Shown here piece after piece: positions 1 through 64,000 of a stretch of 64,000 bases of DNA. The stretch spans positions 1 to 64,000 of the forward strand of contig JAUSAZ010000140.1 of assembly GCA_030652255.1 (NCBI GenBank), written 5' to 3'. The translations under genes were made by a program, and so were the position numbers. The DNA is from Myxococcales bacterium (lineage in GTDB: Bacteria; Myxococcota_A; Polyangia; Polyangiales; Ga0077539). Below the pieces are notes generated by a model. It searched no databases and was not told the origin of the DNA. It saw only the letters and a list, made by a program, of their open reading frames with translations. Position 1 is the stretch's first letter, and each line of letters begins with the position of its first letter.

Positions 1-62
1 GGGCCCACGAAACAGCGATCCTGGCCTTGCGGGCATCGCCGAGAACATTCCGGGAAGGATCA

Positions 63-174
63 GGGTTGAAACCCACGGCAGCCTAAGGTGAAGGCCGCAA
101 GCGGCCTGTCCGATGTCCAGGCACAGTGACCAGCCCGCCGCGGGCTTTCCCTTGGCTGCCGTGGGTTTCAACCC
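63..174. repeat. 21-bp perfect inverted repeat (GGGTTGAAACCCACGGCAGCC at 63-83; reverse complement at 154-174); the right copy extends to a ~30-bp imperfect palindrome 154-183
   Basis: Read directly from sequence; arms separated by 70 nt. Confidence 0.8.
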
Positions 175-483
175 GCGGCAGCCGGACGCGCGAAGTTGTG
201 CGGGTAGCCCCGCTCCCTGAACCCCCCGCACGGCCGAGAGGACGGCGACCCCGCCACGCCGGGCGCCTCATCCGATAGCGCGCCGGCGCCCACACGGAAC
301 GGGCGCGGCCGTGTCGTCTCCTCGGCCCTGCGGGGGCCCCACTCCAGACACTGCACTGACCTTCAATGAGCCACGGACGCTACGGATCGCCCGGGTATTC
401 GCCCGGTCGCCGCGGTGAACTGCGAGGCGCGTCGGATCATCGGAGTCTCTCCTTCGTAAAGGGTTCCAGTCGGGTGACGGCGA

Positions 484-978
484 TCAGCCGTCGAGGTAGT
501 CGATCCACGCTGTGTGCGGCGCCTCGGCGCGGGCCACGGCGCACATGCGGGCGGGCCGCACGGGGGTGCGCGCGAGGGGCATCCGGGCCTGCTCGGGGGT
601 GCGGTCGGCCTTGCGGCCGTTGCACGTGGCGCAGCAGGTCACGATGTTGGTCCACTCCATCCGGCCGCCGCGGGCGCGGGGGAGGACGTGGTCGAGGGTG
701 AGCCGCGAGGTGCCCGGCTGCGCCCCGCAGTACTGGCAGGTGTAGTCGTCGCGGCGGTACACGTTGCAGCGCGAGAACTTCACCCGGCGGTCGTGCCGGG
801 CGTAGCGGCGGAGGCGCACCACCGAGGGCATCGCGACGGAGGTGGCGATGCCTCGGATGATCTCGTCGTAGGCCTCCACCATCTCGGCCTTGCCCAGGAA
901 GAGCAGCGTGACGGCCCGCTGCCACGAGATGATCTTCAGCGGCTCGAAGGTGACGTTGAGCAGGAGCGTGGCAGACAT
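484..978 (-). CDS. HNH endonuclease family protein
   Basis: Translation has CQYCG ... LTLDHVLPRARGG ... WTNIVTCCATCNGRKADRTPEQA, the canonical HNH/zinc core. Confidence 0.9.
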   Translation of the reverse strand: MSATLLLNVTFEPLKIISWQRAVTLLFLGKAEMVEAYDEIIRGIATSVAMPSVVRLRRYARHDRRVKFSRCNVYRRDDYTCQYCGAQPGTSRLTLDHVLPRARGGRMEWTNIVTCCATCNGRKADRTPEQARMPLARTPVRPARMCAVARAEAPHTAWIDYLDG

Positions 979-1169
979 CGGCGTTGGGTCTCTCGTTCAG
1001 GGTTTCTGTTTTCGACGCGTGGGCTTCATGGAGTGTCGGGTGACGTTCCGGGGTTGTGGGGTGGCGCGGGCTTCATCCGACCACCCGGTGGTTGTCCAAT
1101 GGACATCGGGCATGACCGCCCGTCGTGCCCGCCGCGGAAACGGCCGCGGGCACTGCGTTGAAGACAATG

Positions 1170-1216
1170 AAAAAGGCCGCTGCCCTCCCAAGTGTCTGGT
1201 GGAGGAGCAGCGGCCT
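1170..1216 (-). terminator. Rho-independent terminator-like hairpin
   Basis: On the minus strand AGGCCGCTGC-TCCTCC...GGGAGG-GCAGCGGCCT is followed by TTTTT; 10-bp outer stem plus inner CCTCC/GGAGG pairing. Confidence 0.7.
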
Positions 1217-1447
1217 CTCGTGGGCCCCTGGGAGAGTCGTTGGCCGGTATTACCCGGTGGCTGACTCCGCTCCTCCCACCCGCCACGTCCGCCGCGGGTG
1301 GTCGCCGATGGCGCAGGCTTCACCGCCGCAAAACCCGCGGTAATCGCGGGTGTTGGCGAGGGGCGAAGGCTTCATCTGGCTGCGCTTGATCGGCATGGTG
1401 GATGGTTGAAGAGATGACCTCAAACGAGAACGATGGAGATACGAACC
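1170..1447 (-). ncRNA. Candidate structured RNA / attenuator leader upstream of HNH gene
   Basis: Several nested stems on the minus strand (1333-1339/1345-1351, 1276-1283/1294-1301, 1201-1208/1269-1276, 1244-1247/1254-1257) ending in a terminator whose 3'-pairing strand competes with the 1201-1208/1269-1276 stem. Possible -35 TTGACC at 1484-1479. Confidence 0.4.
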
Positions 1448-1534
1448 GTCGATGGCATTACCAGACCACCAGACGCATGGTCAAGCGAGTCGGTCCATTT
1501 TTTCTTGGCACACGATTGAGAATCATCGTGTGGG

Positions 1535-2371
1535 TCAGCCGGGTCGGACGATCCATCCCTCGACGAGCACCTTCGCGGCGTTGGGGCCGGTGATGGGCGG
1601 CGGCGTCCAGAAGCCGCGGGTGCCGAGGTGCGCCGCGACGAGGGCGAGCACGGCGTCGAGGGCGTCGCCGCCGGTGTCCTGCGCGCAGGCGTTGGCCACC
1701 GGGGCGGGCAGCTCGAGCCGCAGCCCGAGGGCGCCGAGGGCCTCCGGGAGCGCGCGGATGACGGCGTAGCGCTCGGCGGTCACCTCGGTGAGCGACGCGC
1801 CCGCCTCGGAGGGCGCCGCGCGGTGCAGCAGGTACGGCAGGCCCAGCAGGCGGAGCATCGCCGCGGGCAGGGCCTCGATGACCACCGGCCGCGCGGGGTT
1901 GAACTCCAGCGCGTCGAAGGGCAGCACGGTGACGTGGTTGCGCACCGGGGCGAGGGCGCGGGCGAAGGCGCCGAGGGCGCGCCAGCAGGGCGGCCGCGGG
2001 GCGGTGATGGAGGTGGCGCCGTGGGTGATGGCCTCGGTGTGGCGCAGGGCGCCCGGGTGCGACGCGGCGAAGGAGGCCCAGCGCGCGTCGACGAGCGAGG
2101 GGGCCGCGGTGGCGAGCTGGTGGAGCACCTGCGAGCCGTTGAGCACCATGCCGACGAGGTCGCGCGCGAGGCCGACGGGCACGCCGAGGGGGGCGTCGAC
2201 GGCGAGCACGCGCGGGGCGCCGCGGGCGAGGCGCTCGGGGAAGGTGGCGCCGACGCGGTCGATGCCGTCGACGACGAGGGCGCCGGCGCGGTCGCTGCCC
2301 CAGGCGATGTGCGTGGGGTTGGGGGGCTTGGCGGAGCTGAAGCGCACCCCCACCAGGTCGAGGTTCTCCAT
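1535..2371 (-). CDS. DUF429-like protein (predicted RNase H-fold)
   Basis: ORF with LVGVRFSSAKPPNPTHIAW... LAVDAPLGVPVG...; resembles DUF429 proteins. Confidence 0.5.
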   Translation of the reverse strand: MENLDLVGVRFSSAKPPNPTHIAWGSDRAGALVVDGIDRVGATFPERLARGAPRVLAVDAPLGVPVGLARDLVGMVLNGSQVLHQLATAAPSLVDARWASFAASHPGALRHTEAITHGATSITAPRPPCWRALGAFARALAPVRNHVTVLPFDALEFNPARPVVIEALPAAMLRLLGLPYLLHRAAPSEAGASLTEVTAERYAVIRALPEALGALGLRLELPAPVANACAQDTGGDALDAVLALVAAHLGTRGFWTPPPITGPNAAKVLVEGWIVRPG

Positions 2372-2409
2372 GACGGGCGCATTGTGCCGCGCGGCGGGAG
2401 CGGTGGATA

Positions 2410-2961
2410 GTGTGCGCGATGTTCCGGATGCCCGTCGACGCGACGCTCGACCTCGTGCTGCTCGAGCCCCGCCACGCGGCGATGCTGTTCTCGCTGGTCG
2501 ACGACAACCGCGCGCACCTGCGGCGCTACCTGCCGTGGGTCGACGGCACCCGCGCCGTGCAGGACTCGATGCAGTACATCACGGCGTCGCTGGAGCAGTT
2601 CGCGCGCTCGCAGTCCCTCCAGGTGGGCATCTTCAGCGAGAACACCCTCGCGGGCATGTGCGGCTACCACCTCATCGACTGGAACAACCGCCGCACCGGC
2701 ATCGGCTACTGGCTGGCCCAGGGGCACCAGGGCAAGGGGCTCATGACCCGGGCGGTGCGCGCGCTCACCACGCACGGCTTCGTGTCGCTGGGCCTGCACC
2801 GGCTGGAGATCCACGCGGCGACGGAGAACACGAAGTCCCGCGCCGTGGCCGAGCGCCTGGGCTTCACCCAGGAGGGCGTGGCGAAGGGCGCCGAGTGGTT
2901 GCACGAGCGCTGGGTCGACCACGCGGTGTACGCGATGCTGCCCGACCGCTGGCGGGGGTGA
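2410..2961 (+). CDS. GNAT N-acetyltransferase, RimJ/RimL type
   Basis: GYHLIDWNNRRTGIGYWLAQGHQGKGLMTRAVRALTTHGF...LHRLEIHAATENTKSRAVAERLGFTQEG, typical RimL family. Confidence 0.88.
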   Translation: MCAMFRMPVDATLDLVLLEPRHAAMLFSLVDDNRAHLRRYLPWVDGTRAVQDSMQYITASLEQFARSQSLQVGIFSENTLAGMCGYHLIDWNNRRTGIGYWLAQGHQGKGLMTRAVRALTTHGFVSLGLHRLEIHAATENTKSRAVAERLGFTQEGVAKGAEWLHERWVDHAVYAMLPDRWRG

Positions 2962-3014
2962 GGGCGCGGTTGACAACGGCCCCGCCCCGGGGCGCTCTCG
3001 GGACAGGACCCGCG

Positions 3015-3476
3015 ATGACCACCCCGACCTTCGTCTTCCGCACCTGGGCCGAGCTCACCCGCGACGAGCTCTACGCGCTGATGGCCCTCCGGCAGGAGGT
3101 CTTCGTGGTGGAGCAGCGCTGCCCCTACCTCGACGCCGACGGCTACGACCCGCAGGCCTCGCACCTGTGGTCGACGGGCGAGGGCGACGCGCGCCCGGTC
3201 GCGTACTGCCGCATCTTCCCGGCGGGCGTGAAGTACCCCGAGGCGAGCATCGGGCGGGTGGTGAGCGCGGGCGCGGCGCGTCGCACCGGGGCGGGGCGCG
3301 CGCTCATGGCCGAGGCGCTGCGGCGCATGGACGCGGCCGCGGGCGCGACGGCGGCGGTGCGCATCTCGGCGCAGTCGTACCTCCAGCGCTTCTACGAGGG
3401 CTTCGGGTTCCGGGTGGTGTCGGCGCCCTACCTCGAGGACGACATCCCCCACGTCGAGATGCTGCGCGGCGGCTGA
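3015..3476 (+). CDS. GNAT family acetyltransferase, ElaA-like
   Basis: ELYALMALRQEVFVVEQRCPYLDADGYDPQASHLW ... IGRVVSAGAARRTGAGRALM matches the ElaA pattern. Confidence 0.88.
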   Translation: MTTPTFVFRTWAELTRDELYALMALRQEVFVVEQRCPYLDADGYDPQASHLWSTGEGDARPVAYCRIFPAGVKYPEASIGRVVSAGAARRTGAGRALMAEALRRMDAAAGATAAVRISAQSYLQRFYEGFGFRVVSAPYLEDDIPHVEMLRGG

Positions 3477-3503
3477 GGGTCGGTCGGATACACTGCGCCG
3501 ACG

Positions 3504-4655
3504 ATGTCCTTCCGCTTCTCCGTGAGCGCCGTCGACCCGGGCTCGCGCGCGCGCCGCGGCGCGATCATCACCCCCCACGGCCGGGCCGAGACGCCCGCCT
3601 TCATGACCGTCGGCACGCGCGCCACGGTCACCGGCCTCACCCCCGCCGACCTGCGCGAGGTGGGCGCCCAGGTGGTGCTCGGCAACACCTACCACCTGAT
3701 GCTGCGCCCGGGCATCGAGGCCTTCCGGCGCGTCGGGGGCGTGCACCGCTTCATGGGCTGGGACGGCCCGATGCTCACCGACTCCGGCGGCTACCAGATC
3801 TTCTCGCTGCCGGGCGACCGCACCATCAACGAGCGCGGCGCGCGCTTCCGCAGCTACATCGACCAGAGCTTCCACCTGCTGTCGCCCGAGCGCTCGATCG
3901 AGCTCCAGACGGCCATCGGCGCCGACATCATGATGGTGCTCGACGTGTGCGTCGACGCGCGCTCCGACGAGGCCACCACCCGCGCCGCGATGGAGCGCAC
4001 CCACCGCTGGGCGCTGCGCTCGCTCGCCGCGCGCACGGACTCCCCGCAGGCGCTCTTCGCCATCATGCAGGGGGGTGTGTTTCCCGAACTGCGCAAGGCC
4101 TCCGCGGGCTTCCTCACCGACCACGCCTTCGACGGCTACGCCATCGGGGGCCTCGCCGTCGGCGACACGCGGGCGCAGCGCGAGGACATCACCCACTTCG
4201 CGGCCGAGCTGCTGCCGCCCGACAAGCCGCGCTACCTGATGGGCGTCGGCACGCCGCCCGACCTGCTGCACGCGATGCTGGGCGGGGTCGACATGTTCGA
4301 TTGCATCCTGCCCACCAACCTGGCGTGGCAGGCGACGGCCTTCACCTCGACGGGCCGGGTGAAGCTCACCCGCGGGGCGCACGCGAAGGACGACCGCACG
4401 CTCGACGCGGCGTGCACCTGCGCGACGTGCACCACCTTCAGCCGGGCCTACCTGCACCACCTGTTCAAGTGCGGCGAGCCGCTGGGCGCGAGGCTGGTGT
4501 CGATGCACAACCTCACGCACTACCAGGCGCTGATGACCGAGGCGCGCGCGGCGATCACCGCGGGCACCTACGCGGCCTATGCGCGAGAGAAGCTGGAGGC
4601 CATCGACCGGCACGAGCACGGCGGTCGGCGCATGGGCGCGGCGTCGGAGCCGTGA
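3504..4655 (+). CDS. tgt: tRNA-guanine (queuine) transglycosylase
   Basis: FMTVGTRATVTGLTPADLREVGAQVVLGNTYHLMLRPG, DSGGYQIFSL, GGLAVGD, CTCATCTTFSRAYLHHLFK (zinc site). Confidence 0.96.
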   Translation: MSFRFSVSAVDPGSRARRGAIITPHGRAETPAFMTVGTRATVTGLTPADLREVGAQVVLGNTYHLMLRPGIEAFRRVGGVHRFMGWDGPMLTDSGGYQIFSLPGDRTINERGARFRSYIDQSFHLLSPERSIELQTAIGADIMMVLDVCVDARSDEATTRAAMERTHRWALRSLAARTDSPQALFAIMQGGVFPELRKASAGFLTDHAFDGYAIGGLAVGDTRAQREDITHFAAELLPPDKPRYLMGVGTPPDLLHAMLGGVDMFDCILPTNLAWQATAFTSTGRVKLTRGAHAKDDRTLDAACTCATCTTFSRAYLHHLFKCGEPLGARLVSMHNLTHYQALMTEARAAITAGTYAAYAREKLEAIDRHEHGGRRMGAASEP

Positions 4656-4784
4656 GCGGGAGCTCTAACCTCGTCGCAAGGGATGTGAAAGGTCGAGCGG
4701 AGCACCCGCCCAGGCCCGCAGTCCCCGGCCTCGCCCTCCGAGGGGAGCACCCGTCCGCGCCTGCAATCACCCAGCGAGCGTCGG

Positions 4785-4938
4785 GAGAAGAACCGCAAGG
4801 GGGGGAAGGGGCGCAAGGGATCGATGGGATGGGCGGTAGGGCACTCCCGGTCGTCGCCCGCGTGGCCGGTTGACCCTGGTGATCTCCTCCACCGCTTCCT
4901 CCTCCCTTGCGCCCCTTGCGCCCCTTGCGGTTCTTCTC
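4785..4938. repeat. Dispersed palindromic element, copy 1 (36-nt inner arms 4785-4820 / 4903-4938; flanking homology about 4685-5075)
   Basis: GAGAAGAACCGCAAGG...CGCAAGGGA pairs with TCCCTTGCGCCCCTTGCGCCCCTTGCGGTTCTTCTC with 2 mismatches. Confidence 0.85.
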
Positions 4939-5341
4939 GCCCGACGCACGCGCTGCAGTTCTCCCCCAACGAGCGCAGCGGCACCTCGCGTGGGCGGGCG
5001 CTCCCCTCGGAGGGCGAGGCCGGTGCTCGCAGGCGTGAGTGGGCGCTCCGATCAAGCCTTCAAGGCCCCTGAGGAAAGGCGCTGGTACACGGCGGCACAG
5101 GTCCGCGCGGGGTTCGACCGCGAGCACCCGGCGCGCTACCCGGGCTGGCAGGGCACCGACCAGCGCGTCGAGGTCACGCTCGGCGAACAGGTCGAGGTCG
5201 ACGTTGAGGAAGCGCGTCTGCGGGAGCATCACCTCCGATGACCCGCCCCCCGATCATCGTCAACGGCGCCCCATTCATTCCCGTCATCGACGTTCGCCAT
5301 GACCCTCGTCCGCACCTCGCCATCCGCGCTCGACCGGGCCA

Positions 5342-6067
5342 TTGGGCCCATGCCACACCGGCGTCGTGGGAAGCCCGACCCCGTACCGCGAAGCACCGTC
5401 TCCCACCGCGCTGCGCTGCCCCCTCTGCCTGGCCATCATGGCGAGTCCCCGTGCGGCCACGTGCCCATCCTGCGGGCTCTGGTGGGTGCTCCTGCGCGGC
5501 GACGAGCGACTCCGATCGGCCGACGGCTCCGCCTGGGGAGAGACCACGCTCCGGCTCCCGCTGCGCGCCCCCGTCCAGCTCTCATCGATCCTCATTCCCC
5601 TCGTGCTGGCGACCTACGGCTACGGCGCGGCGGCCTTCGTCTGGACCTTTCGGGCCAGCGCCACCGACCTCGCCCGCGGCGCTCTCATGCTGGTCGGCTC
5701 CCTGGTGGGGATCCTCCTCGCGACCTCCTGCAGCGCGTTCCTGTTGCAACAGCTCCTCCACTTCGTCGTGCCCGCGCGTCTGGAGGGCGACGCCGCCGCG
5801 CTGCGCGTGCGCGTCTGGAACACCCGGGACGGCCTCGCGGCAGGGTTCCGCCGAACCGACGTTCTGGTGCCGCGTGACCAGGTCGTGGGCGTCGCGCTCT
5901 CGGCCCGTCAGTGCGGCGACTCGGAGATCCTCCTCCTCCACCGCTCGGGCCTCGCGTTCAGTACCGGCTGGAGCGGTCCGCGCGCCGATGCCGTCCGCTT
6001 GAGCGGGCCCATCGTGCGCTGGGTCGCCGACCCCGGCGCCTCGCAACCGGCTGGGCTTCCGGGCTGA
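5342..6067 (+). CDS. Hypothetical membrane protein with N-terminal zinc-ribbon
   Basis: CPLCLAIMASPRAATCPSCGLWW followed by two hydrophobic segments; start codon uncertain. Confidence 0.6.
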   Translation: MGPCHTGVVGSPTPYREAPSPTALRCPLCLAIMASPRAATCPSCGLWWVLLRGDERLRSADGSAWGETTLRLPLRAPVQLSSILIPLVLATYGYGAAAFVWTFRASATDLARGALMLVGSLVGILLATSCSAFLLQQLLHFVVPARLEGDAAALRVRVWNTRDGLAAGFRRTDVLVPRDQVVGVALSARQCGDSEILLLHRSGLAFSTGWSGPRADAVRLSGPIVRWVADPGASQPAGLPG

Positions 6068-6173
6068 TCGCGCGCATCGACGGGCTGGGCCTTCCCCCGT
6101 CATCGCTCCGGCGCTAGCGTCCGGCGCACCACTGAATGGCGATTCAGTGGAACCCACAGGAGCGGTCAATCTC

Positions 6174-8771
6174 ATGGCAGACGAACTTCGGTTTGACGGG
6201 CGGGTGGCGATCGTCACGGGCGCGGGCAACGGGCTGGGGCGCTCGCACGCGCTGCTGCTGGCGAGGCGCGGCGCGAAGGTGGTCATCAACGACCTCGGCG
6301 GCTCGCACACCGGCGGCGGCAAGAGCAGCGCGGCGGCCGACGCGGTGGTCGAGGAGATCCGCGCGGGCGGCGGCGAGGCCGTGGCCAACTACGACTCGGT
6401 GGAGGACGGCGCGGCCATCGTGAAGAGCGCGATCGACGCCTTCGGGCGCGTCGACATCGTGGTCAACAACGCCGGCATCCTGCGCGACGTCTCCTTCCAG
6501 AAGATGACCGCCGACGACTGGGACCTCGTGTATCGGGTGCACGTCCTCGGGGCCTACCGGGTGACCGCCGCGGCGTGGCCGCACCTGCGCGAGCAGAAGT
6601 ACGGGCGCGTGGTGTTCACCTCCTCGGCGGCGGGCATCTACGGCAACTTCGGGCAGGCCAACTACTCGATGGCCAAGCTCGGGCTCGTCGGCTTCGCGAG
6701 CACCCTCGCGCTCGAGGGCAAGAAGAACAACGTGGTGGTCAACACCATCGCCCCCATCGCCGGCTCGCGCATGACCGAGACCGTGCTCCCCAAGGACCTC
6801 CTCGACAGCCTGAAGCCCGAGTTCGTCTCCCCGCTGGTCGCCTGGCTCTGCCATGAGGGCAACACCGACACGGGCGGCCTCTTCGAGGTCGGCGGCGGCT
6901 TCATGGGCAAGCTCCGCTGGGAGCGCACCGCGGGCACCACCTTCCGCCTGGGCCGCGGCTTCGGGCCCGAGCAGGTGAAGGCCCGCTGGGGCGAGATCAC
7001 CGACTTCGCGAAGAGCGAGCGCCCCGCGTCGGTCACCGAGTCCATGGCACCCATCATGGCCAACGTGGAGGCCGGCCCCTCCAAGGGTGGCAACGACTTC
7101 ATCGACGTCGACGCGGCGCTCGGGTACCAGTTCCCGGAATACACCAGCCGGTATGACGAGCGCGACCTCGCCCTCTACGCGCTGGGCGTCGGCGCCAGCC
7201 GCGAGCCGCTCGACCGCACCGACCTCCATTACACCTACGAGCTCGACGAGGGCTTCCAGGCGCTGCCCACCTACGCCGTGGTCCCGGTGGTCAATGGCAT
7301 CCTCGACATGGGGCGCCGGGGCGAGACCGCGCCGGGGCTCAACTTCGGGCTCGATCGCATCCTCCACGGCGAGCAGTACACCGAGCTGCTGCGCCCGCTG
7401 CCCGCGAAGCAGAAGCTCACCCACCGCGCACGGGTGAAGGCCATCTACGACAAGGGCAAGGGGGCCGTGGTCGTCAACGAGACCAAGTCCTACGACGAGG
7501 ACGGCGAGCTCCTCGCCATCAACGAGGTGACCACCTTCGTGCGCGGCGCCGGGGGCTGGGGCGGTGACCGGGGCCCCAGCGCCGACGTCAACGTGCCGCC
7601 CGACCGCGCGCCCGACGCCGTGCTCGAAGACAAGACCAGCGACTCGCAGGCGCTGCTCTACCGCCTCTCCGGCGACTGGAACCCCCTGCACGCCGACCCC
7701 GGCTTCGCGGGGGCCTTCGGGTACGCGAAGCCCATCCTGCATGGGCTGTGTTCGTTCGGGTACGCCGGGCGGCACGTGCTCAAGGCCTTCACCGACGGGG
7801 ACGCGAGCCGATTCAAGTCGATCAAGGCGCGCTTCGCGGACACCGTGTTTCCGGGCGAGACCCTCGTGACCGAGATGTGGAAGGAGTCGGAGACGCGGGT
7901 GGTGTTCCGCTGCAAGGTGAAGGAGCGCGACAAGGTCGTGATCTCCAACGCCGCGGTGGAGCTGTACACCGAGGTGCCGCAGAAGAAGTCGAAGGCAGTG
8001 AGCGCGGCGCCCGCGAAGGCGGAGGCGGCGGCGCCCGCGGCGACGGGGAAGATCACCAGCGGGCTGGTGTTCGAAGCGATCGGCGCCTACCTCACGAAGA
8101 ACCCCGACGTGGCCTCGAAGGTGGGCACGGTGTTCCAGTTCAAGCTCAACGAGCCGGCGTCGCAGTGGACGCTCGACCTCAAGCTCAACAAGGTGGCGAA
8201 GGGCGAGACCGCGGTGCCCGAGTGCACCCTCGAGCTGAGCGACGCCGACTTCATGGCCATGACCGAGGGCAAGGCCAACCCGATGAAGCTCTTCACCACC
8301 GGGAAGCTCAAGATCTCGGGCAACGTGATGGCCTCGCAGAAGCTCGATTTCCTCACGAAGATCGACCGCAAGGCGATGGAAGCCGCGGCGGCCGGGGTGG
8401 TGGCGAGCGCGGCGCCCGCGGCGGCGGCGGCGCCCGCGGCGGCGGAGGCCCCGAAGGCCGAGGCGAAGGCCCCGGCGGTGTTCAAGGCGCTGGCGGAGCG
8501 CCTCGCGGCCAACCCCGCGCTGGGCGCCGAGCTCGGCGCGGTGGTGCAGTTCAACGTGACCGGGCCCGACGGGCAGTGGGTGATCGACGGCGCGACCGTG
8601 ACCCCGGGGCGCAACGCGGCGGCGGCGGCCTTCGTGACGCTGTCCGACGACGACCTCGCGGCGCTGGCGGCGGGCGAGGCGGAGGCGAAGAGCCTCTTCA
8701 TGCACGGCAAGCTGCGGGTGGACGGCGACGTGCGGGTGGCGCACCGCCTCGGTGTGTTGAAGAACGCGTGA
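6174..8771 (+). CDS. Multifunctional SDR dehydrogenase / MaoC-type hydratase / tandem SCP2 protein (peroxisomal MFE-2-like)
   Basis: N-terminal SDR (RVAIVTGAGNGLGRSHALLLARRGAKVVINDLGGS, NNAGILRD, YSMAKLGL), middle hot-dog hydratase (YRLSGDWNPLHADPGFAGAFGYAKPILHGLCSFGYAGR), two C-terminal SCP2 domains. Confidence 0.9.
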   Translation: MADELRFDGRVAIVTGAGNGLGRSHALLLARRGAKVVINDLGGSHTGGGKSSAAADAVVEEIRAGGGEAVANYDSVEDGAAIVKSAIDAFGRVDIVVNNAGILRDVSFQKMTADDWDLVYRVHVLGAYRVTAAAWPHLREQKYGRVVFTSSAAGIYGNFGQANYSMAKLGLVGFASTLALEGKKNNVVVNTIAPIAGSRMTETVLPKDLLDSLKPEFVSPLVAWLCHEGNTDTGGLFEVGGGFMGKLRWERTAGTTFRLGRGFGPEQVKARWGEITDFAKSERPASVTESMAPIMANVEAGPSKGGNDFIDVDAALGYQFPEYTSRYDERDLALYALGVGASREPLDRTDLHYTYELDEGFQALPTYAVVPVVNGILDMGRRGETAPGLNFGLDRILHGEQYTELLRPLPAKQKLTHRARVKAIYDKGKGAVVVNETKSYDEDGELLAINEVTTFVRGAGGWGGDRGPSADVNVPPDRAPDAVLEDKTSDSQALLYRLSGDWNPLHADPGFAGAFGYAKPILHGLCSFGYAGRHVLKAFTDGDASRFKSIKARFADTVFPGETLVTEMWKESETRVVFRCKVKERDKVVISNAAVELYTEVPQKKSKAVSAAPAKAEAAAPAATGKITSGLVFEAIGAYLTKNPDVASKVGTVFQFKLNEPASQWTLDLKLNKVAKGETAVPECTLELSDADFMAMTEGKANPMKLFTTGKLKISGNVMASQKLDFLTKIDRKAMEAAAAGVVASAAPAAAAAPAAAEAPKAEAKAPAVFKALAERLAANPALGAELGAVVQFNVTGPDGQWVIDGATVTPGRNAAAAAFVTLSDDDLAALAAGEAEAKSLFMHGKLRVDGDVRVAHRLGVLKNA

Positions 8772-8816
8772 TCGGACGACTGGCAACCACGAACGACGGA
8801 GTGAGGTAAAGCGACT

Positions 8817-9995
8817 ATGGGACGACGCGTGAACGTGATCGGTGTCGGCATGGTGAAGTTCGCCAAGCCCGGCGCGAGCGAGGAGTACAACGTCATGGCC
8901 TCGAAGGCGGCGCGCCAGGCGCTCGCCGACGCGGGCGTGCCGTACGGCGAGGTCGAGCAGGCGTACGCGGGATATGTCTACGGAGACAGCACCTGCGGGC
9001 AGCGCGCGGTGTACGAGGTGGGGCTCACGGGCATCCCCGTGTTCAACGTGAACAACAACTGCTCCACCGGGTCGAGCGCGCTGATGCTGGCGAAGCAGGC
9101 CATCGAAGGCGGCGTGGCGGAGTGCGTGATCGCCATCGGCTTCGAGCAGATGGAGAAGGGCGCGCTCCAGGCCAAGTGGACCGACCGCACCAACCCCCTC
9201 GACAAGCACGTCGGGGTGATGAACGACGCGCAGGGCGTCAACCAGGCGCCCTTCGCGGCGCAGATGTTCGGTGGCGCGGGCCGCGAGTACCGCTGGCGCT
9301 ACGGCACCAAGAAGGAGACCTTCGGCAAGATCGCCTGGAAGGCCCGGCAGCACGCCAATCGCAACCCCTACGCGCTCTTCAGCGACACGCTCACCCTCGA
9401 CGAGATCATGGCCGCGCCGGAGGTCTTCGACCCGCTGACGCGCTACCAGTGCTGCCCGCCCACCTGCGGCGCGGCCGCGGCGGTGCTGTGCTCGGAGGAG
9501 TTCGCGCGGCGCCACGGCATCGCCAACCCCGTGTACATCGCGGGCCAGGCCATGACGACGGACTACGCGTCGAGCTTCGGCGACTCGATGATGAAGATGG
9601 TCGGGTACGACATGAGCAAGACCGCCGCGGACAAGGTGTACGCCCAGGCGGGCATCGGCCCGAAGGACGTGCAGGTGGTCGAGCTGCACGACTGCTTCAC
9701 CGCCAACGAGCTCATCACCTACGAGGCCCTCGGGCTCTGCGGTGAAGGGGAGGCGGAGAAGTTCATCGACGAGGGCAACAACTCCTTCGGCGGGAGGTTC
9801 GTGGTCAACCCCTCGGGCGGACTGCTCTCCAAGGGTCACCCCCTCGGCGCCACCGGCCTCGCGCAGTGCACCGAGCTGGTCTGGCAGCTCCGGGGCATGG
9901 GCGACAAGCGCCAGGTGCCCGACGCCCGCGTCGCGCTCCAGCACAACCTCGGCCTCGGCGGCGCCTGCGTCGTGACGATGTACCGCCGCGACTGA
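8817..9995 (+). CDS. SCPx-type thiolase (lipid-transfer protein/thiolase)
   Basis: NNNCSTGSSALMLAKQAIEGG; ...PTCGAAAAVLCS; VVELHDCFTANELITYEALGLC; NPSGGLLSKGHPLGATGLAQ. Confidence 0.93.
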   Translation: MGRRVNVIGVGMVKFAKPGASEEYNVMASKAARQALADAGVPYGEVEQAYAGYVYGDSTCGQRAVYEVGLTGIPVFNVNNNCSTGSSALMLAKQAIEGGVAECVIAIGFEQMEKGALQAKWTDRTNPLDKHVGVMNDAQGVNQAPFAAQMFGGAGREYRWRYGTKKETFGKIAWKARQHANRNPYALFSDTLTLDEIMAAPEVFDPLTRYQCCPPTCGAAAAVLCSEEFARRHGIANPVYIAGQAMTTDYASSFGDSMMKMVGYDMSKTAADKVYAQAGIGPKDVQVVELHDCFTANELITYEALGLCGEGEAEKFIDEGNNSFGGRFVVNPSGGLLSKGHPLGATGLAQCTELVWQLRGMGDKRQVPDARVALQHNLGLGGACVVTMYRRD

Positions 9996-10048
9996 GCGCC
10001 GCCCCGAGCGGGTCGCGGTCGATCCGCGGCTCTGGTAGGGTGCGCGCC

Positions 10049-10888
10049 GTGCGCAGCCACCGCCCCATCGCCATCCTCATTGCCGCCCTCGTGAGCGCCG
10101 CCGGTTGCGTCGGCGCCCCGTCCAACCCGCGGTGCGACGAGCCCGACAACTCCTGCAACCGGGCCTTCCTCCGGAGCACCACGCCGCTCAGCGCGCTGCG
10201 ACACCCCGACCCCATGCGCCGCGTGCCCGAGGGCACGCCGGTCGACGCGCGCAACCTCCAGGTCACCGCGTATGACGAGCTCGACGAGACCATGGACGGC
10301 GACCTGGGCACGGTCTACGTCCAGGAGACCATCCCCCCCGGCAACACGGACGACCCCTTCCTGCCGTGCCCGCTGCTGGCCGACCGCAGCGCCCGCATCT
10401 GCGGCATCTCGACCTTCAACACGCAGTTCAACCCGCTCGCGTATCGCCCCAAGGTGGGCGACCTCGTCGACATGTCCGGCGGGCAGTACGACGAGTTCGA
10501 CTGCTCGGGCGTGTGCGGGACTCCGCCGCAGCCCTTCCCCGACGGGCGCTACCTGCCGCAGGTGCGAGAGCCCACCATCCGCAGCGCCGGCGTGGCGCCG
10601 CTCCCGACGCCGGTGCGCGTCACCGTGGCCGACCTGATGACCCACAACGCCGCCCTCATCGGCGTGCTGGTGGAGGTGTCCAACGTCACGGTGGCCTTCG
10701 CGCCCGACCGCCGCGGGGAGATCCAGATCACCAGCGACCGCAACGGCCCCAAGATCACCCAGGAGATGGTCACCATCCCCGGGGTGACGGTGGGCACGCA
10801 GTGGTCCCGCGTGGTCGGCGTGGTGTCGTACTTCTACGGGCCGAAGCTCATCCCGCGAACCCTCGCCGACCTCACGCCCGCCGGCTGA
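10049..10888 (+). CDS. Predicted lipoprotein, function unknown
   Basis: GTG start gives N-terminal hydrophobic segment with lipobox-like LVSAAGC; Cys-containing exported protein. Confidence 0.6.
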   Translation: MRSHRPIAILIAALVSAAGCVGAPSNPRCDEPDNSCNRAFLRSTTPLSALRHPDPMRRVPEGTPVDARNLQVTAYDELDETMDGDLGTVYVQETIPPGNTDDPFLPCPLLADRSARICGISTFNTQFNPLAYRPKVGDLVDMSGGQYDEFDCSGVCGTPPQPFPDGRYLPQVREPTIRSAGVAPLPTPVRVTVADLMTHNAALIGVLVEVSNVTVAFAPDRRGEIQITSDRNGPKITQEMVTIPGVTVGTQWSRVVGVVSYFYGPKLIPRTLADLTPAG

Positions 10889-11030
10889 ACTGTGGCGATC
10901 GGGCCCACAGGCGCCGGCGCGTCTGTGGCGGATTGCTACGAGTGACTCAATGGACTCCGGCGCGGGACAAGCTCCCACTCCCGGTGCATAAGGAAGGTAG
11001 CGCCCGCGGCCCCTGCTTCGCATAGGCTGT

Positions 11031-11591
11031 ATGGGAACCCCTACCTACCCGCTGGAGGTCTCATTGAAGACTCATGTCCTCGCTGCCGCATTCGTGTTGG
11101 CCCTCGGCCCGATCGCCTCGGCGGTCCCCCTCCCTGGTCGTGCGATTCCGTCGGTGTCGGTCAACGACCTCGGCGGTCGGCATCACACCGAGCGTGACCT
11201 CACCGGACAATGGACCATCGCCTTCACGATGACCGACAAGGACGTGGGTCCGGGCATCTCTGCGTGGTGGCACCAGATCGAGGGCCGCATCCCGGCGCGC
11301 ACCCGGATGCTGTCCTTCGTGGCGCTCGATCTCTTCGCGCTGGTGCCGACGTCCACCATCCTCTCGCAGGCCCGCGAGGCGACGCCGCGCTCCTCGTGGC
11401 ACACGGTCTGGTTCTCGCGGGATGGGTCCTTCGCCGAGCAGCTCGGCCTGCCGGAGAGCGAGACCCCGTGGGTCTTCGTGATCGACCCGACGGGCCGGGT
11501 GGTGGAGAGCATCCACGCCCACGCCGACCCCGCGGGCATCGCGCGGGTTCTGTCCGCCGTGGGCGTGCGCTCGGCCAGCGCTGCTCCTTGA
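11031..11591 (+). CDS. Exported thioredoxin-fold-like (YtfJ-type) protein
   Basis: Signal peptide-like N-terminus; NDLGGRHHTERDLTGQWTIAFTMTDKDVGPGISAWW and C-terminal TPWVFVIDPTGRVVES. Confidence 0.5.
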   Translation: MGTPTYPLEVSLKTHVLAAAFVLALGPIASAVPLPGRAIPSVSVNDLGGRHHTERDLTGQWTIAFTMTDKDVGPGISAWWHQIEGRIPARTRMLSFVALDLFALVPTSTILSQAREATPRSSWHTVWFSRDGSFAEQLGLPESETPWVFVIDPTGRVVESIHAHADPAGIARVLSAVGVRSASAAP

Positions 11592-11691
11592 GGGACGAGA
11601 GGCCGTCCGGGAAAAATGTTGGAGGGGCCGTAGGGCCCGCAGGGTCGGCGGCGTCGATGTTCACGTACCCACTGCCCATAGGAGGCACTCG

Positions 11692-12417
11692 ATGAACATC
11701 TCCCGCTTCAACCGCATCACCCTTGGCAGCACGCTCCTCGCCGCCCTCGTCACCGTGGGCGCGGCGGCCACCGCCTTCGCACAGAACGCCCCCTCTCCCG
11801 CCCCCGGCGCCTGCCAGGGCCACGGCGGCCACGGCCACGGCGGCCGCGGCCACGGCCCGATGGACCCCGCGCGCTTCACCGAGCGCATGGACCGCAACGG
11901 CGACGGCCGGGTCGAGGTGAGCGAGCTCCCGCCGCGCATGGCCGAGCGCCTCGGCGCCGCGGACGCCAACCGCGACGGCGTGCTCTCGGTGACCGAGATC
12001 ACGGCCCACATGGAGACCCAGCGCGCGGCCCGCTTCGCGCGGATGGACAGCAACTCCGACGGCGCCGTCACCGCCGACGAGGTGGGCCCGCGGTGGGAGC
12101 ACCTCCAGGCCGCGGACGCCGACCACAACGGCCGGGTCTCCGCCGCCGAGCTCCAGCAGGCCCGCGCCTCCGGGGCCCTGCGCGGCGGCCACGGGCGCGG
12201 CCGCGGGATGCACGGCGGCCACGACGGCGCGGGCTTCGTGCAGCGCTTCGACCGCAACGGCAACGGCTCCATCGAGGTGAGCGAGCTGCCCCCGCGGATG
12301 GCCGAGCACCTCGGCGCCGCGGACACCAACCGCGACGGCACCCTGAGCGCCGACGAGCTCCGCGCGCACATGGAGGCCCGCCGCGCCGCCCGCCAGGCCG
12401 GCCAGGGCCAGCGCTAG
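11692..12417 (+). CDS. Exported EF-hand protein with six EF-hand-type loops
   Basis: DRNGDGRVEVSE, DANRDGVLSVTE, DSNSDGAVTADE, DADHNGRVSAAE, DRNGNGSIEVSE, DTNRDGTLSADE; signal peptide; His/Gly-rich GHGGHGHGGRGHG. Confidence 0.92.
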   Translation: MNISRFNRITLGSTLLAALVTVGAAATAFAQNAPSPAPGACQGHGGHGHGGRGHGPMDPARFTERMDRNGDGRVEVSELPPRMAERLGAADANRDGVLSVTEITAHMETQRAARFARMDSNSDGAVTADEVGPRWEHLQAADADHNGRVSAAELQQARASGALRGGHGRGRGMHGGHDGAGFVQRFDRNGNGSIEVSELPPRMAEHLGAADTNRDGTLSADELRAHMEARRAARQAGQGQR

Positions 12418-12522
12418 CACAGCGCGGCACCGGGGCGCTCCCCGCCGGTGGGCCCGTCAACGGGTCCCCCGGTGGGGGGGCGGGTGCATGGCTGGTCCGA
12501 CCGTTGTATCTAGGCGACCCCG

Positions 12523-13755
12523 ATGATGGTGAGCCCCCGACGACGTAGCCTCCTCACCTCGGTGCTCCTGCACCTGGGGGTCGGGTTCGTCGCGCTCACC
12601 GTCGCGCGCTCCACGCCGCCCCCCGCCGCCGCACGGCCCACGGCCCAGGGCCCCGCCACCATCGAGATCGACTTCCCCCCATCACCCGCCGAGCCCGAAC
12701 CCGCGCCCGCGCCTGCGCCCGCGGCCATCGCGGAGCCCCCGGCCGCGCCCTCGCCTGTGGCAGCCGCCGGCACGCGCCCGTCGGGTCACCCGAGCGCCAC
12801 CCCTGCCACCGAGGCGCCCGCGCCGCCGACGACCGTTGCGCCTGCGCCCGCGCCCGCGCCCGCGGCGCCTCCGCCGGTGCTCACGGCGCCGCCCGAGGCC
12901 GCGCCGATGCGCGCCGCCGACCTGATGCGGGTGCGCCCCGCGGAGGCCTTCGGCGTGTGGGGCGCGGCGCCGTCCATCGCCCGGGCGCAGGCCGACCGCG
13001 CCCGCGCACGCTCGCTCATCGACCTCCCGCAGGGCACGCCCGAGTCGCGCGCCGCCGCGGCGTCGCAGGGCTACGTCGACCAGCGCCTCGCGGCCACGCA
13101 TCAGCACGAGGCCCCCGGGGTGCGGGGGTACTACTGGTCGCTCCGTCGGCGGATGCTGGAGTCGTGGCGGCCGGGCATCGCGCACCTGCCGTCCATCGGG
13201 GAGACCCTCCTGGCGACCGTGGCGACGCCGCCCGCGGCGCTGGCCGAGGTGCTGCGCAGCGCGAACGGTCCGGCGGTCGCGCCGGGGCGCGTGGGCGCCG
13301 CCATCGACGCGCTGGAGGGGGCCAACATGGGGCGCAGCAACAACCCCGCGGGGCTCACCCAGGCGCCGTTCCAGGGCGTCGTCGACCGGTCGCGGGCCAA
13401 CGTGCGGACCACCCGCGCGGAGGTCGAGGTGGTGCAGGGCGAGGACGGGCGGGTGATCGAGGTGCGGGTGCTGCGCTCGTCGCGCATCGCGGGCTTCGAT
13501 CGGGCCGCGGAGGCCGCGGTGCGCGACGCGCTGCCCTTGCAGGCGCCGGTGGCGATGCCGGGGGGGAGGCGCTCGCGGTGGTCCTTCGAGGTGGTGGCGT
13601 CGCGCGACCCCTTCATCCCGGGGGTGGGCTTCGAGTTCGACGAGAGCACCGGGTGGTTCGAGCTGCACTGGCCGGGCCGGGCCCACGTGCGCAGCCGCGT
13701 GTGGCTGGAGGGCGCCTCGCCCGTGCAGCGCGCCGCCCGCTCGCCGCGGGGGTGA
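12523..13755 (+). CDS. TonB-like protein (Pro-rich periplasmic linker, TonB-type C-terminus)
   Basis: N-terminal TM, EPEPAPAPAPA linker, C-terminal VEVVQGEDGRVIEVRVLRSSRIAGFDRAAEAAVRDALPLQ. Confidence 0.7.
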   Translation: MMVSPRRRSLLTSVLLHLGVGFVALTVARSTPPPAAARPTAQGPATIEIDFPPSPAEPEPAPAPAPAAIAEPPAAPSPVAAAGTRPSGHPSATPATEAPAPPTTVAPAPAPAPAAPPPVLTAPPEAAPMRAADLMRVRPAEAFGVWGAAPSIARAQADRARARSLIDLPQGTPESRAAAASQGYVDQRLAATHQHEAPGVRGYYWSLRRRMLESWRPGIAHLPSIGETLLATVATPPAALAEVLRSANGPAVAPGRVGAAIDALEGANMGRSNNPAGLTQAPFQGVVDRSRANVRTTRAEVEVVQGEDGRVIEVRVLRSSRIAGFDRAAEAAVRDALPLQAPVAMPGGRRSRWSFEVVASRDPFIPGVGFEFDESTGWFELHWPGRAHVRSRVWLEGASPVQRAARSPRG

Positions 13756-13779
13756 GAGGGATGGGGCTGAAAGGCCTTC

Positions 13780-15024
13780 TCAGCGCTTGCCGAGCACCAC
13801 GACGTGCTCTCGCTTGGGGCGCTTCGCGAAGGCCTCCATGCTGTCGTCGTCGAAGACCGCGCGCACCTGCGAGGCCCGCGCGACCACCTTGAGGTCGGCG
13901 CCCTTCGCGGCGTCGGCGAGCATCTCGTCGGCGTACATCGGCTCGACCCCCGCCGCGCCGTCGGCCATCACCACCGCCGCGCGGCCGCCCTTCTTCAGCA
14001 CCCGCGCGAGCGCACGGCACATCAGCCCGAGCTCGCGCCCGAAGCGGAACATCCCCACCTCGGGCTCGTCCTTGAACCACCGCGCGGCGCCCACCTCGCG
14101 CTCGATCATGCGCTTGTCGTCGAGGTGCAGCCACACGTAGCGCCGCTCGTGCTGCGCGGCGTAGTCGTAGGTGTTGGCGTAGGGCGGCGAGGTCACCACG
14201 CCGTCGATGGAGTCGCTCGCGATGGTGTCGAGCGAGGTCGCGTCGTCGGCCAGCACCTCCGCCGAGACCCCCGCGGGCACCGCGGCCTCGAGCGCCGCGA
14301 GGCAGTGGTCGAGCTCGTTGGCCTTGTCCGCGAACCACCGGATGGCCGCGCGGATGGGCACGTCCTTGCGCACCTTGCGCGCGTCGGAGTCGGAGGCCTG
14401 GAGCGACACCTTCACCAGGATGGACGAGAACAACATCCGCAGCGCGGCGAGGGTGAGGCCCTTGGTGCGGTGGAGTTCCTGCGAGAGGGCGGAGAGCTCG
14501 GCGAGGGTGTGCGGGTAGAACCACTTCTGCTCGCCGCGCGGGATGTGCGCGTGCCACCGCATGCGAACCCCCTGCTCGGCCCGCATCGCCACCGTGGCCG
14601 CCGCCGCCACGATGCGCTGCCGGTCGCCCGCGGAGGTCACCCGGGTCTTGAGCGACGCGAGCTCCACCGCGAAGGGCGAGAGGTCGCGGCCCACGGCGCG
14701 CAGGCCCGACGCCATCGCCTCGATGAGCACCGTGCCCGACCCGCAGAAGGGGTCGAGCAGCGTGGCGCCCGGCGGCAGCGAGAGGCTCTGGAGCAGCGAG
14801 CGCGCGACCGCGGGGTGCAGCCGCGCGGGGTAGGCGTGGAAGGGGTGCGTGAGCGTGGCGTCGCGCTCGCCGGGCCGGATGGTGAGCGCGCTGGTGAGCT
14901 TCGCGCAGAGCGCCTCGTCGCCGACGGCCTCGACGGCGCCGCCGACGTTGACCAGCGCGCGCCTGGCGTGCGGGCGTCGCATCAGCGGACGGTGGGCGGT
15001 GGTCGCGTCGCGGCGGTCTTTCAT
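13780..15024 (-). CDS. DNA methylase-like protein (DPFCGSGT / SPPY motifs)
   Basis: LLDPFCGSGTVLIEAMASGLRAVGRDLSPFA and DGVVTSPPYANTYDY; AdoMet-dependent amino-methyltransferase motifs. Confidence 0.8.
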   Translation of the reverse strand: MKDRRDATTAHRPLMRRPHARRALVNVGGAVEAVGDEALCAKLTSALTIRPGERDATLTHPFHAYPARLHPAVARSLLQSLSLPPGATLLDPFCGSGTVLIEAMASGLRAVGRDLSPFAVELASLKTRVTSAGDRQRIVAAAATVAMRAEQGVRMRWHAHIPRGEQKWFYPHTLAELSALSQELHRTKGLTLAALRMLFSSILVKVSLQASDSDARKVRKDVPIRAAIRWFADKANELDHCLAALEAAVPAGVSAEVLADDATSLDTIASDSIDGVVTSPPYANTYDYAAQHERRYVWLHLDDKRMIEREVGAARWFKDEPEVGMFRFGRELGLMCRALARVLKKGGRAAVVMADGAAGVEPMYADEMLADAAKGADLKVVARASQVRAVFDDDSMEAFAKRPKREHVVVLGKR

Positions 15025-15059
15025 GGGAGTGCGTATAGCGCCCTTCGGGCGCCGACACA

Positions 15060-16802
15060 TCACAGCGCCTGGTTGATCGGCGCCCCCAGCACCAGGTCGG
15101 GGTGCATGTCGCAGAGGGACTGCGCCCCCTGGGTGACCGCCGCCCCGGCGCCCCGGCGGGCGAGCTGCGACGCGCGGGTCATGAGCCCGCCGCAGACGGA
15201 CTCCCAGCGCGCGCGCAGCCGGGCCCGCTGGCTCAGGATGCCGGGCATGCGCGGGTCGGTTGGGGCCTCCGGGCGGGCCGCGAGGGCCCCAGCGGTGTTT
15301 TCGTGGCGCATGAACACCGCGCGGGCCGCGCGGGCGCGCACCCACAGCCGCGCGTAGGCCTCGTCGTAGACGTAGGGCTGGGTGACCGGCACCCGGGGCG
15401 CCGCGACCGGCACCACCGTCGCGTGCGGGAGGGCGACCGGGGCGGTGCCCGGGCGGTCGGCGATCCACGCGCGCACCGGGCCGCTCCAGACCCCTTCGCG
15501 GGAGAGCACGATGGCGGGCGCGCCGGGCAGCAGGGCCACCGAGGCGAAGCCCAGCGGGCTGGTCGCGAGCACCGCCGCGCGGTCGCCGGAGCGCAGCGCG
15601 AGGGTGCGGCCGCCCTGGTCGATGACGGCGAGGTGCGTTCCGTCGGCGGCGCGCGCGCGGGGCGCGGCGAAGGGGTCGGCCGCCGTGGGGTCGGGCGGGG
15701 CGACGGGGCGCTCGACGATGGGCACGTCGAAGCCCGGCGGCGGGCGCACGCGGGGCGTGAGGTCGGGCGCGCGCAGGGAGGGCGGCGGGCGGTCGGAGAG
15801 CGCGGCGACGCGGCGCATCGGGGCGATGGGGGCGCCGGGCGCGAGGGTGGTCTCGTAGAGGCCGGGCGGCTCGCACTCGATGGGCGGGCCGGCGAGCTCG
15901 CGCAGCGGCTGCTGCGGCATGAGCGAGCGGCTGGGGGACTCGACGCGGGCCGAGGCGTCGTCGGTGAACAGCGGCGGCGGGGGCTCGTGGGGGAGCGAGC
16001 GGCACGCGGCGCCGCTCGCGCGCAGGGTGAACGAGCGGTCGGGCCGGGGGGTGAGCGTGAGGACGTCGCCGAGCTCGCCGATGAGCCCGGCGTGGAGGGC
16101 CATCGGGGTGGTGGGCGCGAGGTCGGGCCCGAGGCGCAGCGCGCGGACGGTCTCGCGCACCTCGTCGTCGGTGACGATGGCACCGGTCCAGGCGAGGACG
16201 GCGGCGCCCTGGTCGAGGGCGACGGCGACGCGGGTGAGGCGGCTGTTCTCATGGAACACCACGCGCGCAGCGCCCTCGGGGAGCCCGTCGGCGTCGAGGC
16301 GCTGCACCACGATGTCGCCCCCGGAGCGCTCGCGAAGGCCCAGCGTCTCGTCGATCGGTGGCGCGGTGGCACCGGGGACGCGACGCGGCACCGGGGGACC
16401 GCCCGGGACCGCGCGCGGCGGCGGCGGCGGCGGCGGGACGACCCAGGCCAGCACCCCGCGGCGGCCGTCCCAGGCGAGGGTGGGGGTGCGGAGCGAGTCG
16501 GCGACGGGCGCGTCGGGGCGGGCGCGCACGAGGGCGCCGTCGGCGTCGAGGCGCAGCAGCGAGGTGCGGAGCTGTCCGTTGCCGCTGCGGGTGTGGTCGA
16601 TCCAGGCGAGGAGCACCCGGTCGCCGTGGCGTGCGGCGACGACGTCGCGGGCGAAGGCGATGAGCTCGCCGTGCCCGGCGCGCTCGGGCGCGGGGGAGGG
16701 GCGGGCGTACTCCATCGGGCGCGGCTGCCCCGCGGCGAGCGCCGGCGCGGCGAGGACGACGAGGGCGGCGAGGCGGCGGACGGAGCAGGGGCGCGGAGGC
16801 AT
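15060..16802 (-). CDS. Hypothetical exported protein
   Basis: Long ORF with signal peptide; no recognised domain. Confidence 0.6.
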   Translation of the reverse strand: MPPRPCSVRRLAALVVLAAPALAAGQPRPMEYARPSPAPERAGHGELIAFARDVVAARHGDRVLLAWIDHTRSGNGQLRTSLLRLDADGALVRARPDAPVADSLRTPTLAWDGRRGVLAWVVPPPPPPPRAVPGGPPVPRRVPGATAPPIDETLGLRERSGGDIVVQRLDADGLPEGAARVVFHENSRLTRVAVALDQGAAVLAWTGAIVTDDEVRETVRALRLGPDLAPTTPMALHAGLIGELGDVLTLTPRPDRSFTLRASGAACRSLPHEPPPPLFTDDASARVESPSRSLMPQQPLRELAGPPIECEPPGLYETTLAPGAPIAPMRRVAALSDRPPPSLRAPDLTPRVRPPPGFDVPIVERPVAPPDPTAADPFAAPRARAADGTHLAVIDQGGRTLALRSGDRAAVLATSPLGFASVALLPGAPAIVLSREGVWSGPVRAWIADRPGTAPVALPHATVVPVAAPRVPVTQPYVYDEAYARLWVRARAARAVFMRHENTAGALAARPEAPTDPRMPGILSQRARLRARWESVCGGLMTRASQLARRGAGAAVTQGAQSLCDMHPDLVLGAPINQAL

Positions 16803-17014
16803 CGGTGGGGGACGAAGCTCTTCGCGGTGAGAGGCGGGCGTGTCAAGCGACGGGCACGAGGGCGTCGGCGCAGGGCTGCGGCGACCGCGGGCGCGGCCCT
16901 GTCGGTGCGTTGACTTCCGCCGCGGAACGGCTAGTCACGCGTCCCTCCGATGCCGCGCCGTACTGTGGGCTGGCGCGACATTTCTGACCCTGCGCTCCAC
17001 CCAGGCAAGACTCC

Positions 17015-17932
17015 ATGAAGTGCTTTCGACTGTTCGGCGCCTTCGCGCTCCTCGGACTCGGCGCCTGCGGCTCGGCGCGCGGCGGCAACACCATCACCAG
17101 CGACCCTGACGGCGGCACCACGGCCGACACCGCGGTGAGCACCGACACCGCGGCGAGCACCGACACCGCGGCGCCGGACGTTCCGGCTGCGCCCGACGAT
17201 GTGCTCGCGCCCGTCGACGTGCCGGTCGCGCCCATCGATGTGCCCGTGACGCCCATCGATGTGCCCATGGCCCGATGCGGCGATGGCACCTGCGACCCCG
17301 GCGAGACCTGCGAGAGCTGCCGCGCCGACTGCGAATCGACCTGCCCCCCGCCGCCGATGGACGTGCCCATGGCGCGCTGCGGCGACGGCACCTGCAACGG
17401 GAGCGAGACCTGCGCGAGCTGCCGCGCCGACTGCGAGGCGACCTGCCCCCCGCCGCCCATGGACGTGCCCATGGCGCGCTGCGGCGACGGCACCTGCAAC
17501 GGCGGCGAGCTCTGCGGCACCTGCCCGAGCGACTGCGGCGCGTGCACCGGCACCGTCCTCGACCCGTGCCCCTCGACGACCCAGCAGGGCCCCAACCGCA
17601 ACTGCGGCTGGCGCGCCGGGGTGACCCTCATGTGCTCGCCGGGCCGCGCCACCATGGTCGGCTGCAGCGGCACCACGGGCGTCGGCTCGCTCTGCCAGCC
17701 CGACTACGGCGTCTGCACGGGCGACCCCGTGATGCGCGTCTGCCCCACCAACACCCCCTGCACCGCCGCGGCGGCGCTGGTGCCCAGCGCAGGCAGCTTC
17801 GATGACCAGTGCGGCACCTGCCCGTCGGCCTACGTCACCTGCCCGGCGTCGGGGCAGATCTTCGTGCTCACGGGCGACTTCGACAGCCGCCAGCCCACGC
17901 AGCGCGGCACCTGCACCCCCGCGGCGCGCTGA
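17015..17932 (+). CDS. Predicted lipoprotein with repeated Cys-rich CGDGTC modules
   Basis: Lipobox LLGLGACG; Asp-rich linker; three CGDGTC..xEtC..C..DC modules separated by PPPMDVPMAR. Confidence 0.8.
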   Translation: MKCFRLFGAFALLGLGACGSARGGNTITSDPDGGTTADTAVSTDTAASTDTAAPDVPAAPDDVLAPVDVPVAPIDVPVTPIDVPMARCGDGTCDPGETCESCRADCESTCPPPPMDVPMARCGDGTCNGSETCASCRADCEATCPPPPMDVPMARCGDGTCNGGELCGTCPSDCGACTGTVLDPCPSTTQQGPNRNCGWRAGVTLMCSPGRATMVGCSGTTGVGSLCQPDYGVCTGDPVMRVCPTNTPCTAAAALVPSAGSFDDQCGTCPSAYVTCPASGQIFVLTGDFDSRQPTQRGTCTPAAR

Positions 17933-17951
17933 CCCGCCTCCCTCACCCTTC

Positions 17952-19592
17952 CTACGCCCCCTTCGGCTTCTCCTGCGACCCCGCGGCCTCGGCCCAGTGG
18001 AGGGTCTGCGACGGCCGCGCCATCTTCACGCCGAGGCCCTCCAGGGCCTCCAGGAAGCCCAGCAGCACCTCCTGCCGGTAGCGCCAGAACTCCTCCAGCG
18101 CCCCCGTCTGGAACCACGCCATCACCTCCACCTCCAGGGAGTCGGGCTTCAGGCCCTTGAGCTGCACGTACAGCTCGTCGCCCCAGAGCCGCGGGTGCGC
18201 GCGCAGCACCGCCTCGAGCGCCGCGAGCACGGCCCGCACGCGCTCGGCCGAGGTGTCCAGGTCGAGCGACAGGGTGGCCAGCAGCCGGATGCGGTCGCGC
18301 TGGGTGTAGTTCTCGACCCGGAGGTCGGCCAGCTTGCCGTTGGGGATGGTCACCAGGGTACGGTCGAAGGTGCGCACCCGCGTCGAGCGCAGGCCCACGC
18401 TCTCGATGGTGCCCGTGTGCTCGTCGAGCTTCACCAGGTCGCCCACCCGGAAGGGCTGGTCGAGCCCGATCGCCACGCTCCCCAGCAGGTGCTCGACGGT
18501 CTTCTGGGCCGCGAGCGCGAGCGCCAGGCCGCCGAGGCCGAGGCCCGCCAGCAGGCTCGCCACGGGGTATCCCAGCGCGGAGAGCACCGCCACCACGCTC
18601 ACGCACGCCAGCGTCACCCGCGCGGCCTGCGCGATGAGCGGCACCACCGTCACCGATCCCGGGTGCGCGCGCGCCCAGACCGACTCCTGGAACGCCCGCG
18701 CCAGCAGCGCGATGGTGCGCCACAGCGCCCAGAAGAGCCCCGCGAAGAGCAGGGCGCGCAGGAGGTTCTGCACGAAGGCGTCGCCCACGCGGGAGAGCCC
18801 GAGGGAGGGCACCGAGAGCGACACCAGCCCCACCGCCCAGAGCAGCGAGAGCGGCGCCAGCGCGTGCGTGGCCATCGACTCGTCGCGGATGTCCACCACC
18901 CGGCGCAGCAGCGGCGCGGTGGCCGCCAGGGTGAGCCGACCGAGCAGCCGGCCGAGCAGCAGCGCCAGCGCGAAGGCCGCTGCCAGCGAGGCCCACTGCC
19001 AGCGCAGCAGGCCCTTCGCCCAGGGCTGCAGCCACCACTGCGGCAGGTGGCCGCGCACCCACTTGCCCTCCAGGCGGTCGTACCAGCCGTCGACGCTGCG
19101 CACGGTGGTGCGGGTGAACACCCAGCGCGTGCCGTCCGAGTACGTCCGCCGGGTGATGTGCACGGGGTCGCCCGCGGGGGTGGCGCCGGGGATGTGCCCG
19201 ACCTCGTCGACCCGCGTCGGCAGCCCGTCGTCGGGGTCGCCCGAGGGCTCCGCGGACAGGGCGGCCGGGTCGATGCCCACGTAGCGGTCGAGCACCTCGC
19301 GCAGCCGCCGCGCGAGCGTCGCCCCGTCTCTCTGGGGGCGCCCCGTCAGGTCGAGGAAGCGCCCGGCCTCGTCCCAGCGACCGCGCTGCGTGAGCTCGAC
19401 GAAGCGCTGCATCGACGCGCGGGGGGACTCCGGGTCGACGCGCTCGTCGGGCTCGTCCGCGGGGGTCGCCGCGGGGGCGCTGGCGTTCTGGGCGATCTGC
19501 GCGCGCAGGCCCGGGGGGATGGGCTGCGCGTCGAGCCGGGCGCCGGCCAGCAGCGCGAGCAGGGCGACGGTCCCGGCGACGCGGTGGGCCAT
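17952..19592 (-). CDS. MscS-family mechanosensitive channel
   Basis: LLAGLGLGGLALALAAQKTVEHLLGSVAIGLDQPFRVGDLVKLDEHTGTIESVGLRSTRVRTFDRTLVTIPNGKLADLRVENYTQRDR is diagnostic. Confidence 0.95.
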   Translation of the reverse strand: MAHRVAGTVALLALLAGARLDAQPIPPGLRAQIAQNASAPAATPADEPDERVDPESPRASMQRFVELTQRGRWDEAGRFLDLTGRPQRDGATLARRLREVLDRYVGIDPAALSAEPSGDPDDGLPTRVDEVGHIPGATPAGDPVHITRRTYSDGTRWVFTRTTVRSVDGWYDRLEGKWVRGHLPQWWLQPWAKGLLRWQWASLAAAFALALLLGRLLGRLTLAATAPLLRRVVDIRDESMATHALAPLSLLWAVGLVSLSVPSLGLSRVGDAFVQNLLRALLFAGLFWALWRTIALLARAFQESVWARAHPGSVTVVPLIAQAARVTLACVSVVAVLSALGYPVASLLAGLGLGGLALALAAQKTVEHLLGSVAIGLDQPFRVGDLVKLDEHTGTIESVGLRSTRVRTFDRTLVTIPNGKLADLRVENYTQRDRIRLLATLSLDLDTSAERVRAVLAALEAVLRAHPRLWGDELYVQLKGLKPDSLEVEVMAWFQTGALEEFWRYRQEVLLGFLEALEGLGVKMARPSQTLHWAEAAGSQEKPKGA

Positions 19593-19600
19593 CGGCGGCG

Positions 19601-21391
19601 TCAGCGCGGGGCGCGCGCGGGGTCGGCGTAGACCACGACGGTCTCGCCCGGGCGCAGCGGGTCGCGCTGCCCGCGGCGGTTGATGCGCTCGAGGCGCGCG
19701 GGCGTGGACCCGTAGCGCGCCGCGACGCTGGCGAGGGTGTCGTCGGCGCGGGCCGTCACCCGGAGGCGCACCTGGCCCCCGGCGGTGACGGTGCGGTCGT
19801 GGAAGGCGTCGCCGGCGCGGTCGTCGAGGGTGACCTCGGCGTCGGTGAAGGTGCGCGCGGTGTCGTCGGGCGCGCGGCTCACGAAGGCCTGCAGCCACAT
19901 CTCGCCGTGGACGCGGGCGTGGCGGTCGAGGTTGTTCCAGCGGGCGAGGTCATCAGGGAGCACCTGTAGCGCGCGGGCCACGGCGGCAAGGGTGTCCCCC
20001 GACGTCACCCGCAGCCACGCCCGGCGTGTCCCCTCCGGGGGGGTCATCGCCGCGAGCGCCGCGTCGAAGGGGATCACCGGGGCGACCGCCGCCCGCTCCG
20101 CCGCCGGGGCGCGGTCGGGCAGCAGCAGCAGGGTGCCGGGGCCCACCCCGCGGTCGTTGGCCAGCCCGGACAGGCTGAGCACCTGCGGGGTCCGGGTGCC
20201 GAAGCGGGTGGCCACCTCGTCGAGCGTCTCCCCGTGGCGCAGCACGTAGCTCCGCGTGGCGGGCGTCTCGATGCGCGCGACGGCCGAGCGCACCGTGGCC
20301 CCACGGCCGAGCGGGACGTGCAGCACGAAGGGCATCTGCGGGCTCGGCGGGGGCGTGCGGGTGCGCAGGAGGGCGGGGTTGAGCTCGCGCAGCGTGGCCT
20401 CGGAGACCTGTCCCTCGCGGGCGATGGCGGCGAGCGGGAGCGAGCGCTGCACCTCGACGTCCTCCCAGGTCACCGGCGCCTCCGGGGCGGTGGTGGTGAT
20501 CTCGAAGACCCCGGGGTTCTGCGCGGCGACGGCGAGCGAGAGGATGCGCGGGACGTAGTGGGTGGTCTCCCACGGGAGCCCCGCCTCCAGGGTGGCGAGG
20601 GTGTCGAAGTCGTTGGTGTTGTACTTCCGGATCGACCGCAGGAGGTTGGTGTAGCCCATGTTGTAGGCCGCGAAGGCGAGCTCCCAGGAGCCGAGCCGGG
20701 CGTGCAGGTCGCGCAGGTAGCGCACCGCCGCGCGGGTGCTGTGCTCGGGGTCGCGGCGCTCGTCGACCCAGGTGTCCACCCGCAGCCCGAAGGAGCGCGC
20801 CGTGTCGGGCATGAACTGCCACAGCCCCGCGGCCCCGGCGCCGGACTCCGCGCGCGGGTCGAAGGCGCTCTCGGCGGCGGCGACCCAGAGCAGCGCGGTG
20901 GGCATGCCCTCGGCGGCGAGCGACTGCTGCATCCGGGTGCGGTAGCGGCCGGCGAGGACGGTCCAGCGCTGGGCGAGGCGGCGCGCGCGGGAGTCGGTGC
21001 GGAAGAGCCCGAGCTCGCGCACCATCCGGGTGGTCATGCGGAAGGGCAGCGCGGGCATCTGGAGCCGCCCCGCGAGCTCCGGCGGAAGGCCCGCCTCGTC
21101 GAGCGCGCCGCCGTCCCGGCGGGCGGCCGCGGCGACGGTGTCGGCGGTGTCACGTGGCTGCTCGGCGGCGCGCTCGGCCTCGCGCAGCGCGGCCAGCGTG
21201 GGGGGCTCGGTGGTGCCCAGGACGGCGTCGGCGCTGCGGGCCGCCGGGGCGGTGGTGAGCGTGGGGACCGCGACGCGCGCGGTGGGCGGCGTCTGCGCCG
21301 ACGCGACCGAGGTGGCGAGGCAGGCGGCGATCACACCGACGAAGGAGCTGCAGGCACGGCGCTTCACGGCCGAAGGCGCTAGCACCCACAC
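19601..21391 (-). CDS. MltD-like lytic transglycosylase with LysM repeats
   Basis: ALLWVAAAESAFDPRAESGAGAAGLWQFMPDTARSFGLRVD...DERRDPEHSTRAAVRYLRDL; several LysM modules. Confidence 0.92.
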   Translation of the reverse strand: MWVLAPSAVKRRACSSFVGVIAACLATSVASAQTPPTARVAVPTLTTAPAARSADAVLGTTEPPTLAALREAERAAEQPRDTADTVAAAARRDGGALDEAGLPPELAGRLQMPALPFRMTTRMVRELGLFRTDSRARRLAQRWTVLAGRYRTRMQQSLAAEGMPTALLWVAAAESAFDPRAESGAGAAGLWQFMPDTARSFGLRVDTWVDERRDPEHSTRAAVRYLRDLHARLGSWELAFAAYNMGYTNLLRSIRKYNTNDFDTLATLEAGLPWETTHYVPRILSLAVAAQNPGVFEITTTAPEAPVTWEDVEVQRSLPLAAIAREGQVSEATLRELNPALLRTRTPPPSPQMPFVLHVPLGRGATVRSAVARIETPATRSYVLRHGETLDEVATRFGTRTPQVLSLSGLANDRGVGPGTLLLLPDRAPAAERAAVAPVIPFDAALAAMTPPEGTRRAWLRVTSGDTLAAVARALQVLPDDLARWNNLDRHARVHGEMWLQAFVSRAPDDTARTFTDAEVTLDDRAGDAFHDRTVTAGGQVRLRVTARADDTLASVAARYGSTPARLERINRRGQRDPLRPGETVVVYADPARAPR

Positions 21392-21422
21392 CGGGTGCGA
21401 GGCCAGTAAGTGGCCGTCGGCG

Positions 21423-21851
21423 TCAGTCGTCGGAGCCCGGGCGCGAGCGGGACTTCTTGCGCTCGCCGGTGACCTTCTTGGCCGTGAGCCGGCGCTCCTT
21501 GCTGCCGCGCGAAGGTCGCGTGGCGCGGCGCTCCTTCGGCACCTCCAGCGCCTGCAGGATCATCACCTTCAGGCGCAGCCGCGCGTCGTCGAGGTTGCGG
21601 ATCTGGTCGCGGGTCTTCTGGCTGGTGAGCAGCAGGGTGCCGTCCTGGTCGACGCGCTTTCCGGCGATGGCGCGCAGGCGCTCCTTCACGGCGTCGGGGA
21701 GCGCGGCGCTGCCCGCGAGGTCGAAGCGCAGCTCGACCTTCGAGGCGACCTTGTTGACGTTCTGTCCGCCGGGGCCGCTGGCGCGCACCGCGGTCATCGT
21801 GAACGCCTCGGCGGGAATGGTGATGGCGGGGTTGATGACGAGCGCGTCCAT
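21423..21851 (-). CDS. arfB: Alternative ribosome-rescue factor / peptidyl-tRNA hydrolase ArfB
   Basis: RASGPGGQNVNKVASKVELRFDL (GGQ motif) and basic C-terminal tail. Confidence 0.93.
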   Translation of the reverse strand: MDALVINPAITIPAEAFTMTAVRASGPGGQNVNKVASKVELRFDLAGSAALPDAVKERLRAIAGKRVDQDGTLLLTSQKTRDQIRNLDDARLRLKVMILQALEVPKERRATRPSRGSKERRLTAKKVTGERKKSRSRPGSDD

Positions 21852-21886
21852 GGCCGCGCGAAGGTGGGGCGCCCGACGGGCGCGGG

Positions 21887-23440
21887 TCAAGCGGCGGATC
21901 GACGCCGGCGCCGACGCACGCCCGCGAGCGCGGCGAGCGACACCGCCAGCCATCCCCGCGCCGACGGCGCTGCCCCCGCGCGGCCGACCTCGCAGGCGCA
22001 GCCCGCGGGCTCGCCCATCAGGGCCCCGTCGGCGTCGTCCGCCGCCCCGCCGTCGCCTGCGTCCACGATGGGCACCGCGCCGTCGTCGGCGTCCACCGTC
22101 GGCGCCCCGAGGTCCACGGGCACGGCGCCCTCGTCGGTGCTCGTGTCGGTTCCCGTGTCGGTCGGCACGTCGGTCGCGCCCGCGCTTGCGTCGGCGGTCA
22201 TCGTGCCGGCGTCCATGGACATCACCCCTGCGTCGGGCCGCGGGACCGTCCGCACCCGCACCTGGATGACATTGTCCGCTGGGCCTCCCTGCGCCGGGTC
22301 GCTGAACCACGCGACGCCCTCCTCCAGCAGGTTGAAGTACTCGGCGTACTCGCCCGCCCTGGCCGGCGCGCGCAGCGTGAAGTTGAAGCGCCCGGTCATC
22401 CCCGGCGGCACCATCCGGTCGATGGCCGCCGCGCGGTTGGGCGCCAGCCAGTCGGGGCCCACCACGGCGCTCGATCGGTCGCGGGGCTGGGTGGTCCCGA
22501 GGCGGGTGCGGGCGGGCGTCCAGGTGGCGGTGCCGGTGTTGCGCATCTCGAGGTATCCCCGGGAGAGCTCGCCCGGCGCGAGGTCGAGCGTGGTGACGGC
22601 CAGCGGGAAGGACTGCATCACGTACGCCGCCCGGTACGCCGGGGCGGGGCAGTGGGGCGACGCGCCGCTGCCGCGGGCGTACACCGCGAGGTGGTTGGAC
22701 ACCGTGCGCGGCGTCCCGTCGCTGGGGCGGTTGAGCACCCCGACGCCGGCCATCCACATCGTGGCCGAGCCGCCGCCGTCCAGGTTGACCGCGTCGTGCG
22801 CCCCGAGGTCGATCATCAGCGCCGCGAGCTCGTTGCAGGTCATGCCCACGCGCGACGGGGGGCTACGCCCGTCCACCACCGCGAGGATGAGCGTGCGGCG
22901 GTTGGCCGTGAGCCCGGCCGCGGTGCGCGGGTGGCGCGGGCAGAGGCTCGTATCGCCGGAGTTGTCGCGCGCGGCGCCGCCGAGCACCAGGGTGGGGTGC
23001 CCGGAGACGGCCTCGCGCATCCACGGCTGCGGCCCCTCGACGCGCTCGTGGGGGACGATCTCCACGCGCGCGTCTCCGAAGGCGATGGGCCCGGTGTAGC
23101 TGTGGTCGGTGCCGCCCCAGGAGGCGCCGTTGTGGAGCACGAAGCCGTCGGTCTGCGACTGGTTGGCCGTGTTGTAGAAGCCCCCGTTGACCGCCGCCTG
23201 CGCGCCCACGAGCGAGCCGTACGCGGGCACCGTGCGGGTGCGCTCGCTCTGCGCCGTCACGCGGACGCTCACGCCCGGCGCGCACAGGTCGACGAGCAGC
23301 GCGCTGATGCGCTGCGAGGGGGTGACCCGCACCAGCCGGCGCACGCCCGGGAAGGGGTTGCTCCAGGTGTCGTCGGCGGCCGCGGCGGCGGTCACCGAGC
23401 ACACGGCGAGGGCGACGGTGAGGGCGCGGCGGGCGATCAT
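21887..23440 (-). CDS. Phosphodiester glycosidase (NAGPA-domain) family exported protein with MYXO-CTERM-like tail
   Basis: AAVNGGFYN..., ALMIDLGAHDAVNLDGGGSATMW; C-terminal GCACEVGRAGAAPSARGWLAVSLAALAGVRRRRRRSAA. Confidence 0.85.
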   Translation of the reverse strand: MIARRALTVALAVCSVTAAAAADDTWSNPFPGVRRLVRVTPSQRISALLVDLCAPGVSVRVTAQSERTRTVPAYGSLVGAQAAVNGGFYNTANQSQTDGFVLHNGASWGGTDHSYTGPIAFGDARVEIVPHERVEGPQPWMREAVSGHPTLVLGGAARDNSGDTSLCPRHPRTAAGLTANRRTLILAVVDGRSPPSRVGMTCNELAALMIDLGAHDAVNLDGGGSATMWMAGVGVLNRPSDGTPRTVSNHLAVYARGSGASPHCPAPAYRAAYVMQSFPLAVTTLDLAPGELSRGYLEMRNTGTATWTPARTRLGTTQPRDRSSAVVGPDWLAPNRAAAIDRMVPPGMTGRFNFTLRAPARAGEYAEYFNLLEEGVAWFSDPAQGGPADNVIQVRVRTVPRPDAGVMSMDAGTMTADASAGATDVPTDTGTDTSTDEGAVPVDLGAPTVDADDGAVPIVDAGDGGAADDADGALMGEPAGCACEVGRAGAAPSARGWLAVSLAALAGVRRRRRRSAA

Positions 23441-23519
23441 CGCCCCACCATACGCGAAGCACGCCCGCGCCTGCGATCTGCGACCTCGCCCTCCGAGGGG
23501 AACGCCTGCCCACGATCAT

Positions 23520-23711
23520 CGCTGTGCATCGGAGGAGAAGAACCGCAAGGGTCGCAAGGGTCGCAAGGGATGGGATGGGATGGGATGGGATGGGATGGGA
23601 TGGGATCGGCCATGGGGCACGCGCGTTCGTCGCCCGGTGGCGCTGTCGATCTCCTTCTCCACCCTTGCGACCCTTGCGACCCTTGCGGTTCTTCTCCTCC
23701 GATGCACAGCG
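23520..23711. repeat. Dispersed palindromic element, copy 2 (51-nt arms 23520-23570 / 23661-23711, one mismatch) with GGGAT minisatellite
   Basis: CGCTGTGCATCGGAGGAGAAGAACCGCAAGGGTCGCAAGGGTCGCAAGGGA pairs with the right arm; (GGGAT)8 at 23567-23606. Confidence 0.93.
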
Positions 23712-23763
23712 CTGATCGCGAGCGTGGGAGGGCTCTCCGCTCAGCCCGTCCGTCCTCCTGCGC

Positions 23764-25110
23764 CTACCGCTGCGGCAGGGTCACCAGGTCGCAGCGCACG
23801 TGCACCGCGTCGACGCCGCCGCCCATCTCGTCGACGTTGGCCATCACCGCCACCACGCCGTCCTCGGCGGGCAGCAGCACCGGCGGCGCGATCACCCGCG
23901 CCCGCAGCGGAAACACATCCCGCCGTGGAAACGGCGTGCCCGCGCCGTCGAAGTACACCAGGTAGGCGTGGAGTCCGCCCGCGACGGTGTCGCCGTTGGT
24001 CGCGAGATCGTAGAGCACCCCTTCGCCGCCGGTGATCATCGTGTGCCCGAGGGGGGCGCCCTCGAGGTCGCGCGTGGTCCAGAGCCGCGGCGTCTCCACC
24101 TGTAGCCGCCCTCGCGCCACGGGCAGCGTCGAGACCGCCAGCCCGCGGCCCTCCGCCCACTGCGACAGCACCAGGGAGCTGCCGCGCATCGTCGCCGCCG
24201 TGGGGTAGGGGCCCAGGCCCAGGCGCGCGGGCTCGCCCGAGGGCTCCAGGGTGTCGGTCAGGCGCACCAGCACCTGCTCGCGGGCCTGCTCGCCGGTGAC
24301 GGTGGCGCCGCGCACCGGGCGCTCCAGCAGCGCCGCCGGGTCGGCCCCCGGCGGGAGCGGGAGCAGCTGCATCGAGCCGCCGACGTGCTGCTGCCACAGC
24401 ACCGGGTCGCCCACGCGCTCGCCCTGGCCGTCGAAGCTCAGCGCGACCACCTCGCCGTCTTCGGTTCCGCCGAGGGCGACGGCGCCCGCGTGGCCGTGGA
24501 CGGTGCGCGCGGTGGCCGTCAGCCACACGAAGCCGTGGGTGCCGGCGGCGGTGGTGGGCGGCGCCTGGGCGACCCGGCGCAGCGGAGCGACGGGCCCCTC
24601 CGGCGCGACCAGCGTGGCGTAGAGGTCGCCTGCGACGTGGGCGATCACCAGCACCCCGCCCTCCACCGTCACCCCCACCGGAACCCCCGGCGGGAAGGTC
24701 TCCCCCTCGCGCCGCGACGAGGTGGGGTCTTCGACGAACACCGGCTCTCCCACCAGACCGAGCTCCCGGTTGACCCGCGCGAATACCATCCCTGGTAAGT
24801 GCTCAGGCGGGGTGGCGGCGCCGCGCAGCTCCAGCTCGGTGACCGCCCGGCGCAGCCCGCGGCGCTCGCCCACCCGCAGCGTGCGCTCCGGGTCGCGGAG
24901 CGCCACCACGAAGGCCGCCCCCTCGCGGGAGGGCTGCGCGAAGGGCGCCGCGACGATGCGGTCGCTCCCGTTGGCCAGGAGGAAGGGCGCGCTCAACAGC
25001 CGCCGCGCCTCGGTGGTGACGCACACGCGCTCGCGCGACTGCGCGCCCGCCGACCACCCCGCCGTGAGCAGGGAGAGGACCATGGCTCCGAGGCTACTTC
25101 GCGCGATCAT
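23764..25110 (-). CDS. Hypothetical exported protein
   Basis: Start at MIARSSLGAMVLSLLTAGWSAGAQS; ATGA overlap with the upstream ORF 25107-27617. Confidence 0.65.
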   Translation of the reverse strand: MIARSSLGAMVLSLLTAGWSAGAQSRERVCVTTEARRLLSAPFLLANGSDRIVAAPFAQPSREGAAFVVALRDPERTLRVGERRGLRRAVTELELRGAATPPEHLPGMVFARVNRELGLVGEPVFVEDPTSSRREGETFPPGVPVGVTVEGGVLVIAHVAGDLYATLVAPEGPVAPLRRVAQAPPTTAAGTHGFVWLTATARTVHGHAGAVALGGTEDGEVVALSFDGQGERVGDPVLWQQHVGGSMQLLPLPPGADPAALLERPVRGATVTGEQAREQVLVRLTDTLEPSGEPARLGLGPYPTAATMRGSSLVLSQWAEGRGLAVSTLPVARGRLQVETPRLWTTRDLEGAPLGHTMITGGEGVLYDLATNGDTVAGGLHAYLVYFDGAGTPFPRRDVFPLRARVIAPPVLLPAEDGVVAVMANVDEMGGGVDAVHVRCDLVTLPQR

Positions 25111-27617
25111 CGGCCGGCTCCGGGGAGGTTGCAGGTGAGGTCGATCCAGCGCCACGTGACGCCGCGCGCGGCGCTCTGGGGGTAGAGCGCGACGAGGTGC
25201 GAGGCGTCGGCGTCGAGGCTGACGCCCCCGGCGATGGCGCTGGGGTCGGCGGGGAGGCGGAAGTGGGCGCCCGCGAGGACGCCGCGGTCGAGGGCGGCGA
25301 AGGTGAGCGAGGCGGCGGGCTGAGCCTCCGGGGCGATGCCGGTGGCCAGGGCGACCCAGTGGCGTGGGACGCTGCGCGCGCTGGCGAGGAGCTCCCCCCC
25401 GCTCGGGTGCACGGCGAGCACGCTCCGGGGGTTGCGGAGGGTGTCGCGGTCGAGGTCGGCGAGGCGCACGACCGGGCCGACGCGCGAGAGCACGGCGAGG
25501 GCGCGCCCCGGGAGGTGGTGCCAGAGCGCGGCGCCGAGGACGTGGCCGAGCGGGTCGGCGAAGGGGTCGTCGTCGGGGCGGGCGGGCGCGGGCGCGGCGC
25601 CGACGAAGCGCGCGGCGAGGGTGAGGGAGACGTCCTCGCCGAGGGTGTCGGGGCGGGCGAGCAGCAGCGCGGTGCGGTCGACGTCGCGGGCGGCGTCGAG
25701 GAGGGTGTCGCCCTCGCGCAGGGTGTTGAGCACCACCGGGGCGCGGCCCGCGGCGACGCGCGCGAGCACCGTGGCGCCCGCGTCGGTCTTCGCCACGACG
25801 TAGACCTCGCCGGTCTCCGGGACGATGGCCGCGGCGCTGGCGTCGCGCAGCCCGGTGGGGAAGAGCGCGTGGGTGGCGACGGGTCCGCGGAAGGTGACGA
25901 GGTCGAGGCGCTCGACCGACTGGAGGGGGTAGGAGATCACCGCGAGCGCGGCGCCGCCGGGGACGCGCGAGGCCGCGAGGAGCTCGGTGGCGGACGAGCG
26001 CCCGAGGCGCACCGGGGTGAGCCGGCGCTGGGCGTTGAGGGTGGCGGCGACGAGGCGGCCGGGGGCGTCGGCGGCGCTGCGCACGATGGCGAGCAGCGTG
26101 GCGCCGGCGGGCGTGAGCACCACCGCGGAGGCCGTGTGGGCGAGGGCGCTGGCGTTGGTGTTGGCGTCGACGTGGGCGACGAACTCGCCCGTCCCGCGGG
26201 CGGTGCAGGCCATGTCCGCGGCGGTGGACTGCGGGCGAGCGAGGGTGACCGCGGGGGCGTCGGGGGCGATGGGCTCCTGCACGAAGGTGGCGGGCGGGAG
26301 GTCGAGCGGGGCGACGGTCTCGGTGGCGTGGCAGCGGAGGTGCGTGAGGATGAGCTGCGGGGTGCCGTCGTCGACGTCGCGTCCGTCGACGGCGACGAGG
26401 GCGTCGTCGGCGTCGGGCGCCGTGGCGACGGCGAGGTCGGCGGTGCGGGTGAGGAAGCCCGTGAGCAGCGGCGCGCGCCCGAGGTAGCGCCCGGCGTCGT
26501 CGAGGAGCGAGAGGTTGAGCGACCCGCCCGCGTCGTCGGCGAGGGCGGAGAGGGAGATGGCCGCGACGCGGTGGTGGCCCATCGGAGCGAGGGCGACGCG
26601 GAGGTCGGCGGCGCCGCGGTAGGTGGCGAGGGTGAGCGGCGCGGCGGTGACGGTGTCGTCGGTCGCGAGCACGGCGGCGCGGGCGGCGGTGTCGCGGCGG
26701 GCGACCCGGGCGCGCCACGCGACGAGGGTGCGCTCGTCGGCGAGCGGGAGCACGGCGGGGTGGTCGAGGTCGCGGGCGACGAGGGTGGCGCGGTCGTCGT
26801 CGAGGCGCACGAGGGCGCGCTCGTCGGCGGGGGTGGCGCGCTCGCGGGCGACGGTGGCCCACACGGTGGCGCCGCGGGCGGTGACGGCGACGCGGGGGGC
26901 CTCGCCGGTGAAGGCTCCGCCGTCGGGCGCGGGGGCGGAGTGCACGGAGTCGTCGGGGTCGACGCGGTCGATGAAGGCGGCCCAGGCGGTGGTGTCGGCG
27001 CGGCCGTCGCCGGGCGAGCGCGCGGCGCTGCGGGCGACGGCGACGACGGGGCGGTCGTCGCGGAGGGCGAGCGCGGGCGCGCCGAGCACGCCGGTGGGCG
27101 CGAGGAGGCGGGCGGGAGCCGGGGCGGGGGTGCCGTCGGGGGCGATCGCGCGGAGGGCGATGCGGTGCTGGCCGGGGTCGCCCTGGCGCCACGCGAGGAG
27201 GTAGCCGTCGCGGGTGGCGACGAGGACGGGGAGGGCCGGGGAGGGGATGCCCTCGAGGTCGATGTGCGCATGGGCGATGCCGTCGGTGACGGAGCTGCCC
27301 GCGCGGTCGAGGGGGAGGAGGCGGAGCGTGGGGTGGCCGTCGCGGTGCGGGTCGACGATGAAGGCGACGAGGCCGCCGTCGGCGCGGCGCGCGAGGGCGG
27401 GGGTGGCCGGGAGCCCGGGGGTGAGCGAGGCGACCGCGAGGGGGTCGCCGGCCTCGCAGCGGGGCATCGCGGGCGCGGGGAGGCCGCGGACGACGGTGGA
27501 GGTGTCGGCCGGGGCGGGGGCCTCGGGCATCCCGACCGGGGCGGTGGGCACCGGACGGGGCGCGCTGCGGCAGGCCGCGAGGACGAGGGAGAGGCCGAGG
27601 AGGTGGTGGCGTCGCAC
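25107..27617 (-). CDS. Hypothetical lipoprotein
   Basis: GTG start gives VRRHHLLGLSLVLAACRS lipobox; long ORF, no known domain recognised. Confidence 0.65.
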   Translation of the reverse strand: MRRHHLLGLSLVLAACRSAPRPVPTAPVGMPEAPAPADTSTVVRGLPAPAMPRCEAGDPLAVASLTPGLPATPALARRADGGLVAFIVDPHRDGHPTLRLLPLDRAGSSVTDGIAHAHIDLEGIPSPALPVLVATRDGYLLAWRQGDPGQHRIALRAIAPDGTPAPAPARLLAPTGVLGAPALALRDDRPVVAVARSAARSPGDGRADTTAWAAFIDRVDPDDSVHSAPAPDGGAFTGEAPRVAVTARGATVWATVARERATPADERALVRLDDDRATLVARDLDHPAVLPLADERTLVAWRARVARRDTAARAAVLATDDTVTAAPLTLATYRGAADLRVALAPMGHHRVAAISLSALADDAGGSLNLSLLDDAGRYLGRAPLLTGFLTRTADLAVATAPDADDALVAVDGRDVDDGTPQLILTHLRCHATETVAPLDLPPATFVQEPIAPDAPAVTLARPQSTAADMACTARGTGEFVAHVDANTNASALAHTASAVVLTPAGATLLAIVRSAADAPGRLVAATLNAQRRLTPVRLGRSSATELLAASRVPGGAALAVISYPLQSVERLDLVTFRGPVATHALFPTGLRDASAAAIVPETGEVYVVAKTDAGATVLARVAAGRAPVVLNTLREGDTLLDAARDVDRTALLLARPDTLGEDVSLTLAARFVGAAPAPARPDDDPFADPLGHVLGAALWHHLPGRALAVLSRVGPVVRLADLDRDTLRNPRSVLAVHPSGGELLASARSVPRHWVALATGIAPEAQPAASLTFAALDRGVLAGAHFRLPADPSAIAGGVSLDADASHLVALYPQSAARGVTWRWIDLTCNLPGAGR

Positions 27618-27832
27618 GGGGGTGTTCTGAGCGACACCGGGGGAGCGGGGGAAGTTCCCGGCAGGTAGTTCAGGGGCTTCGGGGTGTGGAGGCGATGCGA
27701 CGCCTCGACGATGCCTTGGCCCTCCTACAACCGCCCGCGGCCTGCGTAGTGACGGTTCCGGCGATCGGTGATAGCCACGAATCTGCGGCTGCCAGGGCGT
27801 GCGCCGCTCCCGAAGGGGGTCCGACCTTCTCC

Positions 27833-30139
27833 ATGTCAACCCGGTGGTTTCCGACCCTGTCGCTCCTGTCCTGCGGCGTGCTGACCGCCTGTGGCGCGAC
27901 GCCCGAAGACGTGACCGTCGATCCCGGTGACGCGGCCCTCTCCGCCGACGCCGCGCCCTCCCGCGACGGCGCCCCTCCCATCGACGCCGCGCCCTCCCGC
28001 GACGCGGGCCCTGCCATCGACGTGGTCCCCTCGCGCGACGCGGGCCCCTCGCGCGACGCCGTCCCTCCGCTCGATGTGCCCGTCGGGGTCGATGTGCCCG
28101 TCGCGGTCGACAGCGGCCCGGCCGCGCCCACGGCGCTGCTCGACCTGCACCTCTTCGATCTCTGGTCGCAGCCGCTCCCGACCGCCGACGCGACGCTCAC
28201 CGTCACCCGCGACGGCGTCGCCGTGCCCACGCTCCCCGGCGCGCAGCCGTGGATACGCCGCGTCGCGCTCGGCGCGGGCGCCCGGCTCACGGTCACCCTC
28301 GACGCCCCGGGGCACCGCACGCTCCGCGCCGACATCACCTTCGATGGCACGCGCTCCCCGTCGGGCCTCACGGCGCGCCTCGCGTCGGGCGTCACCGGGG
28401 CGGGCCTCTCGCTCTCCCGCGCGACCGTCGACGTTGACGGCGAGGCGGTGCCGGTGCACTCCGTGGTGCTGGGGCTGCGGCACCTGTGGTTCTCGGCGCA
28501 GGGGCGCCCCGCGCGCCGGGGCAACCGCGCCGACCTGCTGATGGACGGCGACGAGGCGTGGCGCTCGGTGTACGCGGGCCTCCAGACGGCGCGCTCGACG
28601 GTCAACGTCTCCACCTGGTGGTGGGAGTCGGACTTCGAGCTCCTCCGCGACGCCGCGACGCACCCCACGTCGACCGAGTCGCAGCGGCGCGGCAACACGG
28701 TGCTGGCCATCATGGAGGCGCTGCCCGCGCGCAAGCGGGTGATCGTGGGGCAGTTCCTGTCGATGGACGGGGTCGCCTCGACGCTCTCCACGGACGCGGC
28801 GCTGCGGGCGCACGGCACGCTCGCGGGCGACAACTTCGAGCACATGGGGCAGGCCAACCCGACCCGCGGGATGTTCGACTTCGCGGTGCTGCCCTTCTCC
28901 TTCGGCGCCCGGGTGCGCGCGGGCTTCCCGACGCTGGCGGCGGGCATGTTCGCGGCGGAGGCGATGGTGCAGAGCGAGGTGCCGGGGCACCGCGTCGACC
29001 TCACGCACTGGCCGGTGGTGATGGCCAACGTCGAGGCCGCGTCCTACCACCAGAAGTTCATGACCATCGACCAGCGCCTGGCGTTCATCGGCGGGATGAA
29101 CCTCCGGCGGGTCGACTGGGACACCTCGCAGCACCGGGTGTTCGAACCGCGGCGGATGCTCTTCGGGGCGTCCGCGGCCACGCGGCAGCAGGTGGTGGCC
29201 CGCGACCGGCTGCCCGACACGGGCCCGCGCAAGGACTACGTCGTGCGTCTGGAGGGCCCGAGCGCCATCGACGCGGAGGACGTCTTCCACGAGCGCTGGG
29301 ACTTCCTCCGGCGCACCAACGCGCGCTACAGCCCCGACAGCTCGGCCTACGCGCTGGGCGCGGCGCCGGCGCCGGTCGCGGGGGGCGTGCAGGTGCAGGT
29401 CACCGCCACGCTCCCGGAGCCCTTCAACGAGCACGCCATCGCGGAGACGTGGTTCAACGCCGTCGCCCAGGCGCGGCAGTACATCTACATCGAAGACCAG
29501 TACTTCCGGATCCCGATGCTGACCGAGGCGATCATGCGGCGGATGGCGGAGGTCCCGGCGCTGCGGCTGGTGGTGATCACCAAGCCAATCGGCGAGTGGT
29601 CCGACCCGGGCTGCGCGTGGACCCGGCGCACGCACGAAGACCTGCTCGCGCGCTTCCCCGAGCGCTACGCGATGCTCCAGCTGCGCTCCTTCGACACGCA
29701 GGTCACCTGGGGCATCGACGAGACCGAGTCGCGCTTCGTCGACATGGACGTGCACTCCAAGATGTTCATCGTCGACGACCTGTTCATGAGCGTGGGCAGC
29801 GCCAACAAGAACAACCGCGGCGTCGTGTACGAGGCCGAGCTCAACGTGGCCGTGTACGACCCCACCTGGGTGCGCGCGGCGCGGCGCCGCATCCTCGCCA
29901 ACATCCTGCCCCCGGGCACGGTGGTCTCCGACGACGCCGCGCGCTGGTACGACCAGCTCCTGCTGGCCGCGCGCTACAACGACGCCGTGCGCCAGGCGTG
30001 GACCGACGAGGGCGACGACATCTCCCTCGACGGGCGCCCGCTGCCGACCCAGTACGCCCCGCGGGGCTTCGTGTACTCGCTGCCGATGCGCGGCGTCATG
30101 CGCTGCCTCATCGAGGACATCGGCCCCGACATGGTGTGA
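27833..30139 (+). CDS. Phospholipase D-family lipoprotein
   Basis: Two HKD motifs: HQKFMTIDQRLAFIGGMN and HSKMFIVDDLFMSVGSANKNNR; lipobox LLSCGVLTACG; Asp-rich linker. Confidence 0.9.
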   Translation: MSTRWFPTLSLLSCGVLTACGATPEDVTVDPGDAALSADAAPSRDGAPPIDAAPSRDAGPAIDVVPSRDAGPSRDAVPPLDVPVGVDVPVAVDSGPAAPTALLDLHLFDLWSQPLPTADATLTVTRDGVAVPTLPGAQPWIRRVALGAGARLTVTLDAPGHRTLRADITFDGTRSPSGLTARLASGVTGAGLSLSRATVDVDGEAVPVHSVVLGLRHLWFSAQGRPARRGNRADLLMDGDEAWRSVYAGLQTARSTVNVSTWWWESDFELLRDAATHPTSTESQRRGNTVLAIMEALPARKRVIVGQFLSMDGVASTLSTDAALRAHGTLAGDNFEHMGQANPTRGMFDFAVLPFSFGARVRAGFPTLAAGMFAAEAMVQSEVPGHRVDLTHWPVVMANVEAASYHQKFMTIDQRLAFIGGMNLRRVDWDTSQHRVFEPRRMLFGASAATRQQVVARDRLPDTGPRKDYVVRLEGPSAIDAEDVFHERWDFLRRTNARYSPDSSAYALGAAPAPVAGGVQVQVTATLPEPFNEHAIAETWFNAVAQARQYIYIEDQYFRIPMLTEAIMRRMAEVPALRLVVITKPIGEWSDPGCAWTRRTHEDLLARFPERYAMLQLRSFDTQVTWGIDETESRFVDMDVHSKMFIVDDLFMSVGSANKNNRGVVYEAELNVAVYDPTWVRAARRRILANILPPGTVVSDDAARWYDQLLLAARYNDAVRQAWTDEGDDISLDGRPLPTQYAPRGFVYSLPMRGVMRCLIEDIGPDMV

Positions 30140-30159
30140 GGCCCCCCCCCGCCCGCTCG

Positions 30160-31377
30160 CTAACGCACCGGACGCAGGGTCACGAAGGACACGCTGTCGC
30201 TGCCGCTGTTGCGCGTGGCGTCGAGCACGACCCGGACGGTGCCCGAGAGCGCCCGCCGGCCCCAGAGGTCGGTCACGATGGTGAGCGAGCCCTCGCCGGT
30301 GCGCTGGTCGATGCGGCTGGCCTCGCCGTTGACGGTGAAGAGCGCGCGCATGTCGTTGCGGTTCTCCGAGTGCCGCGAGCCGATGAGCACGTCGTAGGTG
30401 GCCGCGGTCACGTTGCTGAAGGTGAAGGTCGCCGTGCCGCGCAGCGTGCCGTCGGGCGCGTACCCGCCGGTGCAGTCCTCCGAGGCGTGGTCGCCGCGGG
30501 CCGTGTACGCGTAGTTGGCGTCGCAGCGAAACACCCAGTTGCCGCGTTGGGTGTACGTCGCCGCGCGGTACCCGATGGTGCGCTCGACCACCGGTCCGGT
30601 GGGCGTGCCCGCGTCCGTGGGCATGGGCATCGGCGTGGCGGCGCCGGGGCAGCGCTCCACCCGCGCGGTGAACTCCAGCGCCACGCGTCCCACCCGGAAG
30701 AACGACCGCGACAGCGGCCCCGGCCCGAAGGCGACCGCGTTGTCGCCCGCCACGACGGCGCCGGTCACGTCGACCCGGTGGCCGGGCACGGTGACGTTGT
30801 CCCACGCGGTGTTGGCGGGCATCTGGAAGCGCCGCCCCCCGAGGGTGATCACGCCCTCCTCGTTGGGGTGGTCGGAGTCGAAGGAGTCGTACACCAGCGT
30901 GGCCGCGGTGACGCCCGAAGGAATACCGGGCAGCGTAAAGCGCAGGCGCGCGCTGGACGTGGGGCCGACGTCGAGCTGCTGCATCGCGGCGGCGAAGGTG
31001 CTCGACTCCACCCGGCAGCGCTGCTCGGGCACCACCGGCGTGGGCGCGCCCCGGTCGACGGGCACCGGCGGCACGTCGACGGGCGCCGGAGGGACGTCCA
31101 TCACAACGGGCGCCCCCGCCTCGATGGGCGCCGTCGGGGCGTCGAGCGCGGCGGGCGGCGCGTCCACCGGCGCGGCGGGCACATCGTCGTCCTGGGCGAG
31201 CGCGCCGTCGACCTCCGGGCGGGGGCCCACGTCGTCGTCGACGGAGGCGTCTGCGGGCCACGGCGGCTCCATCTCCGCGTTGGGATCGGTGGTGACGGTC
31301 TCGTCGGGCGCACACGCCACGAGCGACAGACCGGCGACCATCGACACCGCCCAGGCCCTTCGAGCGACAGCCTTCAT
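30160..31377 (-). CDS. Hypothetical lipoprotein
   Basis: MKAVARRAWAVSMVAGLSLVACAPD lipobox; Asp/Pro-rich linker. Confidence 0.65.
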   Translation of the reverse strand: MKAVARRAWAVSMVAGLSLVACAPDETVTTDPNAEMEPPWPADASVDDDVGPRPEVDGALAQDDDVPAAPVDAPPAALDAPTAPIEAGAPVVMDVPPAPVDVPPVPVDRGAPTPVVPEQRCRVESSTFAAAMQQLDVGPTSSARLRFTLPGIPSGVTAATLVYDSFDSDHPNEEGVITLGGRRFQMPANTAWDNVTVPGHRVDVTGAVVAGDNAVAFGPGPLSRSFFRVGRVALEFTARVERCPGAATPMPMPTDAGTPTGPVVERTIGYRAATYTQRGNWVFRCDANYAYTARGDHASEDCTGGYAPDGTLRGTATFTFSNVTAATYDVLIGSRHSENRNDMRALFTVNGEASRIDQRTGEGSLTIVTDLWGRRALSGTVRVVLDATRNSGSDSVSFVTLRPVR

Positions 31378-31439
31378 GCCTCAGCCTCCGGGCGGTGAGG
31401 CTGGCACACCTCACCCGGCGGCAACAACGCCCGGTGCGC

Positions 31440-31904
31440 TCAAGCCTGGAGGTCGGCCAGCACCTTCGCCGCGTGCCCGGCGGCCTTCACGTTGGCGTAG
31501 GCCCTCAGCACCTTGCCCTGGCCGTCGATGACGAAGGTGCTCCGCAGCACGCCCTCCACCTTCTTGCCGTACATGGTCTTCTCGCCCCAGGCCCCGTAGG
31601 CGTGGTGGATGGCCAGCTCGGGGTCGCTCAGCAGCGCCACCTTGAGCCCGTACTTGTCCCTGAACTTGCAGTGGCTCTTCACGGTGTCGCGCGACACGCC
31701 GAGCACCGTCGCCCCGGCCGCGGCGAACTCGCCCGCCAGCGCCGTGAACTCGTTGGCTTCTACGGTGCAGCCAGGGGTGTCGTCCTTCGGATAGAAGTAC
31801 AGCACCAGGGTCTTGCCCTTGAAGTCTTCGAGGGAGAGATCACTGCCCGAGTCTGCGGGCGCCTTGAACGTCGGCGCCGCGTCGCCTGCCTTCAGCATCG
31901 TCAT
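31440..31904 (-). CDS. bcp: Thioredoxin-dependent peroxiredoxin, Bcp type
   Basis: AGDAAPTFKAPADSGSDLSLEDFKGKTLVLYFYPKDDTPGCTVEANEF. Confidence 0.95.
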   Translation of the reverse strand: MTMLKAGDAAPTFKAPADSGSDLSLEDFKGKTLVLYFYPKDDTPGCTVEANEFTALAGEFAAAGATVLGVSRDTVKSHCKFRDKYGLKVALLSDPELAIHHAYGAWGEKTMYGKKVEGVLRSTFVIDGQGKVLRAYANVKAAGHAAKVLADLQA

Positions 31905-31926
31905 CGGATCCCCTCTTCGGCGCCCT

Positions 31927-32319
31927 TCAGCGGACGCTGATCTGCCCGCCGGCGCGCAGCTGCGTCTCCAGCCGCACCGCGCCCTTGGAGGTCTTGCTCG
32001 CGAGTTGCGCCGTGATCTGGAACTTCAGCACCAGCACCTCGTCGTCCCGCACGTGCTGCACGATGACGTTCTTCAGCCGCGGCTCGTACTGCAGGATCGT
32101 CGCGCGGATGGACCGCTGCAGCGTCTGGATGGCCTCGGGGAAGGTGTGCATGAGGTCGGTGAAGTCGACCACGCCGAAGTCCATCGCCGCGGGGCACTCG
32201 CCCTGCCGCGTGTTGAGCAGCCCCCGGAGGTGCTCGATGATCGACTCGACGTCGTTCTCCGTGCGGGTTCGGGTGATGTCCTTCGCGGAGATTCGGGAGA
32301 GCAGTCCACGTCCGGCCAT
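31927..32319 (-). CDS. tssE: Type VI secretion baseplate protein TssE (gp25-like)
   Basis: ESIIEHLRGLLNTRQGECPAAMDFGVVDFTDLM...IQTLQRSIRATILQYEPRL; typical TssE. Confidence 0.9.
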   Translation of the reverse strand: MAGRGLLSRISAKDITRTRTENDVESIIEHLRGLLNTRQGECPAAMDFGVVDFTDLMHTFPEAIQTLQRSIRATILQYEPRLKNVIVQHVRDDEVLVLKFQITAQLASKTSKGAVRLETQLRAGGQISVR

Positions 32320-32519
32320 ATCGTTGGGTGCGCGGACCATACACCCGCGGCGCGCTCCGCCGCGAATCTCCGCGCTGCTCTGGTAGAGCTCTCCGCCCGC
32401 TCCGAGCGGTTCTGGAGAAGTATTGCTTCGCGAAACGTCACCGTGCGATTCTCCGCCCGAATCCGTGGCGGTGCGGACGTCCGGTGCCGCGCCTTAGCCG
32501 CTGGGGAAGGTCGATCAAC

Positions 32520-33359
32520 GTGCGTAGAACGGGAAGCAAACAGGGTCTCCGAGGACTGCTCGCCTGCCTCGCGCTCGCGCCGATGGCGGCGACGTGCAGC
32601 AGCACGCCGCGCCTGCCGACGCAGCCGGCCACGTGCAACCTCCCGCAGAACATCGGCCTCGTGCTGCGCGGCTCCGAGCGGCTCAACCCCAACGACGACG
32701 GGCGCTCGCTCCCGGTGGTGGTGCGCATCTATCAGCTCAAGTCCGGCGCGCGCATGGAAGAGGCGGAGTTCGAGGGCGTCTGGCGGCGCGACCGCGAGGT
32801 GCTCGCCGACGACATCCTCAAGATGGACGAGATGTACCTCTATCCCAACCAGCGCATGGCCCGCACGTTTCGCCGCGACCCCGCGGCCACGCACGTCGTC
32901 GCCGTCGCCATCTTCCGCCACCCCGCCGGCCAGGCGTGGCGCACCATCTACGAGCTCCCGCCGCCGCCCGGAGACGAGCGCTGCGCGGCGCAGTCCGCCG
33001 ACCCCAACGCCAGCCCGCCGCCGGTGCGCGACGCCCGCTACGTCTTCTACCTCGAGGACTATTACATCGAGCCCGGCGTCGACGAGCCGCCCACCGACGC
33101 CGGCATCCGCGACAGCCGCGGACGGCTGCGCCTTCCCAGCACCCTGCCGGGCCGCCCCTCGGTGCCCGCGGTGAGCAGCCCCCCGTCGCTGCCCAACGTG
33201 CCGAGCCTCCCCAACGCGCCGTCGCTGCCGAGCGCCCCCAGCGCCCCCAGCGCGCCGTCGCTGCCGAGCGCACCCAGCGCGCCGTCGGTGCCCAGCGCGC
33301 CCACCTTCACGCCGCCCTCCATCTCGATGAGCTCGTCGGCGCGTGAGGTCCGCGCATGA
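32520..33359 (+). CDS. tssJ: Type VI secretion lipoprotein TssJ with Ser/Pro-rich C-terminal extension
   Basis: GTG start; lipobox LACLALAPMAATC; SERLNPNDDGRSLPVVVRIYQLKSGARMEEAEFEGVWRRDREVLADDIL; followed by PSLPSAPSAPSAPSLPSAP tail. Confidence 0.88.
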   Translation: MRRTGSKQGLRGLLACLALAPMAATCSSTPRLPTQPATCNLPQNIGLVLRGSERLNPNDDGRSLPVVVRIYQLKSGARMEEAEFEGVWRRDREVLADDILKMDEMYLYPNQRMARTFRRDPAATHVVAVAIFRHPAGQAWRTIYELPPPPGDERCAAQSADPNASPPPVRDARYVFYLEDYYIEPGVDEPPTDAGIRDSRGRLRLPSTLPGRPSVPAVSSPPSLPNVPSLPNAPSLPSAPSAPSAPSLPSAPSAPSVPSAPTFTPPSISMSSSAREVRA

Positions 33360-34735
33360 GGGTTCCGCAGCGGGTCATCTGGTCGGAGGGGATGTTCATG
33401 TCCCCGCAGCACCTCCAGCAGCTCGACCGCTACCACGAGGGTCTGCTCGAGGCGCGCCTCTCGGCGCTCAGCCCCTACGACTGGGGGGTCGTGTCGCTCG
33501 AGATCGACGAGCGCGCGCTCGTCGCCGGCCAGGTGCGCGTGCAGCGCTTCGAGGGCGTGCTCCCCGACGGCCTGCCCATCGCGTTCGACGGCGCGCACCC
33601 CGAGGCGCCCGCGGTGCGCCCCATCGAAGGCTACTTCGGCGCCACGCAGCGCGTGCTCGAGGTCTTCCTCGCGGTGCCCGCCGAGCGCGAGGGCTCGCCC
33701 GTCGTGGCCCCGAGCACCGTGCCCACCCAGGGCATGCGCTTCTTCACCGCGCAGCGGGCCGTGGTCGACGCCGCGGGCGGCGCGCAGGACGTCGCCGTCG
33801 CCTTCGCCCAGCGCCACGTGACGGTGCTCTTCGGCACCGAGAGCCGCGACGACTTCGAGGCGATGAAGATCGCCGAGATCGTGCGCGACGGCGCCGGTCA
33901 GCTCGCGGTGCGCGCGGAGTTCATCCCCTCCATCCGCCGCATCGGCGCGTCGTCGTGGCTGATGGGCTCGCTCCGGCGCCTGCTCTCCCTCATGGCCGCC
34001 AAGCAGAACTCCCTCTCCGAGCAGCGCCGCCAGCGCGACGCGGCGACGGTGGAGTTCACCGCCGCGGACATCACCCGCTTCCTCCTGCTCAACGCGATCA
34101 ACTCGTACCTCCCGGTGGTCAACCACCTCTGCGAGCGCGGCGACACCTCCCCCGAGGACGCGTACCTCTTCCTCTGCCAGCTCGCGGGCGCGCTCTCGAC
34201 CTTCGCCTCCGACGCGAAGTTCTCGCCCACCACGCTGCCGAAGTTCCTCTACACCGACCTCCAGACCACCTTCGCGGAGGTCATCGAGCGCAACGTCACG
34301 CTGCTCAACCTCACGGTGCGCGAGAACTACATCGTGGTGCCGCTCGAGAGCCGCGAGGACGGTCTGCACTTCGGCCGCCTCGACGACGAGCGCCTCATCC
34401 GCGGCGCGCAGTACATCCTCTCCGTGCGCTCGCAGCAGCCCGAGCAGACCGCCGCCGAGCAGATCCCGCAGCTCTCCAAGATCGCCGCCTGGAGCGACGT
34501 CACCTCCATCGTGCAGAGCGCGCTCCCGGGCGTGGCCCTCCAGGTGACCTACCGCCCGCCACCGGAGATCCCGCCCCGCGCCGGCATCCTCTACTTCATG
34601 CTCAACCAGAGCGGTCAGTTCTGGCGCAACGTCTCGGGCGAGCGGACCATCTCGATCTACCTGCCCCCGCCGTACGACCCCGCGAACATCAAGCTCGAGC
34701 TGCTCGCGATCCCCAAGCCCGCCGCAGCCCAATAA
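33356..34735 (+). CDS. tssK: Type VI secretion baseplate protein TssK
   Basis: MRVPQRVIWSEGMFMSPQHLQQLDRYHEGLL; overlaps tssJ stop. Confidence 0.96.
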   Translation: MRVPQRVIWSEGMFMSPQHLQQLDRYHEGLLEARLSALSPYDWGVVSLEIDERALVAGQVRVQRFEGVLPDGLPIAFDGAHPEAPAVRPIEGYFGATQRVLEVFLAVPAEREGSPVVAPSTVPTQGMRFFTAQRAVVDAAGGAQDVAVAFAQRHVTVLFGTESRDDFEAMKIAEIVRDGAGQLAVRAEFIPSIRRIGASSWLMGSLRRLLSLMAAKQNSLSEQRRQRDAATVEFTAADITRFLLLNAINSYLPVVNHLCERGDTSPEDAYLFLCQLAGALSTFASDAKFSPTTLPKFLYTDLQTTFAEVIERNVTLLNLTVRENYIVVPLESREDGLHFGRLDDERLIRGAQYILSVRSQQPEQTAAEQIPQLSKIAAWSDVTSIVQSALPGVALQVTYRPPPEIPPRAGILYFMLNQSGQFWRNVSGERTISIYLPPPYDPANIKLELLAIPKPAAAQ

Positions 34736-34765
34736 CGCCTTCCGCCACCGGAGTACCCCACCGGC

Positions 34766-35440
34766 ATGGACCGAATCGACGATCTCACCGCGGATGTCTT
34801 CAACTTCCTGATCCAGCTACGCCGGCTGGACGCCAACGCGCAGCCGCCGCCGGAGACCGTCCTGCAGCGCCTCCGCACGCTCATCGACACGATGGGCAAG
34901 CGGGCGGCGGACCTCGGGTTCTCCCGGGAGGACGTGCTGGAGATCACCTACGCCATCGTGGCGCTCGCCGACGAGGCGGCGATCTACGCGGGCGGCAACC
35001 TGCGGCAGTACTGGATGCAGCGGCCACTGCAGCTCCAGTACTTCAACGAGAACGTCGCCGGGGAGAACTTCTTCGCCCGGGTGATGGCCCTGCGGCAGGA
35101 CCCGCGGCGCATCGACGCCGTGCGCGTGTACTACACGTGCCTGGTGCTCGGGTTCCAGGGCAAGTACCGGGTGCGCGGCGGCGAGGCCGAGCTCGCGGCC
35201 ATCATGGACCAGCTCGCCGGAGACCTCTCCCGCGCCGGGCTCCTCGGCCCCGAGCTCCTCTCCGTGCACGGCGACCGCCCGGCCGGCGAGGTGCGCACCC
35301 GCGCCCGCGCCGACCTGCCCGTCGTCGGCCTCGCGGCGGCGGCGGTGGCCATCTCCCTGGTGCTCTACGTCGGCCTGCGCATCTCGCTCAACGGCGAGGT
35401 CAGCACCGTGCTCAACCGCATCGCCCAGTTCGTTCACTGA
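34766..35440 (+). CDS. tssL: Type VI secretion protein TssL (DotU/IcmH-like)
   Basis: EITYAIVALADEAAIYAGGNLRQYWMQRPLQLQYFNENVAGENFFARV; single C-terminal TM. Confidence 0.93.
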   Translation: MDRIDDLTADVFNFLIQLRRLDANAQPPPETVLQRLRTLIDTMGKRAADLGFSREDVLEITYAIVALADEAAIYAGGNLRQYWMQRPLQLQYFNENVAGENFFARVMALRQDPRRIDAVRVYYTCLVLGFQGKYRVRGGEAELAAIMDQLAGDLSRAGLLGPELLSVHGDRPAGEVRTRARADLPVVGLAAAAVAISLVLYVGLRISLNGEVSTVLNRIAQFVH

Positions 35441-35458
35441 GAGAGGGCGGCACCCACC

Positions 35459-38400
35459 GTGTTCAAGTACATCTTCGCGTTCCTGGTCATCGCGATCGCC
35501 TGGGCGGCGGCGTTCATCCTGAAGGAGCGCCTGCCGCACGGCTTCAACATCGCCATCGCCGTCACCGTGCTCACGGTGCTCGTGCTGGTGGGCCTCATCG
35601 CGTATCGCAAGTACCGCGCGCGCAAGGCGGCCCGCGAGATCGAGAAGGCCCTCAACGCCCAGGCCGAGGAGCACGCCCGCACGGTGCGCCCCGAGCAGCA
35701 GGCCGAGGTGCGAGCGATGCAGGCGGAGGTCACCCGCGCCATCGCGTCGCTCAAGTCGTCGAAGCTCGGGAAGAGCGGCGCCGAGGCCCTCTACGCGCTG
35801 CCCTGGTACGTCATCATCGGCCCGCCCGGGTCGGGCAAGACCACCGCGCTGCGCAACTCGGGGCTCCAGTTTCCGTACGCGTCGCAGAGCGGCGGCGGGG
35901 TGAAGGGCGTCGGAGGCACCCGCAACTGCGAGTGGTGGCTCACCAACGAGGCCGTGCTGCTCGACACCGCCGGCCGCTACATGACCGCCGACGACGACCG
36001 CGACGAGTGGCTCGCCTTCCTCGACATGCTCCGGAAGAACCGCCCCGAGAAGCCGCTCAACGGCGTCATCGTGGCGGTGAGCGTGGCCGACCTCCTGGGC
36101 GCCCGCGAGCACGAGATCGAGAACATGGCCAAGCGCGTGCGCGAGCGCGTCGACGAGGTGATGGGCCAGCTCCAGATGACCATGCCGATCTACCTGCTGT
36201 TCACCAAGTGCGACCTCGTCGCCGGGTTCAGCGAGTTCTTCGGCGACCTGCGCAAGAACGAGCGCGGCCAGATCTGGGGCTTCACCTGGCCCCTCGGTGA
36301 GCAGCTCGCCTCGCCCGGCGCCTCCTTCGGCGAGCGCTTCGACGAGCTCGTGAAGGTCGCCGACCAGCGGAAGTTCCGCCGCCTCGCGGGGGAGCAGAAG
36401 CTCGAGGTGCGCGAGCAGGTGTTCCAGTTTCCGCAGCAGTTCGCCGGCGTGAAGCAGAACCTCGCGGACTTCATCGAGAACCTCTTCTCCGCCAACGTCT
36501 ACCAGGGCGCGCCCAACTTCCGCGGGGTGTACTTCACCTCCGGCACCCAGGAGGGCCGGCCCATCGACCGGCTCACCCAGAAGCTCCGCGACACCCTCGG
36601 GCTGCCGCAGACCGCGGCGCCCACGCAGGTGGTCACCGAGGCCAAGAGCTTCTTCCTCCGCGACGTCTTCGCCCGGGTGGTCTTCCCCGACGCCGACATC
36701 GCGTCGCGCAGCCCCGAGGAGATCCGCCGGCAGCGCCGTCAGCGCTACCTCGTCGCCGCGGGCGCCTTCGCCACGGCGCTGCTCATCCTCACCATCCCCG
36801 CGATCGCGTACGTGCAGAACCGCGACTTCGTCCGCGAGGCCGGCGTCGAGGTCGAGCGCATCGCCGCCAACGCCGGCCAGCCCAACGCCGCGCCGCTCAC
36901 CCTGGCCGAGCTCGAGCCGGTGCGCGCGCGCGTCGAGCAGCTCCGCAAGTGGGAGACCGGGGCGGAGTTCATCCCGCTCTACATGCGCTTCGGGATGTAC
37001 AAGGGCACCGAGATCTACCCCCAGGTCTCGCGGCTGTACTCCACCGCGCTGCGCCGCCGGGTCATCGAGCCCCTCGCGGCGCGCGACCTCCGGGCGATGC
37101 GGGAGTTCGTCGGGCGCTACCCCGGCGAGATGGTGCCGACGCAGGCCGAGCGCACCGCGCAGTACGACGTGCTGAAGACGCACATCCTGCTGAGCCCGGC
37201 GACGCCCCGCGCCGCGGGCGAGCCGGAGACCAACGCGCAGAAGGCCTTCCTCACGCGCACCCTCGTGGCGGCGTGGGGCAGGGGGGCGACGCCCTCGGGC
37301 GCCGACCTCGTGGCCATGAACGCCAACGTCTCGGCCTACATCGACCAGCTGCAAGACCGCCCGGCGGACCTCGCGCTCCCGCGCAACGTCAACGCCGTGC
37401 GCGACGTGCGCGGGGTGCTCAACCGCGCCTCCAACGTCGGCGTGGCGCTCGACGGCATCATCGCCGCGGTGGCGGAGATGGGCTTCGACGTGAACCTCAC
37501 GCGCGCCATCGGCCGCTCGCCCGAGCACGTCTTCCAGGTGGGCCCGATTCCGGGTCGCACCGTGCGCGGGGCCTTCACCCGCCGCGGCTGGGAGGAGTAC
37601 GTGCGCGACCGGCTCAACCAGGCGCCGGAGGAGCTCGTGGGCGAGGCCTGGGTGCTCGGCCAGAGCCCCAACATCGCCCGCGCCGACCGGCTCGCGGAGA
37701 CCCTCGCGGACGTGCGCTCGCAGTACTTCACCCAGTACATCGCCGAGTGGCAGAACTTCCTCGCGAGCCTCCGGGTGCGCGAGCCCGGCGACCCCCTCAC
37801 GGCGCTCCAGATGCTCCAGTGGTTCACCGAGGGCGGCACCACGGCGTACCAGTTCCTGATGCGGACGGTCGCGGAGAACACCCGGCTGCTCGACCCCGAT
37901 GCGGTGGCGGCCAACGCGGCCGGCGGCAGCCTGCTCGGGGCCGCCCAGCAGATCGCCAACGCGCGGCTCCAGTCGCAGGGGCGCACCGGCATGGCGGCCG
38001 GCAACGCCGCCAACGCCGCGCTCGCGGCGCGCAACCGCCAGGGAGGCGGCCTCGTCGACACCCGCAAGCGCCGCGAGGACGTCGAGAACGACCCCATCCT
38101 CCGCGGCATCGTGGAGTTCGGCGTGCCCCCGACGCCGGTCGCCCCGCCCGCCGCGGCCGGCGCCCCGCCGGTGCCGCCGCCGCCGCCGAGCCCCACCGCG
38201 CTCAACACCTACCAGGAGCAGCTGCAGATCGTGCGCGACGCCCTGCAGACGCACATCGACAACCCGGTCGCCCCGACGACGCCGCTCATCACGGCGCTCA
38301 CGACGGCGCAGACCCGGGTGCAGTCGCTCATCAACGGCGCCGTGGTGCAGTCCCGCCCGGTGCTCATCAACCTGCTCCCGCCGCCGATCGAGTTCACCGT

Positions 38401-39289
38401 GCAGCGCGCCACCAGCGCCCTCGCCGGCGCGGGCTCCGACCGCTGGTGCAGCGCCGTGGTGGTGCCCTACGCCCGCACCCTGCACAACCGCTACCCCTTC
38501 GCGGCCGGCGGCCAGGACGCCGCCCTCAGCGACGTCGCGGATTTCTACCGTCCCACGCGAGGCGCGGTGTGGGCGTTCTATACCGAGGCGCTCACCTCCG
38601 ACATCGCTCGGCAGGGAGATCAGTACGACTTCGTCACGCGCCTCGGCAATGACATGGCCGACAACTGGCGCCCGGAGCTGCGCACCTTCCTCAACCGCTC
38701 GCAGGACCTCTCCACGGTGCTCTTCCCCGCCGGGTCGGACGCGCCGCGGGTGGACTTCGAGGTGCGCCTGCGCGCGACGCCCTCCATCGCCGAGCTCACC
38801 TTCACGGTCGACGGCGAGACCCTCCAGTACCGCAACGGCCCGCCCGAGTGGCGGCAGTTCCACTGGCCCGGCGCCGGCACGCAGCGCGGGGCGAAGCTTC
38901 GCGCGCGCGGCATCAACGGCACCGACGAGACCATCGAGCAGGAGGGCGAGTGGGGCCTCTTCCGCCTCTTCGAGGCGGGCGTCGTCCGCGGCTCGCCCGA
39001 GGCCCGCATCTTCTCGGTGGTCTGGCGCCTGCGCGACCAGGACATCGAGGTCGGCGTGGACATCCGCCCCGCCCGCAGCGAGAACCCCTTCTTCGGCGTG
39101 CCCCGCGCGGACAACGCCTCGACGGGCCGCTTCCTGCTGCCCTTCCGCTCCGAAGGGGTGACCGCGCCGCACCCCATCGCCCGCCGCGGGCGCTCGTGCA
39201 ACCTCTCCGGCGTCCCGGGGATGCCCTCCGCCCCCGACGAGGACTCCTCCTCGCGCCGCCGTCGCCGTCGCCGCCACAGCGGCGGCTGA
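35459..39289 (+). CDS. tssM: Type VI secretion membrane protein TssM (IcmF-like)
   Basis: YVIIGPPGSGKTTALRNSGLQFP, CEWWLTNEAVLLDTAGRYMT, IcmF-like organisation. Confidence 0.97.
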   Translation: MFKYIFAFLVIAIAWAAAFILKERLPHGFNIAIAVTVLTVLVLVGLIAYRKYRARKAAREIEKALNAQAEEHARTVRPEQQAEVRAMQAEVTRAIASLKSSKLGKSGAEALYALPWYVIIGPPGSGKTTALRNSGLQFPYASQSGGGVKGVGGTRNCEWWLTNEAVLLDTAGRYMTADDDRDEWLAFLDMLRKNRPEKPLNGVIVAVSVADLLGAREHEIENMAKRVRERVDEVMGQLQMTMPIYLLFTKCDLVAGFSEFFGDLRKNERGQIWGFTWPLGEQLASPGASFGERFDELVKVADQRKFRRLAGEQKLEVREQVFQFPQQFAGVKQNLADFIENLFSANVYQGAPNFRGVYFTSGTQEGRPIDRLTQKLRDTLGLPQTAAPTQVVTEAKSFFLRDVFARVVFPDADIASRSPEEIRRQRRQRYLVAAGAFATALLILTIPAIAYVQNRDFVREAGVEVERIAANAGQPNAAPLTLAELEPVRARVEQLRKWETGAEFIPLYMRFGMYKGTEIYPQVSRLYSTALRRRVIEPLAARDLRAMREFVGRYPGEMVPTQAERTAQYDVLKTHILLSPATPRAAGEPETNAQKAFLTRTLVAAWGRGATPSGADLVAMNANVSAYIDQLQDRPADLALPRNVNAVRDVRGVLNRASNVGVALDGIIAAVAEMGFDVNLTRAIGRSPEHVFQVGPIPGRTVRGAFTRRGWEEYVRDRLNQAPEELVGEAWVLGQSPNIARADRLAETLADVRSQYFTQYIAEWQNFLASLRVREPGDPLTALQMLQWFTEGGTTAYQFLMRTVAENTRLLDPDAVAANAAGGSLLGAAQQIANARLQSQGRTGMAAGNAANAALAARNRQGGGLVDTRKRREDVENDPILRGIVEFGVPPTPVAPPAAAGAPPVPPPPPSPTALNTYQEQLQIVRDALQTHIDNPVAPTTPLITALTTAQTRVQSLINGAVVQSRPVLINLLPPPIEFTVQRATSALAGAGSDRWCSAVVVPYARTLHNRYPFAAGGQDAALSDVADFYRPTRGAVWAFYTEALTSDIARQGDQYDFVTRLGNDMADNWRPELRTFLNRSQDLSTVLFPAGSDAPRVDFEVRLRATPSIAELTFTVDGETLQYRNGPPEWRQFHWPGAGTQRGAKLRARGINGTDETIEQEGEWGLFRLFEAGVVRGSPEARIFSVVWRLRDQDIEVGVDIRPARSENPFFGVPRADNASTGRFLLPFRSEGVTAPHPIARRGRSCNLSGVPGMPSAPDEDSSSRRRRRRRHSGG

Positions 39290-39325
39290 ACCCCTCCAGC
39301 ACCCCCCTCCGACGAAGCCCACCAC

Positions 39326-40264
39326 ATGGGAGCACCGACCGATCGGGACGCGCTCGGTGTGTACGGGAAGATCCCCGCCCAGGGGGACTTCGTCCGCATC
39401 AACGCCTCGGACCAGGCCGCCCAGTCCCTCGACGTCTGGGTGCAGGAGGCGCTCGAGACCCTCGGGCGCATGGGCGCTGCCTTCCCCGCGGAGCCCCTGT
39501 ACTTCCTGCACCACGGCGGGCACCCGTCGCTGCCCGCCACCATCGGCGCGATGATCGCCAGCCAGGACCGCGTCGGGCGCGTGTACCCGATGACGGTGTT
39601 CGCGCGGGTCGACCCCGCGTGGCTCGCGACCCGATGGTCGGGCGCGCCGCTGGGCTACGGGCTCTTCCTCCGCGACGCCACGCGCATCCTGCGTGACCTC
39701 GCCCGCGCCGACGCGCAGCTCATCACGGCGTGGACCCGCAACCTCCGGCTGCCCACCCCGCAGGACCTCGCGCAGGTCGACGTGGTCTGCATGCACGCGC
39801 TCCAGACCTTCTCGTCGGCGCAGGTGCTCCCGCGCATGACCGGCGACCCGCAGGCGGCGTCGTGCTGGTACGCCCTCAAGACCGCCGTCGACGCCTGCGA
39901 CAGCGCGCGGGTGCGCCCGGGCCGCCCCCCGATCGTGCTCGACGGCGCGCTCACCGGCGACCTCGACCTCTTCGCGTGGCTCGAGCTCCTGCGCCGGCGG
40001 CTGCAGGGCGCCTTCGTGCCGACGGTGCTCTGGACCGAGTCCGCGCCCGCCCGGATGCTGGTGTGCATGGGCCCGCCGTCGGGCTCGATGTTACGGTACC
40101 TGGTAAACCCCGACGACGCGGCGGCGCAGCACTGGCCGCTGTGGACGCACCGCCCGGAGGCGGTCGCGCAGGCGCGGCAGTCGCTGTCGCCCGCCCACCA
40201 GGCGGCCATCGCCCAGTGGAACGCGCCGCTGGAGGCACTTCTCTCTACCCTTGGCTGGGCGTAA
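39326..40264 (+). CDS. tagF: Type VI secretion-associated protein TagF
   Basis: GVYGKIPAQGDFVRINASDQAAQSLDVWVQEAL; DUF2094-type N-terminus. Confidence 0.93.
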   Translation: MGAPTDRDALGVYGKIPAQGDFVRINASDQAAQSLDVWVQEALETLGRMGAAFPAEPLYFLHHGGHPSLPATIGAMIASQDRVGRVYPMTVFARVDPAWLATRWSGAPLGYGLFLRDATRILRDLARADAQLITAWTRNLRLPTPQDLAQVDVVCMHALQTFSSAQVLPRMTGDPQAASCWYALKTAVDACDSARVRPGRPPIVLDGALTGDLDLFAWLELLRRRLQGAFVPTVLWTESAPARMLVCMGPPSGSMLRYLVNPDDAAAQHWPLWTHRPEAVAQARQSLSPAHQAAIAQWNAPLEALLSTLGWA

Positions 40265-40297
40265 GCCTCCCGGTCGCGAATCACACCCTCAAACACG

Positions 40298-42046
40298 GTG
40301 GTCATGGACGTCGAAGAACTCCGCTCCCGCGCGCAGCCCTGGACCGCACCCATCTCCGACGAGGCGCCCGCGGGCGCCAACTCCAGCACCGACCCGCAGT
40401 ACGCCGAGCTGCGCGACGAGGTGGCCAAGCGCGACTCGCCCTCCGGCGGTCAGATCCAGTGGCGCAAGGTCATCGACAACGCGACGGAGCTCCTCCAGAA
40501 CCGCTCGAAGGACATGCTGGTGGCGTCGTACATGGCCTTCGGGCTGTACACGTCGCGCGGGCTCGACGGGCTGGTCACCGGGCTCTCGGTGCTCGCGGTG
40601 ATCATGGAGGACTACTGGGCCACGGCGTTTCCCGAGCAGAAGCGCATGCGCGGCCGGGTCAACGCCGTCGAGTGGATCATCAAGAGCTGCGACGCCGTCC
40701 TGCCCAACCTCCCGGTGACGGCGAAGGACCGCAAGACCCTCACGGACCTCGACTTCGTCGCCAAGCACCTCGCCAAGGTGGCGCGCGACAAGTTCGCCGA
40801 CGCCTGCCCCGCGATGCGCCCGCTCACCGAAGGCGTGCAGCGGCTGATGATGAACCTCCCGGCCGAGGCGCCCCCGGAGCCGCCGCCTCCGCCACCGCCT
40901 CCACCACCCTCCGCCGAGGCTCCGCCTCCGGTGGCCGCTCCGCCTCCGGTCGCCGCTCCGCCTCCGGTCGCCGCTCCGCCGCCTCCGGTCGCGGCTCCGG
41001 TCGCCGCTGCGCCGCCGCCGGTCGCGGTGGCGATGCCCGCGGTCGCCGCCGCGCCGCCGCCAGCCGACGCGAGCGCCGTGGTGTCCTTCCTCGCGACGCT
41101 GGGCGGAAACATCTTCGAGGCCGCCAACACCCTGCGCAACGCCGACTCCACCAACCCGCTCTCGTACCGCATGGCGCGCATGGGCGTGTACCTGCACCTC
41201 GTCGACCCGCCGCCCGCGGACGGCGGCAAGACCAAGGTGCCCGCCCCGGAGGCCTCGCGCCGCGCGCAGCTCGCGAAGATCGCGGAGAACAGCAAGTGGG
41301 CCGCGCTCCTGGAGGAGAGCGAGTCGGCGCTCCAGCGCGGGCGCTTCTGGCTCGACCTGCACCGCTACTCGGCGATGTCCCTCGCGGGCCTCGGCGACGC
41401 CCACCAGAAGGCCCTCGCCGAGCTGCTGCGAGAGACCGCGCTGGTGATCAAGCGCATGCCCGCGCTGGTCGACCTCTCCTTCGGCGACGGCAGCCCCTTC
41501 GCGAGCGCCGAGACGAAGGCGTGGATCGAGTCCGAGGTGCTGCCCGCGCTGGGTGGCGGCGGCGGCGGTGGTGGCGGCATGCCCATGATGGCCGCGCCGT
41601 CGGGCGGTGGCGGCGGCGGGGCGCGGGTGGTCGTGGTGCAGGGCGGCGGCGGCGGCGGCGGCGAGGACGCTGCGGTCATCGACGAGGCGCGCAAGATGGC
41701 CTCGTCGGGCAAGCTGCCGGACGCGATCGCGATGCTACAGGGGCGCATGACGTCCGCGGGCTCGGCGTCGTCGCGCTTCCGGGTGCGCCTGGGCATCGGG
41801 CAGGTGTGCATGGCGGCGGGGCAGGTGGCCCTGGCGCGCGCGGTCTTCGAGTCGACCGAGAAGGAGGTCGAGCGCTACGGCCTGGAGGAGTGGGACCCGG
41901 CGCTGGCCGCGGCCTCGTCCGAGGGGCTGTACGCGTGCCTGAAGTTGTTGGCCAAGGGGGGTAAGGCGCTGCCCCCGGAGGCGGGGTTGCTATATGATCG
42001 CGTCTGTCGTCTCGATCCGACGGCAGCATTGCGCCTTGGGGCTTGA
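40298..42046 (+). CDS. tssA: Type VI secretion protein TssA (ImpA N-terminal, VasJ-like C-terminal)
   Basis: ISDEAPAGANSSTDPQYAELRDEVAKRDSPSGGQIQWRKVIDNATELLQNRSKDMLVASYMAFGL; Pro-rich and Gly-rich linkers. Confidence 0.92.
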   Translation: MVMDVEELRSRAQPWTAPISDEAPAGANSSTDPQYAELRDEVAKRDSPSGGQIQWRKVIDNATELLQNRSKDMLVASYMAFGLYTSRGLDGLVTGLSVLAVIMEDYWATAFPEQKRMRGRVNAVEWIIKSCDAVLPNLPVTAKDRKTLTDLDFVAKHLAKVARDKFADACPAMRPLTEGVQRLMMNLPAEAPPEPPPPPPPPPPSAEAPPPVAAPPPVAAPPPVAAPPPPVAAPVAAAPPPVAVAMPAVAAAPPPADASAVVSFLATLGGNIFEAANTLRNADSTNPLSYRMARMGVYLHLVDPPPADGGKTKVPAPEASRRAQLAKIAENSKWAALLEESESALQRGRFWLDLHRYSAMSLAGLGDAHQKALAELLRETALVIKRMPALVDLSFGDGSPFASAETKAWIESEVLPALGGGGGGGGGMPMMAAPSGGGGGGARVVVVQGGGGGGGEDAAVIDEARKMASSGKLPDAIAMLQGRMTSAGSASSRFRVRLGIGQVCMAAGQVALARAVFESTEKEVERYGLEEWDPALAAASSEGLYACLKLLAKGGKALPPEAGLLYDRVCRLDPTAALRLGA

Positions 42047-42113
42047 ACGCGGCAGAGTCGCCCCGGCGCTGCGTCGCGGGCGGCGGTGATCACACACGAG
42101 AGGAAGGTCTGGC

Positions 42114-42611
42114 ATGTCACGAGAAGGTTCAGTTGCTCCCAAGGAGCGGGTCAACATCGTCTACAAGCCGGCGACCGGCAACGCGCAGGAGGAGGTCGAG
42201 CTCCCCCTGAAGATCATGATGGTCGGGGACTACACGCTCCGTCCCGACGACCAGGCGGTCGAGAACCGCAAGCCGATCAACGTGGACAAGGACAACTTCA
42301 ACCAGGTGCTCGGCGAGCAGAAGCTCGAGCTCAACCTGGGCGTCGCCGACAAGCTCTCCAACGAGCCCGGCGCGGAGATGGCCGTCAACCTGAAGTTCAA
42401 GAAGCTCTCGGACTTCACCCCCGAGGGCGTGGCCAACCAGGTGCCCGAGATGCGCAAGCTGCTCGAGCTGCGGTCGGCGCTCAACGCGCTCAAGGGCCCG
42501 CTGGGCAACGTGCCGGCGTTCCGCAAGAAGATCCAGGGGCTCCTCGGCGACGAGGACGGGCGCGCCAAGCTCATGCAGGAGCTCGGCCTCGGCGACAAGG
42601 GCGGCGCCTGA
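42114..42611 (+). CDS. tssB: Type VI secretion sheath small subunit TssB (VipA)
   Basis: KERVNIVYKPATGNAQEEVELPLKIMMVGDYTLRPDDQAVENRKPINVDKDNFNQVL. Confidence 0.97.
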   Translation: MSREGSVAPKERVNIVYKPATGNAQEEVELPLKIMMVGDYTLRPDDQAVENRKPINVDKDNFNQVLGEQKLELNLGVADKLSNEPGAEMAVNLKFKKLSDFTPEGVANQVPEMRKLLELRSALNALKGPLGNVPAFRKKIQGLLGDEDGRAKLMQELGLGDKGGA

Positions 42612-42659
42612 TCGCTCCCGCGGAACACCAAAGAAACCCATCAAGGAATCACAGCACCC

Positions 42660-44141
42660 ATGAGTGACCTGAAGACCCAGTCCCAGGGCGGGACGCAGAC
42701 GCTGGAGCAGGGCTCGCTGCTCGACGAGATCCTCAACGAGGGGAAGATCAAGCCCAGCGAAGAGGGCTACGACATCGTCCGCCGCGGCGTGCAGCACTTC
42801 ATCGCGGAGATGCTCGCCCCCGGCCGCGCGACCGAGCGCGTCGACAAGAACATCGTCGACGCCATGATCGCGGAGATCGACTCGCGGCTGTCCGCGCAGA
42901 TCAACGCCATCCTGCATCACCCTGATTTCCAGCGGCTGGAGAGCGCCTGGCGCTCGTTGAAGTTCCTCGTCGACCGGGTGGACTTCCGCGAGAACATCAA
43001 GGTCGAGATGCTCAACTGCTCGAAGGAGGACCTCCTCAACGACTTCGAGGACTCCCCCGAGGTGCCCAAGAGCGGCCTCTACAAGCTGGTGTACTCGCGC
43101 GAGTACGGCACTTTCGGCGGCAAGCCCCTCGGCCTGATGGTGGGCAACTACGAGTTCGACGCGGGGCCCCAGGACATCTCGCTGATGCAGAAGATCGCGT
43201 CGGTCGCCGCCATGGCGCACGCGCCCTTCATCTCCGCCGCGGCGCCGAAGATGTTCGGCGAGGACAACTGGGAGAACCTCCCCAACCTCAAGGACCTCAA
43301 GTCCCTCTTCGAGGGCCCGCAGTACGCCCGCTGGCACGCGTTCCGCGAGAGCGAAGACGCGCGCTACGTGGGCCTCACGATGCCGCGCTTCCTGCTGCGC
43401 ATGCCCTACGGTGCGAGCACCATCCCGGTGAAGTCCTTCAACTTCGAGGAGGACGTCGTCGGCTCGCACGACAAGTACCTCTGGGGCAACGCCGCCGTGG
43501 CGATGGCCACCCGCGTGGCCGACTCCTTCGCGAAGTACCGCTGGTGCCCGAACATCATCGGCCCGCAGGCCGGCGGCACGGTCGAGGACCTCCCCCTGCA
43601 CCAGTACGAGGCCATGGGCGAGATCCAGACCAAGATCCCGACCGAGGTGCAGCTCACCGAGCGCCGCGAGTACGAGCTGTCGGAGGAGGGCTTCATCGGC
43701 CTCACCTTCCGCAAGGACTCCAACAACGCGTGCTTCTTCTCGGCGAACTCCGTGCAGAAGGCGAAGTACTTCGGCCAGAGCCCCGAAGGCCGCGAGGCGG
43801 AGACCAACTACCGCCTCGGCACGCAGCTCCCGTACATGTTCATCATGAACCGCCTCGCCCACTACCTGAAGGTGCTCCAGCGCGAGCAGATCGGGTCGTG
43901 GAAGGAGCGGGTCGACCTCGAGCGCGAGCTCAACACCTGGATCGGCCAGTACGTCGCGGACATGGACGACCCCGCCCCGGGCGTGCGCTCGCGCCGCCCG
44001 CTGCGCAAGGCCTCCATCGAGGTCAAGGAGGTCGAGGGCCAGCCCGGCTGGTACCGCTGCGACCTCAAGGTGCGCCCGCACTTCAAGTACATGGGCGCGG
44101 CCTTCACGCTGTCCCTCGTCGGCAAGCTCGACAAGGAATGA
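42660..44141 (+). CDS. tssC: Type VI secretion sheath large subunit TssC (VipB)
   Basis: LIDEILNEG-like N-terminus; ILHHPDFQRLESAWRSLKFLVDRVDFRENIKVEMLNCSKEDLLNDFED; GNAAVAMATRVADSFAKYRWCPNIIGPQAGG. Confidence 0.98.
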   Translation: MSDLKTQSQGGTQTLEQGSLLDEILNEGKIKPSEEGYDIVRRGVQHFIAEMLAPGRATERVDKNIVDAMIAEIDSRLSAQINAILHHPDFQRLESAWRSLKFLVDRVDFRENIKVEMLNCSKEDLLNDFEDSPEVPKSGLYKLVYSREYGTFGGKPLGLMVGNYEFDAGPQDISLMQKIASVAAMAHAPFISAAAPKMFGEDNWENLPNLKDLKSLFEGPQYARWHAFRESEDARYVGLTMPRFLLRMPYGASTIPVKSFNFEEDVVGSHDKYLWGNAAVAMATRVADSFAKYRWCPNIIGPQAGGTVEDLPLHQYEAMGEIQTKIPTEVQLTERREYELSEEGFIGLTFRKDSNNACFFSANSVQKAKYFGQSPEGREAETNYRLGTQLPYMFIMNRLAHYLKVLQREQIGSWKERVDLERELNTWIGQYVADMDDPAPGVRSRRPLRKASIEVKEVEGQPGWYRCDLKVRPHFKYMGAAFTLSLVGKLDKE

Positions 44142-44219
44142 GTCCCGCCGCGGGTGGTCCCCTCGTCGGGTGATCGCCCGCCTCTCTCCCTCTCCTTCAA
44201 GACATCGAACGGGTGATGG

Positions 44220-44708
44220 TCAGCGCGTGAGCGCGGCGATGATGTCCGCGTGCGCGGGGTGGCTCGCCGTGAGCGCCACGCGGTCGGCCAGCTCGAGGTC
44301 GCTGAACTCGAAGCCCGGCGCCACCGTGCACCCCACCAGCGCCCAGCGGCCGCCCGGGGCCACGCGCGCGCCGAACCACTCGCCCGCGGGCACCACGGCC
44401 TGCGGCGCGGCGTCGGCGGCGCGGTGACCCACGACCAGCGTGCGCAGGGCGCCGTCTGGGGAGAGCGCGGTGACCTCCACGTCGCCGCCCGCGTAGTGGT
44501 GCCAGACCTCGTCGCTGCGGATGCGGTGCAGGGCGGAGAAGTTTCCCTCGGCGAGGAGGAAGTAGATCGCCGTGGAGGCGCTGCGCGGGCCGTCGAAGCC
44601 CACGGCGTGGACGGCGCGCGGGTCGCGGAAGGTCTCGCGGTACCAGCCTCCCTCGGGGTGCGGTCGGAGGTCGAGTCGGGCGATGAGGGCGCTGAGCTCA
44701 GGGTCCAT
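44220..44708 (-). CDS. Cupin-fold DUF985 family protein
   Basis: LDLRPHPEGGWYRETFRDPRA...STAIYFLLAEGNFSALHRIRSDEVWHHYAGG. Confidence 0.92.
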   Translation of the reverse strand: MDPELSALIARLDLRPHPEGGWYRETFRDPRAVHAVGFDGPRSASTAIYFLLAEGNFSALHRIRSDEVWHHYAGGDVEVTALSPDGALRTLVVGHRAADAAPQAVVPAGEWFGARVAPGGRWALVGCTVAPGFEFSDLELADRVALTASHPAHADIIAALTR

Positions 44709-44790
44709 GCGCCGCACCGTCGCACGACGCGACTGGTCCTGCGTCGCAAGAGTTCGGGCGGGTAGGTAGGAGCGCCCGCCCACGCCGGGG

Positions 44791-44929
44791 GAGAAGAACC
44801 GCAAGGGTCGCAAGGGTCGCAAGGGAGAAGGAGATCGACAGCGCCACCGGGCGACGAACGCGAGTGTCCTACGGCCCATCCCATCCCATCCCATCCCTTG
44901 CGACCCTTGCGACCCTTGCGGTTCTTCTC
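44791..44929. repeat. Dispersed palindromic element, copy 3 (36-nt perfect arms 44791-44826 / 44894-44929); loop inverted relative to copies 1 and 2
   Basis: Arms identical in sequence to copy 2 inner arms; loop holds four ATCCC units next to the right arm rather than the left. Confidence 0.93.
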
Positions 44930-45042
44930 CCCATCTCGTGCGCGCAGCGCGTGGGCGGGCGCTCCCCTCGGAGGGCGAGGCCGGTGCTCGCAGGCGCAGG
45001 AGGGCGCTCCGCTGAAGCCTTCAAAGTCCCCTGTGAGATGGG

Positions 45043-45408
45043 CTATCGGCTGAAGAACGACGCCTGCTGGAAGCGCATGCCCGCGAGGACCTGCTCGACG
45101 CGCTCGTCGGAGAGCGCCCCGATGCGTTCGCCGAGGAGGGCGCGCTCGACGGACGACACCTGCGAGACCACCACCACGCTCTGGCGGGCGAGGCCTCCCT
45201 CCCCGGGATCGAGCAGCACGTTGCCGGGCTCGTTGGCGCGTCCGAGGTTGGAGGTGAGCGCGCACACGATCACCGTCGTGAGGCGCGAGCGGTTGAAGAC
45301 GTCGTCCTGGAGCACCACGTGCGGATGGGGGTGGCCCGGCACCGAGCCCCGGGAGCCGTCGGGCGCGATCCAGAAGAGGTCGCCGCGGTGGATCGTCGCC
45401 CCGGTCAT
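45043..45408 (-). CDS. MazF/PemK-family endoribonuclease toxin-like protein
   Basis: IHRGDLFWIAPDGSRGSVPGHPHPHVVLQDDVFNRSRLTTVIVCALTSNL...VLLDPGEGGLARQSVVVVSQV. Confidence 0.9.
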   Translation of the reverse strand: MTGATIHRGDLFWIAPDGSRGSVPGHPHPHVVLQDDVFNRSRLTTVIVCALTSNLGRANEPGNVLLDPGEGGLARQSVVVVSQVSSVERALLGERIGALSDERVEQVLAGMRFQQASFFSR

Positions 45409-45417
45409 CGTCGCGGC

Positions 45418-46089
45418 TCAGCGCATGATCTCGTAGGGGCCGCCGCGCTCGATCGCGCGGAGGTACGCGGGGCGCGCGCGGATGCGCTCGAGGAAGGCCG
45501 CGGTGCGAGGCCGACGGGCCGAGGCGTCGCCGCGCGTGGAGCCCGCCTCCACCGGGAAGCTCATCTGGATGTCGGCGGCGGAGAACTCATCGCCCGCGAA
45601 CCACTCGGACTTCGCGAGCTCCGCCTCGATGAAGTCCATGTGCAGGGCGACCTGCGGGCCGACGTAGCCGGCGTTCACCTTCTCGGCGATGCCGCGCACG
45701 ACCGGCCGGAGGAAGAAGGGCATCGGGGACTTCGGCAGGCGCCTGAAGACCAGCGCGAGCAGCAGCGGCGGCATCGCGGACCCCTCGGCGTAGTGGAGCC
45801 AGTAGGTGAAGCGGCGGCGCTCGGCGGAGCCCGCCGGGGGGATGAGCCGGCCGGCGCCGTGGCGCTCCAGGAGATACTCGATGATGGCGCCCGACTCCGC
45901 GACGGTGACGTCCCCTTCGGTGATGACCGGCGACTTGCCGAGCGGGTGCACGGCGCGCAGCGACGCCGGGGCGAGCATGGTCTTCTTGTCGCGCTCGTAG
46001 GTCTTGAGCTCGTACTCGAGCCCGAGCTCTTCGAGCAGCCAGAGAACGCGCTGCGAGCGCGAGTTGTTGAGATGGTGGACCGTGATCAT
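45418..46089 (-). CDS. Glutathione S-transferase
   Basis: MITVHHLNNSRSQRVLWLLEELGLEYELKTYERDKKTMLAPASLRAVHPLGKSPVITEGDVTVAESGAIIEYL. Confidence 0.95.
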   Translation of the reverse strand: MITVHHLNNSRSQRVLWLLEELGLEYELKTYERDKKTMLAPASLRAVHPLGKSPVITEGDVTVAESGAIIEYLLERHGAGRLIPPAGSAERRRFTYWLHYAEGSAMPPLLLALVFRRLPKSPMPFFLRPVVRGIAEKVNAGYVGPQVALHMDFIEAELAKSEWFAGDEFSAADIQMSFPVEAGSTRGDASARRPRTAAFLERIRARPAYLRAIERGGPYEIMR

Positions 46090-46213
46090 GGGCGCGCCTT
46101 TCGTGGGGAACGGCGGAGCCTACGCGAAGCCGCACACCCTGGGCGGTGCGCCGTCACCGCAGAGCGGGGCAGTGGTTGTGGCGACGCCGCGACGACAGGT
46201 ACCTTCCGCCGCC

Positions 46214-48310
46214 ATGAAGACTCCTCGGAGCATCCAGGGTGGGCGCGCGTTCATCGGCGCGCGGTGCGCTGCGGTGCTGTCGGCCATCGCCGCGTGCTCG
46301 CCGGTGAACATCGCGCTCCTGGATGCCGCCCGCGCGGACGCTCCCGTCGCGGACGCGCCCGCTGCGGACGCTCCGGTCACGGTCGACGCCGGCGCTGACG
46401 TGATCGTCCCGATGGTCGACGTCCCGGCGCCCATCGACGTCCCGGCGCCCATCGATGTGCCCGCGCCCATCGACGTGCCCGCGCGCCCCGACGTGGGGGT
46501 CGACGTGCCCTGCGCGGCGGGGTCGACCCGCTGCGGCGCTGCGTGCGTGAGCACCGCGACCGACCTCGCCCACTGCGGCGCCTGCGGTCGCGCCTGCGCC
46601 CCCGCCCACGCGGCGGCGGTGTGCGCGGCCGGGGCGTGCCAGGTCGGCCGCTGCGACACCGGGTACGTCGACTGCGACGGCGACGCGGCCAACGGCTGCG
46701 AGGCGATGCCCACGAGCGACGCGCGCAACTGCGGCGGCTGCGGCATCGCCTGCGGCGGGGCGGCGACCTGCGTGGCGGGCGCGTGCGTGTGCGCCGGCGT
46801 GACGTGCGCCGGGCGCTGCGCCGACCTGGCGACGGACCGCGCGAACTGCGGCGCGTGCGGCTACGCGTGCGCGCCGGGCGTGGCGTGCGCGTCGGCCCGC
46901 TGCGGGTCGATGGCCTGCGCGCCGGGGCTCACGGAGTGCGGCGGGCGATGCGTCGACGCGGCGAACGACGAGGCCCACTGCGGCGCCTGCGGGCGCGTGT
47001 GCGGCGCGGGCACGACGTGCGTGCGCGGGGCCTGCGGGGCGACCCCGTGGTTCCAGCAGTACGGCGGATCGGGCGACGACGCCGTGAGCGCGCTGGCCCG
47101 CGACCCGGCGGGCAACCTGCTCGCGGGGGGATCGTTCGCGTCGTCGATCACCCTCGGGCCGATGACCCACACGGGCGCGGCGCGGGGGTGGATCGCGAAG
47201 TACTCGCCGGACGGCACCGTGCTCTGGTCGGCGGCGCTCGGCGGCGCGGTGTGGTCCGTCGCCGCCGACGCGGCGGGCAACGTCTACGCCGTGGGCTCCT
47301 TCAGCGGCACCACCACCATCGGCGGGCGCATGCTCGGGTCGGCGGGCAGCACCGACTGGTTCGCGGCGAGCTACACGCCCCTCGGGGCGCTCCGCTGGGC
47401 GGTGCGTCACGGCGGCACCGGGAGCGACAGCGCGCAGCGGGTGTCGGTCGACGCCGCGGGCCGGGTATGGGTGGCGGGCTACTTCTCCGGGACGACGGTC
47501 TTCGACGGGCGCTCGCTGCCGTCGCGCGGTGCCAACGACATGTTCGTGGCGCAGCTTGGCGCGGCGGACGGCTCGGCGCAGAACGTCGTGAGCTTCGGCG
47601 GCGCCGCGTCCGACTACATGGGCGGCCTCGCGGCCGAGCCCGGCGACGGGGCGACGGTGCTCATCGGCTTCGGCACCCGGCTCTTCGTGGGGTCGACGGA
47701 GATCATGGGCACCGCGGTCGCCGGGGCGATCCTGCGCTTCGGGCCCGACCTCTCGCTGCGGTGGAACACCGTCCTGCGCGGCGCCTCGAACGTCAACGTG
47801 AGCGACCTGGCGCGCGACGCCTCGGGCAACCTCTACGCGGCGGGCGAGTTCGCCGCGGGGCCGCTGCGGGTCGGCGCCGGGAGCTTCGGCGGGAGCTACT
47901 ACAACGGCTTCGTGGTGAGCGTCGACGCGGCGGGCGCGTTCCGCTGGGGCGCCGAGGCGGTCGGCAACCCGGGCACGACCGGCCACGAGGGCGTCGACGC
48001 GCTCAGCGTCGGCCCCGACGGGACGCTCTTCGCCATCGGGTACACCGACTCGACGGTGTTCAGCATCGGCGGTCGGTCGGTGCCCACGGCGGGCGGACGC
48101 GCCAACTGGCTCGCGGCCTTCAGCGCGTCGGGCGCGGTGACCTCGGCGCGGCTGCACGCCACGGGGCTGTCCATCTACGAGCAGACCGTCTCGGCGGGCA
48201 CCAACGACGTGGTCATCGGCGGCAAGATGGTCGGCACCGGGATCATCGAGGGCAACGCCGTCGCGCGGACCACGGGCGGCGACGCCTTCCTCTCCCGGTC
48301 GCCTCGTTGA
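46214..48310 (+). CDS. Cys-rich lipoprotein with C-terminal beta-propeller-like repeats
   Basis: Lipobox LSAIAAC; IDVPAP repeats; HCGACGRAC / NCGGCGIAC modules; repeated DAAGNVYAVGSFSGT-type segments. Confidence 0.8.
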   Translation: MKTPRSIQGGRAFIGARCAAVLSAIAACSPVNIALLDAARADAPVADAPAADAPVTVDAGADVIVPMVDVPAPIDVPAPIDVPAPIDVPARPDVGVDVPCAAGSTRCGAACVSTATDLAHCGACGRACAPAHAAAVCAAGACQVGRCDTGYVDCDGDAANGCEAMPTSDARNCGGCGIACGGAATCVAGACVCAGVTCAGRCADLATDRANCGACGYACAPGVACASARCGSMACAPGLTECGGRCVDAANDEAHCGACGRVCGAGTTCVRGACGATPWFQQYGGSGDDAVSALARDPAGNLLAGGSFASSITLGPMTHTGAARGWIAKYSPDGTVLWSAALGGAVWSVAADAAGNVYAVGSFSGTTTIGGRMLGSAGSTDWFAASYTPLGALRWAVRHGGTGSDSAQRVSVDAAGRVWVAGYFSGTTVFDGRSLPSRGANDMFVAQLGAADGSAQNVVSFGGAASDYMGGLAAEPGDGATVLIGFGTRLFVGSTEIMGTAVAGAILRFGPDLSLRWNTVLRGASNVNVSDLARDASGNLYAAGEFAAGPLRVGAGSFGGSYYNGFVVSVDAAGAFRWGAEAVGNPGTTGHEGVDALSVGPDGTLFAIGYTDSTVFSIGGRSVPTAGGRANWLAAFSASGAVTSARLHATGLSIYEQTVSAGTNDVVIGGKMVGTGIIEGNAVARTTGGDAFLSRSPR

Positions 48311-48330
48311 AGTTACATGGTGCCTGCCCG

Positions 48331-49563
48331 ATGGACGCGATCGAGATGCTGAAGCGCGTCCAGCCGATGACCGCAGGGGGCGCCGGGCCTGGGGCAGCCC
48401 TCGTCGCCGCGCTGGCGCTGCTCGCGGGCTGCGGTGACGCCGCGCCGCCGGATCGTCCGCCCGGCGGGGCGCCGCAGCGCTCGCTGGTCACGAGCACCGC
48501 GCCGTCGCGGGTGCTGGCCATCGGGTCGAACTACATCTCCGGCACGGCGTGGTCGGTGGCGCCGGACGGCACGTCGCGGCCGCTGCCGCTCGGCGCGACG
48601 GGCGACACGGTGGTGCGCTCGCTGGGCGAGGTGATCGCGGTGCTCAACCGCGACCCCAGCCAGGCGGACAACCTCACGCTGCTCGAAGAGCGCGCGGGCG
48701 CCATGGTGCTGGTGAGCCAGGTCGACCTGCGGATGCCCTCCGAGCGCGACGCGTACCGCACGGCCAACCCCCACGACGTCATCGCCCTCGACGCGGGCGC
48801 GCTGCTGGTGGCGCGCTACAACGTGCCCGGGCTCGCGGTGGTCGACGTGGCGCGGGCGGAGGTGGTGCGCACCGTCGACCTCGCGCCGTACCGCGGCGCG
48901 GCGCGGCTGCCCAACCCCGACGCGTTCTACCGGGTGGGCGATCGCATCTACGTGACGCTCCAGCGCCTCGACGACGTGATCAATCCCACGCAGCGGGGGA
49001 TGCTGGTGCAGCTCGACGCCCGCACCCTGGCGGTCACGGCGACGCTCGAGCTCCCGCTGGTGAACCCCGTCGGGGCGATGGTCCCGGTGCGCGAGGGGGT
49101 GGTGCGCCTGGCCATGATCGGGAGCTACGCCGTGGTGGGCGACGGCGGGGTGCTGGAGCTCGACCTGCGCGGTGAGGCGCCGACGGCGGAGGTGATCGTG
49201 CGCGACGCCGACCTGCCCGCGGAGGTGCGCGGCAACATCGACGGGCTCGCGGTCATCGACGACGACACGATGGTGCTGAAGGTGGTGGGCGAGCGGCGGC
49301 CGGGGCGGGACATCGACGTGCTGCGGGTGCTGCGCTACGAGCGCCGGGCGCGGACGGCGCGGGTGCTGGTGCAGCGCGGGGTGTGGAGCGGGGCGGCGCC
49401 GGTGGTGCTGGGCGACACGGTGTACGTGGGCGACCCGGGGGAGGGCGCCGGGCACGCGGGGGCGGGGGTGCGGCGGTACACCCTGGCGGGCGACGCCCGG
49501 GGCGCGGCGGCGGCGGCGGTGGGGGTGGAGATGTTCCCCTACGACCTGCACGCGGCGCCGTAG
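48331..49563 (+). CDS. Predicted lipoprotein, beta-propeller-like
   Basis: Lipobox LALLAGCG; repeats of sheet-like segments; no catalytic motif. Confidence 0.65.
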   Translation: MDAIEMLKRVQPMTAGGAGPGAALVAALALLAGCGDAAPPDRPPGGAPQRSLVTSTAPSRVLAIGSNYISGTAWSVAPDGTSRPLPLGATGDTVVRSLGEVIAVLNRDPSQADNLTLLEERAGAMVLVSQVDLRMPSERDAYRTANPHDVIALDAGALLVARYNVPGLAVVDVARAEVVRTVDLAPYRGAARLPNPDAFYRVGDRIYVTLQRLDDVINPTQRGMLVQLDARTLAVTATLELPLVNPVGAMVPVREGVVRLAMIGSYAVVGDGGVLELDLRGEAPTAEVIVRDADLPAEVRGNIDGLAVIDDDTMVLKVVGERRPGRDIDVLRVLRYERRARTARVLVQRGVWSGAAPVVLGDTVYVGDPGEGAGHAGAGVRRYTLAGDARGAAAAAVGVEMFPYDLHAAP

Positions 49564-49597
49564 GGGCACGGGCGGGCGTGATAGCGTTCGCGCCCCG

Positions 49598-52231
49598 ATG
49601 AGCAACACCACCCGCAGCTGGAAACTCGATGGGTACGGGCCGGACGCGAAGGCCGCCCTCGCTGGGGCGCAGAGCCTCGCCGACGAGCGAGCGCACGCCG
49701 AGGTCGAGACGCTACACCTCCTCTATCGGCTGCTCGACCGCGACCCGCTGGTGCAGCGCGCGTTCGAGCTCTCGGGGGTCGACCCGGGCGACCTGATGTT
49801 CGAGGTCGAGGCGGTGCTGCGGAAGATTCCGCAGGTGCCGGGTGCGGTGGCGTTCCTGTCGCCGCGGCTGCTGGGGCTCACCACGCGGGCGGAGTCCGAG
49901 GCGTCGCGGGACGCGAGCCCGGTGCGGGTGCGCCACCTGCTCATCGCGATCGTCAACGAGGTCACCGGGCTCACCGGGGCCGTGCTGCGGGCGCTCGACG
50001 TCGACGAGCCCAAGGTGCGCGCCGCGCTCAAGACCCTGCCCGACTCGATGGCGTCGACGGACGCCGTGGTGGGCCCGAGCGTGCCGACGCCGGGCGGGGG
50101 CGGCGGGTCGGGCGGCGGGGCCACGGGCGACGTGCTCGCCAAGTACACCCGCGACCTCATCGCCGAGGCCGCCAAGGACCGCTTCGACCCCATCGTCGGC
50201 CGCGACGTCGAGCTGCGGCGGCTGCTCCAGGTGATCGCGCGGAGGCAGAAGAACTCCCCCGTCCTCGTCGGCGAGGCGGGCGTCGGCAAGCGGGCCATCG
50301 TGTACGCGCTGGCGGCGCGGCTGGCGCGCGGTGACGTCCCGGCGCCGCTGCGCAAGAAGCGGCTGATGCAGCTCGACCTGGGGCTGCTGGTGGCGGGCGC
50401 GCGGCTGCGCGGCGAGATGGAAGACCGGCTGCGCGCGGTGCTGGCGGCGGCGAGCGCGCTCGACGGCGAGGTGATCCTCTTCGTCGACGAGCTGCACAAC
50501 CTGTTCAACAACCCGGGCGGCGGCGGCGGGCCGGCGGACCTGCTCAAGCCGGCGCTCGGACGCGGCGAGGTGCAGATCATCGGCACCACCACCCCGGGGG
50601 CCTTCAAGAAGACCTTCGAGGCCGACGCGGCGCTCTCGCGGCTCTTCGCGATGCTGGCCGTCGAGGCGCCGACGGAGGTGCAGGCCATCGCGATGTGCCG
50701 CGGCATCGTGGAGCGCTACGAGGTGCATCACGGCGTGCGCATCAACGACCCCGCGGTGGTGGCCGCGGTGAAGCTCGGCAAGCGCTACCTCGGCGGCCGC
50801 GAGCTGCCCGACTCGGCCATCGACCTCATCGACGAGGCCGCGGCGCAGTGCCGCCTCGCGCTCGACGCGGGCCCGCCGGAGCTCGACTCGCTCTCGCGGC
50901 TGCAGAGCGCGCTCGAGGCCCAGCACCGCTCGCTGGTGGACGAGGAGGACGGTCCCTCGGTGGAGGTGCGCAAGGTGGTCGAGGCCGAGCTCGCGGACAC
51001 GCGCGCGAAGCTGGAGGTGCTGCGCCCGAAGTGGGACCGGCAGCGCGACGTGATCGCGGCGATGCGGGCGGCGAAGGCGAAGATCCTGACGCTGCGGGCC
51101 GAGCGCGACAAGGCGGCGACGGCGGGCGACACGGCGGCGGCGTCGCGGCTGGCGACCAACGAGCTGCCCGCGGCGGAGAAGACCCTGGCGGAGGCGGAGG
51201 TGGCGCTCGCGAAGGAGGGCGAGCTGCTCTCCAAGCTGAGCGTAGACGAGCACGGCATCGCCGGGGTGGTGGAGCAGTGGACCGGCGTGCCGGTGAGCAA
51301 GATGCTCGCGAGCGAGACCGAGAAGCTGCTGGCCATGGAGGACCACATCCGAAGCCGGGTGGTGGGTCAGGACGAGGCGCTGCGGCTCATCGCCAAGGCC
51401 GTGCGCCGGGGGAGGGTAGGGCTGCGCGACCCGGGGCGCCCCATCGGGAGCTTCCTGTGCCTCGGGCCCACGGGCGTCGGGAAGACCGAGCTGGCCAAGG
51501 CGCTGGCGGAGTTCCTGTTCGACGACGAGGCGGCGATGGTGCGCCTCGACATGAGCGAGTTCATGGAGAAGGGCTCGGTGTGGCGGCTCATCGGCTCGCC
51601 CACGGGCTTCGTCGACAGCGAGTCGGGGGGCATGCTGACCGAGGCGATCCGTCGGCGACCCTTCTCGGTGGTGCTCTTCGACGAGGTGGAGAAGGCCCAC
51701 CCCGACACCTTCAACATCCTGCTCCAGGTGCTCGATGACGGACGGTTGAGCGACAACCGCGGTCAGCTCGCGAACTTCAGCGACACGGTCATCGTGATGA
51801 CCAGCAACATCGGGGCGCCGAGGATCCTCGAGGCGACCGAGGAGGGCACCTCGGACGAGGCGCTGCGCGAGGAGATCCAGGGGGAGCTGAAGAAGCACTT
51901 CCGGCCGGAGTTTCTCAACCGCATCGACGACGTGCTGATCTTCGACCGGCTGAGCAAGGTGGCCCTGCGCGGCATCGTCGACATCCAGCTGAAGCGCCTG
52001 GCGAGGCTGTTGAAGGAGAACCAGATCGGCCTGGAGGTGACCAACCCCGCGCGCGACCTCCTGACCGACCTCGGCTACGACCCGGCCTACGGGGCGCGGC
52101 CCCTGAAGCGGGTGATCCTGAAGCAGCTGCAAGACCCGCTGGCCGAGGAGCTGCTGCGCGGCGGCTACAAGCCCAGGGACACGGTGCGGGTGGACGTCGG
52201 CGACGCGGGCTTCTCCTTCACGAAGGTGTAG
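49598..52231 (+). CDS. tssH: Type VI secretion AAA+ ATPase TssH (ClpV), degenerate first Walker A
   Basis: Clp N-domain and two AAA+ domains: VGEAGVGKRAIVYALA (GKR, not GKT) and LGPTGVGKTELAKALAEFLF; located with tss genes. Confidence 0.93.
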   Translation: MSNTTRSWKLDGYGPDAKAALAGAQSLADERAHAEVETLHLLYRLLDRDPLVQRAFELSGVDPGDLMFEVEAVLRKIPQVPGAVAFLSPRLLGLTTRAESEASRDASPVRVRHLLIAIVNEVTGLTGAVLRALDVDEPKVRAALKTLPDSMASTDAVVGPSVPTPGGGGGSGGGATGDVLAKYTRDLIAEAAKDRFDPIVGRDVELRRLLQVIARRQKNSPVLVGEAGVGKRAIVYALAARLARGDVPAPLRKKRLMQLDLGLLVAGARLRGEMEDRLRAVLAAASALDGEVILFVDELHNLFNNPGGGGGPADLLKPALGRGEVQIIGTTTPGAFKKTFEADAALSRLFAMLAVEAPTEVQAIAMCRGIVERYEVHHGVRINDPAVVAAVKLGKRYLGGRELPDSAIDLIDEAAAQCRLALDAGPPELDSLSRLQSALEAQHRSLVDEEDGPSVEVRKVVEAELADTRAKLEVLRPKWDRQRDVIAAMRAAKAKILTLRAERDKAATAGDTAAASRLATNELPAAEKTLAEAEVALAKEGELLSKLSVDEHGIAGVVEQWTGVPVSKMLASETEKLLAMEDHIRSRVVGQDEALRLIAKAVRRGRVGLRDPGRPIGSFLCLGPTGVGKTELAKALAEFLFDDEAAMVRLDMSEFMEKGSVWRLIGSPTGFVDSESGGMLTEAIRRRPFSVVLFDEVEKAHPDTFNILLQVLDDGRLSDNRGQLANFSDTVIVMTSNIGAPRILEATEEGTSDEALREEIQGELKKHFRPEFLNRIDDVLIFDRLSKVALRGIVDIQLKRLARLLKENQIGLEVTNPARDLLTDLGYDPAYGARPLKRVILKQLQDPLAEELLRGGYKPRDTVRVDVGDAGFSFTKV

Positions 52232-52256
52232 CGAGAGGGGGCGTGGGCCTGCGTGG

Positions 52257-52660
52257 TCAGGCGCCCCGCAGCCACGCCGCGAGGGCGGGTGCGTCGAGCG
52301 TGGCGAGCGCGTGGCCTACGTCGACGGGGCCGTCCGTGTCGAGGCGCCGCACGAGAGCGTCGCGCTCGGCGTCGGTGATCGCGCGGGAGAGGGTGAGCTC
52401 GGTGACGCGCACCAGCGCGGGGAGCAGGGCGTGGGTGGCCCGTTGCTGACCCTCCTGCTGGCCCTCCATCCGCCCCTCCATCCGCCCCTCCTCCAGGCCC
52501 AGGGCATGCTGGGTACGCAGGTACTCTTCGGCTTCCGTGAGATCGAGCATGACCGCCTCCGTGAGAGCGACGCCGCGACGCCGCGCGGCGAGAAGCAACT
52601 GTACCACCGTCGTGTAGAGCTTTTTGCCGCGCGGCACCTGACCGTAGCGCTCGCGCAGTG
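52257..52660 (-). pseudogene. C-terminal remnant of a Rpn-like (PD-(D/E)XK transposase/nuclease-type) protein
   Basis: YGQVPRGKKLYTTVVQLLLAARRRGVALTEAVMLDLTEAEEYLRTQHALGLEEGRMEGRMEGQQEGQQ resembles only the C-terminal tail of such proteins; no nuclease domain upstream. Confidence 0.45.
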
Positions 52661-52726
52661 AGCGGAGCGCCGGCGGGGGTGGCGGTCTCCGTGCAACGCC
52701 TTCCCGGTGGTAGCTTGCGCGCGACC

Positions 52727-53308
52727 ATGAGGATGAAGCCACTGCCGCGCGGAGCGTCGCTCCGCGTCGCTGCGACGGTGCTGTTGGGGATCGCCGGGTG
52801 TGGGGTCGCGCACGCACAACCGCGACGGGACGCGGGGACACGGCGTGATGCTGGCGTGACGGCAAGGACGGACGCGGGCGTGGCGACGGCGCGACGCGAC
52901 GCGGGCGTAGCGACGGTGCGGCGAGACGCGGGCGTGGCGACGGCGCGACGGGACGCGGGCGTAGCGACGGCGCGACGGGACGCAGGCGTCGACGTGCCGG
53001 TGCTGCCGGCGACGCATGGGCGCATCGAGCCCCGCGCGGCGCAGCAGGTGCTGGCGACGCGCGCGACCGAGGTGCGCAGGTGCTACGAGCAGGCGCTCGC
53101 GAGGGACGCGACGCTCCAGGGTGAGCTGACGGTGCGGCTGCGGGTGGAGCCCGACGGGCGGGTGTCGCAGACGGCGCTCAGCGGCGACGACGCGCTGCGC
53201 GGGGCGGGGCGGTGCATGGAGCAGGCGCTGCGGGGGCTGGTATTTCCGGCGCCGACGGGTGGCGCTGCGACGGTGACGGTGCCGTACGTGTTTCGCGCAG
53301 GGGAGTGA
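52727..53308 (+). CDS. Exported AgmX/TonB-like C-terminal domain protein with RRDAGVAT repeats
   Basis: RCYEQALARDATLQGELTVRLRVEPDGRVSQTALSGD...GRCMEQALRGLVFPAP; four 27-bp tandem repeats. Confidence 0.8.
   Translation: MRMKPLPRGASLRVAATVLLGIAGCGVAHAQPRRDAGTRRDAGVTARTDAGVATARRDAGVATVRRDAGVATARRDAGVATARRDAGVDVPVLPATHGRIEPRAAQQVLATRATEVRRCYEQALARDATLQGELTVRLRVEPDGRVSQTALSGDDALRGAGRCMEQALRGLVFPAPTGGAATVTVPYVFRAGE
52871..52978 (+). repeat. Four tandem 27-bp repeats coding (R)RDAGVAT(A/V)R
   Basis: gacgcgggcgtggcgacggcgcgacg- units at 52871, 52898, 52925, 52952. Confidence 0.9.
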
Positions 53309-53581
53309 GCGCGAACCCTCGTATCCCCAGCGAGGCGCCCACGCCACGCGCGACGTGAGCACGCCACGCCCGCTCGCCGCGCCACACTCCCCCGCGCGTC
53401 GCGATGCGCGCCATCCGCTGCGATTCACGGACTCCGCGTGTCGTGGCCCGCGCCGTGCGTAGGGACCTCTGCAGACCGCGCCGGGTGGCCGGCAGGCGCC
53501 GCATCACAGCGCCGCCACGCCGCCCGAGCGCCCGGTCTCGCGAAGTCGCTCGCTCTCTCCCCGATGCGAAAGGTCACTGCC

Positions 53582-53974
53582 ATGAAGCACTCCCTCCACA
53601 CGCTCGTCGCCGCGCTCCTCCTCGGCTCCCTCACCGGCTGCGGATCGCTGATGCTCCCGCCCGGCTACGTGGCCGCCAACGGTCACCCCGGCGCGGTCCA
53701 CGCCAACGCGGGCGCTGGCCTCTCGGGCGGCGCGTCGATGGGTCCGGACGAGGCGGCGCCGGAGAGCAACAACTGCATCACCGCGACGGCGTGCAACTAC
53801 GACTCGGACTGCCCCAACGGCGGTCACTGCAGCGGCTCGATGCGCCGCTGCTTCGACCCCGAGCCCGTCGCGTCGCGGCTGCTGACCTGCCACCTCAACA
53901 CCTGCCTCTGGGACACCGAGTGCCCTGCCGAGTGGTCGTGCAACAGCGCCACCCGCCACTGCCAGCTCCGCTGA
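53582..53974 (+). CDS. Small Cys-rich lipoprotein
   Basis: Lipobox LLGSLTGCG; CNYDSDCPNGGHCSGSMRRCF ... CHLNTCLWDTECPAEWSC. Confidence 0.75.
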   Translation: MKHSLHTLVAALLLGSLTGCGSLMLPPGYVAANGHPGAVHANAGAGLSGGASMGPDEAAPESNNCITATACNYDSDCPNGGHCSGSMRRCFDPEPVASRLLTCHLNTCLWDTECPAEWSCNSATRHCQLR

Positions 53975-54074
53975 GGCGCCGCCACCGCCGACCTGGCGCC
54001 TGCGCCGCGCCCCCTCCGTGACCCGCCCACTCCCATGCGCGCCCCGCCTTGCGGTATGAGCCTCCGCACCGCCC

Positions 54075-55955
54075 ATGAACGCCCGCTGGACCACCCTCGC
54101 GCTCACCGCCGCGCTCGCCGCCCTCGGCTGCGCGTCGGAGATCACCGCCGTCCCCCGCGCCGACGCCGCCGCGTCCGACATCGCTGCGCCCGATGTCACC
54201 GCTGCGCCCGATGTCATCGACGCACCCGACGCGCCCGATGTCGTCGACGCGCCCGACGTGCCCGTGGACGTGCCCGCCCCGCGCGACCTGCCCCCCGACG
54301 ACGTCGACCAGGCCTGCCCCAACAACGCCACCGACCGCTGCCTCTCCTTCCCGCCGGGTCCCTGCAGCGACCTCTCCGACGGCCGCGAGCGGGTCGTCTC
54401 CTTCGCGGGCTTCAACCAGGACCACGCCCCGAGCTGCGCGGGCGCCATGACCTCCGCGGGCCCCGACGCCGTGCTCCCGCTCATCATCACGCAGACCAGC
54501 GACGTGAACATCGCCGCCGCCCCGGGTCCCAGCGACGCCGTCGTGGTCGCGCTCCACGCCGCCGACCAGTGCGGCGACGCGCGCCAGGAGATCCTCTGCG
54601 TCAACGGCAGCAACGCCATCGGGGCCATCGCCACGGCGCGCGCCAGCTCGCTCCCGCCGGGGCGCTACACCATCACCGTGGCCACCGCGCGGGGCCTCGA
54701 CGTGCGGCTCCAGACGCAGGTCACCGCCGCGCGCCCGCGCCTCCCCGGCGACCTCTGCCCGGGCATCCCGGTGACCGCCGATGGTCCCGCGGTGAGCGTC
54801 GACACCAGCCGCTTCGCCACCTACTCCGACTACGGCACCACCTGCGGGTACTTCTCGACCCGCGCCCTCGGCTGGGCCGACGCGGTCTTCAGCTACACGC
54901 TCACCGAGGCACGCGACGTGCGCATCGACGTCGAGGGCAGCGCCGAGGAGGAGCTCTACCTCGAGGTGTCGCCCGTGTGTGGCTCGACCTCGCAGGCCGT
55001 CCCCGGCTGCGACTCCGGGATCCCCGTCGGCCGCACGCTCCGCAACCAGCGCCCGGGCACCTACTACTTCACCGTCGAGCACCATTTCGAGGTGCGCCCC
55101 GCCCACACCCTCACGGCCCGCGTCACCACCTCCGCCCCGACGCTCCCCGGTCCGAGCTCGCGCTGCCCCGGTGAGCCCATCGCCGCCGAGGCCGGGACCA
55201 GCTCCGCCGACGTCGACGTGCTCACCCCGGGCCCCACCCTCGCGTGCCTCCCCCGGCAGCGCGCGAGCGCCTTCTGGACCCTCACCGCCCCCGGCGGCGA
55301 CGGCGACCTCCTGCTCAACGTGGCGAGCTCGGCCCTGCGCGGCGACGCGGCGCTGCAGGTGCGCGACGCCTGCGAGGGTGAGCCCGGCTTCGGGTGCGTG
55401 GGCCCCGAAGACCGCACCGCGCGCTCGGTCTGGACGCGCCTCCAGGGCATCGAGGCGGGTCGTCGGCTGGTGGTGCACGGCGCCACCAACGCCTCGGGCG
55501 GCGCCCTGACGGCGCGGTGGTTCCGGGTGCCCGCGGCGACGCCGACGGAGGTGACCGGCAACGTGACCTGCGCGGCCGTGGCGCGCATCCCCCCGGAGGG
55601 CGGGGTGTTCACCGGCAGCACCGCGGACGCCACCGCCGTGGCGACGCCCCCGTGCGCGACGACCATGTCCGGCTGCGCGGGCGCGCGCGGCGTGCTCTAC
55701 CGCCTCGACCTCCCGGCGCGGCGTCGCGTGGTGGCCATCGAGCGCAGCGGCGACTTCGACACCCTGCTCTCCCTCAGCGGCGGAATGAACTGCCCCGGGC
55801 GCAGCTTCGGGGCGATCTGCAACGACGACTGGTACAGCACCGACTCGCAGGTGGAGGGCGTGCTCGAGCCCGGCACCTACTGGATCTTCGTGGGCGGCTG
55901 CGGCGCCACGCAGACCGGGCGCTACACCCTCGAGGTGTCGGTGCTCCCGCCGTAG
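54075..55955 (+). CDS. Predicted lipoprotein with repeated pre-peptidase-like modules
   Basis: Lipobox AALGCAS; Asp/Pro-rich linker; RTLRNQRPGTYYFTVE / VLEPGTYWIFVGG-type modules. Confidence 0.7.
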   Translation: MNARWTTLALTAALAALGCASEITAVPRADAAASDIAAPDVTAAPDVIDAPDAPDVVDAPDVPVDVPAPRDLPPDDVDQACPNNATDRCLSFPPGPCSDLSDGRERVVSFAGFNQDHAPSCAGAMTSAGPDAVLPLIITQTSDVNIAAAPGPSDAVVVALHAADQCGDARQEILCVNGSNAIGAIATARASSLPPGRYTITVATARGLDVRLQTQVTAARPRLPGDLCPGIPVTADGPAVSVDTSRFATYSDYGTTCGYFSTRALGWADAVFSYTLTEARDVRIDVEGSAEEELYLEVSPVCGSTSQAVPGCDSGIPVGRTLRNQRPGTYYFTVEHHFEVRPAHTLTARVTTSAPTLPGPSSRCPGEPIAAEAGTSSADVDVLTPGPTLACLPRQRASAFWTLTAPGGDGDLLLNVASSALRGDAALQVRDACEGEPGFGCVGPEDRTARSVWTRLQGIEAGRRLVVHGATNASGGALTARWFRVPAATPTEVTGNVTCAAVARIPPEGGVFTGSTADATAVATPPCATTMSGCAGARGVLYRLDLPARRRVVAIERSGDFDTLLSLSGGMNCPGRSFGAICNDDWYSTDSQVEGVLEPGTYWIFVGGCGATQTGRYTLEVSVLPP

Positions 55956-55962
55956 TCCGGCG

Positions 55963-57342
55963 CTACGGGCACCCGTCGTCCGCGGTGCCGTCGCAGTCCT
56001 CGTCGAGGCCGTTGCCGCAGCGCTCCATCGCTGGGCCGACCTCGCCCGTGCAGGCGCCCCACGCGCCCGCGGCGCACACCTGCCGCCCCGCCCGGCAGGT
56101 GCCGCGCATGTCGACCGGCGCGGGCGTCCATCGGAGGCCGCTGCCGGACAGCATCGGGCGGGCCATGTTGAAGCTCACCAGGTCGGTGGACGCGGCGCTC
56201 TCGTCGCCCTGGATGCCCACCGTGGCGCCCGACCCCAGCGTGCGCTCGGGGTCGCCCTCCAGCCGGCCGTAGAGCACCTCGATGACGTGGCTGCCCTCCT
56301 CGAGCACCACCTCGAAGCTCAGGTGCGACTCGTTGGTCGCCGGGAAGAACCGCGCGTCGTGCCACTCGATGACGAAGACCCGCGAGGGCGCCCGCCCGAC
56401 GGTGGCGGTGCAGATGCCGTCGCGCATGGCGAGGTCGTCCCAGAACGCGAACACCGACGAGGTCGCCCGCGCCGCGGGGAGCGTGGTGTTGTTGAAGCTC
56501 CAGGTGGCGGCCGCGAAGCCCACCACCCCGTTGGCCGTGAAGGTCACCGCCGTCGCCGGCCGGCCGAAGGCCTGGAACGCGAAGGGCAGCGCCTCGGTGG
56601 CCATCCCGTCGTCGGCGCCCGCGAGGTAGGTGCGGTGCCCCTCGACCGCGCACGCGTCGATGTACATCCGCGCGGCGGGCATCGGGTTCATCGAGGGGGC
56701 CCGGGTGTAGCGCCCCGGGGTCGACCACGAGAGGTCGCCGCACTGCTGCGTGACGCCGTCGTCGACCATGCCGTCGCAGTCGTCGTCGAGGCCGTTGCAG
56801 GTCTCCACGGAGGGCACCACCTCGGAGGCGCAGGGCCCCCACGCGCCCATCAGGCAGGCCTGCGTGCCCGCGCGGCAGACGCCCACCCCCGCGGCGCTCG
56901 CCGGGCCGGTGTAGCACCCGCGCGGCGCGATCTCGTCGACCATGCCGTTGCAGTCGTCGTCGAGTCCGTTGCAGGTCTCGGGCGACGGCGCGCCCGGGCC
57001 GACGCCGCACACGGTGATGCCCAGGTCGGCGCGGCAGGCGTAGGCGCCCGCGCGCTGGCACCCGCCGACGCCCACGGAGCACGGCGTGCCCACGGGTGGG
57101 CTCGCGCCCTCGCAGCCTACCGATCCGAGGTCGCGGGGGACGCTCGCATCCACCGCGGGCGACCCCGCGTCGACGCCGACCCCGAGGTCGAGCGCGACGG
57201 AGACGTCGACCCCGGGCACCGGGACGTCGACCGGGGCGACCGCGGCGTCGTCGCGCCGGGCCTCCCCGATGGTCACGCTGCTGCCACACCCCGCGAGCGC
57301 GAGCGCGCCGCCCAGCCACCACCGTCGACGTGTCGTTCGCAT
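55963..57342 (-). CDS. Lipoprotein with MopE-type metal-binding motifs
   Basis: ETCNGLDDDCNGMVDE, ETCNGLDDDCDGMVDDG, RCGNGLDEDCDGTADDGC; lipobox ALALAGCG. Confidence 0.85.
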   Translation of the reverse strand: MRTTRRRWWLGGALALAGCGSSVTIGEARRDDAAVAPVDVPVPGVDVSVALDLGVGVDAGSPAVDASVPRDLGSVGCEGASPPVGTPCSVGVGGCQRAGAYACRADLGITVCGVGPGAPSPETCNGLDDDCNGMVDEIAPRGCYTGPASAAGVGVCRAGTQACLMGAWGPCASEVVPSVETCNGLDDDCDGMVDDGVTQQCGDLSWSTPGRYTRAPSMNPMPAARMYIDACAVEGHRTYLAGADDGMATEALPFAFQAFGRPATAVTFTANGVVGFAAATWSFNNTTLPAARATSSVFAFWDDLAMRDGICTATVGRAPSRVFVIEWHDARFFPATNESHLSFEVVLEEGSHVIEVLYGRLEGDPERTLGSGATVGIQGDESAASTDLVSFNMARPMLSGSGLRWTPAPVDMRGTCRAGRQVCAAGAWGACTGEVGPAMERCGNGLDEDCDGTADDGCP

Positions 57343-57376
57343 CCGGCGCGTGGGTGGGGACACGCCCGCCGGGGCG

Positions 57377-58174
57377 TCATCGATTCTCGGGGTCGGCGAT
57401 GTTTTCACGCAGCGCCCGCACCGCCGGGGCCACCGTGCTCGCCGGGTTCGCCCGCAGGAACACGTCGGCCCGCGCCCGCGCCTCGTCGCCCCGGCCCATG
57501 CGCCGCAGCGCCTCGATGGCGTAGCGGGCGCGCTCGTGGGCCAGCACGCCGGCTCCGTCGAGGCGCCGGTCGAGGGCGTCGAGGGCGTCGAGGGCCGCCG
57601 CGGGGTCGCGGTCGAGCATCGCGCGCGCCGAGCTGAAGGCCGCGAGCTCACCCTCGGCGCCGAGCGCTGCGGGCGCGGCGACGGGCGCAGGCGTGCGCGG
57701 GGCGACGGGCGCCCGACGGACGATCACGCGACGGGCGGGCGCGACGGCGGCGGCGGGCGCGACGGGGCGCTCGACGGGGCGCTCGACGGGCGGCGGCGGG
57801 AGGGCGCTCGTCGGGGCCTGCGTGGCGGGCGCGGGCGCGGTCGTGCGGGCCATGGGCGCGGCGACGTGGGCGGGACGGGGCGCGGGCGCCGGGGCGCGGT
57901 GCACCACCAGCGAGGCCGCGGTCATCAGGGCGGCGACGACCGAGGCCTTCGCCCCGGTGAGGGCGAGCGCGCCGCCGGACGCAGCGGCCCCCTTCGCGGC
58001 GGTGGCGCCCGCGGCGGCCGAGGCGGTGCCCGCGCCCGCGGTGGAGGCGCGCACGGCCTCCCACACCCGGAGTCGCGCGGCGGGGTCGGGACCGCCCGCG
58101 GCGCGCAGCAGGTCGCGGGCGCCGGGCGGGGCGTCGGCGGCGCCGTCCAGCCAGCGGCGGGGCGCGCGGCTCAT
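57377..58174 (-). CDS. Ala/Pro-rich single-TM protein with TPR-like C-terminus (candidate anti-sigma partner)
   Basis: Start overlaps sigma-factor stop (ATGA); TM segment GALALTGAKASVVAALMTAASLVV; C-terminal helical repeat-like region. Confidence 0.6.
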   Translation of the reverse strand: MSRAPRRWLDGAADAPPGARDLLRAAGGPDPAARLRVWEAVRASTAGAGTASAAAGATAAKGAAASGGALALTGAKASVVAALMTAASLVVHRAPAPAPRPAHVAAPMARTTAPAPATQAPTSALPPPPVERPVERPVAPAAAVAPARRVIVRRAPVAPRTPAPVAAPAALGAEGELAAFSSARAMLDRDPAAALDALDALDRRLDGAGVLAHERARYAIEALRRMGRGDEARARADVFLRANPASTVAPAVRALRENIADPENR

Positions 58175-58764
58175 CGAGCCTCCCGGGCGTGCACGCGGGC
58201 GAGGGCCTTCTCGAAGTGACGCCGCGCGAGGCGCAGGCGGGAGTGCACGGTGTTGAGCGGACAGCCCACCAGGGCGGCGATGTCGTCCGCCGCGACGCCG
58301 TCGAGCTCGAAGAGGGCGAACACCACCCGCTGCTCGTCGGGCATGCCGTCGAGGATCCACGCGAGCGTCGCGCGGGCCTGCGCCTCGGCGGCCTGGGTGT
58401 CGGGCGACTGCTCGGGCCGCGGCGCGGGCTCTGGCGGGGCGGCGGTGATCTGCTCGCGGCGGATGTGCGCGCGGCGGCGCCAGTCGCTCGCGACGCGCGC
58501 GGCGATGCCCCACAGCCAGGTGGTGAGCGATGAGCGCCCCTCGAAGCCCGCGAGCTTGCGGTGCACCACCAGGAAGACCTCGTGGGTCTGGTCTTCCAGG
58601 TCGGCCTCGCGCACCCCGTGGGCGCGGAGCGCGCGCCACACGAAGCCCCAGTGGGCCTCGTAGATTTCCCGGAGGGTCCATGGCTGGGCGTCGGCGCGCG
58701 CCTCCGCGGGGTCGAGGTCGACGACCTCGCCGGGGCGCAGGAGTGCGGTCAGCGTGGAGGCCAT
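58171..58764 (-). CDS. RNA polymerase ECF sigma factor
   Basis: DLEDQTHEVFLVVHRKLAGFEGRSSLTTWLWGIAARVASDWRRR ... ELDGVAADDIAALVGCPLNTVHSRLRLARRHFEKAL. Confidence 0.95.
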   Translation of the reverse strand: MASTLTALLRPGEVVDLDPAEARADAQPWTLREIYEAHWGFVWRALRAHGVREADLEDQTHEVFLVVHRKLAGFEGRSSLTTWLWGIAARVASDWRRRAHIRREQITAAPPEPAPRPEQSPDTQAAEAQARATLAWILDGMPDEQRVVFALFELDGVAADDIAALVGCPLNTVHSRLRLARRHFEKALARVHAREAR

Positions 58765-58802
58765 CGCGAAGGGGGTGGGTGGGGGCATGGCCCCGGCGGC
58801 CG

Positions 58803-59792
58803 TCACTCGAAATGCAGCCCGACGCCGATTGTGGTCCGCAGCCCGACGGGCGCCACCCGCCCGACCTCGCCCACCCCGTCGACCACGAGGGTGTCGCGCA
58901 CCAGCGGGGCGACCGCGTGGGCGTCGGCCATCAGGTGCACGTAGCGCCCGAGCGACCAGCGCGCCCGGGCGCCCGCCTCGAGGGCCACGTAGGGGCGCTC
59001 GCGGATGCGGTCGACGCTGAAGCCCTGCCCCGCGGCGACGAGCGCGCCGCCGAGCGCCCCCGCGCACAGGCTCAGCGAGAGGGCGCCGCGGGCGCCGCGC
59101 CAGGGGCACACCGCGAGCCCGACGAGGGCGAAGGTCACCACGGCGCGCCCGAGGGGAAGATCGACGGAGGCGCCGGGCTGGTAGATCCCGGTGACGACGA
59201 AGGTGGGCCAGCGCGGCGGGCGGAGCTCGACGACCAGCGCGGCGACGGAGGAGAGCGCGGGGATGGTTCCGAGGGAGAGGCCGCCGAGGGCGCTGGCGGC
59301 GACGCTCCAACGGCGCGGTCGGGCCGCGGGGCGACGGCGCGGAGCGACGGCAGGCGGCGGTGCGGGCGGTGGCGGTGCGGGCGGCGGCGGCGGTGGCGCG
59401 GGGGGGGCGATGGCGAGCGCGGCGCCGTCGAGGGTGGTCGCGATGGCGAGCGCGGCGGCGTCGACGGCGGGCGCGCAGGTGTCCGCGCGGACGTCGAGGT
59501 GGCGCTCGCCGAGCAGGGCGCCGTCGGGGGCGCGGGCGAAGAGGTCGACCGACCAGGGGAGGGCGGGCGTCGCGCGGGTGACGACGGCCTCGAGGGAGAC
59601 GGCGGCCTCGGGGGCGAGGGTGGGGTCGTAGCCGAGGTGGCGGGCGACCGCGGCGCGCAGGGCGCGGGCGTCGGGGCAGGCGTCGGCGCCGTCGCCGCGC
59701 ACCCAGGAGAGCGTCGCGCGCGCCGGGTCGGCGAGCGCCGCGGCGGGGACGGACAACGCGACCCAGGCGACCACGAGCGAGCAGGACCTCAT
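58803..59792 (-). CDS. Hypothetical exported protein
   Basis: Signal peptide MRSCSLVVAWVALSVPAAALA; central Pro/Ala linker; C-terminal strand-rich region. Confidence 0.6.
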   Translation of the reverse strand: MRSCSLVVAWVALSVPAAALADPARATLSWVRGDGADACPDARALRAAVARHLGYDPTLAPEAAVSLEAVVTRATPALPWSVDLFARAPDGALLGERHLDVRADTCAPAVDAAALAIATTLDGAALAIAPPAPPPPPPAPPPPAPPPAVAPRRRPAARPRRWSVAASALGGLSLGTIPALSSVAALVVELRPPRWPTFVVTGIYQPGASVDLPLGRAVVTFALVGLAVCPWRGARGALSLSLCAGALGGALVAAGQGFSVDRIRERPYVALEAGARARWSLGRYVHLMADAHAVAPLVRDTLVVDGVGEVGRVAPVGLRTTIGVGLHFE

Positions 59793-59879
59793 CCGAGCGG
59801 CCGACGCTACCACCGCTCGCGCCGGTCGCTCGCGGCGGGCCTCGCGGACGCGCGGGCTCCTCGACTACAGTCCGCGGCC

Positions 59880-60605
59880 ATGGCGCAGGTGATCCCCGAG
59901 GCGTGGCAGGTTCCGAATCGCATCCGGCAGCGGGTGGGGGTTCAGGCGGGTCGGCAGCGGGCCATGGTGGAGGAGGGGCACCTGCTGCTCATCCTCCACG
60001 AGCTGCCCGTGGACGACGAGGTCACCCGCCCGGCGAAGCTCTTCTGGCGCGCCCCGGACGGCACCTGGCGGGCCTCCGGGGCGGGTCAGTCCGGCGGCCT
60101 GCCGGTGCTCAAGCGCCACCTCGACTCCATCCAGCAGGCGCTGGCGCAGCTCGACGACCGCGTCGACGCGGGCAAGACCGCGCAGGACTTCTTCACGGTG
60201 CTCAACGCCGCGACGCCGCTGCAGCGCACCACGCGCAACCTCCACAAGGCCCTCCAGGACGCACGCGAGGGCGTCGACGACCGGGACATCATCGCGCTGC
60301 GCGACCGCGCCGGGGACCTCGAGCGAACGGCCGAGCTGCTGGTGGGCGACGCGCGCAACGCGCTGGAGTTCACCGTCGCGAAGAACGCCGAGGCGCAGGC
60401 CGCCAACGGGCAGCGCGCGGTCGACGCCCAGCACCGGCTCAACCTCCTGGCGGCGCTGTTCTTCCCGGTGACCGCGATCGGGTCGATGCTCGGGATGAAC
60501 CTCCGCACGGGCATGGAGGGCGCGCCGCCGGTGGTGTTCTGGGTGGTGCTGGCGCTGGCCGTGGCGTCGGGCTTCGCGATCCGCAGCTCCCTCGACAAGA
60601 AGTAG
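59880..60605 (+). CDS. CorA-like membrane protein with GMN motif
   Basis: C-terminal LNLLAALFFPVTAIGSMLGMNLRTGMEGAPPVVFWVVLALAVASGFAI: two TMs with GMN between, as in the CorA/Mrs2 superfamily. Confidence 0.6.
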   Translation: MAQVIPEAWQVPNRIRQRVGVQAGRQRAMVEEGHLLLILHELPVDDEVTRPAKLFWRAPDGTWRASGAGQSGGLPVLKRHLDSIQQALAQLDDRVDAGKTAQDFFTVLNAATPLQRTTRNLHKALQDAREGVDDRDIIALRDRAGDLERTAELLVGDARNALEFTVAKNAEAQAANGQRAVDAQHRLNLLAALFFPVTAIGSMLGMNLRTGMEGAPPVVFWVVLALAVASGFAIRSSLDKK

Positions 60606-60652
60606 CGACCCGCGGCGCCGCCCGGGCCCGATTGGCCCTACCATCGCCCGTG

Positions 60653-61687
60653 ATGAACGCGAACCGCCGTCCGGGTCTCGGGGTGCTCATGGCCGCGCTC
60701 GTGGCGGGCTGCGCTGGGTCGGACGGCGCGATCGTGGAGGTGCTGCCCGGCGACGCCGCGGCCGACGACGTCGCCGACGCGACCGCGAAGGACGTCGGCG
60801 CCGACGCCGGGGTCGACGCGGGCCTCGACGCGGGCCCGGCGGACACGCCCGACGTCCCGCCCCCGCCGGCGCGCTGCGGCGACGGCGTGTGCACCCGCGG
60901 GATGGAGGACTGCACCAGCTGTCCCCTCGACTGCAACCGCTGCCCCACCTGCGACATGGCCCCGTCGTGCACCGGGGCGCTGGCGATCCCGACGGCGAGC
61001 ACCGCGCTCACGGGGTGCAGCAACACCAGCGGCTCCACCGACCGCACCAACTACGCCTGCGGCACCGAGCTCGGCGTGTCGCCCGACGCGACCACCTGCG
61101 CCGACCCGCGGCTGCGCATCCGGGTGCGGGAGGTCTCCGTGCAGCGCGGCTTCTTCGACGTGCCGCGCAACATGTACTGCGTCATCAGCGCCGAGGACGG
61201 GCGGCACTCCGAGCTGCTGCTCACCACGCCGCGCGAGGTGGCCGGCAACCGCAACACCACCCGCTTCAACCTCCCGCTGGGGCAGAGCATCGCCTGGGGG
61301 CAGGGCGACCTCTACCGGAGCATCTCCAACATCACCATCAGCTACTCGTGCTTCCTCACGTCCAACGCCGCGGCGGCGCAGCGCGCGCTCATGGAGATCG
61401 CCGGGCGCGCGGCGATGGTCTCGCAGCACGCCGACGGCTACGGCTGGGTCTTCGGCACCGTCGCGGTGCTCGGCACCATCATCGGCAGCTCGCTCAGCGG
61501 CGGCTCCGACACGCGCATCCTCGACGTGCAGCAGACCATCGCCGCGGGCGCCCTGCTCACCATGACCAACGGGCGCACCTGGGAGATCCGCGGCCGCCGC
61601 GGCGACCTCTCGCTCTCCGGCGCCTCCGACGTGCGCATCACCATGGAGAGCTGGGGCTGCGCCGACGTGCGCACCACCGTGCAGTGA
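60653..61687 (+). CDS. Predicted lipoprotein, Cys-rich N-terminus
   Basis: Lipobox AALVAGCAG; Asp-rich linker; CGDGVCTRGMEDCTSCPLDC module. Confidence 0.75.
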   Translation: MNANRRPGLGVLMAALVAGCAGSDGAIVEVLPGDAAADDVADATAKDVGADAGVDAGLDAGPADTPDVPPPPARCGDGVCTRGMEDCTSCPLDCNRCPTCDMAPSCTGALAIPTASTALTGCSNTSGSTDRTNYACGTELGVSPDATTCADPRLRIRVREVSVQRGFFDVPRNMYCVISAEDGRHSELLLTTPREVAGNRNTTRFNLPLGQSIAWGQGDLYRSISNITISYSCFLTSNAAAAQRALMEIAGRAAMVSQHADGYGWVFGTVAVLGTIIGSSLSGGSDTRILDVQQTIAAGALLTMTNGRTWEIRGRRGDLSLSGASDVRITMESWGCADVRTTVQ

Positions 61688-61745
61688 CGCGCGCCCGCGG
61701 ATTGCGCGCCCCGCGGCATCCGTGAAAGAGTGCCCCTCCCTCCCG

Positions 61746-63737
61746 ATGCCCCCGCTCCGCCTCGATCGATTCCAGCGGGTGAGCGAGCGCGATCGCTGGG
61801 GCCTCGGGGAGTGCGTCGACGCCCTCGACACCCAGCAGCGCAACGCCCCGGTGGTGCTCAAGCGCCTGCCCCCCGTCACCGCGGAGCAGCGCGGGCGCGT
61901 CGAGGCCGTGGTGCGCTCGCTCGAGCCGCTGCGGCACAGCACCATCGTCCCGGTGGAGGGCTACGGCTTCGACGGCGACGTGCCCTTCCTGGTCGTCGAG
62001 CCCGCCGAGGGCGCCAGCCTCCGCGCGTGGATCGACGAGCACGACGCCGCCCTGCGCTGGCCCGACCTCGCCGAGGTGCGCGCCCTCTTCGACGGCGTCT
62101 GCGCGGCCGTCGCGGTGGCCCACCGGATGCGCGCGCTCGCGGGCGCCCCGGTGCTCCACGGGCTGCTGTCCCCGGAGAGCGTGCTGCTCTCCCGCGGCGC
62201 CGGGGCGGGCAGCTGGGACGTCTGCGTGATGGACTTCGCGCTCTCCACGCTGCCCGGCGTGGCGTGGTCGCCGTCGCCCACGAGCCTCATGTCCGACCCG
62301 CGGGCGCCCGAGCAGCTCGCCGACCCGGAGGCCGTGTCCACCGCGAGCGACGTGTTCTCCCTCGGGGTGCTGCTCGCCTCGATGCTGGTGCCCTTCGCCT
62401 TCCCGGTGCGCCCGAAGTGCTGGGCCCACTCCGTCGAGGAGCACCCCGACGCCGTGCGCGCGCTGCTCGCCTCGATGCGCCCCGACCTCCCCGCGGCCCT
62501 CTGCGCCGAGCTCGTGAAGGCCCTCTCGCTCGACCCCCGCGCGCGCCACCCCGACGCCGACCGCCTGCGCACCGCCCTGCGCCGCGTGACCTGGGAGCCC
62601 GCCGCCGAGCTCGCGCCGCCGCCCCGCTTCGCCGAGCCCGTCGACGCCCGCGCGAGGGACCGCGCGAGGGACCGCGACGACGGCCACTCGAAGCCCATGA
62701 TGCGGCTGCCCTCGGCGCTGCTCGCCGACCTCGGCCCGTCGCCGATGAACCTCCGGGCCTCCGTGCCCACGCAGCGGATGTTCAACGAGGGCCTCGTACG
62801 CCCGCAGCCCGTCGCTGCGCCGCCGCCCGCGGAGCCCGTCGACGCCCGCAGCTTCGAGGCGCCGTCCGCCACCACCACCGTCGACGCCCTCCTGGCCTTC
62901 CGCCATTTCGCGCGCGAGGGCTTCGCCGACGGCACCGCCGAGTCCGCCGCCCCCCCGCCGGAGGACGAGGCCTTCGACGACGCCACCGGGCCGGTGGCGG
63001 TGCCGCAGGAGCCCGAGTTCACCGACGACCTGATGCTCCCCGAGGCCGAGCTCCCCGAGGCGCCGCCGCCCGCGCCCGCGGTGGTGGTGCCCGCGGACGA
63101 CCTGTTCAGCGGGGAGCTCGTCGCGCAGGAGACCGTCGTGCGGCGCCCGGCGGCGCGGGTGAAGCCCGTTCCCGCGCGCGAGTCGACGAGGGCGCTGATG
63201 CTGTCGCCCGCGATGTTCGGCGCGCGCCCCGCGGACGGGGTGCTGGTCTCCGGGGTGAAGCTGCAATCGCTGGTGTTGAAGGCCCCGCCGCGCGCCCCCG
63301 ATCGCCACGAGGGCACCCGCGTCGGGGTGCTGGCGCCCGCGCCGGAGCCTCCCGCCGAGGTGCACGACGAGGCCCACGCGGCGCGCGACTCGCTGCCGGG
63401 CGAGACGCCCTCCGACCCGTGGGCCGAAGGGGCGTCGCCCGAGGCGCAGCCCCGCCCGTCGCTGGCGCCGCCGGAGTGGGCGGTGCAGCCGCGGATGCCC
63501 ACGATGGCCCCAGCCCGCGCGTGGGTCGACCTCTCGCAGCCCCCGGCGCCCGCGGCCCCAAACCCCTGGAACGACTCGCCGCCGACCGTGCAGATGACCA
63601 TCCCCCCGCCGGGCGCCGTGCCTCCGCTACAGCCGTCGTCCCCGGCCCCGCCGCGGTCGTCGGCGCGGGTGCTGCTCGTCGCGGTGGCCGTCGTCGGCGT
63701 GGTGGCCTTCGCGCTGGGCGTGCTCGCGGGGCGCTGA
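61746..63737 (+). CDS. Predicted Ser/Thr pseudokinase with C-terminal TM
   Basis: VVLKRL, HGLLSPESVLL in place of HRDxKPEN, MDFA in place of DFG, PEQL...SDVFSLGVLL; C-terminal ARVLLVAVAVVGVVAFALGVLAGR. Confidence 0.85.
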   Translation: MPPLRLDRFQRVSERDRWGLGECVDALDTQQRNAPVVLKRLPPVTAEQRGRVEAVVRSLEPLRHSTIVPVEGYGFDGDVPFLVVEPAEGASLRAWIDEHDAALRWPDLAEVRALFDGVCAAVAVAHRMRALAGAPVLHGLLSPESVLLSRGAGAGSWDVCVMDFALSTLPGVAWSPSPTSLMSDPRAPEQLADPEAVSTASDVFSLGVLLASMLVPFAFPVRPKCWAHSVEEHPDAVRALLASMRPDLPAALCAELVKALSLDPRARHPDADRLRTALRRVTWEPAAELAPPPRFAEPVDARARDRARDRDDGHSKPMMRLPSALLADLGPSPMNLRASVPTQRMFNEGLVRPQPVAAPPPAEPVDARSFEAPSATTTVDALLAFRHFAREGFADGTAESAAPPPEDEAFDDATGPVAVPQEPEFTDDLMLPEAELPEAPPPAPAVVVPADDLFSGELVAQETVVRRPAARVKPVPARESTRALMLSPAMFGARPADGVLVSGVKLQSLVLKAPPRAPDRHEGTRVGVLAPAPEPPAEVHDEAHAARDSLPGETPSDPWAEGASPEAQPRPSLAPPEWAVQPRMPTMAPARAWVDLSQPPAPAAPNPWNDSPPTVQMTIPPPGAVPPLQPSSPAPPRSSARVLLVAVAVVGVVAFALGVLAGR

Positions 63738-63845
63738 CCCCGACGGACCCCAAACCCCCAACACCGATCCCCCGCCCGCGCCCGACATCGCCTACCATCG
63801 CGCTCGCCGCGCTGGGCGGCCGATCGAACGAGGGCACTCACGCCG

Positions 63846-64000
63846 ATGGACGTTCTGGACGTGCTTCACAACGCGGTTCTCCCGGAGGTGTCGCTCGACT
63901 TCGCCGGGGCCGACGGGCAGCCATGGCAGGTCGTGTTCGCGCGGCTGCGCGAGGCCCTCTCGGAGCCCTACGAGTGCACCCTGGTGCTCACCCTCCCGAC
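63846..64000 (+). CDS. VgrG/TssI-like spike protein, N-terminal fragment (truncated by window end)
   Basis: MDVLDVLHNAVLPEVSLDFAGADGQPWQVVFARLREALSEPYECTLVLTLP resembles VgrG N-termini (REALSxPYxxxL). Confidence 0.7.
   Translation, partial: MDVLDVLHNAVLPEVSLDFAGADGQPWQVVFARLREALSEPYECTLVLTLP

Follow-up and report, generated by a model that had tools for sequence, protein, structure and literature searches.

On the minus strand of the window, as we call the whole stretch of 64,000 nucleotides that was analysed, a gap of 556 nt between a DUF429 gene, which ends at 1535, and an HNH endonuclease gene, which starts at 978, contains a structured element (Table 1). The parts of this element that the earlier note had listed are all there: the stems ACCCGCG (1333-1339/1345-1351) and CCACCCGC (1276-1283/1294-1301), the pairing GGAGGAGC/GCTCCTCC (1269-1276/1201-1208) enclosing a GAGTC..CCGG-GTAATA-CCGG..GACTC hairpin, a terminator (1207-1216/1174-1183) followed by five Ts, and the box TTGACC at 1484-1479. 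The terminator lies 191 nt upstream of the HNH start codon. The 164-aa protein encoded there matched only HNH families in Pfam, and none of its matches was to the ToxN-family RNases.

Table 1 Genes and sequence features at the locus (window coordinates).
Feature	Position	Strand	Remarks
HNH endonuclease gene, 164 aa	484..978	-	Pfam HNH_5, 60 bits; presumed target of the leader
DUF429 gene	1535..2371	-	Pfam DUF429, 29 bits; flanking, outside the element
Structured RNA, ~275 nt	1170..1448	-	Ends inferred: 5' from the promoter, 3' from the terminator
Putative promoter region	1455..1507	-	A-tract ~1507-1498; -35 TTGACC 1484-1479; extended -10 TGG-TAAKSC 1463-1455
Near-invariant block TGGTCTGGTAAKSCCATCGACGGTTCGTATCTC	1436..1468	-	Promoter -10 to transcript start
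Hairpin A, CUUCGCC...GGUGAAG, apical ACCCGCG/CGCGGGU	1318..1368	-	z -3.95
Hairpin B, CCACCCGC/GCGGGUGG	1276..1301	-	One double change, rest mostly invariant
Hairpin C, GGAGUC...CCGG-loop-CCGG...GACUCU	1233..1268	-	Two double changes
Switching strand GAGGAGC (antiterminator 5' half)	1269..1275	-	Invariant; 7-bp Watson-Crick match to terminator 5' arm
GCUCCUC	1202..1208	-	Invariant; partner is 1275-1269 (antiterminator) or the terminator
Intrinsic terminator with U-tract	1170..1216	-	Stem -29 kcal/mol here
Short ORF, 48 aa here	1250..1396	-	ATG 1396, TAA 1252-1250; probably not a protein gene

The description of this stretch as unusually structured held up. From 1455 to 1168 the minus strand folds at -131.7 kcal/mol, compared with -109.5 ± 5.3 kcal/mol for 200 dinucleotide shuffles, all of which it beat (200/200, z -4.2). 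In a sliding scan of an alignment with two related species (see below), z values of -4.5 to -6.6 were reached on the minus strand only between ~1378 and ~1155, and the coding windows of both flanking genes gave values of -2.6 to +2.1.

Full-length DNA matches to the element were obtained in two congeneric species (G001, 73% identity; G002, 71%) among 57 related genomes searched. Both are Myxococcota MAGs, and the matches lie on contigs of GW715_bin.15 and RYN_369. In these two species and in the window genome (G000), the element is present as a single copy and the gene order DUF429, element, HNH is identical; the HNH proteins of the two other species are 90-92% identical to that of the window. 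The intrinsic terminator, which lies upstream of and co-directional with HNH, is conserved in all three. Its stem reaches -26 kcal/mol in G002, and in G001 it is aligned and conserved, but with a weaker U-tract (UUUCUC).

Folding a MAFFT alignment of the three species with RNAalifold gave -88.6 against -53.8 ± 4.8 for column-shuffled alignments (z -7.2), and the consensus fold still had a z of -4.4 when the terminator was removed. By part, z amounted to -3.95 for hairpin A, -4.2 for hairpin C, -7.3 for the terminator and -0.2 for the 5' leader (first 60 columns). In the consensus structure, 91.6% of the cells are paired. The homologues also provided the covariation that the earlier note had named as a check: 10 pairs were changed on both sides, compared with 4.2 ± 1.5 when the 3' letters were re-dealt (0/500), and only 1 to 5 doubly changed pairs were left when the partners were slid out of register. 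Six of them are found in the hairpin A region, in helices 3 and 4. The arms of hairpin C in the three homologues are GGAGUC/GACUCU, CGGAGUC/GAUUCCG and CAGGGUC/GACCCUG; taken alone, with three sequences, this hairpin does not beat shuffling (117/500). All these conservation statistics derive from three sequences of one genus, and the fold used is the consensus of the same alignment. On these three sequences, the compensatory changes expected of a conserved structured RNA family are present.

The earlier note had further pointed out that one strand could pair in two mutually exclusive ways, and the homologues bear this out. Neither of the 7-mers, GAGGAGC (1275-1269) and GCUCCUC (1208-1202), differs between the three species, and the columns flanking GAGGAGC are variable. 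The 3' arm of the terminator varies while its 5' arm stays invariant, as expected if the 5' arm has two partners. A perfect Watson-Crick block of at least 7 between the upstream RNA and the terminator arm, common to all three species, was found in 0.75% of column shuffles (P 0.0075). In partition functions computed for transcripts that stop short of the terminator 3' arm, the probability of the antiterminator was ~1.0 in G000, ~1.0 in G001 and ~0.5 in G002, and it fell to ~0 in the full-length transcripts, so that termination is the predicted default end state. On paper, the attenuator logic is thus real, though nothing points to a ligand or protein sensor. We also considered a third, P1-type (anti-antiterminator) state. 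The corresponding helix, CUCUUC/GAGGAG, had a probability of 0.2 in G000 and 0.9 in G001 but is broken in G002; this riboswitch-like state is therefore unsupported and was rejected. Of the proposal that the element is an attenuator or riboswitch, the part that stands is a structured RNA with attenuator logic, as indicated by covariation and alternative pairing in three species; the riboswitch part does not, as there is no Rfam match and, with the element known from three species of one genus, no deeply conserved aptamer core.

Upstream of the RNA, G000, G001 and G002 show little or no variation in the A-tract, TTGACC and TGG-TAAKSC. A strict sigma-70 scan did not score this putative promoter, a result that says little for or against it in a Myxococcota genome of high GC content. 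The TGGTCTGGTAAKSCCATCGACGGTTCGTATCTC block shows two variable positions across the three species, and it occurs once in each of their genomes and nowhere else among 54 related genomes. We infer from these sequences that a promoter is located at 1455..1507 and that the 5' end of the RNA lies near 1448. In a fourth genome (G003) the A-tract and the -35 box are kept, and the sequence is interrupted before the -10 box is reached.

We found the element in few genomes. A pattern derived from its invariant 5' block and run against 85,462 GTDB species genomes retrieved only these genomes and unrelated matches. With a covariance model built on the full-length element, convincing matches among 184 genomes of the order were restricted to the same three species. 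When it was run on 379 genomes of the phylum, among them G000 but neither G001 nor G002, the model recovered that of the window and, beyond it, two partial matches of ~28 bits. The sub-threshold matches of the model were partial, with E values of 0.0007-0.08 and ~18-28 bits, and the searches over more than 40 genomes were run under stricter filters. A DNA search of 13 family members gave no homologue beyond the same three species, and none was found in phages or plasmids (blastn) or in viral contigs (pattern search).

In the genomes searched, the element was never found apart from this HNH gene. The DUF429 gene also occurs in G003 and G004, both without the RNA. In G003 a dispersed repeat, reached 220 nt past DUF429, terminates the contig, which keeps the lack of the RNA there from serving as evidence for its function. 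In G004, DUF429 is followed by a convergent FKBP-type gene with neither the RNA nor a close HNH gene in between; in G001 the convergent FKBP-type gene lies beyond HNH. The presence of the RNA and that of HNH go together in the genomes seen, a small and fragmented sample. Most genomes of the genus carry the dispersed repeat (ACACATCTCACGAAACGCC...) once or twice (L084 59-77, L094, L096, L092, L093, L097, L095), and in G003 a copy lies directly against the broken promoter.

These observations suggest, with a probability that we put at about 0.45, that the element is a lineage-specific structured leader of ~275 nt that would limit read-through into HNH by termination and so keep its expression low, with a presumed releasing signal. 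Its fold is conserved with compensatory changes and confined to the interval, and in all three species its terminator faces HNH on the same strand. The leader RNA would be transcribed from its own promoter and would end at the intrinsic terminator. As the transcript emerges, GAGGAGC would pair first with GCUCCUC to form the antiterminator; once the 3' arm of the terminator is made, the stronger terminator hairpin would win. By default, most transcripts would then stop and give a short RNA, and a fraction would read into HNH. Stabilisation of the antiterminator, be it by a bound protein, a tRNA, a ribosome, a metabolite or polymerase pausing, would allow more HNH expression. Against this interpretation, the evidence comes from three sequences of one genus, and no sensor core can be recognised in them. 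Furthermore, relatives of the HNH gene elsewhere do without the RNA.

The main rival to a leader is a free-standing sRNA gene, in which a stable RNA would act in trans or bind a protein and HNH would be a mere neighbour with its own promoter. We consider it somewhat less likely than the leader. The element forms a self-contained unit with an A-tract, a -35-like box and a terminator, its 5' end is conserved, and most transcripts would end at the terminator, which is strong in two of the three species. Non-coding sequences conserved between the terminator and HNH could represent a separate promoter. A dyad, TGTCC-N3-GGACA (window 1105-1085, minus strand), possibly an operator or a small hairpin, is conserved there in three species, and a 10-codon uORF is found in two; HNH may therefore have its own promoter. 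A simple sRNA would, however, have no need of the conserved antiterminator pairing, and the element always lies directly upstream of HNH and never occurs without it. The short uORF (window 1030-979, minus strand) immediately precedes the HNH Shine-Dalgarno sequence and encodes MKPTRRKQKP-stop; at the same site, MKLTRRRQTH-stop is found in G002 and MKISK-stop or MNISM-stop in other genera (L021-L023). The stop codon of this uORF often touches the Shine-Dalgarno sequence, and translational coupling is possible.

A second element is present behind HNH (window 195-450, minus strand; L002 584-813; L003 391-611). It is 83-87% identical between the three loci and, as a whole, was found only in the same three species. 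It contains a 25-codon peptide ORF, M[IV]RRASQFTAATGRIPGRS.. (440-363), with a Shine-Dalgarno-like AAGGAG. Changes in this ORF are mostly synonymous: in its first 19 codons, 6 of 7 variable sites are at third positions, in contrast to the ORF at 1396-1250 considered below. The peptide ORF is followed by a large branched hairpin (~222-337; z -5.7 on the minus strand and -8.6 on the plus strand). The sequence RASQFTAATG behind the window HNH resembles RASQHTAATG in a frame upstream of HNH in G005 (L020 2295-2266, minus strand), which may be due to chance.

The HNH gene belongs to a family associated with tRNA genes. At 18 of 27 related Myxococcota loci it is surrounded by tRNA genes on its own strand; at 17 loci the end of an upstream tRNA is less than 400 nt away, and in 13 of these 17 this is a tRNA-Leu. 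Likewise, the distance from a tRNA-Leu to the start of HNH is 14 nt in Myxococcus phage Mx1 and, within an array, 28 nt in virus Rctr197k (loci of the family: L020-L046, L111 and L114). HNH genes are the commonest protein genes of mycobacterial tRNA arrays (PMC5966550). The structured RNA occupies the position held elsewhere by tRNA-Leu. No tRNA or tRNA relic was detected by ARAGORN in the window or by Rfam in 980-1560, and the sole tRNA kept in the genus of the window is a Thr(CGT) in G002, 14 nt after the HNH match. A new RNA family might have replaced the tRNA-Leu in front of a tRNA-array HNH nuclease and now control or partner this nuclease, forming with the second element (450-195) a module left from a tRNA array. 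We regard this scenario as unlikely.

We also considered a module of RNA and nuclease arranged like a type III toxin-antitoxin locus, in which a leaky terminator would follow an abundant RNA that binds the nuclease and restrains or guides it. The parts follow one another as in ToxI-terminator-ToxN, a system whose RNA:protein ratio is set by the terminator (PMC5772629). Yet the RNA does not consist of tandem repeats, none having been found in it, and the protein is an HNH_5 nuclease rather than a ToxN-fold RNase. Moreover, the HNH relatives without the RNA indicate that restraint does not generally depend on it. The probability of such a module appears very low to us.

We further considered the possibility that the short ORF at 1396-1250 is a small-protein gene or a translated leader peptide of 48-52 codons, the structure being a by-product of GC-rich coding sequence. 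The frame is also open in the other two species, with 51 and 52 aa and in-frame indels, and its in-frame amino-acid score exceeds that of column shuffles (P 0.0035). Yet its dN/dS is 0.8-1.05, its changes are spread evenly over the three codon positions, it has no Shine-Dalgarno sequence at a normal distance, and the strong conserved RNA structure runs through it. With a dN/dS near 1 it shows no purifying selection on the amino-acid sequence, and the ORF was rejected as a protein on this ground; matches to it outside the genus (E 0.001-0.1) were taken as chance. From its pattern of substitution, it is probably not a protein gene, and we give a coding origin of the structure very little credence.

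No family in Rfam 15 reached its gathering score anywhere in the 64-kb window, nor did scans of the homologous loci give anything above it. At the element, the best sub-threshold matches had at most 18 bits against gathering scores of 45 to 100, and for 980-1560 the best was 17.9 bits against 65.3. The models for TPP, cobalamin and T-box gave no match in 1-6000 (E up to 10) or in 980-1560 (E up to 5), in the case of T-box despite the tRNA arrays around relatives, and those for 6S, GOLLD, ROOL and HEARO gave none in the window. Rfam thus yielded no known class and no confident match to a known unrelated family, and the resemblances to TPP and to a cobalamin B12 box reported in the earlier note are coincidental, neither being matched by the Rfam model concerned. 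A diverged member of a known riboswitch or RNA class (TPP, cobalamin, T-box, 6S, GOLLD, ROOL) would account for these short string resemblances, and structured RNAs such as GOLLD do occur in tRNA arrays alongside the tRNAs and HNH genes there (PMC5966550, PMC6582537), but given the lack of any Rfam match above gathering score in the window we find this explanation exceedingly improbable. The window also contains inverted repeats at 4785-4820/4903-4938 (36 nt, 94%) and 63-88/149-174 (26 nt, 92%); plant microRNA-like Rfam matches at 4785-4938 are caused by the former and were dismissed as spurious.

The element is a candidate for a new RNA family, absent from Rfam and of a known kind. Its immediate reach is small, as it is known from only three uncultured species. 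The role and control of tRNA-array HNH genes are poorly understood, and a conserved leader would provide a testable handle on the timing of the nuclease.

Several known systems resemble this arrangement in part. The omega RNA (HEARO) associated with IscB or IsrB is likewise a non-coding RNA adjoining an HNH nuclease gene, and the HNH domain found here resembles that of IscB with 47.9 bits, under the cut-off of 175; unlike IscB, the 164-aa protein has no recognised RuvC-like part, and the RNA has no Rfam HEARO match. Type III toxin-antitoxin systems (ToxIN) share the order promoter, RNA, terminator, nuclease gene, but the present element lacks tandem repeats and precedes an HNH nuclease instead of a ToxN-type RNase. 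Mycobacterial tRNA arrays have been reported to carry HNH genes together with structured RNA (PMC5966550), and GOLLD was identified as a structured RNA of such arrays (PMC6582537). Like GOLLD, the element is a structured non-coding RNA near an HNH gene of the tRNA-array type (PMC5966550, PMC6582537). It is, however, only ~275 nt long, compared with the ~430 nt reported in mycobacterial arrays and >800 nt for many GOLLD RNAs; it lies directly upstream of HNH at a locus with almost no tRNAs left, and it has no Rfam match. Unlike bacterial transcription attenuators in general, it is known from only three species and has no recognisable sensor, be it a leader peptide, a protein site, a tRNA or a ligand. 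It resembles them in its structured leader, in an antiterminator and a terminator that exclude each other by sharing one strand, and in a terminator placed upstream of and co-directional with the gene.
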